From: Seonamhaeicola algicola
Lineage (GTDB): Bacteria; Bacteroidota; Bacteroidia; Flavobacteriales; Flavobacteriaceae
Direction: 5' to 3'
DNA: 64,000 nucleotides
Assembly: GCF_007997385.1 (NCBI RefSeq)
Contig: NZ_VOSC01000025.1
Coordinates: 248,292-312,291 of the forward strand
Position 1 is the stretch's first letter. Every line of letters starts with the position of its first letter. A program made the translations under genes and the position numbers. The notes under the pieces were generated by a model. It searched no databases. It was not told where the DNA came from and saw only the letters and a list, made by a program, of their open reading frames with translations. Positions 1 to 64,000 of this stretch are shown here, piece after piece.

Positions 1-1460
1 AAAAAACTGAAGACTCAGAGCCTGTTGGTAAAATTTTAATGGCAACAGTAAAAGGCGATGTGCACGATATTGGTAAAAATATTGTAAGTGTGGTGCTGGC
101 CTGTAATAACTACGAAATTGTAGATTTAGGCGTTATGGTGCCACCAGAAAAAATTATTGAAACAGCCATAAAAGAGCGTGTTGATGCTATTGGTTTGTCT
201 GGTTTAATTACACCATCGTTAGATGAAATGGTGTATTTAGCTAAAGAAATGCAACGCGAAAATTTCGACATTCCATTGTTAATAGGTGGTGCAACAACAT
301 CTAAAGCGCATACGGCTGTAAAAATAGATACGCAGTATAAAAACGCGGTAGTTCATGTAAATGATGCGTCTAGGGCGGTAACAGTAGTGGGTGATTTGTT
401 AAACAAACAAACAGCACATGAATATGTTGCTAAACTTAAACAAGATTACGACGAATTTAGGACTAAGTTTTTAAAACGAGGTAAAGAGAAATCGTATATA
501 ACTATAAACGAAGCTAGAGCGCGTAAATATAACATCGATTGGGAAACTTCCGAAATTGTAAAGCCCAAAGCTATGGGAGTGCAAATGTTTAAGCAATTAA
601 GCTTAAAAGAATTGTTGCCGTTTATAGATTGGAGTCCGTTTTTTAGAAGTTGGGATTTGCACGGTAAATATCCAAATATTTTAAAAGATGATGTTGTTGG
701 CGAGCAAGCTACAGTGCTTTTTAATGAAGCACAAGACATGATTCAAGACATTATAGCTAAACAACTATTAAAACCTAAAGCGGTTTTCGGTTTGTTTGAA
801 GCTAATACCATAAACGATGATGATATTTCTGTTAAAAAGAAGGGTGAAGAAATTGCCGTTTTTAGAACATTAAGACAGCAATTAAAAAAACGAGAAGGTA
901 TACCAAATCATGCTTTAGCCGATTTCATTGCACCAGAAAGTTCTGGAAAAACCGATTATATTGGCGCATTCTGTGTTGCTATTTTCGGGGCTCAAGAATT
1001 AGCCGAAAGTTATAAAGCTAAAGACGATGATTATAGCGCCATTATGGCACAGGCCATTGCAGATAGATTTGCTGAAGCTTTTGCCGAATATTTGCATAAG
1101 GAAGTAAGAACAAAACATTGGGGTTATGCTGAAAATGAAGATTTAACCAACGACGATTTAATTAAAGAAAGCTATAAAGGCATTCGTCCAGCACCAGGAT
1201 ATCCTGCGTGTCCAGATCATTTAGAAAAAGAAACCATTTGGGAATTGCTGGAGGTTGAAAAAATTATTGGCGTAACGCTAACAGAAAGTTTAGCCATGTG
1301 GCCAGCAGCTGCGGTTTCGGGGTATTATTTTGCAAATTCTGAAGCAAAGTATTTTGGTTTAGGTAAAATAACCGATGACCAAGTTAAAGATTATGCAGAG
1401 CGAAAAGGTATAGCTTTAGAGAAAGCTAGAAAATGGTTGCACCCCAATTTAGCAGATTAG
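1..1460 (+). CDS. metH: Methionine synthase, cobalamin-dependent (C-terminal part; 5' end outside window)
   Basis: Transfers a methyl group from methyltetrahydrofolate through cobalamin to homocysteine. The reading frame is open from base 3, so the gene enters from the left; the ATG at 39 is an internal Met, not the start. The B12-binding domain comes first, with the DxHxxG motif DVHDIG; His at codon 63-65 is the expected lower axial ligand of cobalamin. From about 500 onward lies the AdoMet-dependent reactivation domain, ending with the AdoMet-binding signature RPAPGYPACPDH near 1185-1217. The homocysteine- and folate-binding modules are not visible, so it cannot be told whether this is one long MetH or the split form found in many Bacteroidota. 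metF, which makes its substrate, lies 760 bp downstream on the same strand. Confidence 0.95.
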   Translation, partial: KTEDSEPVGKILMATVKGDVHDIGKNIVSVVLACNNYEIVDLGVMVPPEKIIETAIKERVDAIGLSGLITPSLDEMVYLAKEMQRENFDIPLLIGGATTSKAHTAVKIDTQYKNAVVHVNDASRAVTVVGDLLNKQTAHEYVAKLKQDYDEFRTKFLKRGKEKSYITINEARARKYNIDWETSEIVKPKAMGVQMFKQLSLKELLPFIDWSPFFRSWDLHGKYPNILKDDVVGEQATVLFNEAQDMIQDIIAKQLLKPKAVFGLFEANTINDDDISVKKKGEEIAVFRTLRQQLKKREGIPNHALADFIAPESSGKTDYIGAFCVAIFGAQELAESYKAKDDDYSAIMAQAIADRFAEAFAEYLHKEVRTKHWGYAENEDLTNDDLIKESYKGIRPAPGYPACPDHLEKETIWELLEVEKIIGVTLTESLAMWPAAAVSGYYFANSEAKYFGLGKITDDQVKDYAERKGIALEKARKWLHPNLAD

Positions 1461-1468
1461 AAAATAAG

Positions 1469-1705
1469 ATGAAATTTATAGAGTTAACTTTAGGAAGCCA
1501 TATGGTATGCCATGGTTTTGATGAAAATAATAAAGAAATATTAGAACGTGTTGATTTAGATGGTTTTTCAAAAAAGTTGGTTGCTGTTTCTAGAATAAAA
1601 TCGGTGAGTGAAAAATATATTTTAATCGATTATTTAGATGGTAGATGGGTGTATTGGGAATATGAAGATGATTACGAAACGGTAAAAAATTTATTGAATG
1701 GTTAA
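1469..1705 (+). CDS. Small protein of unknown function (78 aa)
   Basis: Starts at an ATG 8 bp after the metH stop; an in-frame upstream start at 1433 would overlap metH and is less likely. The protein is acidic and soluble, with no signal peptide or membrane segment. It looks like a compact beta-rich fold, with alternating hydrophobic strands and a Trp/Tyr-rich stretch near the C-terminus (GRWVYWEYEDDYE). I recognise no family. Its closeness to metH suggests co-transcription, but nothing shows a methionine-related role. Confidence 0.6.
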   Translation: MKFIELTLGSHMVCHGFDENNKEILERVDLDGFSKKLVAVSRIKSVSEKYILIDYLDGRWVYWEYEDDYETVKNLLNG

Positions 1706-1775
1706 CTTAACAATTTGTTGCTTTTTCGGTAACAAATTGAAGCTTTACAAATAAGAATTTTGCAGCAAAAAAACG

Positions 1776-1874
1776 ATGAAAATGAATAGACTTAAATTTT
1801 CTGCAGAGGTTAAATTTTTTATTCAGCTTTTAATGTTAACAGTTGCTGCGTTAACGGTTTCTTATTTTGTGTAA
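1776..1874 (+). CDS. Possible 32-aa single-span membrane microprotein
   Basis: A short ORF, ATG at 1776 to TAA at 1874. It begins with a basic head (MKMNRLKF) and continues with an uninterrupted hydrophobic stretch of about 19 residues ending in SYFV, the layout of a tiny inner-membrane protein. A second ATG at 1782 would give 30 residues. It sits alone in the gap after the 78-aa gene and stops just before a repeat cluster. Length alone gives little support; only its composition and conservation elsewhere could establish it. Confidence 0.35.
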   Translation: MKMNRLKFSAEVKFFIQLLMLTVAALTVSYFV

Positions 1875-2222
1875 CAACACGTTGGATGTGTCATCCTGAA
1901 CTTGTTTCAGGATCTTTTTAAAGTTAACGTTGTTTTCTTGTTCTGATTTTTTGTTGGGATTGTAACAAAATTTCGGTATTAGAACTGTAAGGTTTTTATA
2001 GCCTGACAGGACTGAAAAAAGCTTTAAACCAAGGTTAGCCAAAGGACATAATTTTATCAAATTGTACCCTTGGCAAGCCCGCGTTAACGATTGTAGTGGC
2101 ATCCTTTTTTGAGGTACGAGAAAAAGATATAACGGAAAGCGCGACCCGATAGGGTAACGCAAAAAAATAAATAATAATTATTGAAGAGATTTCTGCCTTT
2201 GCGGAAATTACAAAAGCGAGTT
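1875..2222. repeat. Cluster of hairpin-type dispersed repeats between metH and metF
   Basis: This non-coding stretch is made of successive inverted repeats. ATCCTGAA (1893-1900) pairs with TTCAGGAT (1906-1913). CTGTAAGG (1985-1992) pairs with CCTGACAG (2002-2009), one mismatch. GCCAAAGG (2038-2045) pairs imperfectly with CCCTTGGC (2067-2074). A larger hairpin repeat follows at 2081-2160. Finally ATTTC-TGC and GCG-GAAAT around 2190-2210 form a stem just before metF. The first and last are sequence types I recall as dispersed repeats in Flavobacteriia genomes; that recollection was not checked. Confidence 0.6.
2081..2160 (-). repeat. Hairpin repeat family, copy C (reverse orientation, most diverged)
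   Basis: The reverse complement begins GCGTTACCC and ends GTTAACGC. It aligns with copies at 24891-24994 and 60861-60951: the same order of blocks (GGGTC.xGCTTTC, CTTTTT, CTCGTxCCTCA, AAAxG, CAATCxxTAACGC), with substitutions and a few indels. The termini GCGTTA/TAACGC are inverted relative to each other. Confidence 0.7.
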
Positions 2223-3176
2223 ATGAAGGTAACAGACCATATTAAAAACGCTAACGGAAAAACCTTGTTTTCGTTTGAGATTGTAACCCCGGTAAAGGGT
2301 AAAAATATTCAGGATTTGTATAATAATATAGATCCGTTAATGGAGTTTAATCCGCCATTTATTGATGTAACCACCTCGCGTGAAGAATATGTTTATGTTG
2401 AAAAAGATGGGCTTTTAGATCGTAAAACGGTTAGAAAACGCCCTGGAACTTTAGGTATTTCGGTGTCTTTAAAACATAAATACAATATTGATCCTGTACC
2501 GCATATTTTATGTGGTGGTTTTACTAAAGAGGAAACTGAGTATATGTTGGTAGATTGCCATTATTTGGAAATTGATAATGTGGTGGCGCTTCGTGGTGAT
2601 GCCATGAAACACCAAAAATATTTTGAGCCAACTAAAGGCGGACATACCTATGCTTGTGAGTTGGTGCATCAAATATCAGATTTAAATAACGGTAAGTTTT
2701 TGCACGAAGAGAATTTAACCGAGTTTAAAACCGATTTTTGTATTGGTGTTGCTGGTTACCCTGAGAAACATATGGAAGCACCATCGTTACAAACTGATTT
2801 AAAACGCCTAAAGGCTAAGGTTGATGCGGGTGCAGATTATGTGGTTACACAAATGTTTTTTGATAATCAAAAGTACTTCGATTTTGTAAAAATGGCTAAA
2901 GAAGCTGGCATTAATATTCCAATTATTCCAGGTATAAAACCGCTTGCCGTTAATAGGCATTTGCAATTATTACCACATGTGTTTAGTATAGATTTACCAG
3001 AAGATTTAATTAATGCTGTAGATAATTGTAAAAATAATGCGGCAGTTAGGCAAGTGGGTATAGAATGGGCTATACAACAATCTAAAGAATTAAAAGAGGC
3101 CGGAGTACCGGTGTTGCATTATTACTCTATGGGTAAAAGTGATAACGTACAAGCTATTGCACAAGCATTGTTTTAA
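2223..3176 (+). CDS. metF: Methylenetetrahydrofolate reductase [NAD(P)H]
   Basis: Reduces 5,10-methylene-THF to 5-methyl-THF, the methyl donor for MetH. The 317-aa protein begins MKVTDHI, the usual N-terminus for this family in Flavobacteriia, followed by FSFEIVTP and a TIM-barrel flavoprotein sequence including VVALRGD and GADYVVTQMFFD. A TTG at 2181 would add 14 residues, but that extension is encoded by the dispersed repeat just upstream, so ATG 2223 is preferred. The gene ends 31 bp before the PagL-like gene. Pairing with metH upstream fits a methionine/one-carbon group. Confidence 0.95.
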   Translation: MKVTDHIKNANGKTLFSFEIVTPVKGKNIQDLYNNIDPLMEFNPPFIDVTTSREEYVYVEKDGLLDRKTVRKRPGTLGISVSLKHKYNIDPVPHILCGGFTKEETEYMLVDCHYLEIDNVVALRGDAMKHQKYFEPTKGGHTYACELVHQISDLNNGKFLHEENLTEFKTDFCIGVAGYPEKHMEAPSLQTDLKRLKAKVDAGADYVVTQMFFDNQKYFDFVKMAKEAGINIPIIPGIKPLAVNRHLQLLPHVFSIDLPEDLINAVDNCKNNAAVRQVGIEWAIQQSKELKEAGVPVLHYYSMGKSDNVQAIAQALF

Positions 3177-3207
3177 TTAATGCTTTTAGGTATTATAGCC
3201 AAAGTTT

Positions 3208-4305
3208 ATGAGGTATTTAACCTACTTTTTATACGTGTTGTGTGTATGTTGCTTTGCTCAAAAAAAGCACTATACATCTTATATTGATGTTAATTATTTT
3301 AAAGGAAACATAGCGGAGCATAACAGTGATATTTTGCACTTAATTAAAGGGCATCCTGAAGGGTATATTATAAGTTGGAACAAAAAAACTTTTGGTTTTA
3401 AAGATTGGGAGCAACGTTTTAATTACCCAGACTATGGTGTAACGTATGCTTACCAAAACATGAAAAATCCTGATGTTTTAGGTACAGTTGCATCGTTATA
3501 CGCGCACTATAACTTTTACTTTTTTAAAAGACATTTAATGTTTAAAGTAGGGCAGGGTTTAGCATACGCTAATAATATTTACGATAAAGAAACTAACTTT
3601 AGAAATGTAGCTTATGGCAGCCATATAATGAGTAGCACTTTTGCTATGTTAGGTTATAAAAAAGAGCGCATTTTTAATAAGTTTGGTTTGCAAGCGGGTT
3701 TAACTTTAATTCATTATTCTAATGCCAATGTAAAGGCGCCAAATACCAGTACAAATACCCTTGCTTTTAATGTAGGTGTTACTTATAATTTAAATGAAAT
3801 TGAACCCAATTATCAACAAACATTAAGTGATACTGATAGGAAATTTACACAACCCATAAAGTATAACGTTGCTTTTAGGTTTGGTATAAATGAAAGTGAT
3901 GTGGTAGGTAGCGGGCAATTTCCGTTTTACATAGCTTCAGTGTATGCAGATAAACGTATTAATAGAAAAAGTGCTTTACAAATAGGAACCGATGTGTTTT
4001 TTTCAAAATTTTTAAAAGAGTTAATTTATTACAAAAGTGTGTCTTTTCCTGAGGAAGATGTCTCTGCTGATGATGACTATAAACGCGTTGGCATATTTGC
4101 AGGGCATGAATTGTTTGTAAATAAAACATCATTACTAACCCAGTTTGGGTATTATGTATATTACCCTTTTGATTTTGAAGGACGCACTTATATACGTATT
4201 GGTTTAAAACGCTATTTTGGTAAAACGTTTTTTGGTGCTTTAACATTGAAATCGCACGGAGCCAAAGCCGAAGCTGTTGAGTTTGGGGTTGGTGTTAGGT
4301 TGTAA
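3208..4305 (+). CDS. Acyloxyacyl hydrolase / lipid A 3-O-deacylase-like outer membrane protein (PagL family)
   Basis: A 365-aa protein with an N-terminal signal peptide (about residues 1-17, ending CCFAQ). The rest alternates aromatic and polar residues as expected for an outer-membrane beta-barrel. It carries the PagL-type motif HYSNANVKAPNTSTNT (around residues 170-185), where the HxS pair with a nearby acidic residue forms the catalytic site in characterised PagL enzymes. Removal of an acyl chain from lipid A is inferred from this motif only. The protein is about twice the length of classical PagL, typical of the Bacteroidota acyloxyacyl hydrolase group. It follows metF at 31 bp and precedes a lipoprotein gene at 33 bp. 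Confidence 0.8.
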   Translation: MRYLTYFLYVLCVCCFAQKKHYTSYIDVNYFKGNIAEHNSDILHLIKGHPEGYIISWNKKTFGFKDWEQRFNYPDYGVTYAYQNMKNPDVLGTVASLYAHYNFYFFKRHLMFKVGQGLAYANNIYDKETNFRNVAYGSHIMSSTFAMLGYKKERIFNKFGLQAGLTLIHYSNANVKAPNTSTNTLAFNVGVTYNLNEIEPNYQQTLSDTDRKFTQPIKYNVAFRFGINESDVVGSGQFPFYIASVYADKRINRKSALQIGTDVFFSKFLKELIYYKSVSFPEEDVSADDDYKRVGIFAGHELFVNKTSLLTQFGYYVYYPFDFEGRTYIRIGLKRYFGKTFFGALTLKSHGAKAEAVEFGVGVRL

Positions 4306-4338
4306 TTTTTAATGTTGTTTCTCAATTTTATAACATAA

Positions 4339-5085
4339 ATGAAAAAACTAGTTTATATAATTGTTTTAACTTTTGTTTTCTCTTGTGATAGTGAAAATGC
4401 AGGTGACTGTTTCCAGAAAACAGGTACTATTATACAAGAAGAAGTTTTAGTAGATGTATTTACAAAAATACTTGTAAATAGAGATATTGAATTAGTTATT
4501 GAACAAGGCCCAACACAAAAAGTTATTATTGAAACAGGAGAAAATTTAATAAATGATGTTGAAGCAAAAGTTGTTGAAAACAAATTAATATTAACCGATA
4601 ATAACAGCTGTAATTACGTGCGCAATTATGGTATTACAAAAGTGCACGTAACAGCCCCAAATATTACAGAAATTAGAAGCTCAACACAATTTGATATAAA
4701 ATCAAAAGGGGTGTTAAGCTATCCTAGTTTAGTCATTTTATCTGAAGATTTTGGAAGCCCTAATACAATTACCAGTGCCAATTTTTATTTAGAAATTGAT
4801 ACTGATACGTTTAGAGTTGTATTTAATAATTTATCAAATTGTTTTGTTTCAGGAAAAACAAATAATCTAAATATTACGTTTGCAGCAGGAACTTCGCGTT
4901 TTGAAGGGCAAAACTTAATTGCGCAAAACGTATTTGTTAATAACCGAAGTTCAAATGATATTATTGTAAACCCACAACAACGTTTAACTGGTAAAATTTC
5001 AGGAACAGGAAATGTAATTTCGTTAAATAAACCAGCAGATGTTAGTATTCAAGAACTTTACAAAGGGCGCTTAATTTTCAAGTAA
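4339..5085 (+). CDS. GIN-domain (DUF2807) lipoprotein
   Basis: A 248-aa lipoprotein with signal sequence MKKLVYIIVLTFVFSC and predicted lipidation at Cys16. The mature part is a repetitive right-handed beta-structure with the head GIN/DUF2807 pattern: short strands of the type FTKILVNRDIELVIEQG, VHVTAPNITEIRSS, GTSRFEGQNL and GTGNVISL. The function of GIN-domain proteins is not established; they are usually periplasmic or outer-membrane adhesin-like proteins of Bacteroidota. Its 3' end overlaps the 3' end of ackA on the other strand by 15 bp, so the two genes converge with no spacer. Confidence 0.85.
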   Translation: MKKLVYIIVLTFVFSCDSENAGDCFQKTGTIIQEEVLVDVFTKILVNRDIELVIEQGPTQKVIIETGENLINDVEAKVVENKLILTDNNSCNYVRNYGITKVHVTAPNITEIRSSTQFDIKSKGVLSYPSLVILSEDFGSPNTITSANFYLEIDTDTFRVVFNNLSNCFVSGKTNNLNITFAAGTSRFEGQNLIAQNVFVNNRSSNDIIVNPQQRLTGKISGTGNVISLNKPADVSIQELYKGRLIFK

Positions 5086-6258
5086 ATTAACAGCTTGTTT
5101 TGCAATTTCTAATTCTTCATTAGTTGGTACAATAAGTATTTTTACTTTAGAAGTTTTGGTGTTTATTGTTCTAATATCACTAGAGCGTAATTTATTCTTT
5201 TCACTATCTAAATTAATACCTAAATAGTCTAAATTTTCACAAGCTAAACGTCTAATTATAGAAGAGTTTTCGCCTATACCTGCCGTAAAAACAATAGCAT
5301 CAAGTCCGTTCATTATGGCCGCATAGCTTCCAATATATTTTTTTATACGGTAAGCATTCATATCTAAAGCTAGTTTACAGGATCTATTACCTTTTTCAGC
5401 GTGCTCTTGTATATCTCGTAAATCACTAAAGCCTGTAAGACCTAACATGCCACTTTGCTTTTGCAATAGGGTGTTAATATTATTTAAATCGAAACCATGA
5501 CGTTGTGCTAAATGGAAAATAACCGAATAATCAACATCGCCAGAGCGTGTTCCCATAATTAAACCACCAACAGGTGAAAATCCTAAACTATGGTCTATAC
5601 TTTTGCCGTTTTTAACAGCTGTCATGCTGCAACCATTTCCTAAGTGAATAGTGATGATTTTTGAATTTTCTTTGCCTAAATGCGTAATGGCTTTTTCTGA
5701 AACGTATTTGTGGCTAGTGCCGTGAAATCCGTACACACGAATATTATATTCATCTAAAAATTTTTGAGGAATAGCGTATTTATGAGCAATTTCAGGAATG
5801 GTTTGATGAAAAGCTGTATCAAAAACAGCTACCTGTTTTGCATTAGGGAAAATGCCTTCGGCTACTTCAATGCCTTCTAAATTATGCGGATTGTGTAAGG
5901 GTGCTAATGAAAATAATGCCTTTATTTTTTGTTTTACTTCAGCATCAACAAGTGTGGTTTTGCTAAAGTGTTTCCCACCGTGTACAACTCTGTGCCCAAC
6001 AATAGCTATATCATTGGTGCATGAAATTACACCCGTTTCTTTGTTTAAAAGTTGTTGTGCTACTAAATTTAAGCCTTCTTTATGGTTAGCAATAGGTGTA
6101 GTTTTTTCAAAGGTTTCTTTTTCAGATTTAAATTTAAAAATAGCATCATTAAAACCAATACGCTCAATTTGGCCAGAGCAAATTATGCGTTCATTTGGCA
6201 TTGAAAATAATTGATATTTTAATGATGAACTTCCGGAGTTTAATACTAATACTTGCAT
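5071..6258 (-). CDS. ackA: Acetate kinase
   Basis: Interconverts acetyl phosphate + ADP and acetate + ATP. The 395-aa length is typical. Family motifs are present in order: LVLNSGSSSLKY at the N-terminus (Asn7), GHRVVHGG with Arg90, VFDTAFH with Asp147, GFHGTSH with His179, the phosphate-binding IHLGNGCS, GTRSGD with Arg238, and TAGIGENS. It starts 4 bp after the pta stop and is clearly the second gene of a pta-ackA operon. The last 15 bp overlap the convergent DUF2807 gene. Confidence 0.97.
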   Translation of the reverse strand: MQVLVLNSGSSSLKYQLFSMPNERIICSGQIERIGFNDAIFKFKSEKETFEKTTPIANHKEGLNLVAQQLLNKETGVISCTNDIAIVGHRVVHGGKHFSKTTLVDAEVKQKIKALFSLAPLHNPHNLEGIEVAEGIFPNAKQVAVFDTAFHQTIPEIAHKYAIPQKFLDEYNIRVYGFHGTSHKYVSEKAITHLGKENSKIITIHLGNGCSMTAVKNGKSIDHSLGFSPVGGLIMGTRSGDVDYSVIFHLAQRHGFDLNNINTLLQKQSGMLGLTGFSDLRDIQEHAEKGNRSCKLALDMNAYRIKKYIGSYAAIMNGLDAIVFTAGIGENSSIIRRLACENLDYLGINLDSEKNKLRSSDIRTINTKTSKVKILIVPTNEELEIAKQAVNLLEN

Positions 6259-6262
6259 AATT

Positions 6263-8350
6263 TTATTGGTCTTGGGCTTGAATGGCAGTTATAATTACAG
6301 TGCTGTAAATGTCATCAGATGTGCAACCTCTACTTAAATCGTTTACAGGTTTATTAAGGCCCTGTAGCATAGGGCCAATGGCTAAGGCACCGGTTTCGCG
6401 TTGAACAGCTTTGTAGGTGTTGTTACCGGTATTTAAATCTGGAAAAATTAAAACACTAGCTTGTCCTGCTACTTCAGATTCTGGTAGCTTGCTTTTTCCA
6501 ATGCGCATATCAACAGCTGCATCATATTGAATTGGGCCTTCAATTTTTAAATGAGGCGCTAAGTTTTTAGCAATTTCTGTGGCTTTTCTAACTTTATCAA
6601 CCTCTTCACCTTTTCCTGATGAACCCGATGAGTATGATAACATGGCAACTTTAGGTTCAACACCAAACTTTTTTGCAGTTTGAGCTGATGAAATAGCAAT
6701 TTCGGCTAATTGTTCTGCATTTGGGTTTGGGTTAATGGCGCAATCGCCAAAAATAGAAACTCTGTCTTCTAAACACATAAAAAATACTGATGAAACAATG
6801 TTTGCGCCAGGTTTTGTTTTTATAAATTGAAGTGCAGGCCTAAGGGTGTGTTGCGTAGTGTGTACAGCACCAGATACCATGCCGTCTGCATGCCCTTTGT
6901 GAATCATCATTGTGCCGTAGTATGACACATCAGACATGGCGTCTTTTGCCATATCAAGGTTTACACCTTTATGTTTTCTTAATTCATAAAACGTATTTAC
7001 ATAATCATCAAAATGTGGTGATTGTGTTGGGAAAACTACATTTACTTTATTTATATCTAAAGGAATATCGTATCGTACAATACGTTCTTGTATTTTTTCT
7101 TTTTCGCCAATTAGTGTAATATCAACAACTTGTGCGCCAACTAGTTTAGCGGTGGCTCTAAGTACGCGTTCATCATAACCTTCTGGTAAAACAATATGTT
7201 TTTTGTTTTTAAGCGCTGTTTGTAATAGATTGTATTGAAACATTCTAGGGGTGAATATTTCAGATTGAAAGGTTACAAGTTTATCGGCTAACTTGTCAGT
7301 ATCTACATGCTTTTCAAACGTAGCAATAGAGGTGTTTATTTTATCTGTGTTTTCAGCGTAAATTCTAGATTTAACTTTGCCAATGGCGTTGGTAGCATTA
7401 AATGTACCTTTGTTAACGCTTATAATAGGTACAACGCTTGATAGTCCTTCAATAAGTTTTAAAATAGGTTCTTCGGGTAGTAAGCCACCAGTTAAAACAA
7501 TACCTGAAATTTGTGGATAATTTTTTGATGTGTGCGCTTGTAACGCACCAAGAATAATATCGGCTCTATCACCCGATGTTATTACCAACGAGCCTTCTTT
7601 TAATTTTGTAATATAGTTTCTTAATTGCATAACACCAACTCCCGAGTTTTGTACTTGGTTGTTAAGCATATCTTTACCAAAAAGTACTTTGGCATCAAGG
7701 GCTTTAACAATTTCTTTTATGGTTGGGTTTGCTAAACTTTCAATTTTAGGTATTACAGCAAAATCTGTACTGTTAATACGTGCGTTAAGTTCGGTTTTTA
7801 AAGTAGTAATAGCATCATTATTTACTTTATTAACCATTATTGAAAGTACATCAACTTCCTCTTTAAAGGTATCATGTGCTAACTGAACGCTGTCTAAAAT
7901 ATCTCTATTTTTTTTGCCATCACCATGAATAACAATAATAACAGGTAAACCAAGGTTTTTTGATATGAGCATGTTAATATCAAGCTCTAAACTAGAGTTT
8001 TCGTGAGAAAAATCGGTGCCTTCAACCAAAACTAAATCGAAATGTTCTTCAAGGCGTTTGTATTTTTTTATCACTTCATCAATAACATACCCAGATTTGC
8101 CTTGGTTGTACAAATCTAAAACTTCACTACGTGTAAAGGCGTACGTTTTTTTGTAATTAATATCAATTTCAAAATGCGAAATAACGGTGTTAATATGGTT
8201 ATCCATTTCGCCAGCAGCAACATCTTCAATAATGGGTCTAAAATATCCAACTTTTGCTGTTTTACCTAAAAGCATACGCATAAGCCCTAAAACCACAACA
8301 GATTTACCACTATTAGGCTCTATGGTAGCTACATAAATTCCTTTGCTCAT
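6263..8350 (-). CDS. pta: Phosphate acetyltransferase (long form)
   Basis: Converts acetyl-CoA + phosphate to acetyl phosphate; with AckA it forms the acetate overflow/ATP pathway. The 695-aa protein has the long three-part architecture: an N-terminal dethiobiotin-synthetase-like P-loop domain (EPNSGKS near residues 11-17), a central DRTGG domain (about 215-330), and the catalytic PTA domain from about 370 (LPEGYDERVLRA, then SYSSGSSGKGEEVDKVR, VAGQASVLIFPDLNTGN and RETGALAIGPMLQGLNKPVNDLSRG). The start ATG at 8350 is 457 bp from the GH16 gene; the upstream 166 bp appear to be the ancestral gldA-pta spacer. Confidence 0.97.
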   Translation of the reverse strand: MSKGIYVATIEPNSGKSVVVLGLMRMLLGKTAKVGYFRPIIEDVAAGEMDNHINTVISHFEIDINYKKTYAFTRSEVLDLYNQGKSGYVIDEVIKKYKRLEEHFDLVLVEGTDFSHENSSLELDINMLISKNLGLPVIIVIHGDGKKNRDILDSVQLAHDTFKEEVDVLSIMVNKVNNDAITTLKTELNARINSTDFAVIPKIESLANPTIKEIVKALDAKVLFGKDMLNNQVQNSGVGVMQLRNYITKLKEGSLVITSGDRADIILGALQAHTSKNYPQISGIVLTGGLLPEEPILKLIEGLSSVVPIISVNKGTFNATNAIGKVKSRIYAENTDKINTSIATFEKHVDTDKLADKLVTFQSEIFTPRMFQYNLLQTALKNKKHIVLPEGYDERVLRATAKLVGAQVVDITLIGEKEKIQERIVRYDIPLDINKVNVVFPTQSPHFDDYVNTFYELRKHKGVNLDMAKDAMSDVSYYGTMMIHKGHADGMVSGAVHTTQHTLRPALQFIKTKPGANIVSSVFFMCLEDRVSIFGDCAINPNPNAEQLAEIAISSAQTAKKFGVEPKVAMLSYSSGSSGKGEEVDKVRKATEIAKNLAPHLKIEGPIQYDAAVDMRIGKSKLPESEVAGQASVLIFPDLNTGNNTYKAVQRETGALAIGPMLQGLNKPVNDLSRGCTSDDIYSTVIITAIQAQDQ

Positions 8351-8807
8351 TATACCTGATTTATGTTATAAAGATACGCTTTGTAGCTTAGCAAAACACG
8401 CACCTTTACTAGTTTAATTTTATATTATGCAACAAATGTAATGTAGGTGTGTTTTTTTTAAGATGACAATTATCATGAATTTACAGAAACATGAAAATTG
8501 GTTAACCAATAAGTGCTTTTAAGATGTAGTTAAATCTCTAAATAAATTTTACAGGCTTATATTTTATTTATTTTACGTTGTTGTATAACCAAAACAAAAA
8601 GTATAAGTATCGTGTTTTGGTAGTAAAGTAATAATATCAATGCTTTGTTGTGAAATTAATATCATTAGATTTTTGAGTAATTATCAATACGCCGAAAGGG
8701 TTTCGTTAGTTTTCGTAAAAGAAGTGTTTATTTTTTTTGGATTTGATAAAAACTTGATTTTCAATAATTAATTTTATTGAAATTAAACTAAATAAAACCA
8801 AATAATT
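8351..8807. other. pta-GH16 intergenic region with palindromes and the left 34-bp repeat
   Basis: No gene is visible. Features seen: a near-palindrome ATGACAATTATCAT at 8463-8476, a perfect 14-bp palindrome ATTGGTTAACCAAT at 8497-8510, the left direct repeat at 8517-8550, an inverted repeat CGAAA-GGG-TTTCG at 8693-8705, and arms TTTCAATAA (8759-8767) / TTATTGAAA (8774-8782) just before the GH16 start. The part left of 8551 is probably the old spacer between gldA and pta; the part to the right probably came in with the GH16 gene. Confidence 0.6.
8517..8550. repeat. Left 34-bp direct repeat (copy of gldA 3' end)
   Basis: Identical over 34 bp to 10485-10518, which contains the last ten codons and stop of gldA (encoding ENLFRDLTTS). 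The repeat begins TTTTAAGATGTAG and ends CTAAATAAATTTT. No gene is attached to this copy. Right of it, similarity to gldA drops sharply; a few scattered matches including GCTT remain, which A/T richness could explain. Confidence 0.9.
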
Positions 8808-10424
8808 ATGAATGAATTTAAAAAATTCACAGCAAAACTTAAAATTACATTTTTACTTTTTACTTGTCTTTTTGTAGGGCAAGTCTCTTTTGGTCAGCCA
8901 CCTGGAAGTGGTTGGGGTAACCCTGTATTTCAAGATGATTTTTGGGGGAACTATAATACACCAACAGGATTAAATCCTGCAAAATGGAGGTGGAAAAATA
9001 ATAATGATAGTACAGGTGGAGATGAAGCGCAGTTTAGAGAGAATATGGTAAGCGTTTCTAACGGTATTTTAACCATTAGCAATAACCTTGTTAGCGATAA
9101 TAAAGCTGGTAGAAGAGGAGGATGGGTAGATTCCAAAGTTTTTTTTGGTAATGGAGGAACATTCCCCAAGTATGGATATTTTGAGGCAGATATAAGGATA
9201 AATAGACAAGGTATTAACTTTAATTGGATAGGAGGAAAAATATGGCCCACATGGTGGATATGGCAGTCTCAGCAAAATGGTTATACACCAACTGAGTTTG
9301 ATATAATGGAGTATAGCAGATGGACTAATTTTAAAGCAGATGATAATGCCACAAGCTCACATCATTATAGAAATAAAGCAGCTATTGGGCCTAACGGAGC
9401 TCAAAAATTTGCCATAACAGATAAGAACTCTCCTAGGGATGAATTTAATTGGCATAAATGGGGTATGCTATGGACGCCTACTGAAGTTACTTTTTATTAT
9501 GATGGAGTTCCCTATGGTTCTTCTGATAGACCTGGAGATGCTGCTCAAGAAAATATTCCTTTAAAACTAATTTTCTCTTCTAGTCCTCATGTAGTTACTC
9601 ATCAAGATACACCACCTATTTATGCTCCAAAAGTTTCAGATATTCTTCCGTCTTTTCAAATCAGATCTGTTAAAGTATGGCAAGGAGGAAATCCTGGAAA
9701 TGGAGGAGGCTCTTCTAATGATGCCCCTGTTGGGGCTACAATTACTATAAAACCTGTAAAAGCTTCATGGATTAATAATACGTTTGATAATCTATCTGCA
9801 AGATTCAATGAAAATGGTATAGTTCGCCCAAATGTTAATGGAGCTGGAGAATGGGAAAAATTTGTAGTTGAAGCAGGAGCGAATGGAAATGTAAGATTGA
9901 AAGTTAAAAACTTTGGTAATGGATATAGATATTTAACTACTTCAGGAGATAATGCTTTAGTAAACGGAACTTCTGCAACAGCTGCTGGAGCACAATATAA
10001 ATGGGTTAAAGTAGGTAGTAACACTTTTGGTTTGCAAAGTGTGGCTACAGGAAAATGGATTCAAATTCCTCAAAATCAAAATAAAAACACGGCTACCTTA
10101 AACACTAAAGGCGCGCAACGAGGTGATTGGGAGTTGTTTTCTTATACAATAGTTGGTACAGCTAAAAATACAAAAAGTAAAGCAGAGGTTAGCAATGATG
10201 TTACTTCAATTAAATTGTATCCTAATCCAGTAAAGTCAGGAGATGTTGTTAGTTTAGGATCAAACCTAGAAGATGTAAATATAAAAGTTTATAATTTAAA
10301 TGGTTCACTTATTTTAAAAAGTAGAAAAGCTGCATTTAGTACAACGGGTTTAACAGCTGGCTTGTATTTTGTAGATGTAACATCAAAAAGTAATCACAAA
10401 ATAATGAAATTAGTAGTAGAGTAA
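8808..10424 (+). CDS. Secreted GH16 glycoside hydrolase with trefoil-like domain and type IX sorting domain
   Basis: A 538-aa secreted enzyme. Signal peptide about 1-29 (ending SFGQ). GH16 catalytic domain about 35-292 with the active-site motif EFDIMEYS: Glu163 nucleophile, Asp165, Glu168 acid/base, the ExDxxE beta-bulge form seen in laminarinases, agarases, porphyranases and carrageenases. A Gly/Ser/Asn linker at 293-308 is followed by a domain at about 309-447 resembling a fascin/ricin-like beta-trefoil (WEKFVVEAGANGNVRLK, GQ-like repeats), possibly carbohydrate-binding. A type A T9SS C-terminal domain at about 467-538 includes YPNPV and GLTAGLYFVDV. The substrate cannot be fixed from sequence: agar, porphyran, carrageenan or laminarin. 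GGA glycine and AGA arginine codons are commoner than in neighbouring genes, and 34-bp direct repeats flank the gene, so it looks acquired. Confidence 0.9.
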   Translation: MNEFKKFTAKLKITFLLFTCLFVGQVSFGQPPGSGWGNPVFQDDFWGNYNTPTGLNPAKWRWKNNNDSTGGDEAQFRENMVSVSNGILTISNNLVSDNKAGRRGGWVDSKVFFGNGGTFPKYGYFEADIRINRQGINFNWIGGKIWPTWWIWQSQQNGYTPTEFDIMEYSRWTNFKADDNATSSHHYRNKAAIGPNGAQKFAITDKNSPRDEFNWHKWGMLWTPTEVTFYYDGVPYGSSDRPGDAAQENIPLKLIFSSSPHVVTHQDTPPIYAPKVSDILPSFQIRSVKVWQGGNPGNGGGSSNDAPVGATITIKPVKASWINNTFDNLSARFNENGIVRPNVNGAGEWEKFVVEAGANGNVRLKVKNFGNGYRYLTTSGDNALVNGTSATAAGAQYKWVKVGSNTFGLQSVATGKWIQIPQNQNKNTATLNTKGAQRGDWELFSYTIVGTAKNTKSKAEVSNDVTSIKLYPNPVKSGDVVSLGSNLEDVNIKVYNLNGSLILKSRKAAFSTTGLTAGLYFVDVTSKSNHKIMKLVVE

Positions 10425-10445
10425 ATTTAAATTCTATTAAATTTT

Positions 10446-10488
10446 AAGAAGCTACCTTAAAATAAAAGGTAGCTTCTTTTGTTTTTTT
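10446..10488 (+). terminator. Intrinsic terminator of the GH16 gene
   Basis: A 13-bp perfect stem, AAGAAGCTACCTT (10446-10458) with AAGGTAGCTTCTT (10466-10478), loop of 7, followed by TTTTGTTTTTTT. It lies 21 bp after the GH16 stop and its T-run merges into the right 34-bp repeat. In the other direction it may also end gldA transcription, with a weaker T-run. Confidence 0.85.
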
Positions 10489-10518
10489 AAGATGTAGTTA
10501 AATCTCTAAATAAATTTT
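10485..10518. repeat. Right 34-bp direct repeat (native 3' end of gldA)
   Basis: Same 34 bases as 8517-8550, in the same orientation, 1968 bp apart. This copy is part of the intact gldA gene: it holds the TAA stop (10487-10489) and the ten preceding codons. Confidence 0.9.
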
Positions 10519-11380
10519 CTAAGCTTGCGTTTTTTTGATTTAGTTGAAGAATTTTTAACTTATTATCATGCGCAAAATCAAAAACATGCGCACGCATATC
10601 TTCTGAGGTGTTAAACGTAATTTCGTAAACAAAATCATGTGTGTTGGTAACCTTACTAACTTTTGGTAGTTGTTTTAAAAAGGCATCTTCAACACGGTAA
10701 TCAAACTCTACAATAACAGTTTGTTCTTTATCGTTTCGTAATTCTGAAAGCTTTTTGTCGGCAACAATTTCGCCTTTATTAATTATAATTACACGGTTGC
10801 ACATGGCTTCAACCTCTTGCATTATGTGTGTTGAAAGAAATACTGTTTTGGTTTTGCCAATGGTTTTAATAAGGTTTCTAATATCAATTAACTGGTTAGG
10901 GTCTAAGCCTGTAGTGGGTTCATCTAAAATTAAAACATCGGGGTTATGTAAAAGTGCAGTTGCTAATCCAACACGTTGCCTGTAACCTTTTGATAGTTGT
11001 CCAATTTTTTTATGCGCTTCGGGTGTTAAACCTGTAAGTTCAATAACATCATTAATACGTGTTTTTTCTACTTTATAAACACCAGCATTAAAAGCAAGAT
11101 ATTCTTTTACGTATAAATCTAAATACAACGGATTGTGTTCTGGTAAATAGCCAACACTTAATTGTACATGTTTGCTGTTGGTTATATTATGGTTGTTAAC
11201 ACTTGCTCTGCCGTTAGTTGGTTGTAAATAGGTGGTTAAAATTTTCATCATGGTAGATTTACCTGCACCATTAGGCCCTAAAAACCCAACAATTTCGGGT
11301 TTCTTTACTTCAAAAGACACATTATTAAGTGCTTTTTGGTTGCCGTAATGTTTTGAAATACCGTTAACCGTAATAGACAT
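10487..11380 (-). CDS. gldA: Gliding motility ABC transporter ATP-binding subunit GldA
   Basis: A 297-aa ABC ATPase. Walker A GPNGAGKST (residues 35-43), signature LSKGYRQ (129-135), Walker B LILDEP (150-155), followed by the switch His in STHIMQEVE. Whole-length resemblance to Flavobacterium GldA is strong, including KILTTYLxPTxG, GYLPEHNPLYLDLYVKEYLAFNA and the C-terminal ENLFRDLT. With GldF and GldG it forms an ABC transporter described for gliding bacteroidetes; neither partner gene is in this window. Its last ten codons are duplicated at 8517-8550, flanking the GH16 gene, so the gene has been used as an insertion point but remains intact. Confidence 0.92.
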   Translation of the reverse strand: MSITVNGISKHYGNQKALNNVSFEVKKPEIVGFLGPNGAGKSTMMKILTTYLQPTNGRASVNNHNITNSKHVQLSVGYLPEHNPLYLDLYVKEYLAFNAGVYKVEKTRINDVIELTGLTPEAHKKIGQLSKGYRQRVGLATALLHNPDVLILDEPTTGLDPNQLIDIRNLIKTIGKTKTVFLSTHIMQEVEAMCNRVIIINKGEIVADKKLSELRNDKEQTVIVEFDYRVEDAFLKQLPKVSKVTNTHDFVYEITFNTSEDMRAHVFDFAHDNKLKILQLNQKNASLENLFRDLTTS

Positions 11381-11622
11381 AATACTATATTGTTTATACC
11401 AAAAGTAAACGTTTTTTTTTATTTGAAGTATTATATGCCTTGGCTAAACCCTTAAATATGATTTTTCAATGAAAAATTTAGTTTTTTGTACAGTAAAAAC
11501 AAACGATAACTCAACGTAAAGTGTTATTTACTGTAAAATCTATAAAACTGTTTTAAAATGAATAAAAAAGTATTTTTACAATTTTGATTTCCTAAAATAT
11601 TATTTACTTTAGCCACATAATT
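11381..11622. other. Divergent gldA / aromatic-operon promoter region
   Basis: On the minus strand a TACTTTTG box (CAAAAGTA at 11400-11407) lies 20 bp before the gldA start. Further right, TACAGTAAA (11489-11497) and TTTACTGTA (11527-11535) form an inverted repeat with a 29-bp spacer; the second arm is itself the centre of an 11-bp palindrome TTTACTGTAAA. Then comes the aromatic-operon promoter at 11583-11612. No gene is seen. Confidence 0.5.
11583..11612 (+). promoter_or_regulatory. Promoter of the Phe/Tyr biosynthesis operon
   Basis: TTTG (11583-11586), 18-bp spacer, then TACTTTAG (11605-11612), a one-mismatch version of the Bacteroidota -7 element TAnnTTTG. The predicted start site falls just ahead of the leader-peptide ATG at 11623. 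Confidence 0.5.
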
Positions 11623-11703
11623 ATGAGAACAACAGCAGTTTATACATATTTTGGTTTTTATTATTTCTTTTTTAGCAAAAGGAACGAGACATTGTATGTA
11701 TAA
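11623..11703 (+). CDS. Phe/Tyr-rich attenuation leader peptide (26 aa)
   Basis: A 26-codon ORF starting MRTTAV and ending ETLYV, with five Phe and five Tyr. Nine of these fall in the eleven-residue run YTYFGFYYFFF. It lies directly upstream of prephenate dehydratase and ahead of a terminator. The arrangement is that of classical amino-acid leader peptides such as PheL: ribosomes slow at Phe/Tyr codons when the charged tRNAs are scarce. Its distal part contains CGAGAC (11685-11690), able to pair with the left arm of the terminator. Confidence 0.85.
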   Translation: MRTTAVYTYFGFYYFFFSKRNETLYV

Positions 11704-11756
11704 ATTTAAATAATAAATTAAAGTATAAGTCTCGGTGAAAATCGAGACTTTTTTTT
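11685..11756 (+). terminator. Attenuator: terminator with competing antiterminator
   Basis: Terminator stem AAGTCTCG (11727-11734) / CGAGACTT (11743-11750), loop GTGAAAAT, T-run 11749-11756. The run ends directly at the pheA ATG (11757). The sequence CGAGAC at 11685-11690, inside the leader ORF, is identical to the terminator's right arm and can pair with GTCTCG (11729-11734) instead. A ribosome stalled on the Phe/Tyr codons (11641-11673) would leave 11685-11690 free to form the antiterminator; a ribosome finishing at 11703 would mask it and allow termination. Confidence 0.85.
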
Positions 11757-12584
11757 ATGATAAAATCAGTAGCAATACAAGGAGTTAAAGGATCTTTTCA
11801 TCACATTGTTTCTCAACAGTTTTTTGATGAAAACGTAAACCTAATTGAGTGCTTAACCTTTGATAGAGTTGTTGAAGCCCTAATTACTAAAGAATGTGAT
11901 GCGGCTATAATGGCTTTAGAAAACTCTATAGCAGGTTCAATAATACCCAACTATGCATTAATTGATAATTATAATTTGCATGTTGTTGGAGAGCATTATT
12001 TAGATATTCAGCATAATTTAATGGCATTGCCAGGGCAAACTATAATTGATATTAAAGAAGTATACTCGCACCCAATGGCATTGCTACAGTGCAAAGAGTT
12101 TTTTAAAAATCATCCGCATATTAAATTGGTAGAAGATAAAGACACTGCCGAAGTTGCTGATAGAATACATAAAAATAAACTAAAAGGTGTTGGCGCAATA
12201 GCTAGTGTACTAGCAGCTAATATATTTAATTTAGATGTGTTGGCGCATAGTATTCAAACTATTAAACACAACGAAACACGTTTTGCTATTGTAAAGCGAA
12301 CAAATTCTGAAGTAGCAAAAGAAGCCATTAATAAAGCATCGGTTAAGTTTGAAGCTAACCACAAACGCGGCAGTTTAGCAGCCATTTTAAATGTAATGAG
12401 CGACTGTAAATTGAGTTTAACAAAAATACAATCGTTACCAATTATTGATACGCCGTGGAAATATGCCTTTTTTGTTGATGTTACTTTTGAAACATACGCC
12501 GATTTTGATAAAGCAAAATCATTAATAAAAATTATGGCCGAAGGCTTTAAAGTTTTAGGCGAATATAAAAATGCCAAGTTATGA
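11757..12584 (+). CDS. pheA: Prephenate dehydratase
   Basis: Converts prephenate to phenylpyruvate, the committed step to phenylalanine. The 275-aa protein has an N-terminal PDT domain (AIQGVKGSFHHIV, ALENSIAGSI, and the catalytic-site TRF in NETRFAIV) and a C-terminal ACT domain from about 195 (HKRGSLAAILNVMSDCKLSLTKIQSLPI). The usual ESRP Phe-binding signature in the ACT domain reads QSLP here, so allosteric inhibition may differ. There is no fused chorismate mutase; that activity lies in the last gene of the operon. The start codon abuts the attenuator T-run, and the 3' end overlaps the next gene by 4 bp (ATGA). Confidence 0.95.
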   Translation: MIKSVAIQGVKGSFHHIVSQQFFDENVNLIECLTFDRVVEALITKECDAAIMALENSIAGSIIPNYALIDNYNLHVVGEHYLDIQHNLMALPGQTIIDIKEVYSHPMALLQCKEFFKNHPHIKLVEDKDTAEVADRIHKNKLKGVGAIASVLAANIFNLDVLAHSIQTIKHNETRFAIVKRTNSEVAKEAINKASVKFEANHKRGSLAAILNVMSDCKLSLTKIQSLPIIDTPWKYAFFVDVTFETYADFDKAKSLIKIMAEGFKVLGEYKNAKL

Positions 12585-13729
12585 TACAAGTTGCTAACAG
12601 GTTGCATACCGTAGAAGAATACTACTTTTCAAGGAAATTACGCGAAGTAGGCCAAATGGTGGCTAGCGGTAAACCTGTAATAAATTTAGGTATTGGTAGC
12701 CCAGATTTACAACCGCCGCAAAAGGTTGTTGAGGCTATTGTAAATAGTTTGCAAGATGCAACAGCTCATAAATATCAAAGCTATCAGGGTTTACCTGAGT
12801 TACGCGAAGCTATGGCAGCTTTTTATAAAGATCATTTTTCGGTAAACATCAATGCCAATACCGAGGTGCTACCATTAATGGGTAGTAAAGAAGGTATCAT
12901 GCACATATCAATGGCATACCTAAATGAAGGTGATGAAGTATTAATACCTAACCCAGGGTATCCAACATATCAATCAGTAACAAAACTGGTTGGGGCTAAA
13001 GCCGTTTTTTACAATTTAAAAGCCGAAAACAATTGGTTACCAGATATTGATGCCCTTCAAAAGTTAAATTTAAGTAAGGTTAAATTAATGTGGGTTAATT
13101 ATCCGCATATGCCAACAGGCGCGCAACCTTCAAAAATAGCTTTTAGAGGGTTAATAGATTTTGCAAAACGTAACAATATTTTAATAGTAAATGATAATCC
13201 GTACAGTTTTGTGCTTAATGAAAATCCTACCAGCATTTTAAGTGTAGAAGGTGCTAAAGATGTTTGTTTAGAGCTTAATTCGTTAAGTAAAACATTTAAT
13301 ATGGCCGGTTGGCGTGTAGGTATGGTGTTGGGTAGCAGTACGCATATTCAAAATATTTTAAAAGTAAAAAGTAATATGGATTCTGGTATGTTTTATGGCA
13401 TTCAAAAAGGAGCTGTTGAGGCGCTAAAATGCTCTAAAATGTGGTATGTTACTTTAAATAGTGTGTATAAAAAACGCCGCGAATTAATTTGGAAGCTAGC
13501 CAAAGCATTAAACTGCACCTATGATGAAAACGCTACAGGCATGTTTGTGTGGGCAAAACTACCACAAGGTATAAAAGCCGAAGAATTTATAGATACTGTA
13601 TTAATAGAAAATAACATTTTTATAACACCAGGAACTATTTTTGGTAGCCAAGGCGAAGGTTACATAAGGTTTTCTTTATGCGCTTCAACAGAAGCTATTG
13701 AAGAATGTATAGCAAGAGTAAATAGGTAA
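12581..13729 (+). CDS. PLP-dependent aminotransferase, class I/II (probable aromatic aminotransferase)
   Basis: A 382-aa fold-type I aminotransferase. The PLP-binding Lys is K237 in SLSKTFNMAGWRVG; other family motifs are INLGIGSPDL, NPGYPTYQS, NYPHMPTGA and GEGYIRFSLC. It overlaps pheA by four bases and is followed by tyrA, so conversion of phenylpyruvate and 4-hydroxyphenylpyruvate to Phe and Tyr is a natural reading. Substrate preference is inferred from context; the sequence also resembles LL-diaminopimelate and alanine-type aminotransferases. Confidence 0.88.
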   Translation: MIQVANRLHTVEEYYFSRKLREVGQMVASGKPVINLGIGSPDLQPPQKVVEAIVNSLQDATAHKYQSYQGLPELREAMAAFYKDHFSVNINANTEVLPLMGSKEGIMHISMAYLNEGDEVLIPNPGYPTYQSVTKLVGAKAVFYNLKAENNWLPDIDALQKLNLSKVKLMWVNYPHMPTGAQPSKIAFRGLIDFAKRNNILIVNDNPYSFVLNENPTSILSVEGAKDVCLELNSLSKTFNMAGWRVGMVLGSSTHIQNILKVKSNMDSGMFYGIQKGAVEALKCSKMWYVTLNSVYKKRRELIWKLAKALNCTYDENATGMFVWAKLPQGIKAEEFIDTVLIENNIFITPGTIFGSQGEGYIRFSLCASTEAIEECIARVNR

Positions 13730-13811
13730 ACAAACGTTAATGACAGTTTACCAAACAACATAATAATAAAAATTCTATAACCCGCTTTTTTTGTGTGGGT
13801 TGAGAAATGAT

Positions 13812-14663
13812 ATGAAAAATATATACGTAATAGGCGTTGGTTTAATTGGTGGTAGCTTAGCAAAAGATATTAAGCAACACAACCCCAATGTGGTTATACA
13901 CGGCATTAGTAGAAAAGATGCTACCCTAGAGCAAGCATTATCATTGGGCTTAATAGATAAAAAAGCTACTTTAGATGATGTTCAGTATGCCGATTTAGTT
14001 ATAGTATCAATACCTGTTGATGCTACCGTAAAACTATTGCCATCTATATTAGATAAAATACCCGATACAGGTTTAGTTATAGATGCGGGTTCAACCAAAG
14101 AAGCCATTTGTAAAGTGGTTGAAAATCACCCAAAACGCCGTAATTTTTTAGCGGCACATCCAATTGCAGGTACAGAGCACTCAGGCCCTAATGCAGCAAT
14201 TAGCGGCTTGTTTGAAGGTAAAACTAATATAATCTGTGAGGTTGAAAAAACGGCTTTTAAATTGCAAGAACAAGCTCTAGAAATTTTTAAAGCATTAGGC
14301 ATGCGCATTCGTTACATGAATCCGGAGGCACATGATAAACATATAGCCTATGTATCGCATTTATCGCATATAAGTTCATTTATGTTAGGTAAAACTGTTA
14401 TTGAAAAAGAAAAAAATGAACGTGATATTTTTGATATGGCAGGTAGCGGATTTGCATCAACAGTACGTTTAGCTAAAAGTTCTCCAGAAATGTGGACACC
14501 TATTTTTAAACAAAATAAAGTAAACGTTATTGAAACTTTAAATGAATACATAAACAACTTAACTCAATTTAAAGAGTTTATGGAACAAGATGATTTTGAT
14601 GCCATTTTTAAAGAAATGCAAGACACAAATCATATAAAAGATATTTTAAACGGAATAAATTAA
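13812..14663 (+). CDS. tyrA: Prephenate dehydrogenase
   Basis: Oxidatively decarboxylates prephenate to 4-hydroxyphenylpyruvate for tyrosine synthesis. The 283-aa protein starts MKNIYVIGVGLIGGS, an NAD(P)-binding GxGxxGG loop at residues 8-14. Typical family features follow: VDAGSTKE, the HPIAGTEHSGP substrate loop and HDKHIAYVSHLSH. The ATG at 13812 is preferred over a TTG at 13791 because the former places the Rossmann strand at the N-terminus as usual. An imperfect AACCC/GGGTT hairpin (about 13779-13801) precedes it. It has no ACT domain and no chorismate mutase domain. Confidence 0.95.
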   Translation: MKNIYVIGVGLIGGSLAKDIKQHNPNVVIHGISRKDATLEQALSLGLIDKKATLDDVQYADLVIVSIPVDATVKLLPSILDKIPDTGLVIDAGSTKEAICKVVENHPKRRNFLAAHPIAGTEHSGPNAAISGLFEGKTNIICEVEKTAFKLQEQALEIFKALGMRIRYMNPEAHDKHIAYVSHLSHISSFMLGKTVIEKEKNERDIFDMAGSGFASTVRLAKSSPEMWTPIFKQNKVNVIETLNEYINNLTQFKEFMEQDDFDAIFKEMQDTNHIKDILNGIN

Positions 14664-14743
14664 AACAAGAATACAACTAGTAAACCCCATTTTTCAAGAG
14701 AAAATATATTTGAAATTTGGAATTTGAAATTTTATTGAAGATT

Positions 14744-15826
14744 ATGGAAAACAACAAAGAAATGAGAGCTTGGTTAGATGATTTAAACTTAAATCATCCG
14801 TTAGTAATTGCAGGACCTTGTAGTGCTGAAACTGAAGAACAAGTGCTTAAAATTGCACACGATTTAAAAGATACTGATGTTAGCTACTTTAGAGCCGGTA
14901 TTTGGAAACCAAGAACCAGACCAGGTAACTTTGAAGGTGTAGGCGCTTTAGGCTTAAAGTGGTTACAAAAAGTTAAAGCTGAAACAGGTATGAAAGTTTG
15001 TACCGAGGTTGCAAATGCAGCACATGTAAAATTAGCTTTAGAGCATGATATTGATATGCTTTGGATTGGTGCACGTTCTACTGTTAGTCCATTTATCATG
15101 CAAGAAATTGCCGATGCCCTTGAAGGTACAGATAACCCCGTATTAATTAAAAACCCTGTAAACCCAGACTTAGCATTATGGTTAGGTGGTATAGAACGTA
15201 TTTATGCATCGGGTGTAAAAAATATTGGTGCTATTCATAGAGGATTTTCAACATACGAAAAAACTAAATATAGAAATAACCCAGAATGGCAAATGGCTAT
15301 TGAGTTTCAAAATAAATTTCCAGACATTCCTTTAATTAATGACCCATCGCACATTACAGGAAAGCGCGATATGGTTTTTGATGTATGCCAAACAGCTTTA
15401 GATTTAAATTTTGATGGATTAATGATTGAAACGCATTTTGATCCTGATAATGCATGGAGTGATGCAGCACAACAAGTAACACCATCTACCTTAGTGCAAA
15501 TTATGCGTGATTTAAAAGTGAAAAAAGAAGGTGATGCTGAAGCTGAATACAACAGCAAATTGAATAATTTAAGAGCGCAAATTGATGTTATTGATAATCA
15601 AATTATTGATATGTTAGGTAAACGTATGCAAGCATCAGATGGTATTGGGCAACTTAAAAAAGACAGAAACGTGGCTGTATTACAAAGCAAACGTTGGAAC
15701 GAAATTTTAGGCAGAATGGTTTTAGAAGGTGAACAACACGGTTTAAGTGAAGAGTTTATTTTAAAAATGTTTAAAGCTGTTCATCAAGAATCTATTAATC
15801 ACCAAGAAAAAATTATTAACGGTTAA
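14744..15826 (+). CDS. Bifunctional DAHP synthase / chorismate mutase (type II)
   Basis: A 360-aa two-domain enzyme. Residues 1-260 are a 3-deoxy-7-phosphoheptulonate synthase (AGPCSAE with metal-ligand Cys26, FRAGIWKPRTRPGNFEG, NDPSHITGKRD, IETHFDPDNAWSD). Residues about 265-355 are an AroQ-type chorismate mutase (LRAQIDVIDNQIIDMLGKRM, then LKKDRNVAVLQSKRWNEIL). It thus catalyses both the first shikimate step and the branch from chorismate to prephenate; in this fusion type the mutase domain commonly also serves as the feedback sensor. The ATG at 14744 is chosen over 14717. A TATATTTG box at 14705-14712 could give a second promoter downstream of the attenuator. Confidence 0.93.
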   Translation: MENNKEMRAWLDDLNLNHPLVIAGPCSAETEEQVLKIAHDLKDTDVSYFRAGIWKPRTRPGNFEGVGALGLKWLQKVKAETGMKVCTEVANAAHVKLALEHDIDMLWIGARSTVSPFIMQEIADALEGTDNPVLIKNPVNPDLALWLGGIERIYASGVKNIGAIHRGFSTYEKTKYRNNPEWQMAIEFQNKFPDIPLINDPSHITGKRDMVFDVCQTALDLNFDGLMIETHFDPDNAWSDAAQQVTPSTLVQIMRDLKVKKEGDAEAEYNSKLNNLRAQIDVIDNQIIDMLGKRMQASDGIGQLKKDRNVAVLQSKRWNEILGRMVLEGEQHGLSEEFILKMFKAVHQESINHQEKIING

Positions 15827-15849
15827 TTTAATAGTTTAATAGAAATATA

Positions 15850-15883
15850 AAAGCCTCACTAATGTGAGGCTTTTTGTTTTTTA
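15850..15883 (+). terminator. Terminator after the aromatic operon
   Basis: Stem AAAGCCTCAC (15850-15859) / GTGAGGCTTT (15864-15873), loop TAAT, followed by TTTTTGTTTTTT. It also faces the end of the convergent gene at 15881. Confidence 0.85.
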
Positions 15884-16333
15884 TTGTTTTGGTCTTTTAA
15901 AAAGATATCTGGTTATAAAAATACCTTGCCCGTCGCCTTTACCGCCTTCACTTTCAACAGCACTAGTTACAAAAGCAAGTTCCCAGCCTTCTTCTATCAT
16001 TGTGTTTATTTTAGATTCTATAATAGCATCATTTGCCGCAATGTTTTGAAATCTAATACCACCTAAGTTGTAAAAATTTAAAAGCTTAGTTTCATCAAAG
16101 CCTTTAACCCTAATATCACTGCGTTTAGATTTGTTTCGGGTATTATCTTCTTCAGTTTGAGTAGAGGTGTATTCTTTATAATCTTTAGTGTCATTGGCAC
16201 TAATAATTCTAGAACGCCCTAATCCGTTAGGTACAATAGATTCTACACTTGTAACTACTTTGTACTCTACTTGTGCATTCATTTCAGCTAAGCCCAAAAC
16301 GGCAATAGCAATACTTAAAATTAATTTTTTCAT
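15881..16333 (-). CDS. Secreted protein of unknown function, DUF4177-like C-terminus
   Basis: A 150-aa protein with an N-terminal signal peptide (about 1-20, ending LAEMNAQ). The middle is charged and probably flexible. The C-terminal third (MIEEGWELAFVTSAVES ... IFITRYLFKRPKQ) follows the pattern of DUF4177 domains, which end in a Gly-Trp-Glu-Leu strand and a tyrosine/phenylalanine-Lys-Arg strand. It is transcribed against the flanking operons and separates the aromatic operon from rsgA. Function unknown. Confidence 0.7.
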   Translation of the reverse strand: MKKLILSIAIAVLGLAEMNAQVEYKVVTSVESIVPNGLGRSRIISANDTKDYKEYTSTQTEEDNTRNKSKRSDIRVKGFDETKLLNFYNLGGIRFQNIAANDAIIESKINTMIEEGWELAFVTSAVESEGGKGDGQGIFITRYLFKRPKQ

Positions 16334-16525
16334 GTTGTTGATGTTTGTTATTAAACGATAAAGCTAAATAAAAAAATACAATCAAGTTAAATGTTATTTT
16401 AACTTAAATAATTTAATAGCTTTCTTATAGAGACAAATCATTTTTTTAAAGGTTGCATAAATTGTTTATTTTTTTCAATTATAAAAAAGCAATTTAACTG
16501 TAGTATTAATCATTATAAATATTGT

Positions 16526-16533
16526 TAATTTTG
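16526..16533 (+). promoter_or_regulatory. -7 promoter box of rsgA-dtd
   Basis: TAATTTTG, an exact match to the Bacteroidota TAnnTTTG element, 16 bp before the rsgA ATG. No clear TTG -33 element is seen. Confidence 0.45.
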
Positions 16534-16549
16534 TAAAACAATTAAATTA

Positions 16550-17503
16550 ATGACAGGACGCGTTTATAAATCTACCGGAAGCTGGTACACCGTTAAAACT
16601 CAATTAGGTGAAACCTATCAATGCAGAATTAAGGGTAAATTTCGTATTAAGGGTATTAAAAGTACAAATCCAATTGCTGTTGGTGATGTGGTAGATTTTG
16701 AGTTAGAAGAAGCTAACAATTTAGAGTCTGGTATCATATTTAATATTCATGATAGAGCAAATTACATTGTTAGAAAATCTGTAAACCTATCAAAGCAAAC
16801 ACATATAATTGCCGCAAATTTAGATCAGGTTTTTCTGCTTGTAACCATTAACAATCCGCCAACATTAACAAGTTTTATAGATCGTTTTTTAGTAACTGCC
16901 GAGGCTTATTCAATAAAAACTGTTTTAATATTTAATAAAATTGATGCGTATGATGATGATACGTTACTTGAAGTTAAGTATTTGGCCCACATATACCGAA
17001 AAATTGGTTATGAATGTATTGGGGTTTCGGCTAAAACTGGTAAAAATGTAGATAAAATAAAAGCCTTAATGAAAGATAAGGTTAGTATGTTTTCGGGGCA
17101 CTCTGGTGTTGGTAAATCTACCCTTGTAAATGCCATTCAACCAGATTTAAATTTAAAAACTAAAGAAATATCAAACTTACACATGCAGGGGCAGCATACC
17201 ACAACATTTGCTGAAATGTATGATACAGATTTTGGAGGGAAAATTATAGACACACCAGGCATTAAAGGTTTTGGTGTTGTTGATATGGACAAAGAAGAGG
17301 TAGGTGATTATTTTCCTGAAATTTTTGCCCTAAAACAGCATTGTAAATTTAATAATTGTTTACATGTAAAAGAACCTAAATGCGCAGTAAAAGATGCTTT
17401 AGATAATGATGAAATAGCCTTCTCTAGATACAGAAGCTATTTGCAAATTCTTGAAGGAGAAGATGAGCATTACCGAACCGATAATTGGGATAAAGATAAA
17501 TGA
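16550..17503 (+). CDS. rsgA: Ribosome small subunit-dependent GTPase RsgA
   Basis: A 317-aa circularly permuted GTPase that helps late maturation of the 30S subunit. An N-terminal OB domain (about 1-70) precedes the GTPase core in permuted order: NKID (G4) comes before the P-loop GHSGVGKST (G1) and DTPG (G3). The C-terminal zinc-binding segment reads QHCKFNNCLHVKEPKC. It shares ATGA with dtd, so the two are translationally coupled. Confidence 0.95.
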   Translation: MTGRVYKSTGSWYTVKTQLGETYQCRIKGKFRIKGIKSTNPIAVGDVVDFELEEANNLESGIIFNIHDRANYIVRKSVNLSKQTHIIAANLDQVFLLVTINNPPTLTSFIDRFLVTAEAYSIKTVLIFNKIDAYDDDTLLEVKYLAHIYRKIGYECIGVSAKTGKNVDKIKALMKDKVSMFSGHSGVGKSTLVNAIQPDLNLKTKEISNLHMQGQHTTTFAEMYDTDFGGKIIDTPGIKGFGVVDMDKEEVGDYFPEIFALKQHCKFNNCLHVKEPKCAVKDALDNDEIAFSRYRSYLQILEGEDEHYRTDNWDKDK

Positions 17504-17952
17504 AAATTGTAATACAAAGAGTATCGCAAGCTAGCGTAACTATTAACAAAACACAAGTAGCAAATGTTGAAAACGGTTTGTTAATACTGTTAGGTATTGT
17601 TAATGATGATACTATTGAAGATATAAAATGGCTAACAAATAAAATAGTGAATCTTAGGGTGTTTGCAGATGAAAATGGTGTGATGAATAACAGCATAAAA
17701 GATGCTAATGGCAACATTATAGTTGTAAGCCAGTTTACCTTACATGCACTTACCAAAAAAGGGAATAGACCAAGTTATATACAAGCAGCAAAACCAGATG
17801 TTGCCATACCACTGTATGAAACATTTGTAAAACAATTAGAAACTGATTTAGGTAAGCCTATACAAACAGGAGTGTTTGGTGCAGATATGCAGGTTGCTTT
17901 AGTTAATAATGGCCCCGTAACCATTATAATAGATTCTAAAAATAGAGCTTAA
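17500..17952 (+). CDS. dtd: D-aminoacyl-tRNA deacylase
   Basis: A 150-aa protein that hydrolyses D-amino acids wrongly attached to tRNA. Both signature motifs are visible: SQFTL (catalytic loop) and the cross-subunit GPVT in NNGPVTIII. Length is typical. It overlaps rsgA by 4 bp and is followed by a 140-bp gap before the DUF3857 pair. Confidence 0.95.
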   Translation: MKIVIQRVSQASVTINKTQVANVENGLLILLGIVNDDTIEDIKWLTNKIVNLRVFADENGVMNNSIKDANGNIIVVSQFTLHALTKKGNRPSYIQAAKPDVAIPLYETFVKQLETDLGKPIQTGVFGADMQVALVNNGPVTIIIDSKNRA

Positions 17953-18092
17953 AAAACGTATAACTGTAACCAAATAAATTTTCTTATATTAGCTGTAAGA
18001 TTTTTTGTTTCGCTAAATGTTTAATGGTTTAAGTTTAGTTTTTATTGAGGGCGTATTGCTTAAAATCTTACTAAACAACTAAACCTAATTAC

Positions 18093-20000
18093 ATGAAGCA
18101 ATATTTTGTGCTAGCACTACTGCTAACTATTCACTTTACTATTTTAGCACAAGAAAATTTATACACAACTAAAGCAATACCAGAAAGTTTATTAACTAAT
18201 GCAAATGCTGTTATTAGGCTTAATGAAATTGCCGTTTCTATTGAGTCTCAGCAAGAAATGGTAATAACATCAAAACGAATAATTACGGTTTTAAATGAAG
18301 CGGGTTTTAAACATGTTGGAGCATATTTAGGCTATGATAAATACAGGAAAATAAAAAAAATTGAAGCCATAATTTTTGATGAAAATGGTAACGAAATAAA
18401 AAAAATAAAAAAGAAAGACTTTGTTGATCATAGCGCTGTTGATGGTGGTACTTTGTATTCAGATTCAAGAGTTTTATATATGTCTTACATGCCAGTAAGT
18501 TACCCTCTTACAATAGCTTTTTTCTGTGAAGTAGAAACGCCTAATACAGCAGCAATTCCTAGTTGGCGCCCAATTGATGATTATTATTTAAGTATTGAAA
18601 AAGATGTTTACTCTATTACAGATAATGCAAATTTAGGTTTAAAAACTAAACCAATTAATTTTGAAGATTTTAATGTTGAAACTAATGAAATTAATAATAC
18701 ATCAATTTTTAAACTAGTAAATACTAAAGCTATTAAACCAGAAGCTCTAAGCCCAAGTTTATCATGGTTTACCCCCAAAGCTATATTTACTTCAGAAAAT
18801 TTTCATTTCTACGGGGTTAATGGTGAGGCAAGCAATTGGTTGGAGTTTGGTAACTGGGTAGAGAACAAGCTTTTAAAAGATAGAAGAGAAGTGTCTGAAG
18901 CTACAAAAAATAAAATAATAAGCTTAACAAAAGATTATAGTGACCCTTTAAAAAAAGCCGAAATTGTATATAAATATGTTCAAGACAACACAAGGTATAT
19001 AAGTGTTCAAGTAGGTATTGGCGGTGTACAGCCTATTTCAGCAATGGATGTTGATAGATTAAAGTATGGAGATTGTAAAGGCCTAACAAATTACACACAA
19101 TCTTTATTAAATATTGCCGGCGTAAAATCATACTATACAATAGTAGAAGCCGGTAATGAGAAAGTAGATTTTTATGATGATTTCTATTCCTTAGCTCAAG
19201 GTAATCATATTATCTTGTGTATTCCAAACTCCAATGATAATGTATGGATAGATTGCACAAGTCAAAAACACCCGTTTGGCTTTATTGGAGATTTTACCGA
19301 TGATAGAAACGTTTTAGTTGTTAAGCCTAATGCAAGTCAGGTGGTAAAAACTACAGCTTATATAAATGAAATAAATCATAAAAAAACAAAAGCAAATATT
19401 TTTTTAGATGAAACAGGAGATATTCAGGCTAATGTAAATATTAAATCATATGGTATTAACTATGATAGAAGATTTTTTGTTGAAAGTGAATCTGATAAAA
19501 ATATAAATGAATTTTATAAAGAATTGTGGGATTATGTTAATAATTTAAGCGTAAACAATTATGCCTTTACCAATGATAAAAAGCATGTAGAATTTACAGA
19601 ATCGTTAAAAATAAATGCACAACATTATGCTGCTAAAATAGGCGACGGACTAATTTTTAAACCCAACACCTTCAATAGAAATTTATACATACCTAACCGG
19701 TATAGAAATAGAAAAATGCCATTGAAAATACAACGCGGCTACTTTGATGAAGATGAATTTACTATTCAAATTCCAGCAGGTTACACATTAGAAGCTGTAC
19801 CAAACAATGAGCAATTAACAAATAAATTTGGCGAATATTCAATATCATTTGAAATAAATCAAAAAGAAATCCTATACAAAAGAAAATTACTAATTAAGGC
19901 AGGAAATTATCCAAAAGAAGACTATGCTTTATACCGAAGTTTCCGTAAAAGTGTAGCAAAGTTTGATAATTTAAGTTTGGTAATCCGTAAAACAGAATAA
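18093..20000 (+). CDS. DUF3857 / transglutaminase-like protein, intact catalytic triad
   Basis: A 635-aa secreted or periplasmic protein (signal peptide about 1-19, ending TILAQ). An N-terminal DUF3857 beta-domain (about 50-230) is followed by a transglutaminase-like papain-fold core (about 270-400) with a complete triad: Cys328 in GDCKGL, His372 in GNHIIL and Asp387 in WIDCTS. A beta-rich C-terminal DUF3858-like domain (about 500-630) completes it. Role unknown; such proteins are widespread in Bacteroidota and are presumed peptidases or amidases. The next gene starts directly after its stop (TAAATG) and is a paralog that lacks the Cys and His. Confidence 0.85.
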   Translation: MKQYFVLALLLTIHFTILAQENLYTTKAIPESLLTNANAVIRLNEIAVSIESQQEMVITSKRIITVLNEAGFKHVGAYLGYDKYRKIKKIEAIIFDENGNEIKKIKKKDFVDHSAVDGGTLYSDSRVLYMSYMPVSYPLTIAFFCEVETPNTAAIPSWRPIDDYYLSIEKDVYSITDNANLGLKTKPINFEDFNVETNEINNTSIFKLVNTKAIKPEALSPSLSWFTPKAIFTSENFHFYGVNGEASNWLEFGNWVENKLLKDRREVSEATKNKIISLTKDYSDPLKKAEIVYKYVQDNTRYISVQVGIGGVQPISAMDVDRLKYGDCKGLTNYTQSLLNIAGVKSYYTIVEAGNEKVDFYDDFYSLAQGNHIILCIPNSNDNVWIDCTSQKHPFGFIGDFTDDRNVLVVKPNASQVVKTTAYINEINHKKTKANIFLDETGDIQANVNIKSYGINYDRRFFVESESDKNINEFYKELWDYVNNLSVNNYAFTNDKKHVEFTESLKINAQHYAAKIGDGLIFKPNTFNRNLYIPNRYRNRKMPLKIQRGYFDEDEFTIQIPAGYTLEAVPNNEQLTNKFGEYSISFEINQKEILYKRKLLIKAGNYPKEDYALYRSFRKSVAKFDNLSLVIRKTE

Positions 20001-21941
20001 ATGAAAAACAAAATAACTATTATCCTATTCTTTTTAGGGTTGTATTTAAATGCGCAAGATTTTAAGTTTGGCAAAGTATCAAAAGAAGAACTTTTGGAAA
20101 AAACATGCCCAATAGATTCATCAGCAAATGCCGCAATACTTTATAACTATAGGAGTACATACTTTACCCTTACCAACACTGGTTTAGAGTTGTATACTGA
20201 GATTCATAAGCGCATTAAAATTTACAATAAAGACGGTTTTGATAGTGCTACCGAAGAAATAAACCTTTTTAAAACCAACGGTAGTAATGAGTTTTTAAGT
20301 AAGCTTAAAGCTTACACTTACAACTTAAACAATGGTAAAATAGAAAAAACTGAGCTTAAAAAAGATCAAATATTTAGAGAAGAAGTAAATATGAATAATG
20401 ATCAAGTTAAGTTCACCATGCCTAACGTTAAAGAAGGGGCTGTAATAGAGTTTAGGTATAGAGTAGCTTCTCCTTTTATTTGGAGTATAGATGATTTTGT
20501 ATTGCAATATAATATTCCCGTAAAAAAAGAGCTTTTAAGGCTAAAAACTATTGATGGTATTGATTTTAAAACAACATCAAAAGGGTATTTACAAGCATAC
20601 CCTAAAAGAAGCTCAGAGCATGATTTGAATTTAGATATGGGAATGGTCATTAACACCTATGAATTAGAAAACGTACCAGCCTTAAAAGAAGAAAAATATG
20701 TAGATAATATAGATAATTACAGAGCAGGCGTAATGTTTGAACTTGTATCTATAACACTTCCAGGAACTTTTAGTAAATATTATGCACAATCATGGGGAGA
20801 TGTGGCCAAAACAATAGGAAGCACTGATGATTATAGAAACGGGTTAGATAAAACAAAATCTTTTGATGATGATTTAGAAAGCCTCATTAAAGGTACAATC
20901 AATCAAGTAGATAAAATGAAATTAATATTCAAGCATGTTAAAGATAATATTGCTTGGAATGGAATGGATGGAAAATATTTTTATAATGGTATAAGAAAAG
21001 CATTAAAAGAAAAAAAAGGAAACTCTGCCGATATTAACCTAACATTAGTAGCAATGCTAAGAGTAGCTGGTATACACGCAAATCCAGTTGCAATAAGTAC
21101 CAAAGATAATGTGAAACCTTATTTTCCTACTGTTGATAGGTTAAACACCGTAATTGCCTACGCTAAAATTAACAACGAAGAATATTTTTTAGATGCCACT
21201 GAAGAGTTTAGTGATATTAATGTTATGCCTGTAAAAGATTATAATTGGTCCGGTATATTAATTGATAACCCCAACAAAGTTTGGCAAAAAATAAATTTGA
21301 AAGAACCAGAAATGGCAATTGGCCAATACGCCATAAATGCTAAGTTAGACGAAGAAGGTGTTATTGAAGGTAATTTTAAGGCTAAATATTTAAAGCATAA
21401 AGCTTATGAGTTTAGAGAAGCTTTTAAAGATCAAGTTTTAGAAGACTTTATTGCTAACCGAGAATCTACTTATAATAATATTGAAATATCAAATTATAAA
21501 GTTGAAAACGCAAAAACGTTTAGTGGAGCAGTCCAAGAATCATTCAATTACTATCAAGAAAATGGTGCCGAGGTAATTAACAATAAAATATACATTCAAC
21601 CATTTTCAATTTTAAAAATTGAAGAAAACCCTTTTAAACCCAATGAGCGTTTATTTCCTGTTGATTTTGGATATGCTTTCTTAGAAAGAAGTGTTTTAAC
21701 AATTGAAATACCCGAAGGCTACAAAGCCGAAACGCAACCAAAGCCAGTATTATTTAAAATGCCTAATAGTTTGGGGGAATTTAAATATATGCCAACACTG
21801 CTTGGTAACAAGCTTAAGCTAATGGTAGAGTTTAAAATAAAAAAATCCGTTATAAATGCCGATAAATATTTATTTTTAAAACAATTTTTCAATCAAATTA
21901 TAGAAAAAGAAGCCGAACAAATAGTTTTAACTAAAGCATAA
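20001..21941 (+). CDS. DUF3857 / transglutaminase-like protein, degenerate active site
   Basis: A 646-aa paralog of the preceding gene with the same layout: signal peptide 1-18 (LYLNAQ), DUF3857, transglutaminase-like core, C-terminal beta-domain. At the position of the catalytic Cys there is Ser342 (KKGNSADIN), and at the His position Asn382 (RLNTVIAY). Asp398 (FLDATEE) is kept. It is therefore probably not catalytic and may act as a binding or regulatory partner. Zero spacing from the upstream gene and a one-base overlap with the MazG-like gene (TAATG) argue for a three-gene operon. Confidence 0.85.
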   Translation: MKNKITIILFFLGLYLNAQDFKFGKVSKEELLEKTCPIDSSANAAILYNYRSTYFTLTNTGLELYTEIHKRIKIYNKDGFDSATEEINLFKTNGSNEFLSKLKAYTYNLNNGKIEKTELKKDQIFREEVNMNNDQVKFTMPNVKEGAVIEFRYRVASPFIWSIDDFVLQYNIPVKKELLRLKTIDGIDFKTTSKGYLQAYPKRSSEHDLNLDMGMVINTYELENVPALKEEKYVDNIDNYRAGVMFELVSITLPGTFSKYYAQSWGDVAKTIGSTDDYRNGLDKTKSFDDDLESLIKGTINQVDKMKLIFKHVKDNIAWNGMDGKYFYNGIRKALKEKKGNSADINLTLVAMLRVAGIHANPVAISTKDNVKPYFPTVDRLNTVIAYAKINNEEYFLDATEEFSDINVMPVKDYNWSGILIDNPNKVWQKINLKEPEMAIGQYAINAKLDEEGVIEGNFKAKYLKHKAYEFREAFKDQVLEDFIANRESTYNNIEISNYKVENAKTFSGAVQESFNYYQENGAEVINNKIYIQPFSILKIEENPFKPNERLFPVDFGYAFLERSVLTIEIPEGYKAETQPKPVLFKMPNSLGEFKYMPTLLGNKLKLMVEFKIKKSVINADKYLFLKQFFNQIIEKEAEQIVLTKA

Positions 21942-22267
21942 TGAATATAAAAAACGCCCAAAAAGAAGTAGATAATTGGATTAAAGAACACGGTGTACGC
22001 TATTTTAACGAGTTAACCAATATGGCACAATTAACCGAAGAAGTAGGTGAGGTTGCCCGTATTATAGCGCGCAGATATGGTGAGCAAAGTGAAAAGGAAA
22101 GCGATAAAAATAAAGATTTAGGTGAAGAATTAGCTGATGTATTATTCGTGTTATTATGCTTAGCAAACCAAACTGATACTGATTTGCAAGCCGCTTTTGA
22201 TAAACGCATGGATAAAAAAGCAAAACGAGACCATGATAGGCACCACAATAATCAAAAATTAAAATAA
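21941..22267 (+). CDS. MazG-like nucleotide pyrophosphohydrolase
   Basis: A 108-aa all-alpha NTP-PPase with the metal-binding pattern EEVGEVA near residue 33 and EELADVLFVLL near residue 62. It hydrolyses nucleoside triphosphates to monophosphates, probably for house-cleaning. Its start codon overlaps the stop of the preceding gene by one base. The C-terminus is strongly basic and His-rich (KAKRDHDRHHNNQK). Confidence 0.88.
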   Translation: MNIKNAQKEVDNWIKEHGVRYFNELTNMAQLTEEVGEVARIIARRYGEQSEKESDKNKDLGEELADVLFVLLCLANQTDTDLQAAFDKRMDKKAKRDHDRHHNNQKLK

Positions 22268-22346
22268 TGCTTAAGTGAATATAGCTTTCAGCATAAAAAC
22301 TTCTAAAAAAACACGCAAATTCATAGTATAAATCTGTATTAAAAAG

Positions 22347-22354
22347 TAAATTTG
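22347..22354 (+). promoter_or_regulatory. -7 promoter box of aroA
   Basis: TAAATTTG, matching TAnnTTTG, 29 bp before the aroA ATG. No convincing -33 TTG. Confidence 0.35.
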
Positions 22355-22383
22355 ACGCTTGTTTACAACAAACCATAATTAGC

Positions 22384-23610
22384 ATGCAAATTACGCTTCA
22401 AAAATCTGATGTACTTCAAAAATCTTCAGTAAAAATTACAGGTTCAAAAAGTGAATCAAACAGATTATTACTATTAAAAGCGCTTTATCCGGTTTTTAAT
22501 TTAGAAAATGTTTCAAATTCTGATGATAGTAATTTAATGACAAATGCATTAGCTACATCATCAAACATAGTAGATATTCATCATGCAGGTACTGCTATGC
22601 GTTTTTTAACAGCCTATTTTTCAATTCAAGAAGGCAGAGAAGTAACACTTACGGGTTCTAAACGCATGAAAGAACGCCCCATAAAAGTACTTGTTGAAGC
22701 ATTAAAAACCTTGGGTGCTAATATAACCTATGTTGAAAACGAAGGGTTTCCACCATTAAAAATAACCGGTAAAAAGCTAACAAAAAACAAAGTATCATTA
22801 GCAGCTAATGTTAGTAGTCAATACATTTCAGCATTATTGCTAATAGCTTCAAAATTAGAAAATGGCTTAGAGCTTACTTTAGAAGGTGAAATAACATCAG
22901 TGCCATATATTAAAATGACACTTAGTTTATTAAATCAAATAGGTATTGAAACATCATTTGAAAATAATGTTATAAAAGTTAAGCCAACAACTAACAGCCA
23001 ACAAGCAACAACTTTAACCGTTGAGTCAGATTGGTCATCGGCTTCATACTACTTTAGTATTGTGGCAATTAGTGCTATAGGAACAGAAATAACATTGTCA
23101 GCATATAAAAAATCATCACTACAAGGAGATTCTGCACTGGTTGATATTTATAGGCATTTTGGTGTAGAAACCTCTTTTGGTGAAAATACAATAACACTTA
23201 AAAAAGTAAGATTAAATGTAGCACCATTAGAGCTAGATTTAAAAAACGCACCAGACATTGCGCAAACCATTGCTGTAACTTGCTTTCTGCTAGGTGTAGC
23301 CTGTAATTTATCGGGGCTTCATACCCTAAAAATTAAAGAAACCGATAGGCTAGTGGCCTTAAAAACCGAAATTGAAAAATTAGGTGGTAATGTTGAAATA
23401 ACAAATAAGTCTTTACATTTAAAAGCAGCCACATCAATAAATGAAATGGTATCAATTGCTACCTACAATGATCACAGAATGGCTATGGCATTTGCCCCAG
23501 TAGCACTAAAAGCACCGGTGGTAATTGAAGATGCCATGGTGGTTTCAAAAAGTTACCCAACCTTTTGGGAAGACTTAAAAACAATTGGTTTTAAAATAGA
23601 TACTAAATAA
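22384..23610 (+). CDS. aroA: 3-phosphoshikimate 1-carboxyvinyltransferase (EPSP synthase)
   Basis: Condenses shikimate 3-phosphate with PEP. The 408-aa protein is a little shorter than the E. coli enzyme but has the family signatures: KITGSKSESNRLLLLKAL at the N-terminus, HAGTAMRFLTAYFS, KESDR-type KETDRL, and YNDHRMAMAFAP. It has its own promoter box and is separate from the attenuated aromatic operon. Confidence 0.95.
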   Translation: MQITLQKSDVLQKSSVKITGSKSESNRLLLLKALYPVFNLENVSNSDDSNLMTNALATSSNIVDIHHAGTAMRFLTAYFSIQEGREVTLTGSKRMKERPIKVLVEALKTLGANITYVENEGFPPLKITGKKLTKNKVSLAANVSSQYISALLLIASKLENGLELTLEGEITSVPYIKMTLSLLNQIGIETSFENNVIKVKPTTNSQQATTLTVESDWSSASYYFSIVAISAIGTEITLSAYKKSSLQGDSALVDIYRHFGVETSFGENTITLKKVRLNVAPLELDLKNAPDIAQTIAVTCFLLGVACNLSGLHTLKIKETDRLVALKTEIEKLGGNVEITNKSLHLKAATSINEMVSIATYNDHRMAMAFAPVALKAPVVIEDAMVVSKSYPTFWEDLKTIGFKIDTK

Positions 23611-23622
23611 TTACTTAAATAC

Positions 23623-23654
23623 TTGACAACCCCTATTCTCAGATTGTATATTTG
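23623..23654 (+). promoter_or_regulatory. Promoter of queA
   Basis: TTGAC (-33, from 23623) and TATATTTG (-7, 23647-23654) with a 21-bp gap after TTG: a near-ideal Bacteroidota housekeeping promoter. The roughly 85-nt leader holds two small hairpins, CATAAAG/CTTTATG and GTTTCTT/AAGAAAC. Confidence 0.7.
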
Positions 23655-23746
23655 CAACTTTGTGAAAAATAATAACATAAAGTAAAATGTTGCTTTATGC
23701 TAGTTTCTTTTTTAAGAAACAAATAAAATAACTAAAACAAGCGTAC

Positions 23747-24796
23747 ATGAAATTATCTAACTTCGGTTTTGACTTACCAAATGAGCTTTTAGCAGAATAC
23801 CCATCAGAAAACAGAGATGAGTCTCGTTTAATGGTTTTAAACAGAAAAGAGCAAACTATTGAGCACAAACTGTTTAAAGATGTGATTGATTATTTTAATG
23901 AAGATGATGTGTTAATTCTAAACAACACCAAAGTATTTCCTGCAAGACTTTACGGTAACAAAGAAAAAACTGGCGCAAGAATAGAAGTGTTTTTATTAAG
24001 AGAATTAAACGAAGAACAACGCCTTTGGGACGTTTTAGTTGATCCTGCACGTAAAATAAGAATTGGTAACAAACTCTATTTTGGTGATGATGATACCCTA
24101 GTAGCAGAGGTTATAGATAACACAACATCACGCGGAAGAACATTACGCTTCTTATACGATGGCTCATACACAGAATTTCGTCGTAAACTAAAAGAATTAG
24201 GCGAAACACCACTGCCAAAGTACATAAAACGTGATGTACAACCAGAAGACGAAGACCGCTACCAAACCATATACGCTAAAAACGAAGGCGCCGTAGCAGC
24301 ACCAACAGCTGGTTTACACTTTTCAAAACACCTACTAAAACGTTTAGAAATTAAAGGCGTAAACTTTGCCGAGGTAACACTACACGTAGGTTTAGGTACA
24401 TTTAACCCTGTTGAGGTTGAAGATTTATCTAAACACAAAATGGATAGTGAAGAAATTACTATAGAAACCCCAGCAGTAAACACCGTAAACACCGCAATAC
24501 AAAACAAAAAACGCGTGTGTGCTGTAGGTACAACCGCTATGCGAACCATTGAAAGTTCAGTATCATCAAGTGGTATGTTAAATGAAATGCAAGGGTGGAC
24601 AAACAAGTTCATTTTCCCGCCGTATGATTTCAGTATAGCAAACTCAATGATAACCAATTTTCACACACCAAAATCAACATTATTAATGATGGTTTCAGCC
24701 TTTGCAGGGCATGATTTTGTAATGCACGCCTATGAAGAAGCAGTAAAAGAAAAATACCGTTTCTACAGCTACGGAGATGCCATGTTAATCATCTAA
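23747..24796 (+). CDS. queA: tRNA preQ1(34) S-adenosylmethionine ribosyltransferase-isomerase
   Basis: Transfers and isomerises the ribosyl group of AdoMet onto preQ1-modified tRNA to give epoxyqueuosine. The 349-aa protein starts with the typical [19 protein letters not shown], and carries [26 protein letters not shown] and [18 protein letters not shown]. Good promoter upstream and terminator downstream make it a single-gene transcript. Confidence 0.96.
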
Positions 24797-24816
24797 CAAA
24801 CAAAATATAAACAATA

Positions 24817-24848
24817 AAAAGCCTCGTAAATCGGGGCTTTTTTTTAAT
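24817..24848 (+). terminator. Terminator of queA
   Basis: Stem AAAAGCCTCG (24817-24826) with CGGGGCTTTT (24832-24841, one G-U pair), then a run of T. Confidence 0.85.
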
Positions 24849-24890
24849 AAAAACACAAAGCACCTCACAATATATTAGCTAAAAATATTT

Positions 24891-24994
24891 AGGGCATTAC
24901 CCACAAGGGGTCGGGCTTTCGGCAGTCGCTTTTTTGTGTTGCATAGGTGCAACAACACAAAAAGAGCTTCAACAAAAGCCTCAATCCCTAATGC
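24891..24994 (+). repeat. Hairpin repeat family, copy A
   Basis: A 104-bp unit beginning AGGGCATTACCC and ending CTCAATCCCTAATGC, so its ends (GCATTA/TAATGC) are inverted. The centre forms a long hairpin: CTTTTTTGTGTTG against CAACACAAAAAGAG around a small loop. It shares its outer blocks nearly base for base with copy B (60861-60951). Confidence 0.9.
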
Positions 24995-25044
24995 AAAACC
25001 AAGCATAATTCTACACCAAAAATCGTATTTAGGTTTCCTTTCAC

Positions 25045-25052
25045 TATTTTTG
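25045..25052 (+). promoter_or_regulatory. -7 promoter box of rlmN
   Basis: TATTTTTG, matching TAnnTTTG, ends only 7 bp before the rlmN ATG, so the mRNA would be leaderless or nearly so. Confidence 0.5.
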
Positions 25053-25059
25053 CAAACAT

Positions 25060-26103
25060 ATGGCACAAAATAAAACAGACATACGCGCTTTAACCAAAGA
25101 ACAACTTAGAGATTTCTTTGTAAAACAAGGCGATAAAGCATTTCGTGGCAATCAAGTTTATGAGTGGTTGTGGCAAAAATCAGCACACAGTTTTGATGAT
25201 ATGACAAACATTTCATTACAAACACGCCAAATGCTAGAAAACAACTTTGTAATAAACCACGTTGAAGTTGATACCATGCAACGCAGTACAGATGGCACTA
25301 TAAAAAACGCCATACGCCTGCATGATGGTTTAGTAGTAGAATCTGTTTTAATACCAACCGAAACCAGAACCACCGCATGCGTGTCAAGTCAAGTAGGTTG
25401 TAGTTTAGACTGTAAATTCTGCGCCACCGCACGCCTAAAACGCATGCGTAATTTAAACCCCGATGAAATATATGACCAAGTAGTGGCCATAGATAAAGAA
25501 AGCAAACTATACCACAACAGGCCATTAAGCAATATTGTATTTATGGGCATGGGCGAACCACTCATGAATTACAACAATGTATTAAAAGCCATTGATAAAA
25601 TAACATCACCCGAAGGCTTGTCAATGTCGCCAAAACGTATAGTAGTATCAACATCAGGTGTGCCAAAAATGATAAAAAAAATGGCCGATGATGGTGTTAA
25701 ATTCAAATTAGCTGTATCATTACACTCGGCAATTGATGAGGTACGCACTACAATAATGCCATTTAATGAAAATTTTCCACTTAAAGATTTAAGAGAAGCG
25801 TTAGAGTATTGGTACGCAAAAACTAAAAACAGAATAACCTATGAGTATGTTGTTTGGCGTGGTATTAATGATAAACGTAAAGATGTTGATGCATTAGTTA
25901 ACTTTTGCAAGTTTGCACCAAGTAAAGTAAACTTAATTGAGTATAACCCCATTGATGACGGTATGTTTCAGCAAGCAAACCCTGAAGCTTTAAACATGTA
26001 TAAAAACGTATTAGAGGCAAATAATATTACAGTAACCGTACGCCGTAGCCGTGGTAAAGATATTGATGCCGCTTGCGGTCAATTAGCTAATAAAAGTAAA
26101 TAG
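25060..26103 (+). CDS. rlmN: Dual-specificity RNA methyltransferase RlmN
   Basis: Radical-SAM enzyme that methylates C2 of A2503 in 23S rRNA (and A37 in some tRNAs). The 347-aa protein has the CxxxCxxC cluster motif CSLDCKFCATA, the GMGEPLMNY motif, and a conserved Cys in the C-terminal DAACGQL. The start MAQNKTDIRALTKEQL is the only plausible one. Confidence 0.96.
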   Translation: MAQNKTDIRALTKEQLRDFFVKQGDKAFRGNQVYEWLWQKSAHSFDDMTNISLQTRQMLENNFVINHVEVDTMQRSTDGTIKNAIRLHDGLVVESVLIPTETRTTACVSSQVGCSLDCKFCATARLKRMRNLNPDEIYDQVVAIDKESKLYHNRPLSNIVFMGMGEPLMNYNNVLKAIDKITSPEGLSMSPKRIVVSTSGVPKMIKKMADDGVKFKLAVSLHSAIDEVRTTIMPFNENFPLKDLREALEYWYAKTKNRITYEYVVWRGINDKRKDVDALVNFCKFAPSKVNLIEYNPIDDGMFQQANPEALNMYKNVLEANNITVTVRRSRGKDIDAACGQLANKSK

Positions 26104-26191
26104 CAACTCTTATCTAAAACTGTAGTGTTAAATGCTATGCGCTAGATACATAAAATGGCATTAAAAATAATTATAAGTACAATTGAAGTGC

Positions 26192-26199
26192 TATCTTTG
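26192..26199 (+). promoter_or_regulatory. -7 promoter box of the polyprenyl synthase gene
   Basis: TATCTTTG, matching TAnnTTTG, 21 bp before the TTG start codon. Confidence 0.45.
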
Positions 26200-26220
26200 T
26201 AAACTCTCAAAAACTACACA

Positions 26221-27198
26221 TTGAAAATAGTAGAGCAAATTAAACAACCCATAGCTTTTGAAATGGAACTTTTTGAACAAAAGTTTCAGCTTTCAATGTC
26301 TAGTAAAGTGGCATTGTTAAACAGAATAACCCATTATATTGTAAACCGCAAAGGCAAGCAAATGCGGCCAATGTTTGTGTTTTTAGTTGCTAAAATGGTA
26401 TCTGGTGGCGAGGTTAGAGAGCGTACTTATCGTGGTGCTTCAGTAATAGAGCTTATTCATACAGCTACTTTAGTGCATGATGATGTTGTTGATGATAGTA
26501 ACCGAAGACGCGGATTCTTCTCTGTAAATGCACTTTGGAAAAATAAAATAGCCGTTTTAATTGGAGATTTTCTACTGTCTAAAGGTTTGTTGTTATCAAT
26601 TGATAATAATGATTTTGACTTGCTTAAAATAATTTCGGTAGCTGTACGCGAAATGAGTGAAGGCGAGTTGTTGCAAATTGAAAAGGCCAGAAAACTTGAT
26701 ATTACCGAAGAAGTTTACTATGAAATTATTCGTCAAAAAACAGCAACTTTAATAGCAGCTTGTTGTAGTTTGGGGGCGGCATCCGTTAAACCAGAGTCTC
26801 AACATGTTGAAAAAATGCGCAAGTTTGGTGAGCTTATAGGTATGGCATTTCAAATTAAAGATGATTTATTTGATTATGGTAATGCAGCTATAGGAAAACC
26901 AACCGGTATTGATATTAAAGAGCAAAAAATGACCTTGCCTTTAATTTACGCCCTTAATAATGCCAATAAAAAAGATAAGCGTTGGTTAATAAATTCTATA
27001 AAAAATCATAATAAAGATACAAAGCGGGTAAAGCAAGTTATAGAGTTTGTTAAAAATAATGGAGGTTTAGAGTATGCTATTAATAAAATGAAAGCATTTC
27101 AAACGGAGGCCTTATCAATGTTAAATGATTACCCAGATTCAGAGTTTAAAACCTCTTTAGAGTTAATGGTAAATTATGTAATTGATAGAAAAAAATAG
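26221..27198 (+). CDS. Polyprenyl diphosphate synthase (octaprenyl/heptaprenyl type)
   Basis: A 325-aa trans-prenyltransferase extending isoprenoid chains, most likely for the menaquinone side chain. Both aspartate-rich motifs are present: HDDVVDDSNRRRG (FARM) and IKDDLFDYG (SARM). The start is a TTG at 26221, chosen because MKIVEQIKQPI matches the usual N-terminus of flavobacterial homologs; the next ATG (MELFEQ) would lose 13 residues. Confidence 0.92.
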   Translation: MKIVEQIKQPIAFEMELFEQKFQLSMSSKVALLNRITHYIVNRKGKQMRPMFVFLVAKMVSGGEVRERTYRGASVIELIHTATLVHDDVVDDSNRRRGFFSVNALWKNKIAVLIGDFLLSKGLLLSIDNNDFDLLKIISVAVREMSEGELLQIEKARKLDITEEVYYEIIRQKTATLIAACCSLGAASVKPESQHVEKMRKFGELIGMAFQIKDDLFDYGNAAIGKPTGIDIKEQKMTLPLIYALNNANKKDKRWLINSIKNHNKDTKRVKQVIEFVKNNGGLEYAINKMKAFQTEALSMLNDYPDSEFKTSLELMVNYVIDRKK

Positions 27199-27289
27199 GC
27201 AATACCAACCCTTTTTTATTTTCTTAAAAATAACTTTTTATTAAAAGCCTACTTTTTTTGCATGTAAAAATTCTTGTAACTTTACCCCA

Positions 27290-27898
27290 ATGCATACCCC
27301 AATACAAAACTATATTCCGCAAGCGGCATGGGCACAATTACAACAATTATTAGCACATGATAATTTAGTAGTTAAAATTAAAAATGAGCGTAAAACCCGT
27401 CACGGAGATTATAGGTCTTTGCCAAATGGTAAACATCAAATAACCGTAAATGCTAATTTAAATAGCTACCGTTTTTTAATAACACTTGTACATGAAATTG
27501 CCCATTTTGAAGCCTATAAAACATACGGAACACACATAAAACCACATGGTAAAGAGTGGAAATATACATTCCAGCGTTTAATGTTACCATTTTTAAATCC
27601 TCAGGTATTTCCCCATAATTTGTTGCCTTTGTTGGCCAATCATTTTAAAAACCCTAAAGCATCTAGCGATACAGATACGCAATTGGCCTTAGCATTAAAG
27701 CAATTTAACGCGCCCAATAATAAAGTTTATGTGTTTCAGTTACCTTTAAACAGTATTTTTAAACTCTATAACGGTAAAATATTTAAAAAAGGGAAAAAAC
27801 GTACAAAACGTTTTGAATGTGTTGAAATAAAAACAGGAAAATTGTATCTTTTTAACCCAAATGCAGAAGTAGAACTTATACAAAACAACCATGAATAA
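27290..27898 (+). CDS. SprT-like zinc metalloprotease domain protein
   Basis: A 202-aa protein with a SprT-like fold. The active-site motif is HEIAHF (HExxH, around residue 67), followed by the downstream histidine segment HIKPHGKEWK. Homologs of SprT/Spartan cleave protein in DNA-protein crosslinks in eukaryotes, but the bacterial role is unclear. The C-terminal half is basic. The end overlaps manC by 8 bp. A degenerate TAACTTTA box lies close to the start. Confidence 0.82.
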   Translation: MHTPIQNYIPQAAWAQLQQLLAHDNLVVKIKNERKTRHGDYRSLPNGKHQITVNANLNSYRFLITLVHEIAHFEAYKTYGTHIKPHGKEWKYTFQRLMLPFLNPQVFPHNLLPLLANHFKNPKASSDTDTQLALALKQFNAPNNKVYVFQLPLNSIFKLYNGKIFKKGKKRTKRFECVEIKTGKLYLFNPNAEVELIQNNHE

Positions 27899-28970
27899 AA
27901 ATTATTACGCCATTTTAATGGCAGGAGGTGTAGGCTCAAGGTTTTGGCCGGTAAGCACACAAGAATTTCCTAAACAGTTTCATGACATGTTAGGAACAGG
28001 CGATACGCTTATTCAAAAAACATTTCAAAGATTATCACGCTTAATTCCTAAAGAAAATATTTTCATTTTAACTAACGAGCGTTATAATGATTTGGTTTTA
28101 CAGCAGTTGCCCGAAGTTAAACAACGCCAAGTAGTTTTAGAACCCGCAATGCGTAATACGGCGCCTTGTATTTTATATGCATCATTAAAAATTCAAAAAG
28201 AAAATCCAGATGCTGTAATGATTGTGGCACCAAGTGATCATTGGATTGAAGATGAAGTAATCTTTGCCAAAAACGTACAAACAGCATTTGATTATTGTGC
28301 CGATAATGAGGCGTTAATGACACTTGGTATTCAACCAACATTTCCAAATACAGGTTACGGTTATATTGAATTTGATAAAAATGCTTCTGAAGCTATAAAA
28401 GCAGTAAATCAATTTAGAGAAAAGCCAGATTATGAAACTGCTAAATCGTTCATTTCTCAAGGTAATTTTTTATGGAATGCAGGTATTTTTATGTGGAGTG
28501 CAAAAAGCGTTGTAAAAGCTTTTGAAAGTAATCAACCCGAATTATACAAACATTTTGAAGCAGGTATTTCAGTGTATAACACAGATGAAGAAGAAGCTTT
28601 CATTAAAGAAAATTATCCGTTAGCCGAAAATATTTCTGTAGATTATGCTATTATGGAAAAATCTAATAACGTAAAGGTTATTGCTGCAGAATTTGATTGG
28701 AACGATTTAGGAACTTGGGGAAGTTTATACAATAAATTAGGCGCTAATAACAATGGGAATGCCGTTGTAAATGCCCGAACTTTAACCGAGGATGCCTCAG
28801 GAAATATGATTAGAACCAAAAACAATAAAATTGTAGTTGTAGATGGTTTAAATGATTATATTGTGGTAGATAAAGAAGATGTTTTACTTATTTATCCTAA
28901 AGCAAAAGAACAAGACATTAAAAAAGTACTTCAAAAAGTAAAAGACAAATTTGGAGAACAATACGGGTAA
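27891..28970 (+). CDS. manC: Mannose-1-phosphate guanylyltransferase
   Basis: Makes GDP-mannose for surface polysaccharide or glycoprotein assembly. The 359-aa protein starts with the nucleotidyltransferase signature LMAGGVGSRFWPVS ... FPKQF and has VAPSDHWI, NTGYGYIEF, REKPD and FLWNAGIFMW. The phosphomannose isomerase domain found in longer ManC/AlgA proteins is absent. It is translationally coupled to the SprT-like gene (8-bp overlap) and ends 6 bp before the DUF389 gene. Confidence 0.94.
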   Translation: MNKNYYAILMAGGVGSRFWPVSTQEFPKQFHDMLGTGDTLIQKTFQRLSRLIPKENIFILTNERYNDLVLQQLPEVKQRQVVLEPAMRNTAPCILYASLKIQKENPDAVMIVAPSDHWIEDEVIFAKNVQTAFDYCADNEALMTLGIQPTFPNTGYGYIEFDKNASEAIKAVNQFREKPDYETAKSFISQGNFLWNAGIFMWSAKSVVKAFESNQPELYKHFEAGISVYNTDEEEAFIKENYPLAENISVDYAIMEKSNNVKVIAAEFDWNDLGTWGSLYNKLGANNNGNAVVNARTLTEDASGNMIRTKNNKIVVVDGLNDYIVVDKEDVLLIYPKAKEQDIKKVLQKVKDKFGEQYG

Positions 28971-28976
28971 AATTTT

Positions 28977-30449
28977 ATGAGCGAAGAAAGCAAATTCAAT
29001 TTCACTGATGATGAGGTGAAACCACAAAAAAGCGTAGAGCAATCTAAACAAGCAGTAAAAAAAGATGCGCAAGGTTTATTTAAAAGTATAAAAACCTTTT
29101 TTAGTGAACTATTAGATTTTAGAGATGATACTGATAGAGATGCCACTATTGCTGCCATTAAAGGTGATATACCCTTTAAAGGCGCCACCGCTTGGATTTT
29201 AATTTGTTCTATTTTTGTGGCTTCTATTGGTTTAAATGCAAACTCAACAGCAGTTGTAATTGGTGCCATGTTAATTTCGCCACTTATGGGGCCAATTTTA
29301 GGCGTGGGGCTTTCTATTGCTATAAACGATATTGATACATTAAAACGCTCGTTAATAAACTTGGCTATTATGATAGTTTTAAGTTTGCTAACAGCGTTTT
29401 TGTTTTTTAGGTTTTTCCCGTTAAGTGAAGATACTTCAGAGCTTTTAGGACGTGTAAAGCCAGATATACGTGATGTTTTAATAGCATTTTTTGGTGGTTC
29501 AGCATTAATAATAGCACGTACCAAAAAAGGCACAATAGCATCAGTAATTTTTGGTGTTGCTATTGCAACGGCTTTAATGCCACCATTGTGTACAGCAGGT
29601 TATGGTTTAGCAAAAGCAAATTGGGAATACTTTGGGCAAGCTATGTATTTATTCACAATAAATACCATTTTTATTGCGCTTGCAACATTTTTAGTGCTTA
29701 AAATTTTACGCTTTCCAATGCTTAAATATGCCAACTCTAAAAAGCGTAAGCGTATAGCACAACTAGCATCATTAATAGCAATAATAGTAATGATTCCGGC
29801 ATCATTTACATTTTGGAGTGTTTACAAAGAAAGTACATTTAACAGAGATGCTATACGATTTATAGAAACCGAATTAGGCGCATTACCACATGCCGAATAT
29901 ATTAAAAAGAATACAACATATAAATATGGTGATGAAGCTGATGGTATTATTGAATTAAACTCTTTTGGTTTAGATGAAATTCCGGAGTCAACCATTACAA
30001 TACTTAAAAAAAGACTTGAAGATTACCCTGCATTGATTAAAGAAAACACACAACTTGTCTTTAATCAAAACCGTAATAGTTCGGTTGATGGGTTTAAGTA
30101 TATGAAAGAATTACGATTAAGAGATTCTTTAGATTTACTTTCGCAACAAGGTAAAATTAACTATTTAGAACAACGTTTAAAATCTTTAGAACGTTTTGAA
30201 AAAAACTTTATTCCGTTTGAAGAACTCATTGCTGAAGTTCAAATTAACTACGAAAAAATAGAAAGTATTTCGTTTTCAAATGTTATAAAATCTAACTTTA
30301 AAAAAATTGATACCATATCAGTTTTTGAAGTTAAATGGATTGATTCACTAACTAACGATGCTACCCGAAAAACCGAAAGAGCTAAGCTTGAAAAATGGTT
30401 TAAACAAAAGTTAGATTTAGATTCTTTGGTAGTTAAAAGGGCCAATTAA
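28977..30449 (+). CDS. DUF389 integral membrane protein
   Basis: A 490-aa membrane protein. After an acidic/basic cytoplasmic head (about 60 residues) come at least five to six membrane spans in the DUF389 (TIGR00341-type) domain, with the core motif STAVVIGAMLISPLMGPILGVG and the ATALMPPLCTAGYG helix. The last 200 residues are soluble and partly coiled. Molecular function is unknown. Six bases separate it from manC. Confidence 0.85.
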   Translation: MSEESKFNFTDDEVKPQKSVEQSKQAVKKDAQGLFKSIKTFFSELLDFRDDTDRDATIAAIKGDIPFKGATAWILICSIFVASIGLNANSTAVVIGAMLISPLMGPILGVGLSIAINDIDTLKRSLINLAIMIVLSLLTAFLFFRFFPLSEDTSELLGRVKPDIRDVLIAFFGGSALIIARTKKGTIASVIFGVAIATALMPPLCTAGYGLAKANWEYFGQAMYLFTINTIFIALATFLVLKILRFPMLKYANSKKRKRIAQLASLIAIIVMIPASFTFWSVYKESTFNRDAIRFIETELGALPHAEYIKKNTTYKYGDEADGIIELNSFGLDEIPESTITILKKRLEDYPALIKENTQLVFNQNRNSSVDGFKYMKELRLRDSLDLLSQQGKINYLEQRLKSLERFEKNFIPFEELIAEVQINYEKIESISFSNVIKSNFKKIDTISVFEVKWIDSLTNDATRKTERAKLEKWFKQKLDLDSLVVKRAN

Positions 30450-30493
30450 AAAACACTACAATAAAAATATTTTTTATAAATGAATTATATTTT

Positions 30494-30501
30494 TATTTTT
30501 G
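30494..30501 (+). promoter_or_regulatory. -7 promoter box of the GH105-BNR_4 gene
   Basis: TATTTTTG, matching TAnnTTTG. The palindrome at 30506-30521 begins 5 bp downstream, so it would cover the transcription start. Confidence 0.5.
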
Positions 30502-30505
30502 AAAA

Positions 30506-30521
30506 ATACAATCGATTGTAT
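30506..30521. promoter_or_regulatory. 16-bp palindrome, LacI-family operator-like
   Basis: ATACAATCGATTGTAT is a perfect palindrome whose centre AATCGATT fits the AAnCGnTT core typical of LacI/GalR-family operators. It sits between the -7 box and the start codon of a sugar-uronide hydrolase gene, a position where a bound repressor would block transcription. No LacI-type gene is in this window. Confidence 0.6.
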
Positions 30522-30553
30522 AGTATGTTATTTCAACTAAACTAAACTATTTC

Positions 30554-32965
30554 ATGAAACAAATTATCTTCTATTTGATGGTTATATTTTTATGTTTCAA
30601 TTGCGAAACAAAAGACGAAACTATAAAAACACCAAATCCTAAAGAAGTTTTAAAACTTACAGAAAAAGTGGCCAATTGGCAAATTGAAACTTTTGAAGAC
30701 ATGGGCAAGTATAGAGCTTTGCCATCTGAAGAACATAGAAAAAAATGGCATAACAGAAAAAAACATCATGAATTAGATTGGACAAACGCTGCACTTTACG
30801 CAGGTATGTTTCAGCTTTCAGAAGTATCACACTATCCAAAATATATTAACTGGCTCACGCAAATTGGTAACAAAAATAAATGGCAATTACATAAACGTAT
30901 GTACCATGCCGATGATCATGCTGTTGGGCAAATGTATCTCAATCTTCATCAAAATATTAGGTTAAAACATATAGCTAAAATACAACCCACAAAACAAAGG
31001 TTCGATTCTATAATAAAAAGTGAAAGAGGAAAAGAATATCAATGGAATTGGTGCGATGCCCTTTTTATGGCACCACCAGTTTGGGCTAAACTAGCAAAAA
31101 TAACTAAAGATACTACGTACTTACATTACATGGATACCCAATACCACAAAACCTATAATGAACTTTGGGATGAAGAAGCGCAGTTGTTTTTTAGAGATAA
31201 ATCGTATTTTGATAAACGTGAAAATAATGGTAATAAGATATTCTGGTCACGCGGTAATGGTTGGGTTTTTGGTGGTTTAGCACTCATGATTCCAGATTTG
31301 CCTAAAAATTGGAAAGGCCGCACGTTTTATGAAGATACTTTTAAAAAAATAGCACAAACATTATTAAAAACACAACGTAATGATGGTACTTGGTCTGCAG
31401 GTATTTTAGGAGGGCTAGATGTTTATGAAACTGTAGAAACCAGCGGCACATCGTTTTTTACTTACGGAATTGCATGGGGTATTAATAACGGTTTACTTGA
31501 TAAGGCTACATATGAGTCTGTATTATTTAAAGCTTGGAACGCTCTAACAAAATGTGTAAATGAAAACGGCATGTTGGGCTACGTACAACCAATTGGTGCA
31601 GCACCAGGAGAGAGTTTTAAAGATTACACAGAAGTATATGGTATAGGTGCTTTTTTAGCTGCAGGAGCCCAAATGTATAAATATTTAAACACATTTCATC
31701 CATTAGCTAGAGATACACAATACAAAACCTTTATGACTGATGGTGGCTGGTGTTGGTATCAAGACCCAAGAGCTATTATTAATAATAATAAATTATTAAT
31801 TGCAGGATTAAGTGGGCAAAGTGGAGATGTGCGTTTGGGGGTTTACGACCTAAAATCTGAAAAAAATGATAGTACCATAACGTTACACAAACAATTACAA
31901 AGAGATGACCATAATGTACCAGCATTATATGTAAAACCAGATGAAAGCGTTCTGGCAGTGTGGGCAAAACATGGTAATGAAAAGGTGCATTATTACAGTA
32001 CAGCTTCTGCTCCAAATTACTTAAAATGGGAAAAAACAAATACTATAAAGCATGAGTATAACCATAAAAATGGTGTTACTTACATGAACTTGTACTATTT
32101 AAAAAATGAAGATAAATTATATAATTTTTTCAGAAGCGGTGAAACATTCAATCCTTCGTTTATAACGTCTTCAAACCATGGCAACACCTGGGGAGAATAT
32201 ACCCATTTTATAGCAAATGATATTAAAGGCTACCAGCGTCCGTATGCTAGATATTTTCAAGTGAATGATAATACTGTTGGTATTTCGTATACAGATGGTC
32301 ATCCACGTCAGTACGGAAATAATCTTTTTTATGTAGAATTTAAAAATGGCGCATTTTATAAAGCCGATGGCACAAAAATTAAAGATTTAAAAGCGGGTGC
32401 TTTAAGAACTTCTGAAGGCGAAAAATTATATATTGGAAGTAATACTTACAATAAATCTATTATAACCGAAAGCGTACCAAATAGTGCATGGACTTGTGCC
32501 ATGGCCACCGATGAAAATAATAACCCACATATTGGATATTCTTTATATATAAATGATGCTGACCATAGATATAGAATAGTGTCATGGGACGGAAAACAAT
32601 GGCATGATAGAGAAATTGCCTATGCAGGAAAGTATTTATATAAAGAAGAAAGCAGCTATACAGGATTAATGGCTTTTGATCCTGAAAATCCTAGTAAAGT
32701 ATATATTTCATCAGATGTTGATCCTTCAACAGGAAACGATTTGGGTGGTGTACACGAAATTTATGAAGCTAATATTGGTTTAAACGATGATATTAATACT
32801 ATTTCATGGAAAGCAGTTACTTCAAATTCAAATTACAGAAACATTCGCCCTATAGTAGTTGCTAACCAAGGGTATAAAGTATTGTTGTGGCTTAATGGCC
32901 CATGGTATGATTATGAAAATTACAACTCGAATGTTCAAGGTATAATTTTAGAAAAACCCGAGTAA
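30554..32965 (+). CDS. Surface lipoprotein: GH105 unsaturated uronyl hydrolase fused to BNR_4 propeller domain
   Basis: An 803-aa lipoprotein. Signal sequence with lipidated Cys17 (LCFNC); the mature start CETKDE contains a K-D-E run resembling the flavobacterial lipoprotein export signal, so surface exposure is likely. Residues about 25-385 form a GH105/GH88 alpha-barrel (WTNAALYAGMF, WCDALFMAPPVWAKL, FWSRGNGWVFGGLA), which removes 4,5-unsaturated uronic acid from oligosaccharide ends. Residues about 395-800 are a BNR_4 beta-propeller (GGWCWYQDPRAI, RDDHNVPAL, YTDGHPRQYGNNLFYVEFKNG), the Pfam family that includes some PL24/PL25-type ulvan lyases. If the propeller is a lyase, one polypeptide would both cut the polymer and clear the resulting unsaturated end; this is inference. 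Confidence 0.85.
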   Translation: MKQIIFYLMVIFLCFNCETKDETIKTPNPKEVLKLTEKVANWQIETFEDMGKYRALPSEEHRKKWHNRKKHHELDWTNAALYAGMFQLSEVSHYPKYINWLTQIGNKNKWQLHKRMYHADDHAVGQMYLNLHQNIRLKHIAKIQPTKQRFDSIIKSERGKEYQWNWCDALFMAPPVWAKLAKITKDTTYLHYMDTQYHKTYNELWDEEAQLFFRDKSYFDKRENNGNKIFWSRGNGWVFGGLALMIPDLPKNWKGRTFYEDTFKKIAQTLLKTQRNDGTWSAGILGGLDVYETVETSGTSFFTYGIAWGINNGLLDKATYESVLFKAWNALTKCVNENGMLGYVQPIGAAPGESFKDYTEVYGIGAFLAAGAQMYKYLNTFHPLARDTQYKTFMTDGGWCWYQDPRAIINNNKLLIAGLSGQSGDVRLGVYDLKSEKNDSTITLHKQLQRDDHNVPALYVKPDESVLAVWAKHGNEKVHYYSTASAPNYLKWEKTNTIKHEYNHKNGVTYMNLYYLKNEDKLYNFFRSGETFNPSFITSSNHGNTWGEYTHFIANDIKGYQRPYARYFQVNDNTVGISYTDGHPRQYGNNLFYVEFKNGAFYKADGTKIKDLKAGALRTSEGEKLYIGSNTYNKSIITESVPNSAWTCAMATDENNNPHIGYSLYINDADHRYRIVSWDGKQWHDREIAYAGKYLYKEESSYTGLMAFDPENPSKVYISSDVDPSTGNDLGGVHEIYEANIGLNDDINTISWKAVTSNSNYRNIRPIVVANQGYKVLLWLNGPWYDYENYNSNVQGIILEKPE

Positions 32966-32977
32966 ATTTAAATTAAT

Positions 32978-33745
32978 TTATGCGTTTTCTTCTAAGTACA
33001 TTTGACGTACTTTTTTAAATAAATTTGAAGAATACACAAAGTCTGTAACAGATTCGTTATCGGTTTTAAAAATGGTTTTATTGGAACCTTCCCAGGCTTT
33101 TAATCCATTTCTTAAAAACACAATTTTTTCGCCAATTTCCATAACCGAGTTCATATCATGAGAGTTAATTACTGTTACAATTTGGTACTCATCGGTTATT
33201 TCTTGTATTAAATTGTCAATTACAATGGCTGTTTTAGGGTCTAAACCAGAGTTTGGTTCATCACAAAACAAGTACTTAGGGTTATTTACAATGGCACGTG
33301 CTATAGCTACACGTTTTTGCATACCACCAGAGGCTTCACTAGGCATTTTATTATGAGCATCGGGTAAGTTTACACGTTTTAAAACAAGGTCGGCTCTATC
33401 TTCCATTTCGCTTTTACTCATTTTAGTAAACATTTGTAGCGGGAACATTACGTTTTGTGCAATGGTCATAGAATCAAAAAGAGCACTTCCTTGAAATACC
33501 ATGCCAATTTCGGCACGTAAATCGCGTTTTTGGTCTTCGGTTAAACTAGAAAAAATTTTACCATCATAAGCAATGCTTCCTTCTTCATAACTAAATAAAC
33601 CTAATAAGCATTTTAAAAATACAGTTTTACCTGAGCCACTTTGCCCAATTATAAGATTGGTTTTTCCTTTTTCAAAAGTGGTGCTAATACCTTTTAAAAT
33701 TTCGGTATTACCAAATGATTTATGTAAATTTTTAACCTCTATCAT
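32978..33745 (-). CDS. mlaF: MlaF-like ABC transporter ATP-binding protein
   Basis: A 255-aa ABC ATPase with Walker A IGQSGSGKT, signature ASGGMQKRVAIARA and Walker B YLFCDEP. The signature and the SGLDP segment match the Mla/Ttg2A group that energises lipid movement between the membranes. The ATG at 33745 overlaps the mlaE stop by one base (TAATG); a longer start at 33805 would run back into mlaE. The substrate-binding MCE protein (MlaD) is not here. Confidence 0.88.
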   Translation of the reverse strand: MIEVKNLHKSFGNTEILKGISTTFEKGKTNLIIGQSGSGKTVFLKCLLGLFSYEEGSIAYDGKIFSSLTEDQKRDLRAEIGMVFQGSALFDSMTIAQNVMFPLQMFTKMSKSEMEDRADLVLKRVNLPDAHNKMPSEASGGMQKRVAIARAIVNNPKYLFCDEPNSGLDPKTAIVIDNLIQEITDEYQIVTVINSHDMNSVMEIGEKIVFLRNGLKAWEGSNKTIFKTDNESVTDFVYSSNLFKKVRQMYLEENA

Positions 33746-34482
33746 TATCCTAAAAGCATTCCGGTTATTATATAGTTTAAAAGAATTATAACTACAGATG
33801 TCCACACAAAGGCCGTGGTACTAGCTTTACCAACTTCTAGGGCGCCACCTTTCATGTAATACCCATAAAACGACGGTACTGTTGCTAAAATAAAAGCAAA
33901 CACAAAGGTTTTTATAAAAGCATAGGTTACATGAAATGTATCAAAATCTGTTTGTATACCAGTTATATAATCTGTTAGGGTAGAGTAACCACCAAAAATA
34001 CTAGCAGCCATACCGCCTAAAATGCCTAAAAACATACCAATAGCAATGGCAAATGGGTAAAGCATTAAAGCTACTGTTTTTGGAAAAACTAAGTAGTTTA
34101 ATGAGTTTATACCCATAACTTCAAGCGCATCAATTTGTTCTGTAACACGCATGGTACCTATACTTGACGTTATAAAAGAGCCTACTTTACCAGCCATAAT
34201 GATAGAGGTAAATGTTGGTGCAAACTCTAAAATAACCGATTGCCTAGTGGCAAAACCAACCAAATACCGTGGTATTAAAGGGTTATCTATATTTAAAGCA
34301 GTTTGTATGGTTACAACACCACCAACAAAAAACGATATAAAAGCAATAATACCTAGCGAGTTTATTATTAAATCGTCTATGTCTTTTAGTATTAATGAGC
34401 GCATAACAGGCCATTTTGTTGGCTTTTTAAACATTTCTGCAATCATTAAAAAATATAAACCAATGTTATGAAGGTATTTCAT
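33745..34482 (-). CDS. mlaE: MlaE-family ABC transporter permease
   Basis: A 245-aa membrane protein of the MlaE/YrbE group, with five to six spans and the family core VLEFAPTFTSIIMAGKVGSFITSSIGTMRVTEQIDALEVMG (split here over the coupling region). It probably transports phospholipid or another apolar lipid between outer and inner membrane. It is first in a two-gene operon with the ATPase. A degenerate TACTTTAG box lies upstream on the minus strand near 34520. Confidence 0.9.
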   Translation of the reverse strand: MKYLHNIGLYFLMIAEMFKKPTKWPVMRSLILKDIDDLIINSLGIIAFISFFVGGVVTIQTALNIDNPLIPRYLVGFATRQSVILEFAPTFTSIIMAGKVGSFITSSIGTMRVTEQIDALEVMGINSLNYLVFPKTVALMLYPFAIAIGMFLGILGGMAASIFGGYSTLTDYITGIQTDFDTFHVTYAFIKTFVFAFILATVPSFYGYYMKGGALEVGKASTTAFVWTSVVIILLNYIITGMLLG

Positions 34483-34562
34483 AGAAAATTTTGTTACTGC
34501 TAAAGTAAAAAAAACTTAGTGGTATTTAACCTTAATTTTAAATAATGCTATTTTAAAAGTAC

Positions 34563-34570
34563 TATTTTTG
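34563..34570 (+). promoter_or_regulatory. -7 promoter box of pafA
   Basis: TATTTTTG, matching TAnnTTTG, 26 bp before the ATG. Confidence 0.45.
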
Positions 34571-34596
34571 GTGCCTTTAAAATATATAAATAGAAA

Positions 34597-36219
34597 ATGA
34601 ATAGAGGTTTTGTATCCATAATTATGGTGTTTATGAGTTTATTTGTTCAAGCTCAAAATAATAAAACAAAGTTAGTAGTAGGTATTGTTGTAGATCAAAT
34701 GCGGTATGATTATTTAACACGTTTTGAAAGTAAATATGGTAATGGCGGCTTTAAACGAATGATAAGAGAAGGCTATAACTGCAAAAACCATCATTACAAT
34801 TACATACCAACCTACACAGGGCCAGGTCACGCCTCAATTTATACAGGAACAACACCCAAACATCATGGTATAATAGCTAACGATTGGTATGATAAAGCAA
34901 TTGATGCAATGGTATATTGCGCACAAGATGATAGTGTTATGCCCGTTGGAACAACTTCTTTAAAAGAGCGCATGTCTCCTCATAGAATGAAAACCACCAC
35001 CTTTGCTGATGAAAACCGATTGTTTACTCAAATGCGCGGAAAAAGTATAGGGATATCAATTAAAGATAGAGGTGCTATTTTACCAGCAGGACATACTGCC
35101 AATGCAGCATACTGGTTTAGGGGTAAAAAAGAAGGTAATTTTGTTAGCAGCACTTATTATATGAAAACATTACCAAAATGGGTTCAAAAATTTAATAACT
35201 CAGGCGTTGTTAAGTCATATTTAAAAGAATGGAATACTTTATATGATATTGATACTTACACTGAAAGTGGTACCGATTTAAATACATTTGAAGGTAAGTT
35301 TAATGGTAAAAAAGAAGCTACTTTTCCGTATAATTTAAAATCTATGTTTTTAATTAATGGCGGTTATGATATACTTAAAGAAACACCTTACGGTAATAGC
35401 ATTGTAACAGATTTTGCAATTGAAGCCATTAAAAATGAAGACTTAGGAAAAGATAGTGATACAGATGTGCTTACTGTTAGTTTTTCAAGTACTGATTATG
35501 TTGGGCATAAGTTTGGTGTTAATTCAAAAGAAGTTGAAGACACCTACTTACGTTTAGATAAAGAATTAGAACGTTTGTTTAAAGTTTTAGATGATGAAGT
35601 AGGAACAGGAAATTATACGGTGTTTTTAACTGCCGATCATGGTGCTGTAGATGTGCCTAATTATTTAAAATCTGTAAAAATTCCTGCGGGTTATGTAACC
35701 TACACCGAAACTAAAGAAAAACTAAATGCGTTTATGCTGCGTATGTTTAAAGCAGATAGTTTAATTAAAAATGTTAGTAATCATCAGGTTTTTTTAAATA
35801 GAGAAAAATTACTAAGTTTAGGTTTAAAATTATCTGAAGTTCAGGAAACCTTAGTTAATGAACTCATTGCATACAAAAATGTATATAAAGTATTTTCGGC
35901 AACAACAATGAGTACCACATCATTTGATAAAGGCATTGAAAATACTTTACAAAACGGCTATAACCAAAAACAATCTGGTGATGTTTTAATAATACCATAT
36001 CCAGGGCACATTTATTACAGAGCCACAGGTACATCACACGGTACAGGTTTTAATTATGATACACATGTACCATTACTGTTTTTTGGTAACGGCATAAAAA
36101 ACGGACAAACATTACAAAAAACAGTAATTCCTGATATTGCACCAACAGTTTCAGCACTTTTAGGTATAAGTTTTCCTAACGGTGCTACAGGGCAACCTTT
36201 AGAGTTTGTTTTAAAATAA
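34597..36219 (+). CDS. pafA: PafA-type alkaline phosphatase
   Basis: A 540-aa exported phosphomonoesterase of the alkaline phosphatase superfamily (signal peptide 1-20, ending FVQAQ). The nucleophile is Thr74 in TYTGPGHAS. Asn95 (GIIANDWYD) and the pair Lys156/Arg158 (SIKDRGAI) match the phosphate-binding residues that define PafA (Asn, Lys, Arg). Metal ligands are visible: Asp33 in VVDQM, DYVGHKFG, TADHGAVD and SHGTGFNYD. PafA is a calcium- and zinc-linked, phosphate-insensitive phosphatase family of Bacteroidota. One base separates it from a nuclease gene. Confidence 0.9.
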   Translation: MNRGFVSIIMVFMSLFVQAQNNKTKLVVGIVVDQMRYDYLTRFESKYGNGGFKRMIREGYNCKNHHYNYIPTYTGPGHASIYTGTTPKHHGIIANDWYDKAIDAMVYCAQDDSVMPVGTTSLKERMSPHRMKTTTFADENRLFTQMRGKSIGISIKDRGAILPAGHTANAAYWFRGKKEGNFVSSTYYMKTLPKWVQKFNNSGVVKSYLKEWNTLYDIDTYTESGTDLNTFEGKFNGKKEATFPYNLKSMFLINGGYDILKETPYGNSIVTDFAIEAIKNEDLGKDSDTDVLTVSFSSTDYVGHKFGVNSKEVEDTYLRLDKELERLFKVLDDEVGTGNYTVFLTADHGAVDVPNYLKSVKIPAGYVTYTETKEKLNAFMLRMFKADSLIKNVSNHQVFLNREKLLSLGLKLSEVQETLVNELIAYKNVYKVFSATTMSTTSFDKGIENTLQNGYNQKQSGDVLIIPYPGHIYYRATGTSHGTGFNYDTHVPLLFFGNGIKNGQTLQKTVIPDIAPTVSALLGISFPNGATGQPLEFVLK

Positions 36220-36220
36220 T

Positions 36221-37027
36221 ATGCGTAAAAAAACATTTTTTTCAATACTGGCAATACTCATTCTTTTAGTGGTTTTTACTTATGAAAACCTTTTAAATGA
36301 AGAAGAAAAAGCCAAAATAGTAACTCATGGTACAAAGGTAAAAAACACTACTAATTCGTATTTTTTACCAACATCAACTACGGGGCAAATAATACATCAT
36401 AATAATTACTCATTATCATATAGCGAACTACATGAGCAAGCTGAATGGGTTGCTTATGAATTAAAAAAAACGCACCTTTCAAATACAAATTTTAAAAGAC
36501 CATATTTTGAAATTGATAAAGCTGTAAAAACCGATGCCGCACATTGGCGTAATTATAAAAATTCCGGATATGATAAAGGGCATTTATGTCCTGCTGCAGA
36601 TAGACGATTTAGTAAAGAAGCTCATGATGAAACATTTTTAACAAGCAATATTAGCCCGCAAAATCATGCCTTTAATTCAGGTATTTGGAATAGGTTAGAG
36701 CAAAAAGTGAGGTATTGGGCTCAAAAATACAATGGTGTTTACGTGGTTACAGGCGGTGTTTTAAAGGGCAATATGAAAACTATTGGTAATGAAAATGTTT
36801 CTGTACCAAACCAGTTTTATAAAGTGTTGATTGATGCCAATACTGCTAACCCAAAAATGATAGCTTTTTTACTACCGCATAAAGATTCTAACAAACCTTT
36901 ATATGAATTTGTTGTGCCAGTTGATACTATTGAAAATTTAACAGGTATAGATTTTTTCCCTGCTTTAAATGATACTATTGAAAACACTTTAGAAGCTTCA
37001 AAAAGTTATAAAGGTTGGAGCTTTTAG
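36221..37027 (+). CDS. DNA/RNA non-specific endonuclease, membrane-anchored
   Basis: A 268-aa nuclease of the beta-beta-alpha-metal NUC family. An N-terminal hydrophobic segment (about 5-22) acts as anchor or signal. The active-site motif DRGH appears as DKGHLCPAADR near residue 120, followed by the Asn-rich helix SNISPQNHAFNSGIWNRLEQKVR, which supplies the metal-binding Asn. It directly follows pafA, so nucleic acid cleavage and dephosphorylation are probably coupled outside the cytoplasm. Confidence 0.9.
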   Translation: MRKKTFFSILAILILLVVFTYENLLNEEEKAKIVTHGTKVKNTTNSYFLPTSTTGQIIHHNNYSLSYSELHEQAEWVAYELKKTHLSNTNFKRPYFEIDKAVKTDAAHWRNYKNSGYDKGHLCPAADRRFSKEAHDETFLTSNISPQNHAFNSGIWNRLEQKVRYWAQKYNGVYVVTGGVLKGNMKTIGNENVSVPNQFYKVLIDANTANPKMIAFLLPHKDSNKPLYEFVVPVDTIENLTGIDFFPALNDTIENTLEASKSYKGWSF

Positions 37028-37056
37028 TTTAGTTTTTTTGTAAAAACATTTTAAAA

Positions 37057-37905
37057 CTAAAGTATCTTACCAAGCATACCTTTCCATCGTAAATTTCTAA
37101 TAAATTTACCTTGTTCTTTGGTTACAAGTTGCTCTGGTTTTTCTTTTGCAGCTTTAAAAAAACCGCTCATATAATCTTTAAAAAGTTTGAAGCTTTTCTT
37201 TTTGTAAGCAAGTTTTAATGCAGAAATACAAGTTATAGTAAAGCCATAACGCATTTTGTACATAGCTTCACCTTGCATGTATTTTGAAGCTTTGTTGTAA
37301 CTAATTCCCGTTGGTTTTAAGTGTTTTACATGTAACGAAGCATCCGTTAAAATTTCCCAATTATAGTATTTAGCTAAAAGTTCATCAACAGTGTCCCAGC
37401 CCATTGATGGTTTAAGTTTTCCTATATCAAAAAAACAGTCTTTTTTATAGGTTTTAAGGGCTCCACGAATGTGGTCTTTTCTGGTAAGGTTTTCTAAAAC
37501 CCAATCGTTATTTTTTTTAATATAACAAAAGCCCGCTGCCAAACCTAATTTTGGGTTTTTCTGAAAATGATTAGCTATGGTTTCAAGATAATTTTCTGGA
37601 AAAATCAAATCTGCATCAAACTTACAAATAGCATCATAATCATCATCTAAAACATTAAAACCTTTGTAAAAAGCGTTTATAATTTTGGCTCCGGGTAAAT
37701 GTTGATTGGTAGATTTTGAATTGACGAGTTTTATAAAAGGGTGTTTGTTAGCCAAAGCCTCAACAATACTTCCTGTTTTATCAGTAGAATTATCATTTAC
37801 AACCACAACTTGTTTGGGTTGAAGCGTTTGATTAATAAGCGAATTTAAGGTTAAACCAATTGAGGTTTCTTCGTTATGTGCTGGTATTACAACATAAAAT
37901 TTCAT
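37057..37905 (-). CDS. Family 2 glycosyltransferase
   Basis: A 282-aa GT-A enzyme starting MKFYVVIPAHNEETSIGLTLNSL, with VVVNDNSTDKTGSIV and the DxD-type metal site KFDADLIFP. A Trp-rich acceptor segment follows (GWDTVDELLAK). No membrane spans are obvious, only amphipathic C-terminal segments. The acceptor is unknown; it is likely a surface glycan or glycolipid. It ends a three-gene minus-strand run with a methyltransferase and a KAS III. Confidence 0.88.
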   Translation of the reverse strand: MKFYVVIPAHNEETSIGLTLNSLINQTLQPKQVVVVNDNSTDKTGSIVEALANKHPFIKLVNSKSTNQHLPGAKIINAFYKGFNVLDDDYDAICKFDADLIFPENYLETIANHFQKNPKLGLAAGFCYIKKNNDWVLENLTRKDHIRGALKTYKKDCFFDIGKLKPSMGWDTVDELLAKYYNWEILTDASLHVKHLKPTGISYNKASKYMQGEAMYKMRYGFTITCISALKLAYKKKSFKLFKDYMSGFFKAAKEKPEQLVTKEQGKFIRNLRWKGMLGKIL

Positions 37906-37954
37906 TTGATAAATTTCAATATAAAAAAATCAAACAGCAAGTTTTTTATGAGGC

Positions 37955-38482
37955 TTATTTGTGTATTCTTTCAGCGTACACAATATAATACCTTGGGGTA
38001 AACCAGCGTAAAAAGGGACGAATACCAATTTTTTTAGTTGGGTTAGTCCATTTTTTACTATCAATAATTTTCCAGCCAGTTTTTTCAAGTAACCAATCAA
38101 ATTGCCAATCTTCAAACTCATGGTAATGTCTGTCCCAAACATCTGTTTTGCTTCTGTAAGCGGCAGAAAACCATAGCTTTAATGGTATGCTAGCCACCAA
38201 TTTATTGGCTTTTATATTTTTTAAAACAGTGTATGGCGACAGTAAGTGTTCAAAAATTTCAAAGGCAGTAACCACATCTGTTTTTGCATTAATTATGGTG
38301 CTAATATCTTCGTCTAAATCTTCACCATTAGTGTTTTTAACTGAAAAACCTTGTGTTTTCATTATTTCAGAAAACGGATTTTGTACACCTAAATCTAAAA
38401 TTGTTTCGGTGTTTTTTATATGCTTTTGTAAAAACGTTAACGTGTGTTTAAAGCGTTTATTAGGAAAGCTTTTTTCGTACAT
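37955..38482 (-). CDS. Class I SAM-dependent methyltransferase
   Basis: A 175-aa protein with a UbiE/Methyltransf_23-like SAM-binding pattern: TILDLGVQNPF (motif I, with some deviation from the usual DxGxGxG), NGEDLDED and TAFEIFEHLLSP (the conserved EVIEH-type helix). It is short for the family. The ATG at 38482 starts one base after the stop of the KAS III gene; the in-frame extension to 38500 would overlap it. Substrate unknown. Confidence 0.75.
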   Translation of the reverse strand: MYEKSFPNKRFKHTLTFLQKHIKNTETILDLGVQNPFSEIMKTQGFSVKNTNGEDLDEDISTIINAKTDVVTAFEIFEHLLSPYTVLKNIKANKLVASIPLKLWFSAAYRSKTDVWDRHYHEFEDWQFDWLLEKTGWKIIDSKKWTNPTKKIGIRPFLRWFTPRYYIVYAERIHK

Positions 38483-38483
38483 T

Positions 38484-39542
38484 TTAATATTTATAAACAA
38501 TGGCGTTTATGTGCATACCGGCGCCCACACTTGCAAAAATAACCACATCGCCTTTGTTAATGTTGTGGTTTTCTAATTGGTTGTTTTTTACCAAATCAAA
38601 TAGTGTAGGAACGGTTGCAACCGAACTATTTCCTAATTTTTGAATGCTCATAGGCATGACGTTTTCAGGAATATCGGTTCTATAAAGCCTATAAAAACGT
38701 TTTAAAATGGCTTCATCCATTTTTTCATTGGCTTGATGAATGAATATTTTTTTAACTTCAGAAATATCAGTTCCACTTTTATCTAAACACGCTTTCATGG
38801 CTTTAGGAACGTTTAAAAGTGCAAACTCATAAATTTTACGGCCGTCCATTTTTATATAACGCGTGTCTTTATCTAAATCAGGATTATTTGAATTTCCAAA
38901 GTATAAATAATAAGCTTCATCATAGGTGAAACTAGCCGATTCATGTGCTAAAATACCGCCTTCTTCATTTGTAGCTTCAACAATAGTAGCACCAGCGCCA
39001 TCAGAAAATATCATAGAATCTCTATCGTGTTTATCAACCACTCTAGATAGTGTTTCGGTACCAATTACTAAACAGCGTTTAGCCATACCAGCTTTAATAA
39101 AAGCTTGGGCTTGTATAACACCTTCTACCCAGCCAGGGCAACCAAAAAGAATATCGTAGGCTATACATTTTGGGTTTTTAATGCGTAAACTATGCTTAAT
39201 TCTGGTTGCTAAAGAAGGAATTATATCTGCTTGAATGGTGTTGTGTTTTACATCACCAAAGTTATGAGCTACAATAATATAGTCTAAAGTTTCAGGATCT
39301 ATGTTGGCATCTTTAATAGCTTTTTCGGCAGCAAAAAAACCTAAATCAGATGAGGTGTGATGTTTTTTTGCATATCTACGTTCAGAAATGCCGGTAATAG
39401 CTTTAAATTTTTCAACAATAACCTCATTAGGGGCATTAATTACAGAACCATCTGTGTTTAAAAATTCATGGTTGTGAAAACGTTCATTTTTTTCAATGGT
39501 GTCAGGTATATAGCTTCCTGTGCCGGTTATTTTAATAGTCAT
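38484..39542 (-). CDS. 3-oxoacyl-ACP synthase III family protein (FabH-like)
   Basis: A 352-aa thiolase-fold condensing enzyme. The active-site triad is recognisable: Cys in CIAYDILFGCPGWVEG, His in IFIHQANEKM and Asn in LGNSSVATVP. It is longer than the usual FabH (about 320 aa) and belongs to the divergent KAS III set in Bacteroidota. With the coupled methyltransferase and the nearby glycosyltransferase it may make a specialised lipid, not serve primary fatty-acid initiation. Confidence 0.85.
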   Translation of the reverse strand: MTIKITGTGSYIPDTIEKNERFHNHEFLNTDGSVINAPNEVIVEKFKAITGISERRYAKKHHTSSDLGFFAAEKAIKDANIDPETLDYIIVAHNFGDVKHNTIQADIIPSLATRIKHSLRIKNPKCIAYDILFGCPGWVEGVIQAQAFIKAGMAKRCLVIGTETLSRVVDKHDRDSMIFSDGAGATIVEATNEEGGILAHESASFTYDEAYYLYFGNSNNPDLDKDTRYIKMDGRKIYEFALLNVPKAMKACLDKSGTDISEVKKIFIHQANEKMDEAILKRFYRLYRTDIPENVMPMSIQKLGNSSVATVPTLFDLVKNNQLENHNINKGDVVIFASVGAGMHINAIVYKY

Positions 39543-39635
39543 AATGCAATTTAGTTTACTAAAAGGCTAATTTACCTTGTAAAAACAAAAAAGCAATTTT
39601 AATTACTTTTTTATTACGATGTTCAACAAGCAAAA

Positions 39636-42485
39636 TTAAGCCTCTATATAGTCTTCTATAGGTGCGCAAGAGCATATTAAATTCCTATCTCCGTAGGCAT
39701 CATCAACACGTCTTACGGTTGGCCAAAATTTATTATCTCTAAGGTAATCTAATGGAAAAGCTGCCGTTTCTCTAGAGTAAGGATAATACCACTCATTGGC
39801 GGTAATAACATCTAAAGTATGTGGTGCATTTTTTAATACATTGTTAGCATCATCTTTTGTAGTGTTATCAATTTCATTTTTAATAGAAATCATGGCATCA
39901 CAAAATCTATCAATTTCGCCTTTGCTTTCACTTTCAGTAGGTTCAATCATTAATGTGCCCGCTACCGGGAATGATACTGTTGGGGCATGAAAACCGTAAT
40001 CCATTAAGCGTTTTGCAATGTCTGTTACTTCAATACCATTTGCTTTAAAAGGTCTGCAATCTACAATCATTTCATGTGCAGCTCTACCGCGTTCACCTGA
40101 ATATAGTGTGTTAAAATGACCATCTAACCTGTGTTTTATGTAGTTGGCATTTAAAATAGCCATTTTAGTAGATTGTGTTAAACCCTCAGCGCCTAACATT
40201 TTTATATAGCCATATGAAATTAAGCATGCTAATGCAGACCCAAAAGGGGCAGCTGAAATAGCAGAAATAGCTTTTTCGCCACCAGTTTTAAATAATGGAT
40301 TACCAGGTAAAAATGGTGCTAACTGTTTGGCAACACAAATTGGGCCAACACCTGGGCCACCACCACCATGAGGTATTGCAAATGTTTTATGAAGATTTAG
40401 GTGACAAACATCGGCACCAATGCTGCCCGGGTTTGTAAGACCTACTTGCGCATTCATATTAGCTCCGTCCATATATACTTGTCCGCCATTGTCATGAATT
40501 ATTTGTGTTATTTCTCTAATGGCAGATTCAAACACACCGTGTGTTGAAGGGTAAGTTACCATTAAAGCTGCTAAATTATCTTTATGCTTAATGGCTTTTT
40601 CTCTTAAATCTTCAACATCAATATTACCTTCTTCAGTAGATTTTGTTACTATAACTTTCATACCCGCCATAACAGCACTTGCAGGATTTGTTCCGTGTGC
40701 AGATGATGGAATTAAACATATGTTTCTGTGGCTTTCATTACGAGATTCATGGTATGCTTTAATAACCATTAGGCCAGCAAATTCACCTTGAGCACCAGAG
40801 TTTGGTTGTAATGATGTAGCAGCAAAACCTGTAATTTCAGTAAGTTGGTTTTCTAAAGCTTTTAAAACTTTTCTGTAACCACGCGCTTGTTTTTTAGGTG
40901 CAAAAGGGTGTATGTTTCCCCATTTAAACCAACTTAGAGGTAGCATTTCAGCAGCTGCATTTAATTTCATGGTGCAAGAACCCAATGAAATCATAGAGTG
41001 GTTTAATGATAAATCTTTACGCTCTAATGTTTTTATATAACGCATTAACTGCGTTTCAGAGTGGTGTTGGTTAAATACTTCTAACTCTAAAAATGGTGTG
41101 GTTCTTTTTACTGAAGGTTCTATATTATTAGCTGGTGTTGCTTCAGAAACTATAATAGGCTTTTTGTTTGCCGCCTCAGCAAAAACACTAATTAAATAAT
41201 TTATATCACGTATTGATGTAGTTTCATTAATGGAAATGGTAACCGTGTTTTTATCGGGGTAACAAAGATTTACTTTTTTCTTTGTAGCTATCTTTTTTAT
41301 TTTGATAGCTTTAGTTTTTATTTGAAGCGTATCAAAAAATGATGTGTTTACTTGGTTATAACCAAGTGTTTCTAAAATTTCGGCTAATTTTGATGCTTTA
41401 TTATGTACTTTATTGGCTATAAACTTTAAGCCTTTTGGCCCGTGAAATACAGCATACATACCGGCCATTACAGCAAGTAAAACTTGTGCAGTACAAATGT
41501 TTGATGTGGCTCTGTCTCTTTTAATATGTTGTTCGCGGGTTTGTAAAGCCATTCTTAGCGCTCTGTTTCCATTGGCGTCTTTGGTTACACCAATAATACG
41601 TCCAGGAATATCACGTTTATACGCTTCTTTTGTGGCAAAATAAGCTGCATGCGGCCCTCCATAACCCATTGGTATACCAAAGCGTTGCGTGGTGCCTACA
41701 ACAACATCGGCACCAAAATGACCAGGCGCTTCTAGTTTTACTAAGCTTAAAATATCGGCAGCTACAGCTACTTTAATTTGCGCGCTTTTTGCATTTTCAA
41801 TAAACGATTTAATATCGGTTATTTGACCGTCTCTTCCGGGGTATTGTAAAATAGCTCCAAAAAATTCTGAAGAAAAATCAAATGACTCTTCATTACCAAT
41901 AACCAATTCAATACCAATAGGGTTTGCTCTGGTTTCTAACAAAGAAAGTGTTTGCGGTAAAATATTTTCAGAAACAAAAAACTTATTTACACCAGCTTTT
42001 TTTTGTTCACGTTCTCTCACCGCAAAAAGTAAACTCATAGCTTCGGCAGCAGCCGTACTTTCGTCTAATAAAGAAGCATTGGCAATTTCCATACCTGTAA
42101 GTTCAATAACCATGGTTTGAAAATTTAAAAGAGCCTCTAAACGACCTTGAGCAATTTCGGCTTGATATGGAGTGTATGCGGTGTACCAACCCGGATTTTC
42201 TAAAATATTACGCTGAATTACAGCAGGCATAACGGTTGGGTGATAACCTAAACCAATATATGTTTTATAAGCTTTATTCTTTTTTGAAACATCATGAATA
42301 TGAAGTAAATACTCATGCTCGGTCATTGGCTCGTCTAAATTTAGAGGTTTTTTTAAACGAATATCGTCTGGAAGCGTTTCGTAAATTAACTGATCTAAAG
42401 ACTCTAAGCCTAGGGCGTTAAGCATTTCTTGTTGGTCTGTTTCATTAGGACCAATATGACGTAAAGCAAAAGCGTTTGTGTTCAT
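39636..42485 (-). CDS. gcvP: Glycine dehydrogenase (decarboxylating), P-protein
   Basis: The PLP-dependent P-protein of the glycine cleavage system, fused full-length form (949 aa; both halves in one chain). The N-terminal half starts MNTNAFALRHIGPNETDQQEML. The PLP lysine is K700 in HLNLHKTFAIPHGGGGPG. Other signatures: SLGSCTMKLNAAAEM, QPNSGAQGE, IPSSAHGTNPASA. Genes gcvT and gcvH are not adjacent. A TATTTTTG box on the minus strand (42512-42519) is 26 bp upstream. Confidence 0.97.
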   Translation of the reverse strand: MNTNAFALRHIGPNETDQQEMLNALGLESLDQLIYETLPDDIRLKKPLNLDEPMTEHEYLLHIHDVSKKNKAYKTYIGLGYHPTVMPAVIQRNILENPGWYTAYTPYQAEIAQGRLEALLNFQTMVIELTGMEIANASLLDESTAAAEAMSLLFAVREREQKKAGVNKFFVSENILPQTLSLLETRANPIGIELVIGNEESFDFSSEFFGAILQYPGRDGQITDIKSFIENAKSAQIKVAVAADILSLVKLEAPGHFGADVVVGTTQRFGIPMGYGGPHAAYFATKEAYKRDIPGRIIGVTKDANGNRALRMALQTREQHIKRDRATSNICTAQVLLAVMAGMYAVFHGPKGLKFIANKVHNKASKLAEILETLGYNQVNTSFFDTLQIKTKAIKIKKIATKKKVNLCYPDKNTVTISINETTSIRDINYLISVFAEAANKKPIIVSEATPANNIEPSVKRTTPFLELEVFNQHHSETQLMRYIKTLERKDLSLNHSMISLGSCTMKLNAAAEMLPLSWFKWGNIHPFAPKKQARGYRKVLKALENQLTEITGFAATSLQPNSGAQGEFAGLMVIKAYHESRNESHRNICLIPSSAHGTNPASAVMAGMKVIVTKSTEEGNIDVEDLREKAIKHKDNLAALMVTYPSTHGVFESAIREITQIIHDNGGQVYMDGANMNAQVGLTNPGSIGADVCHLNLHKTFAIPHGGGGPGVGPICVAKQLAPFLPGNPLFKTGGEKAISAISAAPFGSALACLISYGYIKMLGAEGLTQSTKMAILNANYIKHRLDGHFNTLYSGERGRAAHEMIVDCRPFKANGIEVTDIAKRLMDYGFHAPTVSFPVAGTLMIEPTESESKGEIDRFCDAMISIKNEIDNTTKDDANNVLKNAPHTLDVITANEWYYPYSRETAAFPLDYLRDNKFWPTVRRVDDAYGDRNLICSCAPIEDYIEA

Positions 42486-42511
42486 TTAATTTCAAATTGT
42501 TAAATAATTCG

Positions 42512-42519
42512 CAAAAATA
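42512..42519 (-). promoter_or_regulatory. -7 promoter box of gcvP
   Basis: Minus-strand TATTTTTG, matching TAnnTTTG, 26 bp before the gcvP start. Confidence 0.45.
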
Positions 42520-42567
42520 AGTAAAATTTAAAGGGTTTTGTTGCATAAAATGGAAAGTTTTTAACTA

Positions 42568-42601
42568 TTTGAAGGTGTTGTTAACAGTTTAATTACTTTT
42601 G
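42568..42601 (+). promoter_or_regulatory. Promoter of the UbiA-like gene
   Basis: TTTG (42568-42571) and TACTTTTG (42594-42601) with a 22-bp spacer. The -7 box ends 4 bp before the ATG at 42606, so the transcript is probably leaderless. Confidence 0.5.
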
Positions 42602-42605
42602 TTTA

Positions 42606-43442
42606 ATGCAATATTTTAAACAGCTTTTAAATTTTTATATAAATAGTAGTGTTCACGTAGCTTTATCGGTGTGCGCATTAGCGCTTGTTACGTTAATAGA
42701 GTTTAGCATTTCTACAGATATTGTGTTGTTACTATTTTTGTTTTTTGCCACCATAAGTGGTTATAATTTTGTGAAGTTTTTTGGGATAGCTAAATTTCAT
42801 CATAGGCGTTTAGCAAACTGGTTAAAGGCTATACAAGTGTTTTCGTTTTTTTGTTTTGTTTTTATGTGTTACCACGGTAGCCAATTGCCTGCCCAAACGC
42901 TTGTGTATATTGCTTGTTTTGGTGTAGTTACTTTTTTTTATGCTATACCGTTTTTACCAAAACATTTATTTGTTGATAACCAGCAAAACTTAAGAAGTAT
43001 TGGTGGCTTAAAAGTGTATTTAATAGCATTGGTTTGGGCTGGTGTTACCGTTTTATTACCAGTAATTAATAATGCTTTTAGTGTTACTACAACTGTTGTT
43101 TTAACAGCTTTACAGCGTTATATTTACATTATAGTATTAATGTTACCTTTTGAAATTAGAGATTTACAGTTTGATAGCGTAAAACTATCTACTATACCGC
43201 AAAAAATAGGCATAAAGCGTACTAAAATAATTGGAGTGTTATTATTAGTATTAATAGTTGTTTTAGAGGTTTTTAAAACTGAAAAGCAGTTAATACACAC
43301 ATTGGTTATGTTGCTTATACTGCTAATTACATTACTGTTTTTGTTGTTTGCCAAAAAGCAACAAACTAAATACTATAGTGCGTTTTGGGTTGAAGGAATA
43401 CCTATTTTGTGGGGTGTAATTCTACTGTTTTTAGCAAACTAA
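42606..43442 (+). CDS. UbiA-fold polytopic membrane protein
   Basis: A 278-aa protein with about eight to nine membrane spans and UbiA prenyltransferase-like topology. The second aspartate motif is recognisable as RDLQFDSVKLSTIPQKIGIKRTK (DxxxD followed by the conserved T-P-x-x-x-G). At the first motif, normally NDxxDxxxD, the sequence is YNFVKFFGIAKFHH with no aspartates, so ordinary prenyl-diphosphate chemistry is doubtful. It stops 3 bases inside the end of the convergent 89-aa gene. Confidence 0.65.
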   Translation: MQYFKQLLNFYINSSVHVALSVCALALVTLIEFSISTDIVLLLFLFFATISGYNFVKFFGIAKFHHRRLANWLKAIQVFSFFCFVFMCYHGSQLPAQTLVYIACFGVVTFFYAIPFLPKHLFVDNQQNLRSIGGLKVYLIALVWAGVTVLLPVINNAFSVTTTVVLTALQRYIYIIVLMLPFEIRDLQFDSVKLSTIPQKIGIKRTKIIGVLLLVLIVVLEVFKTEKQLIHTLVMLLILLITLLFLLFAKKQQTKYYSAFWVEGIPILWGVILLFLAN

Positions 43443-43708
43443 CTAGCTTGGTTTTTTATAGCCTTTTCAAGTTCTTTTTTCATGTTTTCTTTACACTCTG
43501 GTGTTAGGCAATCAACATTAGCTTCATTAATTTTTTTAGTTAGTTTGGTATTGCGCTTGTAATATGCTCTGGTTACTCTGCACCAAGAAAGTCTTAGGTT
43601 AAGTTTTATTTTATCAAATAAACTAGCCTCATTATATTGTGCCTTGTCACATAAATGTTGCGCTTCATCACAGCTTACAAATAAAAAGCTCTTCTTCATA
43701 TTTTCCAT
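43439..43708 (-). CDS. Small cysteine-containing partner of the ECF sigma factor (89 aa)
   Basis: Begins MENMKKSFLFVSCDEAQHLCDKAQ at ATG 43708, two bases after the sigma-factor stop; an upstream in-frame start would lie inside the sigma gene. It is a basic helical protein with four cysteines but no membrane segment. The SCDEAQHLCDKAQYNEAS start recalls the head of zinc-finger anti-sigma domains (zf-HC2), where a Cys is followed by a helix. I therefore suggest a cytoplasmic anti-sigma or co-regulator. I recall close relatives wrongly named glycine dehydrogenase in databases; gcvP is the neighbour here. Confidence 0.7.
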   Translation of the reverse strand: MENMKKSFLFVSCDEAQHLCDKAQYNEASLFDKIKLNLRLSWCRVTRAYYKRNTKLTKKINEANVDCLTPECKENMKKELEKAIKNQAS

Positions 43709-43710
43709 TA

Positions 43711-44262
43711 TTAAAACCAGTTTTTTTCTAGGCAATCGGCCATAGCAGTACGTGCTCTGTGTATAATTACCCATAGGTTAGACGGTGTAATGTTTAGTTC
43801 ATTACAAATGGTTTCTGTTTCATAGCCTAAAATGGTTTTCATTTTAAAAACATCGGCTTGTTTGCTAGGTAGTTTGCCTAAGCAATTATGTATGGCATTA
43901 CCAAGCTCATTGTTTTGCATGTCGTCTTCGGCAGTTTTATCAAACGGATCTGCTACGCGTTCTTCTAACCAATCACCTTCGGTTTCAGCATCATTGTAAC
44001 TCATTCTTACTTCGGCCTTACCTTTGTTAGAATTTATTTTTCGGTAATAATCAATAATTTTTCTTTTAAGAATACTAATAAGCCAAGTGCGCTCGCTGGC
44101 TTCTCCTTTAAAGTTTTTCATTGATTTTAAGCCCGCCAAAAATGTATCTTGTACAAGGTCTTGCGCAATGACTTTATCATTTACACGGGTTATTGTGTAA
44201 TTGTAAAGATAGTCGGAATATAAATCGATCCACTTATTTGGATTAATTTGATGATTGGGCAT
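43711..44262 (-). CDS. ECF-type RNA polymerase sigma factor
   Basis: A 183-aa sigma-70 family protein with region 2 (LYNYTITRVNDKVIAQDLVQDTFLAGLKS, then RTWLISILKRKIIDYYRK) and region 4 (LPSKQADVFKMKTILGYETETICNELNITPSNLWVIIHRARTAM, read across its helices). The acidic linker in between is longish. A minus-strand TACTTTTG box lies 20 bp upstream (44282-44289). It is followed at 2 bp by a small putative anti-sigma gene. The stimulus is unknown. Confidence 0.92.
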   Translation of the reverse strand: MPNHQINPNKWIDLYSDYLYNYTITRVNDKVIAQDLVQDTFLAGLKSMKNFKGEASERTWLISILKRKIIDYYRKINSNKGKAEVRMSYNDAETEGDWLEERVADPFDKTAEDDMQNNELGNAIHNCLGKLPSKQADVFKMKTILGYETETICNELNITPSNLWVIIHRARTAMADCLEKNWF

Positions 44263-44281
44263 ATTGCTTGTTTTCTTTTAT

Positions 44282-44289
44282 CAAAAGTA
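44282..44289 (-). promoter_or_regulatory. -7 promoter box of the ECF sigma gene
   Basis: Minus-strand TACTTTTG, matching TAnnTTTG. Confidence 0.45.
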
Positions 44290-44339
44290 TAATAAAAAAA
44301 TGAAATGGTTTAAACATAGAATATACAATACAAAAATTG

Positions 44340-46382
44340 TTATTTCTTCAGTAACCCTGCCCGTTTTAATAAAGCTTCTGGTTTTGGTTCTTGGCCTCTA
44401 AAGCGTTTGTAGAGTGTCATTGGGTTTTCGGTGCCGCCTTTGCTCAAAACGTTATCTTTAAATTTATTGGCAACTTGTTTATTAAAAATACCTTCTTGTT
44501 TAAAATATTCAAAAGCATCAGCATCTAAAACTTCAGCCCATTTATAACTATAATAACCTGAAGAATATCCGCCCTGAAAAATATGTGAAAAAGCAGTACT
44601 CATACAGTTTTCTTCTACTTCAGGATATAGTTTTGTGTTACTAAAGGCTTTGTTTTCATGCGCTTTAACGGTTGTTATTTTTGATGGGTTTTCATTGGCA
44701 TGCCAACTCATATCTAACAACCCAAAACTTAATTGACGCAGCGTTTGCATACCTTCATGAAATGTTGCAGAATCTTTAATTTTTAAAACCAAATCCATTG
44801 GTATAACTTCGCCTGTTTGGTAGTGTGTAGCAAATAGCTCTAACGCTTCTTTTTCAAAACACCAATTTTCCATTACTTGACTTGGTAGCTCTACAAAATC
44901 CCAAAATACACTGGTGCCTGATAAACTTGGGTAAGTAGTGTTGGCTAACATACCGTGTAGTGCATGACCAAATTCATGAAAAAGTGTAGTTACTTCATTA
45001 AATGTAAGTAATGATGGTTTGCTTTTTGTTGGTTTTGTGAAATTACAAACTATAGATATATGTGGCCTTGAGTTTTCACCATTTTTAATGTATTGTGGTT
45101 TGTAAACCGTCATCCACGCACCGTTTCTTTTTCCTGGTCTTGGAAAAAAATCGGCATATAAAATGGCAACATAATCGCCGTTGGTGTTGGTTACTTTGTA
45201 TGTTAAAACATCAGTATGGTATTTGTCTATAGTATCAATTTCTTCAAAATGTAAATTGAATAATTTTTTAGCTACTGTAAATGCGCCCTCAATTACATTT
45301 TCTAATTTAAAGTAAGGTTTTAGTTTTTCATCATCTAAACTGAAAAGTTTTTGTTTTAATTTTTCGGCATAATAAGCACCGTCCCATTTTTGTAGTTGCT
45401 CAATACCATCTAAGTTTTTAGCAAATTCTTGAAGGTTTTTAAATTCTTGAGTTGCTGCTGGTTTAGCTTTTTCTAATAATTCGTTTAAAAAATTTGATAC
45501 ATTCTCTGGGGTTTGCGCCATTCGTTCTTCTAAAACAAAATGAGCGTGTGTTTTGTAACCTAAAAGGTTGGCGCGTTGGTGCCTTAGTTTTACAATGTTT
45601 AAAACAATTTCTTGGTTGTCTAAACTGTTGTTTTTAAAACCTTTGCTACCTGCTGCTAAGCTTAGTTTTTTGCGTAGTTGTCGGTTATTTGCGTAGGTTA
45701 CAAAAGGGATGTAGCTTGGGTAATCTAAAGTGAAAAGCCAACCTTCTTTATGTTTGCTTTCGGCTAATTGTTTTGCGGCTTCAATTGTACCTTCGGGTAA
45801 ACCACTTAAGTCTTTTTCATTGGTAATTAACATTTCAAAGGCATTAGTTTCAGCTAAAACATTTTCGCCAAATTTAAGTTTTAGCTTGCTTAACTCTTTG
45901 TCAATAGCTCTGAGGCTTTCTTTTTTTTCTTCAGAAAGATTAGCACCGTTTCTAGAAAAACCTTTATATTTTTTATCAAGTAAGGTTTGTTGTTCAATGG
46001 TTAAATTTAAAGTATCTTTAGCATTGTAAACGGTTTTTACACGTTGGAATAAAGCTTGATTTAAAGTAATATCATTACTAAATTCAGAAAGTAAAGGCGA
46101 TACTTCTTGAGCTATTTTTTGAATAGTATCATTAGTTTCAGCAGAGTTTAAATTGAAAAATATACTAGAAATACGGTCTAATTGTTCACCTGAAAAATCT
46201 AAAGCTTCAATAGTATTTTCAAATGTTGGAGCTTCAGAATTATTAACTATGGCATCAATTTCAGCTTTAGCTTTTTTTATAGCTTCTTTGAAGGCAGGAA
46301 GGTAAAAACTATCTTCAATTTTTGAAAACGGAGCTGTGTTAAAAGGTGTATTGAAGGTTTCAAGTAATATTTTATAAGACAT
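44340..46382 (-). CDS. M3-family metallopeptidase (oligopeptidase A / peptidyl-dipeptidase type)
   Basis: A 680-aa zinc peptidase that degrades oligopeptides. The catalytic motif is LFHEFGHALHGM (HExxH) with the family pattern PSQVMENWCFE downstream. The N-terminal two-thirds are helical as in thimet-type enzymes. There is no signal peptide, so it is probably cytoplasmic. The start at 46382 has a 20-bp palindrome 28-47 bp upstream. Confidence 0.93.
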   Translation of the reverse strand: MSYKILLETFNTPFNTAPFSKIEDSFYLPAFKEAIKKAKAEIDAIVNNSEAPTFENTIEALDFSGEQLDRISSIFFNLNSAETNDTIQKIAQEVSPLLSEFSNDITLNQALFQRVKTVYNAKDTLNLTIEQQTLLDKKYKGFSRNGANLSEEKKESLRAIDKELSKLKLKFGENVLAETNAFEMLITNEKDLSGLPEGTIEAAKQLAESKHKEGWLFTLDYPSYIPFVTYANNRQLRKKLSLAAGSKGFKNNSLDNQEIVLNIVKLRHQRANLLGYKTHAHFVLEERMAQTPENVSNFLNELLEKAKPAATQEFKNLQEFAKNLDGIEQLQKWDGAYYAEKLKQKLFSLDDEKLKPYFKLENVIEGAFTVAKKLFNLHFEEIDTIDKYHTDVLTYKVTNTNGDYVAILYADFFPRPGKRNGAWMTVYKPQYIKNGENSRPHISIVCNFTKPTKSKPSLLTFNEVTTLFHEFGHALHGMLANTTYPSLSGTSVFWDFVELPSQVMENWCFEKEALELFATHYQTGEVIPMDLVLKIKDSATFHEGMQTLRQLSFGLLDMSWHANENPSKITTVKAHENKAFSNTKLYPEVEENCMSTAFSHIFQGGYSSGYYSYKWAEVLDADAFEYFKQEGIFNKQVANKFKDNVLSKGGTENPMTLYKRFRGQEPKPEALLKRAGLLKK

Positions 46383-46409
46383 AATTTCAAGTAAAATGTT
46401 AAAGTTTAG

Positions 46410-46429
46410 TTATTATGCATGCATAATAA
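46410..46429. promoter_or_regulatory. Perfect 20-bp palindrome between M3 peptidase and candidate small RNA
   Basis: TTATTATGCATGCATAATAA reads the same on both strands. It lies 28 bp upstream of the M3 peptidase start (minus strand) and 10 bp upstream of a plus-strand TATATTTG box, so a dimeric regulator bound here could affect both directions. Confidence 0.6.
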
Positions 46430-46439
46430 AAAAAAGTTA

Positions 46440-46535
46440 TATATTTGCACCCGACAGATTTTTGCGAGTGACTAACTCATAAGGATTATATGTTAATAGC
46501 TTGAAAACCTCGAATTTTTATTCGAGGTTTTTTTA
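46440..46535 (+). ncRNA. Candidate small RNA with own promoter and terminator
   Basis: On the plus strand a perfect -7 box TATATTTG (46440-46447) is followed, with no plausible ORF, by about 57 bases and then an intrinsic terminator: AAACCTCGAA (46505-46514) / TTCGAGGTTT (46521-46530), T-run 46528-46534. The predicted transcript is about 80 nt (roughly 46453-46534). No -33 TTG is seen; that place is taken by the palindrome. The hairpin may also or instead terminate purE on the minus strand, but its longer T-run is on the plus side. Confidence 0.5.
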
Positions 46536-46538
46536 TGG

Positions 46539-47018
46539 CTATAAATCTTTAGCAGATTCGTTTACTTTTATTTTTAATCCTTCTTTATAGGCTATAATTT
46601 TATCTAAAACACAGGTGTCATGCGCTCCAATAATTTGAGCAGCTAGAATACCAGCATTTTTAGCGCCGTTTAAAGCTACTGTAGCAACAGGTACACCACC
46701 AGGCATTTGTAGAATAGATAAAACAGAGTCCCATCCGTCAATTGAATTGCTGCTTTTTACAGGCACACCAATAACAGGTAAAGGTGATAATGAGGCTATC
46801 ATACCAGGTAAATGTGCAGCACCACCTGCACCAGCAATTATTACTGAAAAACCACGCGAGTGCGCATTTTTTCCGTAGTCAAATAACTTTTCGGGAGTAC
46901 GGTGTGCAGATACTATATCTACTTCAACTTCAATATCAAACCCTTTTAAGATGTCTATAGCATCTTGCATAACAGGAAGATCACTTTTGCTTCCCATAAT
47001 TACGCCTATTTTACTCAT
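46539..47018 (-). CDS. purE: N5-carboxyaminoimidazole ribonucleotide mutase
   Basis: A 159-aa class I PurE that moves the carboxyl group in N5-CAIR to give CAIR in purine synthesis. Signatures: IGVIMGSKSDLPVM, SAHRTPEKLFDYG, AGAGGAAHLPGM and SLSPLPVIGVPV. It follows purK at 88 bp, the usual pairing. Confidence 0.97.
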   Translation of the reverse strand: MSKIGVIMGSKSDLPVMQDAIDILKGFDIEVEVDIVSAHRTPEKLFDYGKNAHSRGFSVIIAGAGGAAHLPGMIASLSPLPVIGVPVKSSNSIDGWDSVLSILQMPGGVPVATVALNGAKNAGILAAQIIGAHDTCVLDKIIAYKEGLKIKVNESAKDL

Positions 47019-47106
47019 AACTAAATTTTAAGTTCTAAATATTCAAACATTAAATTTTAAATTTACTTGGGCAATTTTTAGTAATTTAATGGTTGTTTAT
47101 TGTAAT

Positions 47107-48261
47107 TTATTCGCTTATTACTTTAATGGATTTTTTAACTTCTTCGGCAACACGTCTGGCTTCATTTAAATTTTCATTTACAATGGTAACGTGCCCCATT
47201 TTTCTAAACGGTCTGGTTTCTTTTTTTCCATAAATGTGCGGTGTAACGCCATCCATTTGCATAATGGTTTCAATATTTTGGTATACCACATTGCCTGTAA
47301 AACCCTCAGCACCAACAAGGTTTACCATAACGCCACCAACTTTACTATCGGTTCTGCCAAGAGGTAAATTTAAAATGGCACGTATGTGTTGCTCAAATTG
47401 TGATGTGTAACTAGCTTCAATAGTTTGGTGCCCAGAGTTGTGAGGTCTTGGGGCTACCTCGTTAACCAAAATGTCATCATTTTCAGTTTGAAACATTTCA
47501 ACGGCCAAAAGCCCAACATGGTTAAATGCTTCAGATACTTTTAAAGCAATATCTTTAGCTTTTTTTGCTACGTTATCATCAATTCTTGCCGGACAAATTA
47601 CGTACTCAACTTGGTTGGCTTCAGGGTGAAATTCCATCTCAACCACTGGGTAACTTTTAACGTCACCATTGGCACTACGGGCAACAATAACAGCTAATTC
47701 ATTTTTAAAGGGTACCAATGTTTCGGCTATACATTCTACGTTTGGTAAATTTTGTAAATCATCAAGTGTTTTAACAATTTTTACACCTTGGCCATCATAC
47801 CCAAATTGGGCACTTTTCCATACAAAAGGCAGTGTTAATCCGCCATGATTTATGGCTTCTTTAATTTCTGAAGTATAAGCAAAGCGTGTAAAAGGAGCTG
47901 TTGGTATGTTATTATCAACATAAAACAATTTTTGTTTTGCTTTGTTTTGTATGGTACGTAGTGTTTTTGCTGCGGGGTAAACTTGTATGCCTTTTTTTTC
48001 TAAAGCTTCTAAAGCATCAACATTTACATTTTCAATTTCAATAGTTAATACATCAACTTGTTTTCCAAAGTTAAAAACGGCATCGTAATCCATTAAATCA
48101 CCAAGTGTAAAATTGTTGCAAGCTAATTTACTTGGAGCCTCTGGGCTAGCATCCATTACGTTGGTTTGTATATCAAACTTTCTAGTGTTGTAAAGCAGCA
48201 TTTTACCTAATTGACCGCCACCTAAAATACCTAGTTTAAAGTTAGAAGAGAAGTAGTTCAT
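47107..48261 (-). CDS. purK: N5-carboxyaminoimidazole ribonucleotide synthase
   Basis: A 384-aa ATP-grasp enzyme that carboxylates AIR. It starts with LGILGGGQLGKMLLY and has the ATP-grasp stretch LPFVWKSAQFGYDGQGV, NEVAPRPHNSGHQTIEA (metal site) and the C-terminal HIYGKKETRPFRKMGHVT. Followed by purE. A minus-strand TACTTTTG box (48296-48303) lies 34 bp upstream. Confidence 0.97.
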   Translation of the reverse strand: MNYFSSNFKLGILGGGQLGKMLLYNTRKFDIQTNVMDASPEAPSKLACNNFTLGDLMDYDAVFNFGKQVDVLTIEIENVNVDALEALEKKGIQVYPAAKTLRTIQNKAKQKLFYVDNNIPTAPFTRFAYTSEIKEAINHGGLTLPFVWKSAQFGYDGQGVKIVKTLDDLQNLPNVECIAETLVPFKNELAVIVARSANGDVKSYPVVEMEFHPEANQVEYVICPARIDDNVAKKAKDIALKVSEAFNHVGLLAVEMFQTENDDILVNEVAPRPHNSGHQTIEASYTSQFEQHIRAILNLPLGRTDSKVGGVMVNLVGAEGFTGNVVYQNIETIMQMDGVTPHIYGKKETRPFRKMGHVTIVNENLNEARRVAEEVKKSIKVISE

Positions 48262-48295
48262 TACTATTTTTTTTGTGAAACTGATTTAAGTTATG

Positions 48296-48303
48296 CAAAA
48301 GTA
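48296..48303 (-). promoter_or_regulatory. -7 promoter box of purK-purE
   Basis: Minus-strand TACTTTTG, matching TAnnTTTG, upstream of purK. Confidence 0.45.
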
Positions 48304-48498
48304 CATGAATTTTTTCATTCAGAAATTCTTAAAACCGAATGAAAACATTGTAAATAATGCGCATTATATTGCCATAAAACTAAAATTTACGCAATTATTA
48401 CACACATTTTTTTTGGGTTAATTATAAAAATGTACTTAAAAGTTAAAAAAAGGATTCTAAAACGTAATTCAAAAACCTAAAAAGGTAAATCATTTAAT

Positions 48499-48506
48499 TA
48501 TCTTTG
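48499..48506 (+). promoter_or_regulatory. -7 promoter box of the HPRT-adenylate kinase gene
   Basis: TATCTTTG, matching TAnnTTTG, 21 bp before the GTG start. Confidence 0.45.
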
Positions 48507-48527
48507 CTGCTTTAAAATAAGTTTAGG

Positions 48528-49637
48528 GTGGTAAAATTACATAACAAATATTTTAAACCGTTTATTACTGCAAATCAAATTGATACAGCTATTGATAAAT
48601 TGGTTGAAGAAATAGCAAACGATTTAGGAGACGAAATACCTGTTTTTATAGGCATACTAAACGGCTCTTTTATGTTTACAAGTGATTTTGTGAAAAAATA
48701 TCCAAAACCATGCGAGGTTACGTTTATTAAACTAGCATCATATGAAGGCGTAAAATCTACCGAAGATATTCAGCGTTTAATAGGTTTAACACAAGATTTA
48801 ACTGGGCGTACAGTTGTTATTTTAGAAGATATTATTGATACTGGTAATACCTTAGCCGAAGTGCATCGTATTTTTCAAAATGAAAACGTTAAAGCATTAA
48901 AAATAGCTACCCTTTTTTACAAACCCGAAGCTTATAAAAAAGACTTTAAACTACATTATGTTGGTATAGAAATACCTAATAAATTTATTGTTGGCTATGG
49001 TTTAGACTACGATAATTTAGGTAGAGATTTACCAGAAATATATCAAATAAAAGAAACACAACACATGACAAATTTAGTGCTATTTGGCCCTCCAGGAGCA
49101 GGTAAAGGAACACAAGCAAACTTTTTAAAAGAAAAATACAACTTAGTTCATATTTCAACCGGTGATGTTTTTAGGTTTAATATTAAAAATGAAACAGCGC
49201 TTGGAATGCTTGCAAAATCATACATTGATAAAGGTGAGTTAGTGCCAGATCAAGTAACTATTGATATGTTAAATGCCGAGGTTGAAAAAAATGCCGATGC
49301 TAACGGTTTTATTTTTGACGGTTTTCCACGTACTGATGCCCAAGCACAAGCTTTAGATACATTAATGGATTCTAAAGACTCTTCAATTAACGCAATGATA
49401 GCTCTTGAAGTTGATGATGAAGTTTTAGTACAGCGTTTACTTGAAAGAGGTAAAACTAGCGGAAGACCTGATGATGCTGATGAATCTATTATTAGAAATC
49501 GTATTAAAGAATACTACAACAAAACAGCTATTTTAAAAGATTATTACTCTGCACAAAATAAATACTACGGTGTTAATGGCGTAGGTAGCATTGAAGATAT
49601 TACAAAACGTTTAAGTACAGTAATAGACGCGTTATAG
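48528..49637 (+). CDS. Fusion: hypoxanthine phosphoribosyltransferase - adenylate kinase
   Basis: A single open frame of 369 codons joins two purine enzymes. Residues 1-178 are an HPRT (FIGILNGSFMF; PRPP loop VVILEDIIDTGNTL at 96-109; IPNKFIVGYGLDYDNLGRDLPEIY), salvaging hypoxanthine/guanine with PRPP. Residues 180-369 are a complete adenylate kinase beginning MTNLVLFGPPGAGKGTQ (P-loop 187-195), with STGDVF, FDGFPRT and a short non-zinc lid (RGKTSGRPDDADES). Only KETQH separates them. The start is GTG at 48528. The internal ATG at 49065 could also give free adenylate kinase; no strong ribosome site is seen before it. No stop or frame change lies between the halves, so this is not an obvious sequencing error. 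Confidence 0.93.
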   Translation: MVKLHNKYFKPFITANQIDTAIDKLVEEIANDLGDEIPVFIGILNGSFMFTSDFVKKYPKPCEVTFIKLASYEGVKSTEDIQRLIGLTQDLTGRTVVILEDIIDTGNTLAEVHRIFQNENVKALKIATLFYKPEAYKKDFKLHYVGIEIPNKFIVGYGLDYDNLGRDLPEIYQIKETQHMTNLVLFGPPGAGKGTQANFLKEKYNLVHISTGDVFRFNIKNETALGMLAKSYIDKGELVPDQVTIDMLNAEVEKNADANGFIFDGFPRTDAQAQALDTLMDSKDSSINAMIALEVDDEVLVQRLLERGKTSGRPDDADESIIRNRIKEYYNKTAILKDYYSAQNKYYGVNGVGSIEDITKRLSTVIDAL

Positions 49638-49714
49638 TAAACGTTTATTTGTTTAGTTGTTTAAAGTGCATATACGACTAAACGACTTAACGCAAAACAA
49701 ATAAACATAGATAA

Positions 49715-50713
49715 ATGACAGAAGGAAATTTTGTAGATTACGTAAAAATGTATGTTTGTTCTGGTAAAGGCGGACAAGGGTCTGCTCACTTACACAGAGA
49801 AAAATATATTGAAAAAGGTGGCCCCGACGGAGGCGATGGTGGTCGTGGTGGGCATGTTATAATACGCGGTAATGAAAACTTATGGACATTACTACACCTA
49901 AAATTTAAAAAACATATACGTGCTGGCCATGGTGAACATGGAAGTAAAAGTAGAAGCACCGGTGCCGATGGTGAAGATGTTTACATTGATGTGCCTTTAG
50001 GAACCGTTGTTAGAGATACTGAAACTAATGATGTGCTTTTTGAAATTACAGAGCATGAACAGGAGCGTATTATTGTTGAAGGAGGTAAAGGTGGTTTAGG
50101 TAATTGGCATTTCAAATCGTCTACAAATCAAACCCCCCGATATGCGCAACCAGGAATGCCAACGCAAGAAAAATACGTTACTATTGAGCTTAAAGTATTA
50201 GCCGATGTTGGTTTAGTAGGTTTCCCTAATGCGGGTAAATCTACATTGCTATCTGTAATAACATCAGCAAAACCTAAAATAGCCGATTATGAGTTTACAA
50301 CCCTAAAACCTAATTTAGGTATTGTGAAATACCGAGACTATCAAACCTTTGTAATGGCAGATATTCCAGGTATTATTGAAGGTGCTGCTGAAGGCAAGGG
50401 CTTAGGGCATTATTTTTTACGCCATATTGAGCGAAATTCAGTGTTGTTATTTTTAATTCCTGCCGATGCAGATGATATTAAAAAGCAATATGATATTTTA
50501 CTTGATGAACTTAGGCGTTACAACCCAGAAATGCTAGATAAAGAGCGTTTTATAGCAATATCTAAAACTGATATGTTAGATGATGAGCTTAAAGCTGAAA
50601 TGAAGCAAGAGCTTGATAATAATTTACCAATTCCGTATATGTTTATTTCATCGGTGGCACAAAAAGGCATTACAGAGCTTAAAGATATACTTTGGAAAAT
50701 GCTAAATGATTAA
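49715..50713 (+). CDS. obg: GTPase Obg/CgtA
   Basis: A 332-aa essential GTPase linked to 50S ribosome assembly. An N-terminal glycine-rich Obg fold (about 1-160; [24 protein letters not shown]) precedes the G domain ([26 protein letters not shown]). The C-terminal OCT domain is absent, as is common in this phylum. It follows the purine fusion by 77 bp. Confidence 0.96.
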
Positions 50714-50792
50714 TATTTCACAATCAGAGTCAATTATAAAAAAAGGCATTGGAATAATTTTTGATTATCTTTAAATTAAAAATTAGCTAAAA

Positions 50793-51314
50793 ATGAAACA
50801 TATACAAATACTTCTGCTTGTATTTTTAATAGTAAGTTGCGCGCCAATTAGAGTGAATTATGATTATGAGCGCACTACTAATTTTTCAAAGTACAAAACC
50901 TACCAGTATTTTGGTGACATGAAAACGGGTTTAAGCGCATTAGACACCAAACGTTTTTTAGATGCTTTTGATGCTAAAATGACCGCTTTAGGATTTTCAA
51001 TTTCTGAAACCCCTGATTTTTTAATTGATATAAAAAGTGCCGAATTTCAAGGAACACCAAGACAAAGTGTGGGGGTTGGTTTAGGTGGCGGTGGCCGTAA
51101 TGTTGGTGGTGGCGTATCAATTGGTATACCCATTGGGCAACCTAATGTAAGCCGCCAAATTACTGTTGATTTTGTTGATGAAAAAGGTATTGGTTTATTT
51201 TGGCAAGCTGTTAGTGAATCTAGTTTTAACCCAAACGCATCACCAGAAAACAGAGAAGCACGCTTAAAAGCTATTACCGATAAAATTTTAGCGGGTTACC
51301 CGCCAAAGCCTTAG
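50793..51314 (+). CDS. DUF4136 lipoprotein
   Basis: A 173-aa lipoprotein (signal ending LIVSC, Cys16). The DUF4136 domain is recognisable: YDYERTTNFSKYKTYQYF near the N-terminus, a Gly-rich loop with GVGLGGGGRNVGGGVSIGIPIG, and the QITVDFVDEKGIGLFWQAVSES strands. Function unknown. Its 3' end overlaps the convergent M64 peptidase gene by 4 bp. Confidence 0.88.
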   Translation: MKHIQILLLVFLIVSCAPIRVNYDYERTTNFSKYKTYQYFGDMKTGLSALDTKRFLDAFDAKMTALGFSISETPDFLIDIKSAEFQGTPRQSVGVGLGGGGRNVGGGVSIGIPIGQPNVSRQITVDFVDEKGIGLFWQAVSESSFNPNASPENREARLKAITDKILAGYPPKP

Positions 51315-52729
51315 TGTTTTACTACTTTTTTACTTGCAATAAGTGTATTGTTTGCATAAATGTTAGCAATGTAAATTCCTGTTTTTAAATAACTTGTGTT
51401 AAGTTGGGTTGAAGTATTTAATTTTTTTGATATAATTTTTTTACCATCAATTGTATTTAAAACTACACGTAATGTTTGGCTGTTATTATTTTCAATAGTG
51501 AAATTTAAAAACTCATCAGTTGGGTTTGGAAACATTTTTATTTTAAAACTATGGCTACTGCTAGAAATAGTTTCAACACCCAAGGCACTGTAATTTATAG
51601 TCCAATTCACATTGTAAATGTGAAACGTTTCGTGGTTATCAACCTTAAGCATATTAGAATTATCAGTAACGGTTACTGAAAGCGTGTTGTTACCTTCACT
51701 TAAATTAGTTTCATTAATAGAAACGTCATCAACATTGTTGGCATAATTAACGTTGTTAAGTGTCCAAACACTTTCTAAAGTATTAGGTATTGGTTTAATT
51801 AAATTAAGCTGAAAATTTAATGGAAAGCTTAATGCTTCTAAAGTAGTTTCTTCAGGGCTAAAACTTTCAATAGGCGTAATAAGGCTATGTGTTTTTTCAA
51901 TCATCCCTTCTTTACAAACGGCACAAAAAGGTTTGTTTAAAACTTCCATTTTGCACTCGGCATGTCTTGGTTTATACCATAATGAAGCATTGCCATTGCC
52001 CGTATGCTGGTGTATGCCAATATTATTAGTACCAATCCAGTTTTTCCATTTTACAGTGTTAGGGTTTGTATCTTGAGTCATGTTTATGGCTTCGGCAGCC
52101 AATTCATCTCCAGGATAATATTCGTCTTTTAAATCAAAAAGTGAATGTCCTAATTCATGAACAGCAATTTCTAACGAACTTGAACCCGTTGAAGCCATTG
52201 GAAATTTACCACCGCTACCGCCATAATAAGGCGAGTTTACAAGAATAAGTGCTTGGTCATAGGTGGGAAAATTGTTAGCTAAAACAGTTTCTATTTTAGC
52301 TTGAGTATTATTGGCGCTAAGTCCATCAATTTCATAGTACAGTAAAAAATGATTCCCAAAAGCGTCATAAGTTGCATTAAAATACGTGTCTACTGTTTGT
52401 GTGGGAACTGGCCAACCAGATTCATGAGCAACGTTACCAGTGCCTGGGTGGTCTGCGCCACTTTCATTTGAAGGTACTTTTACAGCATACACATTAAAAT
52501 AATTAGCATATTCTAAAAAAGGCGATTGGCTAAAAAGGTAATTGCTAAAGTTTGTAGCATCTAAAATAAACGTGTTTAGCTCTTGGGTTTGGTAGCCTTC
52601 ACTTAAAATAACTAAGTTTATACGTGTGGTATTATCTCCAGCTATTTTTATAGCTTCAACATCAAAATTTTGAGCAAAACCTGGTGCCAAACTTATAAAT
52701 ATAACAATAATATGTAGCAGATGTTTCAC
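51311..52729 (-). CDS. Secreted M64-family zinc metallopeptidase with type IX sorting domain
   Basis: A 472-aa secreted peptidase (signal peptide 1-20, ending PGFAQ). The M64 (IgA-peptidase-like) domain spans about 30-290 with active site HELGHSLFDLKDEY: His191, Glu192, His195, acidic third-ligand region after it, and four Cys late in the domain (ECKMEV, FCAVC). A beta-sandwich at about 300-385 precedes a T9SS type A C-terminal domain (about 398-472, MFPNPTDEF ... YLKTGIYIANI). The start codon is GTG at 52729, sharing one base with the TAG stop of the lipoprotein gene before it, so the two are coupled. Confidence 0.9.
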   Translation of the reverse strand: MKHLLHIIVIFISLAPGFAQNFDVEAIKIAGDNTTRINLVILSEGYQTQELNTFILDATNFSNYLFSQSPFLEYANYFNVYAVKVPSNESGADHPGTGNVAHESGWPVPTQTVDTYFNATYDAFGNHFLLYYEIDGLSANNTQAKIETVLANNFPTYDQALILVNSPYYGGSGGKFPMASTGSSSLEIAVHELGHSLFDLKDEYYPGDELAAEAINMTQDTNPNTVKWKNWIGTNNIGIHQHTGNGNASLWYKPRHAECKMEVLNKPFCAVCKEGMIEKTHSLITPIESFSPEETTLEALSFPLNFQLNLIKPIPNTLESVWTLNNVNYANNVDDVSINETNLSEGNNTLSVTVTDNSNMLKVDNHETFHIYNVNWTINYSALGVETISSSSHSFKIKMFPNPTDEFLNFTIENNNSQTLRVVLNTIDGKKIISKKLNTSTQLNTSYLKTGIYIANIYANNTLIASKKVVKH

Positions 52730-53220
52730 TAGTTAGTTGTAGTTGTAATTAATGGTTTTGATTTTTTGTTTAATGTATCAATTTCAAAAATACTTAAATA
52801 ATGCACATTAGTGTATGCTGGGAACCGTAATGTGAATGATGTTTTTGTTAGCTGTACATGTTGGGTTTGTAGTTGCTTATTATCGTTAATATATTCCATA
52901 TGTTTCTTTAACGGATTTTTTATACTGAATTGTTTAAGCGTGCGCCCTTTTTTATTTAGTAAGTTACAAAGCAAATCTCCTTGGGTGCCATTATTTAAAA
53001 GGGTATTTTGTTTGGGAGCGCCTTCGGTTTCAATTTTATTAATTAAGCTAATATGTTTGCCATTATTAGTTTGCGTAATATTAAAATTTATAAAAAGCAG
53101 CTTTGGTTTACCGTTTTTAGTAAGGGTTGGTGGCTCAATATTTTTACTTGCGCATGCCGTTATGCTTAATAACAACCATGAGTTAAAAAAAAGAGAAAAT
53201 AATAAAGTGGGGCGTTGCAT
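52729..53220 (-). CDS. Lipoprotein of unknown function, coupled to M64 peptidase
   Basis: A 163-aa protein with a lipoprotein signal (LLSITAC, Cys near residue 23). The mature part is rich in Thr/Asn/Lys with repeated beta-strand patterns (KLLFINFNITQT, SFTLRFPAYTNVHYLSIFEI). No family recognised. Overlap of its stop with the peptidase start (TAGTG) suggests that it assists or tethers the peptidase; this is inference from arrangement only. Confidence 0.7.
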   Translation of the reverse strand: MQRPTLLFSLFFNSWLLLSITACASKNIEPPTLTKNGKPKLLFINFNITQTNNGKHISLINKIETEGAPKQNTLLNNGTQGDLLCNLLNKKGRTLKQFSIKNPLKKHMEYINDNKQLQTQHVQLTKTSFTLRFPAYTNVHYLSIFEIDTLNKKSKPLITTTTN

Positions 53221-53265
53221 AACACAAAGTTACTAAAAACCGTTAAGTGTTGTTTGTTAAAACTA

Positions 53266-53293
53266 CAGAAGCTCCTTTTTTTAAGAGCTTCTG
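53266..53293. terminator. Possible terminator after the alpha-2-macroglobulin gene
   Basis: Stem CAGAAGCTC (53266-53274) / GAGCTTCTG (53285-53293), loop of ten. T-runs beyond the stem are weak in both directions, so the activity is uncertain. Confidence 0.4.
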
Positions 53294-53316
53294 GTTTTGT
53301 TGTTGTTTTAGTTAAA

Positions 53317-56300
53317 TTATTTAACCTGTATCCTTACGCCTTTACTGTGACTGCTAAACTCAGGGGCATACATACTTTGTATGGTGGTAATACCGTTGCT
53401 CATGTTTCCGGCATTGTTTACGCGTAAATCATATTCAAACACAAAAACACCTTTTGGTAAATAATCAAAAAAGAAGTTTGTACTGGCATCTTTTGTACTT
53501 TCATAATAGCCTAATCCGTCGTGCCATTTGTAAGTAGATATAACGTTTATAGGTTCTAAACCAGCGGCACGCATGTCTTTCATATGTACAAATTCCATAG
53601 GTCTGTCGTTTTTAATTTCAATTCTAACCCTTACTAAATCACCAACAGTTAATGATGTTTTTGGGGTTATTTCACTAATTTCTTCACCAGTATCTGTGTG
53701 TTGTTTTAAAAATAATTTTTTAGTTATGTTTAATGATATTGCAGCTGATGTTATTTTATCTAAATCTTCAAAATATTGCCAATACAATCCGCCCCAAGCA
53801 ACACCATTATCCTTTTTTGTAAGTGTAACGTTGCCCATATTGGGTTTAATTTCTTGAGCATTCCAAGAAGTTTTAAAATACCCAGTGCCGGCTTCAATTT
53901 TAGAGTTTTTTAATTTTGAAGGATTTATAATTGAACCGCCAACGGAAACATCAACCATTTCGGTAACACTAATCCAATCATTACCTTGAAGTAGTAATGC
54001 ATAAACCGCCTCGGTAGTTGCCTTTGTAGTTTTCCAACGGTTAGTTTGTTTGTTTTTAAGTAGCCAAATTTTAAGATTGTCAATAGTTTCTAAATTTTTA
54101 GCTTCATTTTGAATAAGTGTACCAGTTTCAGAAAACGCTTCAATTAGTAGCGCTTGCGTTTCTATAGGTGCTTGATACCAAAACCAAGAGTTGGTATTTT
54201 CTTTCCAGTACATGCCTAACTCTTGGTTGGTAATACTGTTTTCTTTTAATGATTTTAAAATTTTCGAAGCTGTTTGTGTGTCATTAGTTCTATATGAAAT
54301 TAAAGCCATTAAACCTTTAGCGTATAATGAACGGTTTAACCAGTATTTTTGAATTTGCGATTGGTAATATGCAATAATGTTTTCAACTTCTTTAGATGTT
54401 TTTATCTGCGGAAAGAAGCTTCGCATATATAAATAATGCAACTGATTATGGCTTAAATGGTCTTTATTTAAATCAATATTTTTATTATACTTTTTTAGGT
54501 TTTTGTATTCTTTTACAAAAGCTTCATCTAAAAAATTAATAGCCGTTTTAATCATTTGAGATACTTCGTTATTGTTATGAATTACCTCAAGTTTTTGCAA
54601 GTGCCCAAAACCAGTAATAATATGTTGTGTAATCCATCGGTTTTCATAGCCGCCATTAAACCAAGGCCATGCGCCCGATGACATTTGATTGTTTTTAAGT
54701 TTGTTTAAAGCCAATTGCAATTCGTTATTCATTTTGTTTAAATTGAATAATAAAGCAATGCGTTTTTTCTGTTCGGTTTCGCTTTTAGCATCACGTAACC
54801 ATGGTGTTTCTTGAATTAAGATAGACTTTAATTCTTCATTTTTTTCAAGGTTAGAAATGAGCGCGTCTTGTGATGCCCACTGATTAAAAACTTCTTTTAT
54901 TCTTGGGTTAGAATTTACTATATGGCTAGCCAGCGCATTGGCATAATACCTACTAAATGTTTGCTCATTACATTCATAAGGGTATTCCATTAAATATGGT
55001 AATGCTTGTACTGCATACCATGCCGGGTTTGAAGTTATTTCTAAAGTTAACTTGTGGTGTTTTAATGTAGATTTTTCGTTGTTTTTTGAAGTAGAAACAA
55101 GTTTTTCTAAAGAAAAGGTTTTTGTTTCATTGCTTTTTATCCACATGGGTAATGTTTCTGTTACCAACATGCGGTTTGAAAGTACAGGTAAGGCGTTTTG
55201 CTCGCCATCACTAAAGCTTTCAGATTTTGCAACTATTTTATATTGAATAGCTTGCACATCATCAGGTATTAATAAACGCCATGATACTTGTGTGTTGTTT
55301 TTTGATGATACTGTGAAATTTTGCGCTCTTTGAAGTGTTGAAGCGTTATTTTTAGTACTCACAAATAATTTTGATGTTATATCTTTTCCTGAAATAGCAT
55401 CTGTTAAAATTAATAGCGCTTTACCTGATAATTCCTTTTCAGTAAGATTTGAAATTTTTGTACTAATACTAATGCTATCACCTTCGCGTAAAAAACGTGG
55501 CGCATTAGGTGTAACCATTAACTCTTTTTGAGTTACGGTAGTTAATGTTTTTGTAGCACTTTCTAAATTTTTAGTATGCGCTAATAATTGTAATTTCCAT
55601 TGTGTTAGGGCTTCGGGTGTTGTAAAACTGAAACTTACATTGCCTTCATCATCTGTTTTTAAATGCGGAAAGAAAAAGGCGGTTTCGTTTAAGTTTTTAC
55701 GGATTTTAATATTACTGAAATCTGTTTTAGTTTGTTTTTCTGGTTTGGGAGGCGCAGGTATATTAAGTTCATTGTCGTTTGCTTGCCCTTTTATCATTGC
55801 TTGCCCTTGTGATACTTCAGCTTCTTCAACCACAACTTCAGCTACGGCTCCTGTTAATTCCTTTCTTTTTTGGGTACCGTACCCAGTCACAACAACTTCA
55901 TCTAATTGAGCACTATCTTCAACTAGTGTTATGTTTAATACATTGTTTTTATTAATTGTAACATTATAGTCTAAATATCCTAAAAAGCTAATTTTAAGTG
56001 TGTTTCCTTTTTTTGCTTCAATAGTAAATTTCCCATCAAAATCTGTTGTTGTTTTATTATTTGTTCCTGTAATAGTAATGTTAGCACCAGGTAATGGTTC
56101 TCCTGTTTCATCATAAATAGTACCTGTAATAATACCCTCTTTAAATGTTTTATTAAACGTTTCTTGGTGTTTTGGTGTATGTTTTGGCCTTAGCGTATTT
56201 AAATACCGGTTATAAGTCCATTTATTAAAATTCATTGAAAAACCAAACCAATTCCATGAGTCATAATACAGGTTTGGGTAATGGTGCGAAATATTGTAGT

Positions 56301-59300
56301 TACTATAAGTTTTAAAGCCTTTGGTACCAAAACTTTGTTGCATATTATTTCTAAAAGCGCTGTAATAATTAGGTTTGTAAATAGGGTTGAAGTGCCAGTT
56401 GTGATCTTTAAACTGGTCTAATGATGCATCATACATACTCGCTAAAAGTTCAGCACTAACTTTATCGCTTTTTGGACCTTTTATGTTAAAGCTCCAAGTT
56501 TCATTAGTTCCTGGTTGTAACCGGTCTCTAAACGTGTTGGTTTCAATTTGCAAATTTGTTATAGGGTATGGTACTGAAATGGGTAACGTACCTTGGTGTG
56601 CGCTGTTATAAGCTGCATAGCTGTAATGAATAGCAAAGCCACCAATATCATTTTGAGAAACAGGAATGCTTAATACTTTTTTATTGTTGTTTAGCTTAAC
56701 TATTTGGGTTTTTATAATATCATGATTTTTTTCAATTGATACGGTTACTGCAATGTTTTTTGCTGCTGAAGCTAATGTTACATAGGCTATTTCACCTGCA
56801 TTATATGTGGTTTTGTTTGTTGTAATATTGAATAATTGATTATCTGCTAAACTATCATCTTTATCACTAAACAATGTTATTTTAGTTTCGTCTTTTACCG
56901 CTTTACCAAACTTATCTTTAGTTTCTAGAATGATAATGTATTGTCCTGATTGCCATTTTTTAATTTTACCTAAATGGAGTGTTTTTGAGGTTTCAGTATT
57001 AAACGTTTTGTTTAAAACTAGTGCGCCTTTTTCCCATTCATTTGGTAAATGTTCGTTTGTGTAAGCTTCGTTTGGAAATAAGTTTTTAAAGTTTTCTTTT
57101 GAAAAATCTTGATAATCTGGTGCAGGCCATGGGCGAGGTCTTACAACGTTATTAGGGGCTTTAAGTTTATAAATTTTAATACTGCCTTTAGCAGGTGCAA
57201 ATTCGCCATTTAAGTTTTTAGTTTCAATGTTTATAGTGTGTTCTTTATTACTTTTATTAAGAACACTGTTTACAATAATGTTGGCGGTTAACGCATGATA
57301 ACCAACATTTACAAGTGTTGTTGCGCTTCGGGTTTCACCATTTAAATCGGTAACATCGGCGGTAATTTCATATCTGAAAATAGGAAGACTTTCTTTATCT
57401 ACGCTTGAATCTGGCAGCGCTTTAAACGTAATGCTGAATTCACCATTAGCATTGGTAACTGTTTCACCGTGGGTTATTTCTTGAGGTTCACTATTAAAAT
57501 TTGGTCTGTACCAATAAAACCAATGCGGGTATTGTACTTTTCGGTGTACACGGTATACAACTTTAGCATTTGTAATATTACTGCCTGTAAAAGCAATAGC
57601 ATTACCTTTTACAGTTACCGAATCGTTAATTGTATAGGTTTCTTTTACGGTTTTAAATGTGGTTTCAAATTTAGGGCGTTTGTATTCTTCAACCGAGAAA
57701 TAATGATTGGTGTATAAATCACTTCTATCTCCATCAATTTCAATGTAATATTGGCCATTTAAACCTGTGTTGGGTAAAATAAATTGGCCATTAACAGCGC
57801 CATATTCATTAGTTTTTAATTCTAGTTCTTTAATTTCTTCACTATTTGCGTTGTATAAAACGGCATATAAATTTTCATTGGCTAAAACTTCAGAAGTATT
57901 GTTTTTAGTTTTAAGCGCAATTGCTTTAAAAAATACCGTTTGTCCTGGTCTGTAAATACTTCTATCAGTAAAAACGAATGCTTTATATGCTGTTTTTGGT
58001 TGTTGTTTATTTTGGCGAGAACCCATCCAGTAATTACCAAAATAAGCAGTTTCATTATTGTAGCTTGCTTCTATGGTAATATTGCGGTAGTAGCTATTTG
58101 TTTTTTTAATGCTTATTCTTCCTTGACTATCTGTGGTGTAATTTTGTAGTTTTCTTTTGCCATTGTATGGTGTGCTGTATGACATTTCAATGGTGGCATT
58201 AGCCATGGGTTCACCGTTATTTCTGTTAATTAATTGGAAAATTTGATGTGTGTTATTTTCGGCATCAACCAATGCTATGTTAGTAATTTGTATGGTTGTA
58301 TAGGCAAAAAATACACTATTGTTTTGTTTATTTGTAGCTAAAATAATGTAACGGCCATTATTTAATTTTGGTAATAACAACTCGGTGCTGTGTTGTAGGT
58401 AATCGTTTTCATTTCGCAGCGTATTACTCCACGATTTTGTAGCATTTAATTTGTTTAAAAATTCCCATTTATCATCTTTATTGTAAATTTTACCAAATTT
58501 TTCAAATTGTTTTTCATTAAGCTTATAGGCTTTAAAATAAAGTGAATCAATATTTTTATAGCTAACTAAAACCTTAGCATGTTGCTGTGTTGGTAAATAA
58601 TTTTCGGTAGTAATGTTTAAGGTAGGTTGTAGTATTTGAGTTTTAAGTATTTTACATTTTTGGGCGCCTAAACTTTCAGAAAAATTAGTAATGGCTGTAT
58701 TGCAAATAGCAAGCGCCTCTTTTGCTTTAAAACGGTGTTCCTTATTGGTTTTTGTATTATACGTTTTGCTTAAATTAACATACATAGATGCTATTTCAAA
58801 ATCATATAAAGCAGATGTTTCATGTGTTTTATTTTGAAGCCTTTCGGTTTTTAAAGCGTTTAAAAGCAGTGTTTGTTGGTTGGTAAAAGTAGCGTGTGCT
58901 TCAACAAATTTTAGGCGTTCAATATTTACATTAGCTAAAGCCTTGGGGTTTTTATTTTTTAAATGAAATTGAATTAAATGTTGATAAATTTTTAAAGCCT
59001 GTAATTGTAAAGACGTACTGTCTTTTGAGGTGATATTTAAAGTAGAAAAGATTTTAGCATTGGCTAAAAAATCAGGATTATCAATTTCAAACTTATAAGC
59101 AGGTTTGGTAATGTGTGTTTCGTTGGTTTTGTAAAATTCTAAAGCATTATGGTTTAAAAAATCAAAAAGTGTTGGTCTATAAATTTTAGAGTCTTTGTGG
59201 GTGTTTAAAATGGCATCATAATTAGCTAAATTTTCTAATTGAAGCATTAATCCATTTTGTAAGGAGTTTTGGTAATGTACATGAATTTCGGTAAATAAAG

Positions 59301-59733
59301 TTTGTAAATCCCAGGTTCTAAAATCGGTAGTATTTATTTTTTCATCGGTTTTAGTACGGTTGTAAAATTGCCACCTATGTTGTTTAAAATACTGCCAGTA
59401 TAAATTAGCTAGTAGGCTTTCTAAAACATTTTTTACAGGAAAACTGCTGGTTTCAATATTAGTTTTAAAATCATTAATTATACTTAATTGAGCATCATCT
59501 TCTAAAATTAAAGCAAACTTGCTCTTAAATAAAAGTGTTTTAATAAGTTGTGGGGCGTTATTATCTTTTTTAGCTTTAAGGGCAATATCATTAACAATTT
59601 TTAATGCAGATTTTGGTAAACCTTCAATTTCAAATTTTTCAACTTTTAGCCAAAGCGCTTCGTAATTGTTGTGTTGTGCATTGGTTATGTTGGCAAAAAA
59701 TAGAATCATTAAAATAAGTAGTGAATTTTTCAT
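53317..59733 (-). CDS. Giant alpha-2-macroglobulin family protein with SusC-like insert
   Basis: A 2138-aa exported protein (signal peptide 1-19, ending ITNAQ). The N-terminal ~400 residues are helical. Macroglobulin (MG/MG2) beta-domains follow (FTDRSIYRPGQTVFFKAIAL is the MG2 signature). Residues about 1197-1270 are a carboxypeptidase-regulatory-like beta-sandwich (GTIYDETGEPLPGANITITG). Immediately after it, about 1274-1290, comes a segment identical in style to the SusC N-terminal signature (LDEVVVTGYGTQKRKELTGAV). The A2M core resumes with the bait-to-thioester region; the thioester motif CNEQ is at 1588-1591. The alpha-toroid and receptor-like domain follow to the C-terminus. Bacterial A2Ms trap proteases in the periplasm or at the cell surface. 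Confidence 0.9.
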   Translation of the reverse strand: MKNSLLILMILFFANITNAQHNNYEALWLKVEKFEIEGLPKSALKIVNDIALKAKKDNNAPQLIKTLLFKSKFALILEDDAQLSIINDFKTNIETSSFPVKNVLESLLANLYWQYFKQHRWQFYNRTKTDEKINTTDFRTWDLQTLFTEIHVHYQNSLQNGLMLQLENLANYDAILNTHKDSKIYRPTLFDFLNHNALEFYKTNETHITKPAYKFEIDNPDFLANAKIFSTLNITSKDSTSLQLQALKIYQHLIQFHLKNKNPKALANVNIERLKFVEAHATFTNQQTLLLNALKTERLQNKTHETSALYDFEIASMYVNLSKTYNTKTNKEHRFKAKEALAICNTAITNFSESLGAQKCKILKTQILQPTLNITTENYLPTQQHAKVLVSYKNIDSLYFKAYKLNEKQFEKFGKIYNKDDKWEFLNKLNATKSWSNTLRNENDYLQHSTELLLPKLNNGRYIILATNKQNNSVFFAYTTIQITNIALVDAENNTHQIFQLINRNNGEPMANATIEMSYSTPYNGKRKLQNYTTDSQGRISIKKTNSYYRNITIEASYNNETAYFGNYWMGSRQNKQQPKTAYKAFVFTDRSIYRPGQTVFFKAIALKTKNNTSEVLANENLYAVLYNANSEEIKELELKTNEYGAVNGQFILPNTGLNGQYYIEIDGDRSDLYTNHYFSVEEYKRPKFETTFKTVKETYTINDSVTVKGNAIAFTGSNITNAKVVYRVHRKVQYPHWFYWYRPNFNSEPQEITHGETVTNANGEFSITFKALPDSSVDKESLPIFRYEITADVTDLNGETRSATTLVNVGYHALTANIIVNSVLNKSNKEHTINIETKNLNGEFAPAKGSIKIYKLKAPNNVVRPRPWPAPDYQDFSKENFKNLFPNEAYTNEHLPNEWEKGALVLNKTFNTETSKTLHLGKIKKWQSGQYIIILETKDKFGKAVKDETKITLFSDKDDSLADNQLFNITTNKTTYNAGEIAYVTLASAAKNIAVTVSIEKNHDIIKTQIVKLNNNKKVLSIPVSQNDIGGFAIHYSYAAYNSAHQGTLPISVPYPITNLQIETNTFRDRLQPGTNETWSFNIKGPKSDKVSAELLASMYDASLDQFKDHNWHFNPIYKPNYYSAFRNNMQQSFGTKGFKTYSNYNISHHYPNLYYDSWNWFGFSMNFNKWTYNRYLNTLRPKHTPKHQETFNKTFKEGIITGTIYDETGEPLPGANITITGTNNKTTTDFDGKFTIEAKKGNTLKISFLGYLDYNVTINKNNVLNITLVEDSAQLDEVVVTGYGTQKRKELTGAVAEVVVEEAEVSQGQAMIKGQANDNELNIPAPPKPEKQTKTDFSNIKIRKNLNETAFFFPHLKTDDEGNVSFSFTTPEALTQWKLQLLAHTKNLESATKTLTTVTQKELMVTPNAPRFLREGDSISISTKISNLTEKELSGKALLILTDAISGKDITSKLFVSTKNNASTLQRAQNFTVSSKNNTQVSWRLLIPDDVQAIQYKIVAKSESFSDGEQNALPVLSNRMLVTETLPMWIKSNETKTFSLEKLVSTSKNNEKSTLKHHKLTLEITSNPAWYAVQALPYLMEYPYECNEQTFSRYYANALASHIVNSNPRIKEVFNQWASQDALISNLEKNEELKSILIQETPWLRDAKSETEQKKRIALLFNLNKMNNELQLALNKLKNNQMSSGAWPWFNGGYENRWITQHIITGFGHLQKLEVIHNNNEVSQMIKTAINFLDEAFVKEYKNLKKYNKNIDLNKDHLSHNQLHYLYMRSFFPQIKTSKEVENIIAYYQSQIQKYWLNRSLYAKGLMALISYRTNDTQTASKILKSLKENSITNQELGMYWKENTNSWFWYQAPIETQALLIEAFSETGTLIQNEAKNLETIDNLKIWLLKNKQTNRWKTTKATTEAVYALLLQGNDWISVTEMVDVSVGGSIINPSKLKNSKIEAGTGYFKTSWNAQEIKPNMGNVTLTKKDNGVAWGGLYWQYFEDLDKITSAAISLNITKKLFLKQHTDTGEEISEITPKTSLTVGDLVRVRIEIKNDRPMEFVHMKDMRAAGLEPINVISTYKWHDGLGYYESTKDASTNFFFDYLPKGVFVFEYDLRVNNAGNMSNGITTIQSMYAPEFSSHSKGVRIQVK

Positions 59734-59874
59734 GAATTGTGTGTTGTAAAAGGTTACTTTATAATAGCTTATTTTGCTAAGCTAAATTCAAAAGCCATAC
59801 CAAAAAATAGCCAATGAGCAAACCTGTATTTTGGGTGAGTGAATTTACTCATTTTAAAAGAAACTTGTAATGTT

Positions 59875-59882
59875 TAACTTTG
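59875..59882 (+). promoter_or_regulatory. -7 promoter box of the TPR gene
   Basis: TAACTTTG, matching TAnnTTTG, 19 bp before the ATG. Confidence 0.45.
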
Positions 59883-59901
59883 TGAATCCGACAAAAAACT
59901 T

Positions 59902-60855
59902 ATGAACAAATTAATATACCTACTGTTGTTGCCCGTTTTAACTTATGGTCAGTTACATATTGAGCAAGCACAAGCCATGTTAGCAAAAAAACAGTATGCA
60001 AAAGCCGAAGTTGTTTTGGTAAAATTTGTTGAGCAAAACCCTAAAAATACTTTAGGTATAGAGCTGTTAGGTGACGCCTATGGGCATCAAAAAAAATGGG
60101 ATAAAGCCATAAGTAATTACAAAGTTTTAGTTAATACCAATCCTAATAATGCCAATTACCAATATAAATATGGTGGTGCTTTGGGCATGAAAGCCCTATC
60201 GGTAAGTAAAATAAAAGCCTTAACTATTATTGATGATGTAAAAGCTGCATTTTTAAAAGCTGCCGAATTAGATAAAGAACACGTTGATGCCCGTTGGGCT
60301 TTGGTAGAATTATACATGCAACTACCCGGTATAATAGGCGGCAGTAAAAGCAAAGCATTGCACTATGCCAATGAGTTGCAAAACCTTTCAAAAGTAGATG
60401 GCTATTTAGCAAAAGGCTATATTTATGAATACGATAAAGAACCCGAACAAGCTGAGAAATACTATAAATTAGCACTAAATACTGGCGGCTCTGTAACGTG
60501 TTTTGAAAAATTAACCAATTTTTACGAAAAGCAAAATAAACCCCAAAAAGCCATAGAAAATATTGAGCACGCTTACCAAAAACACAACCGTAACGCCATG
60601 CATTATCAAATAGGAAAAGTGTGTGCAGACTATAATATTCAATTAGAAAAAGGCGAAAAATGTTTACATGCTTATATTAAAAATCATTCGGTTAAAGACG
60701 GTGTGCCTATTGAATGGGCGTATTTTAGATTAGCGCAAATTCACAAAAACAAATTAGATAAAACAGCGGCATTAAAATGGATAGACAAAGCCCTAGCAAC
60801 CCGTGCAAACTTTAAACAAGCCAAAGAAGAAAAAGCAAAAATATTAAAACTTTAA
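59902..60855 (+). CDS. Exported TPR-repeat protein
   Basis: A 317-aa protein with signal peptide 1-16 (LTYGQ) followed by tandem tetratricopeptide repeats over almost its whole length (for example AQAMLAKKQYAKAEVVLVKF, LGDAYGHQKKWDKAISNYKVL, AEKYYKLALNTGG, LAQIHKNKLDKTAALKWIDKAL). It is probably a periplasmic protein-interaction scaffold. It starts divergently from the alpha-2-macroglobulin gene, 168 bp away, but a link is not shown. Confidence 0.85.
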   Translation: MNKLIYLLLLPVLTYGQLHIEQAQAMLAKKQYAKAEVVLVKFVEQNPKNTLGIELLGDAYGHQKKWDKAISNYKVLVNTNPNNANYQYKYGGALGMKALSVSKIKALTIIDDVKAAFLKAAELDKEHVDARWALVELYMQLPGIIGGSKSKALHYANELQNLSKVDGYLAKGYIYEYDKEPEQAEKYYKLALNTGGSVTCFEKLTNFYEKQNKPQKAIENIEHAYQKHNRNAMHYQIGKVCADYNIQLEKGEKCLHAYIKNHSVKDGVPIEWAYFRLAQIHKNKLDKTAALKWIDKALATRANFKQAKEEKAKILKL

Positions 60856-60860
60856 GTTAT

Positions 60861-60951
60861 GGGCGTTACCCATAAGGGGTCGGGCTTTCGGCAGTCGCTT
60901 TTTGCTCGTGCCTCACAAAAGAGCTCCAACAAATGCCTCAATCCCTAACGC
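60861..60951 (+). repeat. Hairpin repeat family, copy B
   Basis: A 91-bp unit beginning GGGCGTTACCC and ending CTCAATCCCTAACGC; ends GCGTTA/TAACGC are inverted. It starts only 6 bp after the TPR stop codon. Shared with copy A: GGGGTCGGGCTTTCGGCAG, TCGCTTTTT, CAAAAGAGCT-like block, CAACAAA and GCCTCAATCCCTAA; the central hairpin is shorter. Confidence 0.9.
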
Positions 60952-61059
60952 AAATCAAAACCAACTAAATTATACCAATATCATTAAGGTATTAAACTTT
61001 TCAACAGTTAAACTTTGTACTTTGAAATTAGAAACAGATATTTGTTGTAAAGCAACAAT

Positions 61060-62415
61060 ATGAACGTACATTTTATAGCTATAGGTGGCGCTGCAATGCA
61101 TAATTTAGCATTGGCATTACACAACAAAGGATACCACGTAACTGGTAGCGATGATACTATTTTTGAGCCTTCAAAATCTAGATTACAAGCAAAAGGCCTA
61201 TTGCCAAATGCGTTTGGATGGTTTCCTAATAAAATTACAAGTAATTTAGATGCTATTGTACTGGGTATGCATGCCAAAGAAGATAACCCAGAATTATTAA
61301 AAGCTCAAGAATTAGGTGTAAAAATATATAGCTATCCAGAGTTTTTGTATGAGCAAAGTAAACACAAAACCCGCGTGGTTATTGGTGGTAGCCATGGTAA
61401 AACAACCATTACATCAATGATTTTACACGTTATGCATTACCATGACAAAGATGTAGATTATATGGTAGGCGCACAGTTAGAAGGTTTTGATGTTATGGTG
61501 AAGCTTACCGAAGAAAATGATTTTATTGTGCTTGAAGGCGATGAATACCTAAGTTCACCCATTGATAGGCGTCCAAAATTCCATTTATACAAACCAAACA
61601 TTGCGTTGTTAAGCGGTATAGCATGGGATCATATTAATGTATTTCCTACCTATGAAAATTATGTAGAACAGTTCAGTATTTTTGTAGATTCTATTGTAAG
61701 CGGTGGTAGTATAAATTTTAACGAAGAAGATGCTGAGGTAAAGCGCGTAGTTGAAGCAAGTAATAATACCATTAGAAAAATACCATACCAAACACCCCAA
61801 TATACCGTTGTAAATGGCGAAACACTTTTAGAAACCCCTGAAGGAGATTTGCCTATTGAAGTATTTGGCAAACATAACCTTAATAATTTAGCTGGAGCCA
61901 AATGGATTTGTCAGCACATGGGTATTCAAGAAGATGAGTTTTATGAAGCTATAGCCACTTTTAAAGGCGCTAGTAAACGACTAGAAAAAATAGCCGAAAG
62001 CTCAAATAGTGTTGCTTATAAAGACTTTGCACATTCTCCAAGTAAAGTAGAAGCAACCACAAAAGCGGTAAAAGAACAGTATGAAAATAGAACCTTAGTG
62101 GCTTGTTTAGAATTGCATACCTACAGCAGTTTAAATGCCGAGTTTTTAAAGGAATACAAAGGCACATTAAATGCTGCCGATGTTGCAGTTGTATTTTATT
62201 CACCTCATGCCGTTGAAATTAAAAAACTTGATGCCGTTTCACATGAACAAATAGCTGATGCTTTTCAACGAGAGGATTTAATAATTTACACAAACCCTGA
62301 TGATTTTAAAAACTATCTGTTCTCTCAAAAATTTGATAATAAAGCCTTATTATTAATGAGTAGCGGTAATTATGGCGGCTTGGATTTTGATGCCATTAAA
62401 GGATTGATAGAGTAG
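61060..62415 (+). CDS. mpl: UDP-N-acetylmuramate:tripeptide ligase (Mpl-type, peptidoglycan recycling)
   Basis: A 451-aa Mur-ligase. N-terminal Rossmann domain FIAIGGAAMHNLALAL; ATP loop GGSHGKTT (near residue 110); LEGDEYLSSPIDRRPKF; AWDHINVFPTY; FGKHNLNNLAGA; DFAHSPSKVEATTKA. The FGWFPNKI...LGMHAKEDNPEL region and YSYPEFLYEQS are closer to Mpl than to MurC. It reattaches recovered L-Ala-D-Glu-DAP peptide to UDP-MurNAc. A small TTGTTG/CAACAA hairpin (61042-61058) ends one base before the start codon and could limit initiation. Confidence 0.85.
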   Translation: MNVHFIAIGGAAMHNLALALHNKGYHVTGSDDTIFEPSKSRLQAKGLLPNAFGWFPNKITSNLDAIVLGMHAKEDNPELLKAQELGVKIYSYPEFLYEQSKHKTRVVIGGSHGKTTITSMILHVMHYHDKDVDYMVGAQLEGFDVMVKLTEENDFIVLEGDEYLSSPIDRRPKFHLYKPNIALLSGIAWDHINVFPTYENYVEQFSIFVDSIVSGGSINFNEEDAEVKRVVEASNNTIRKIPYQTPQYTVVNGETLLETPEGDLPIEVFGKHNLNNLAGAKWICQHMGIQEDEFYEAIATFKGASKRLEKIAESSNSVAYKDFAHSPSKVEATTKAVKEQYENRTLVACLELHTYSSLNAEFLKEYKGTLNAADVAVVFYSPHAVEIKKLDAVSHEQIADAFQREDLIIYTNPDDFKNYLFSQKFDNKALLLMSSGNYGGLDFDAIKGLIE

Positions 62416-62422
62416 TAGATAT

Positions 62423-63139
62423 TTATGCTGTTTCAAAAACAGGGACAATATTTTCAAGTTTAGCAAAACTTAAAGAAAATCCGTTATCTCTTATATCGTC
62501 TAATAGCCATTTTCCTTCGTTATATTCCATAATCCAAATTTTGGTTTCATCATCAAAACCTCTTTTGCCTTCAACAATTTTTCTAGTTTGTTTGTTAATT
62601 AAATAATCTTCAATATTTGCGGTTATGCTAAAAGCAATTTTAGAACCTTCAAAATTTTTACTATCAGATATCTCAAGGTATAAAGGCTTAACGTTTTTAA
62701 TACGTTCTAATTTGCAAATGTTTTTAAGGTTTTCGCTTTTCCATCGGTCTAAATGAATTAGTTGTTGGTTTTGCCAATACCAATGGTTAACATAGTTAGA
62801 TACTTCACTCATGTCCTCTTTATCCCAAGCTATATGTACTCTACTAAACACATTAGAAACATTTTTTTGAATGTTTAACCACATAAAGTCTTTGTTAATT
62901 CTGCCAAGTTTAGCTAACTGTTTTTTTGCTTTTCTAACAGCAATAAATTCAATAGTTTTTATATAAAATATTAGAGGAAGTAAAATTATTGCCAGAAGAG
63001 ACATTATTAATTTACCCCACCAAGTTTTAAATAGTGCTTTGGCTACAGTGCCTCCTGGACCTGCATAAACAGGGTCAATAAATAAAAAAAGTATGAAAAA
63101 TATACTTAAAATTAATGTGATTTTTTGCTGTTGTTTCAT
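62423..63139 (-). CDS. Tim44-like domain membrane protein
   Basis: A 238-aa protein. ATG 63139 is preferred over a TTG at 63154. N-terminal signal or first span (ITLILSIFFILFLFIDPVYA), a short GPGG loop, a second span (LIMSLLAIILLPLIFYI), then a soluble Tim44-like alpha+beta domain (about 85-238) with the typical pattern of a helix (VFSRVHIAWDKEDMSEVSNYV) and a curved sheet ending IWIMEYNEGKWLLDDI. Function not established; such domains bind membrane or client proteins. Confidence 0.75.
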   Translation of the reverse strand: MKQQQKITLILSIFFILFLFIDPVYAGPGGTVAKALFKTWWGKLIMSLLAIILLPLIFYIKTIEFIAVRKAKKQLAKLGRINKDFMWLNIQKNVSNVFSRVHIAWDKEDMSEVSNYVNHWYWQNQQLIHLDRWKSENLKNICKLERIKNVKPLYLEISDSKNFEGSKIAFSITANIEDYLINKQTRKIVEGKRGFDDETKIWIMEYNEGKWLLDDIRDNGFSLSFAKLENIVPVFETA

Positions 63140-63187
63140 GTTTTTTAGTAGCAATTTTAGTGTCTTTAGTTTATTTTAATAGGGTGG

Positions 63188-63640
63188 TTAAACTCCAAAT
63201 TGTTTAAAGTGGTGATCTAGGTGTTTATATTGAGCTTTTCCCCATTGGTCTGCAGTAAAACTTCCAAAAATAGGATGCTTCTTTTTTGGTTCAAAATAAC
63301 CTTTTGAGCTACTCATTTTTTCAATTTTTTCATTCAGAATGTTTTTTTCAGTATCAAAATCTTTTTGGCCAGCAATAACAAACTCATTAGCGGTTGGTAA
63401 GCCCTGTTTCCAAGGTTTATCATTATATAAACTGGGCGCTACCATTTTCATCATTAATCCTACTAAAAAGTTAGGTTTTTTTATTGTTATTTCATCAAGG
63501 GCTAAAGCTATAGGTCTTTGGCAATGCACAAGCATTTGGTTAACATTCATTTTACCCCATTTTGCTTGAGATTTTGGTGATAATTTATTCAGCCTATTAA
63601 GTATTTCAGCTTTTGCTTCTTTTTCAAATAAAGATTTCAT
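63188..63640 (-). CDS. DUF1569 protein (DinB-like four-helix fold)
   Basis: A 150-aa cytoplasmic protein. The N-terminal helix KAEILNRLNKLSPKSQAKWGKMNVNQMLVHCQRPIALALDE and the C-terminal WGKAQYKHLDHHFKQFGV provide histidines in the DinB/DUF1569 arrangement (split across helices). Members of this superfamily often bind a metal and include thiol transferases, but this protein's function is unknown. Confidence 0.8.
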   Translation of the reverse strand: MKSLFEKEAKAEILNRLNKLSPKSQAKWGKMNVNQMLVHCQRPIALALDEITIKKPNFLVGLMMKMVAPSLYNDKPWKQGLPTANEFVIAGQKDFDTEKNILNEKIEKMSSSKGYFEPKKKHPIFGSFTADQWGKAQYKHLDHHFKQFGV

Positions 63641-63693
63641 GGGTAAGTTAATTTATTATTGCAGCAGTAATTTACAATAATTATCTTTATCAA

Positions 63694-64000
63694 ATGCAAG
63701 AAAAAAGCACATCGTTTTCAATAAAAAATTGGTCACAAGATGATCAGCCCCGTGAAAAGTTACTCTACAAAGGAAAAACAGCGTTAAGTGATGCCGAATT
63801 AGTGGCTATTTTAATTGGCTCAGGGAATAGAAACGAGAGTGCTGTAGCACTTTGCAAACGTATTTTAGCTAGTGTTGACAATAATTTAAGTGAACTTGGT
63901 AAATTATCTATTAAGCAACTCATGGCATTTAAAGGTATTGGTGAAGCTAAAGCTATAACTATTGCCGCAGCTTTAGAGTTGGGAAGAAGAAGGCGAGGTG
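63694..64000 (+). CDS. radC: RadC family protein (5' part; continues beyond window)
   Basis: The first 102 codons of a RadC protein from ATG 63694. It shows the typical N-terminus (FSIKNWSQDDQPREKLLYKG, ALSDAELVAILIGSG) and a helix-hairpin-helix (LMAFKGIGEAKAITIAAALELGRR). The JAB/MPN metalloprotease-like domain lies outside the window. The DNA-repair role traditionally given to RadC is doubtful. Confidence 0.93.
   Translation, partial: MQEKSTSFSIKNWSQDDQPREKLLYKGKTALSDAELVAILIGSGNRNESAVALCKRILASVDNNLSELGKLSIKQLMAFKGIGEAKAITIAAALELGRRRRG

Follow-up and report, generated by a model that had tools for sequence, protein, structure and literature searches.

Modular GH16 enzymes of marine Bacteroidota, which include porphyranase, carrageenase and laminarinase folds, are secreted via a C-terminal sorting domain. 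CIMEs and IMEs can integrate where a housekeeping gene ends: they are bordered by direct repeats, and one copy of the repeat completes the target gene. According to an excerpt of the literature, att repeats measure 8–60 bp and elements are known that have no integration genes but keep attL and attR (PMC5704250). A CIME need not contain recombinase or transfer genes. Homology-facilitated illegitimate recombination (HFIR), in which foreign DNA enters without a dedicated recombinase by means of one homologous anchor and a short homology at the other joint, has been described in natural transformation, where its frequency relative to homologous transformation is 1e-2 to 1e-3 (PMC6382021). Within the Flavobacteriaceae, where it is placed, Riemerella is reported to be naturally competent, and Flavobacterium johnsoniae is given as not competent in the same excerpt (PMC7965970).

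In a stretch of 64,000 nucleotides from Seonamhaeicola algicola (the window), a GH16-type gene lies beside the gliding-motility gene gldA between two copies of a 34-bp repeat. The GH16-like profile and fold are common to this gene and the marine enzymes named above, and secretion via a C-terminal sorting domain is alike. Unlike those enzymes, it is located outside a polysaccharide locus, and its catalytic domain and module have different nearest relatives. CIMEs and IMEs are resembled in the size of the direct repeat and in the copy completing the target gene. In contrast to them, the insert holds one cargo gene and, among ORFs of at least 90 aa, neither a recombinase nor a transfer gene; no second case occurs in 99 further gldA loci, and same-site relatives are free of repeats. 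With HFIR the locus would share the single homologous anchor, the short homology at the other joint and the foreign DNA acquired without a dedicated recombinase, and a relative in which the gene already stands beside the anchor is found in L064 (CANMLX010000001.1, uncultured Flavobacteriaceae). It differs from HFIR in that the case is read from one sequence and in that 34 bp of the anchor gene are duplicated. In this locus one can read the scar that a single polysaccharidase gene left on entering the chromosome of a marine flavobacterium at a site other than a polysaccharide utilisation locus; it also shows a catalytic domain exchanged in a type of gene that another genus has at the same site.

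Results and Discussion

The preliminary description of this DNA had reported an exact 34-bp repeat in the same orientation, 1968 bp apart, with one copy ending gldA. This was confirmed, 1968 bp being the start-to-start distance. The left copy (8517–8550) belongs to no listed ORF. The right copy (10485–10518) comprises the final nine sense codons of gldA with its stop codon, together with two bases of the preceding codon and two bases beyond the stop. gldA (10487–11380, reverse strand) encodes the ATP-binding subunit of the gliding-motility ABC transporter and is intact (TIGR03522 GldA_ABC_ATP, 4.7e-137, 456 bits, cut-off 403). The left neighbour is the phosphate acetyltransferase gene pta (6263–8350, reverse strand; Pfam PTA_PTB 2.5e-130, DRTGG and AAA_26). 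Thirty random 64-kb sequences from a Markov-1 model had longest exact repeats of 16–19 bp. No other exact direct repeat of at least 19 bp in the window has copies less than 35 kb apart; apart from the 34-bp pair, the repeats of at least 18 bp comprise a 30-bp repeat with its copies 36 kb apart and two 18-bp repeats. With up to three mismatches allowed, the 30-bp core of the repeat has two copies in its own draft genome (3.7 Mb, 32 contigs).

For comparison, 400 kb of the same genome were sampled in 20 stretches, four of which (L142, L143, L145, L146) contained exact repeats of at least 24 bp within 8 kb. The repeats of L142 immediately precede two paralogous receptor genes, L146 holds a repeat cluster and L145 a pair. 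In L143 a 42-bp exact pair flanks a ribosomal-protein gene, which we take to be that of S13. A repeat pair around a gene is therefore not in itself a sign of mobility. This repeat-flanked gene and the division of the draft into 32 contigs are the points in favour of an assembly artefact or a coincidentally duplicated sequence at gldA. Such an explanation is very improbable, given the coherence of flanks and insert, the quality of the assembly (completeness 100, contamination 0.01) and the GC content of the insert, which equals that of the window (0.328 and 0.327). It is the empty site of the congeners, and not the repeat pair, that makes the case for an insertion.

In 6/6 congeners examined, the spacer between pta and gldA contains no GH16 gene. 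Their pta begins 178–227 bp past the gldA stop, so that the spacer leaves no room for one. Window positions 8351–8516, the native spacer of 166 bp with the pta upstream region, align with these empty-site spacers and include the stretch AAATTGGTTAACCAA, which is common to L036 and L037 and ends about 7 bp before the repeat. Simple arithmetic shows that deletion of 8517–10484 from the window would give a 168-bp spacer. Since 8351–8516 align with the congener spacers, the left copy marks the boundary between the native spacer and a native gldA end, and one copy is new. The earlier proposal that the gene-free left copy borders the original gldA–pta spacer is thus supported by the alignment. The preliminary description had also named two patterns that would speak against an insertion, namely the same GH16 gene between two repeats in all close relatives, or two copies of the 34-mer in relatives without the gene; neither was seen among the six congeners. 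Their matches to the window protein are partial or weak and situated elsewhere, the best one being that of G002 (2.3e-18, residues 298–537), and G006 has none. The GH16 segment (8551–10484, forward strand, 1934 bp), absent in 6/6 congeners, is a true insertion beside an intact gldA.

Apart from the GH16 gene (8808–10424, forward strand, 538 aa), the only ORFs of at least 90 aa between the copies are two antisense ORFs nested in it. The gene is preceded by an upstream region (8655–8807) and followed on the same strand by a terminator-like hairpin (10446–10478; 13 pairs, 5 GC), whose T tail extends into the right repeat copy. The content of the segment is in accordance with the earlier description, which had listed only the GH16 gene with its own upstream region and terminator and had noted that integrase and transposase are missing: no recombinase, transfer or transposase ORF was found among the ORFs of at least 90 aa. 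The third-codon-position GC amounts to 0.18 in the GH16 gene versus 0.24 in gldA and pta. Rfam at gathering scores returned nothing for 8300–10700, PADLOC gave no hit, and the window holds no tRNA. Insertion by an IS or transposon was considered and rejected, as there is no candidate transposase ORF of at least 90 aa and none of the inverted pairs inspected (25 of 39) joins both ends of the insert as terminal inverted repeats.

The gene product is probably a GH16-type glycanase and a seaweed-polysaccharide enzyme. Searched as a single sequence, it scored 19.7 bits with Pfam GH16, below the cut-off of 22 bits, and matched only by its sorting domain in the PDB. With a four-sequence profile, the best GH16 structure was the beta-porphyranase 4AWD (5.5e-12). 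The top match of a fold search was a GH16 carrageenase (1.7e-12). The assignment rests mainly on the profile match, because the structure model is of low confidence (mean pLDDT 59.6). Residues E163, D165 and E168 are invariant in the four aligned sequences and presumably represent the GH16 ExDxxE motif.

The gene is a mosaic. The signal peptide and catalytic domain (8808–9692) are of Aquimarina/Persicobacter type: residues 28–262 share 83% identity with L063a of Aquimarina aggregata, 73% with a protein encoded on a Persicobacter plasmid and 43% with L064. The C-terminal module (residues 297–455; 9696–10172) is of L064 type, with identities of 76% to L064, 40% to G435, 37% to G276 and 20–21% to the Aquimarina and Persicobacter proteins. 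The Por secretion (T9SS) C-terminal sorting domain (10203–10421; PF18962, 3.4e-10) is 58% identical to that of L064. The upstream region 8655–8807 is homologous to the region upstream of the L064 gene (local alignment score 44, null 24.9 ± 3.7, reached in 0/1000 shuffles), and 8551–8807 show no similarity to the Aquimarina upstream region (z 0.1). Since module and upstream region match L064 and not Aquimarina, only the catalytic part is Aquimarina-like. The comparison shows a gene with L064-type upstream region, module and sorting signal that carries an Aquimarina/Persicobacter-type catalytic domain. A plasmid collection yielded one relative with 48% identity, inside a Persicobacter polysaccharide locus. 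Scanning viral contigs for GH16 peptide patterns gave three matching stretches, none of them a relative.

A protein scan of genome contigs revealed two relatives, and L064 is one of them. Its GH16 gene occupies the pta–gldA gap in the orientation of the window gene, without the repeat. A tree built from gldA, pheA and a part of pta groups the window with the six congeners to the exclusion of L064, a split with 100% UFBoot support. At E ≤1e-12, the window protein has relatives in 6/397 genomes of the family, its own genome included. The two same-site genes could go back to old vertical inheritance, with GH16 in the common ancestor of both genera, loss elsewhere, and the repeat formed later through recombination with an empty allele or gene conversion. 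The homologous upstream regions are in agreement with this, as is the module identity of 76%, which is close to those of the flanking proteins (gldA 81%, pta 79%). Nevertheless, the gene would have to be lost in 6/6 congeners, where the spacers are similar to one another and to the window's native spacer, and likewise in most of the genus of L064, where relatives of the L064 protein at E ≤1e-40 occur in 2/12 genomes, L064 itself and G435, and are of different types. We regard vertical inheritance as improbable.

Beyond the left copy, the similarity to gldA continues on the side of the gldA body with 15/23 identical positions (8551–8573), a weak continuation and possible junction homology. On the opposite side it does not continue (13/40). 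A match of 15/23 is reached by 0.07% of the 23-mers in the window, the length having been chosen post hoc. With a gldA-tail profile built from 69 relatives, the score of the left joint was reached by 0.28%, 0.02% and 0.17% of the null positions at 12, 24 and 36 nt, lengths likewise chosen post hoc, and by 4.4%, 5.9% and 8.3% at 48, 60 and 72 nt, so that the signal fades by 48 nt; the scores are far under those of the real gldA tail. A second copy of the pta upstream region in 8551–8655 was not significant (p 0.11).

The left joint lies within a tail copy and is followed by this short further gldA similarity, which fits a recombination with gldA as its anchor and an illegitimate join on the left. 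We estimate at roughly 55% that an allele with GH16 recombined with one lacking it, with gldA as the anchor and with the other side joined at a short homology some 34 bp within that gene. The donor allele would have come from another strain of the species or from an L064-like relative; it would already have carried the GH16 gene convergent to gldA, and its gldA end would have served as the homologous anchor on the right. The left joint would be illegitimate: the recombinant would follow the recipient DNA across the native spacer, continue for about 34 bp within gldA and then switch, at a short homology, to the DNA upstream of the GH16 gene. The tail stretch of gldA would thereby be present on both sides, giving the 34-bp repeat and keeping gldA whole. 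The direction of transfer, the anchor and the switch are what we infer, and a dedicated recombinase would be dispensable.

Sequence comparison within gldA gave no block nearer to L064 than to the congeners; it relies on the later windows only, the first being out of register in eight rows in which gldA is one codon longer. Over its last 149 nt, gldA is 79% identical to L064 and 73–83% to the six congeners. The missing donor tract fits a conspecific donor as well as two recipient-derived copies and supports neither; identical tails need one or the other. L064 is not the direct donor, since its own gldA tail differs from that of the window.

Two recipient-derived copies would also result if, in a single recipient cell, gldA underwent a staggered break or a template switch and a DNA patch with GH16 filled the break. 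This would explain why the two copies do not differ at all and why gldA contains no donor sequence, and the right joint lies within a T run common to terminator and repeat. Taken alone, however, it leaves the GH16 genes at gldA in L064 and in a third species, G435, unexplained, and it departs from the gldA-anchored recombination in the right-hand joint only. We hold it to be unlikely.

Site-specific integration at the gldA 3′ end, with the 34-mer as att core of a minimal or decayed CIME-like element and a recombinase that acted in trans or was lost, is also unlikely, if marginally less so than the break at gldA. The repeat is within the 8–60 bp range of att sites, and one copy completes a housekeeping gene that is left whole. 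The genome has six ORFs with a tyrosine-recombinase domain, of which the one on the contig of the window is about 180 kb away; they would allow integration in trans. An element-borne gldA end would also be expected to leave similarity of the kind seen past the left core towards the gldA body. Against this stand the insert devoid of a recombinase ORF and the 34-mer itself, whose dyad symmetry does not exceed chance (the best arms match at 7 of 9 positions, a value reached by 43% of shuffles) and whose 24-bp core has no exact match in the viral contigs. In addition, a duplicated tail occurs at none of the 99 other gldA loci, and L064 and G435 have no tail copy.

These observations separate the parts of the earlier interpretation. 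Of the proposed integration at a gene's 3′ end, the real insertion and the whole gldA stand, and the gldA end as attachment site of a mobile cassette is not supported. A single-gene cassette moved by an unseen recombinase, which had been suggested as a new route of spreading, finds no support in the unique tail duplication, the asymmetric 34-mer, the repeat-free loci L064 and G435 or the scans of viral contigs and plasmids. The option of a homology-assisted capture fits better than a cargo moved by a recombinase; it represents a known process and not a new one.

The gldA survey comprised 99 other loci, one per genome and checked for duplicates: 29 from one gldA set, 60 from another, L064 and nine more of its genus. 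The second set had 119 places, 14 of them already included; of the other 105, 60 were taken from the top of the list, with G354 and G199 skipped because gldA is at the contig end. The examined flank extended over at least 3 kb in 61 loci and over about 1.5 kb in 38. Within these flanks the longest exact downstream copy of a gldA tail was 12 nt, and a duplicated tail was not observed at other gldA ends (0/99). Degenerate tail copies were likewise not found at the same-site GH16 loci L064 and G435 or beside the other cargo of L078 and L075 (p 0.22–0.88), with the window as positive control (0/1000). Being absent from 99 other loci, the tail duplication looks like a one-off scar.

Next to gldA, pta was found within 450 bp in 48 of the 99 loci and a homologue of window positions 4339–5085 in 27. 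In 12 loci one of these two followed only after a longer gap, and in another 12 neither was present in the examined flank. The inspected gaps contain genes that are presumably sulfatase-like (L075), short and hypothetical (e.g. L078, L087), IclR- and RhaT-like (L170) or of the short-chain dehydrogenase type (L173, L180). From this diversity, the gldA 3′ side is a variable place, and the tail duplication was seen there once. Among 89 loci chosen regardless of GH16, of which 29 were covered over 1.5 kb, none had a match to the window protein next to gldA. No insertion at gldA is mentioned in the titles and abstracts among the best matches of literature searches.

Ten GH16 proteins were compared, and the genes of three (window, L064, G435) stand beside gldA. 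For the other seven, gldA was not found in the surrounding stretches of 5 to 22 kb. The sample is biased, as L064 and G435 were found by similarity to the GH16 family. The catalytic types of the three are 41–43% mutually identical. In G435, another GH16 type is convergent to gldA at about 85 bp from the gldA stop, and beyond it follow RhaT-like genes and not pta. With the far side varying between pta, pta and RhaT-like genes, the gldA side is the constant one. Tentatively, and with a likelihood well short of even, the gldA 3′ side may be a recurrent landing site of GH16 genes in Flavobacteriaceae, whose conserved end would anchor both capture and exchange of catalytic domains; the 34-bp copy would then be one scar of this process. 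If the gldA end is such a repeated anchor, the sites of newly gained algal-polysaccharide enzymes would be predictable. Unlike GH16 genes found repeatedly at the gldA 3′ side are a lead that deserves follow-up.

The gene of G435 is 87% identical in the catalytic domain and 75% in the module to that of G276, which belongs to another genus. In G276, pta directly follows gldA (L074), and the GH16 gene is located about 486 kb from gldA.

The GH16 gene that adjoins gldA in the flavobacterial genome G435 (L182, 6070-9108) is of a third type. It is a close relative of a gene in G276, a genome of another genus, with identities of 87% for the catalytic domain and 75% for the module. In G276 this relative is located elsewhere in the chromosome, and the DNA similarity between both genes is confined to the gene itself (6081-8130), the flanks being dissimilar.

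Two GH16 genes in tandem were observed in the Aquimarina stretch L063, with 33 identical bases at 10013-10045 and 11839-11871. These bases correspond to the signal-peptide region, while the catalytic domains of the pair are 48% identical. The combination of an identical leader stretch with catalytic domains of this identity hints that catalytic domains have been swapped behind a common leader.

At the gldA 3' flank of G356 (L075) the genes following gldA differ from pta; judged by their sequences, we take those in its place to be sulfatase-like and formylglycine-enzyme-like. The spacer upstream of pta in the window contains a TGA-N6-TCA palindrome (8464-8475), conserved in eight of nine relatives in the spacer alignment and resembling a CRP/FNR-type site.

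Further repeats occur in the window and its genome. An exact 30-bp repeat (24905-24934 and 60874-60903, copies 36 kb apart), rich in GC compared to the 33% GC of the window, is probably an interspersed intergenic element. In L143, from the same genome, an exact 42-bp direct repeat (12311-12352 and 12785-12826) has one copy in each intergenic gap flanking a ribosomal-protein gene, which we recognize as presumably S13. Exact repeats of up to 85 bp cluster in L146 of this genome (approximately 2369-5155), among them CAGTCTTCAGTCATC-like simple units.
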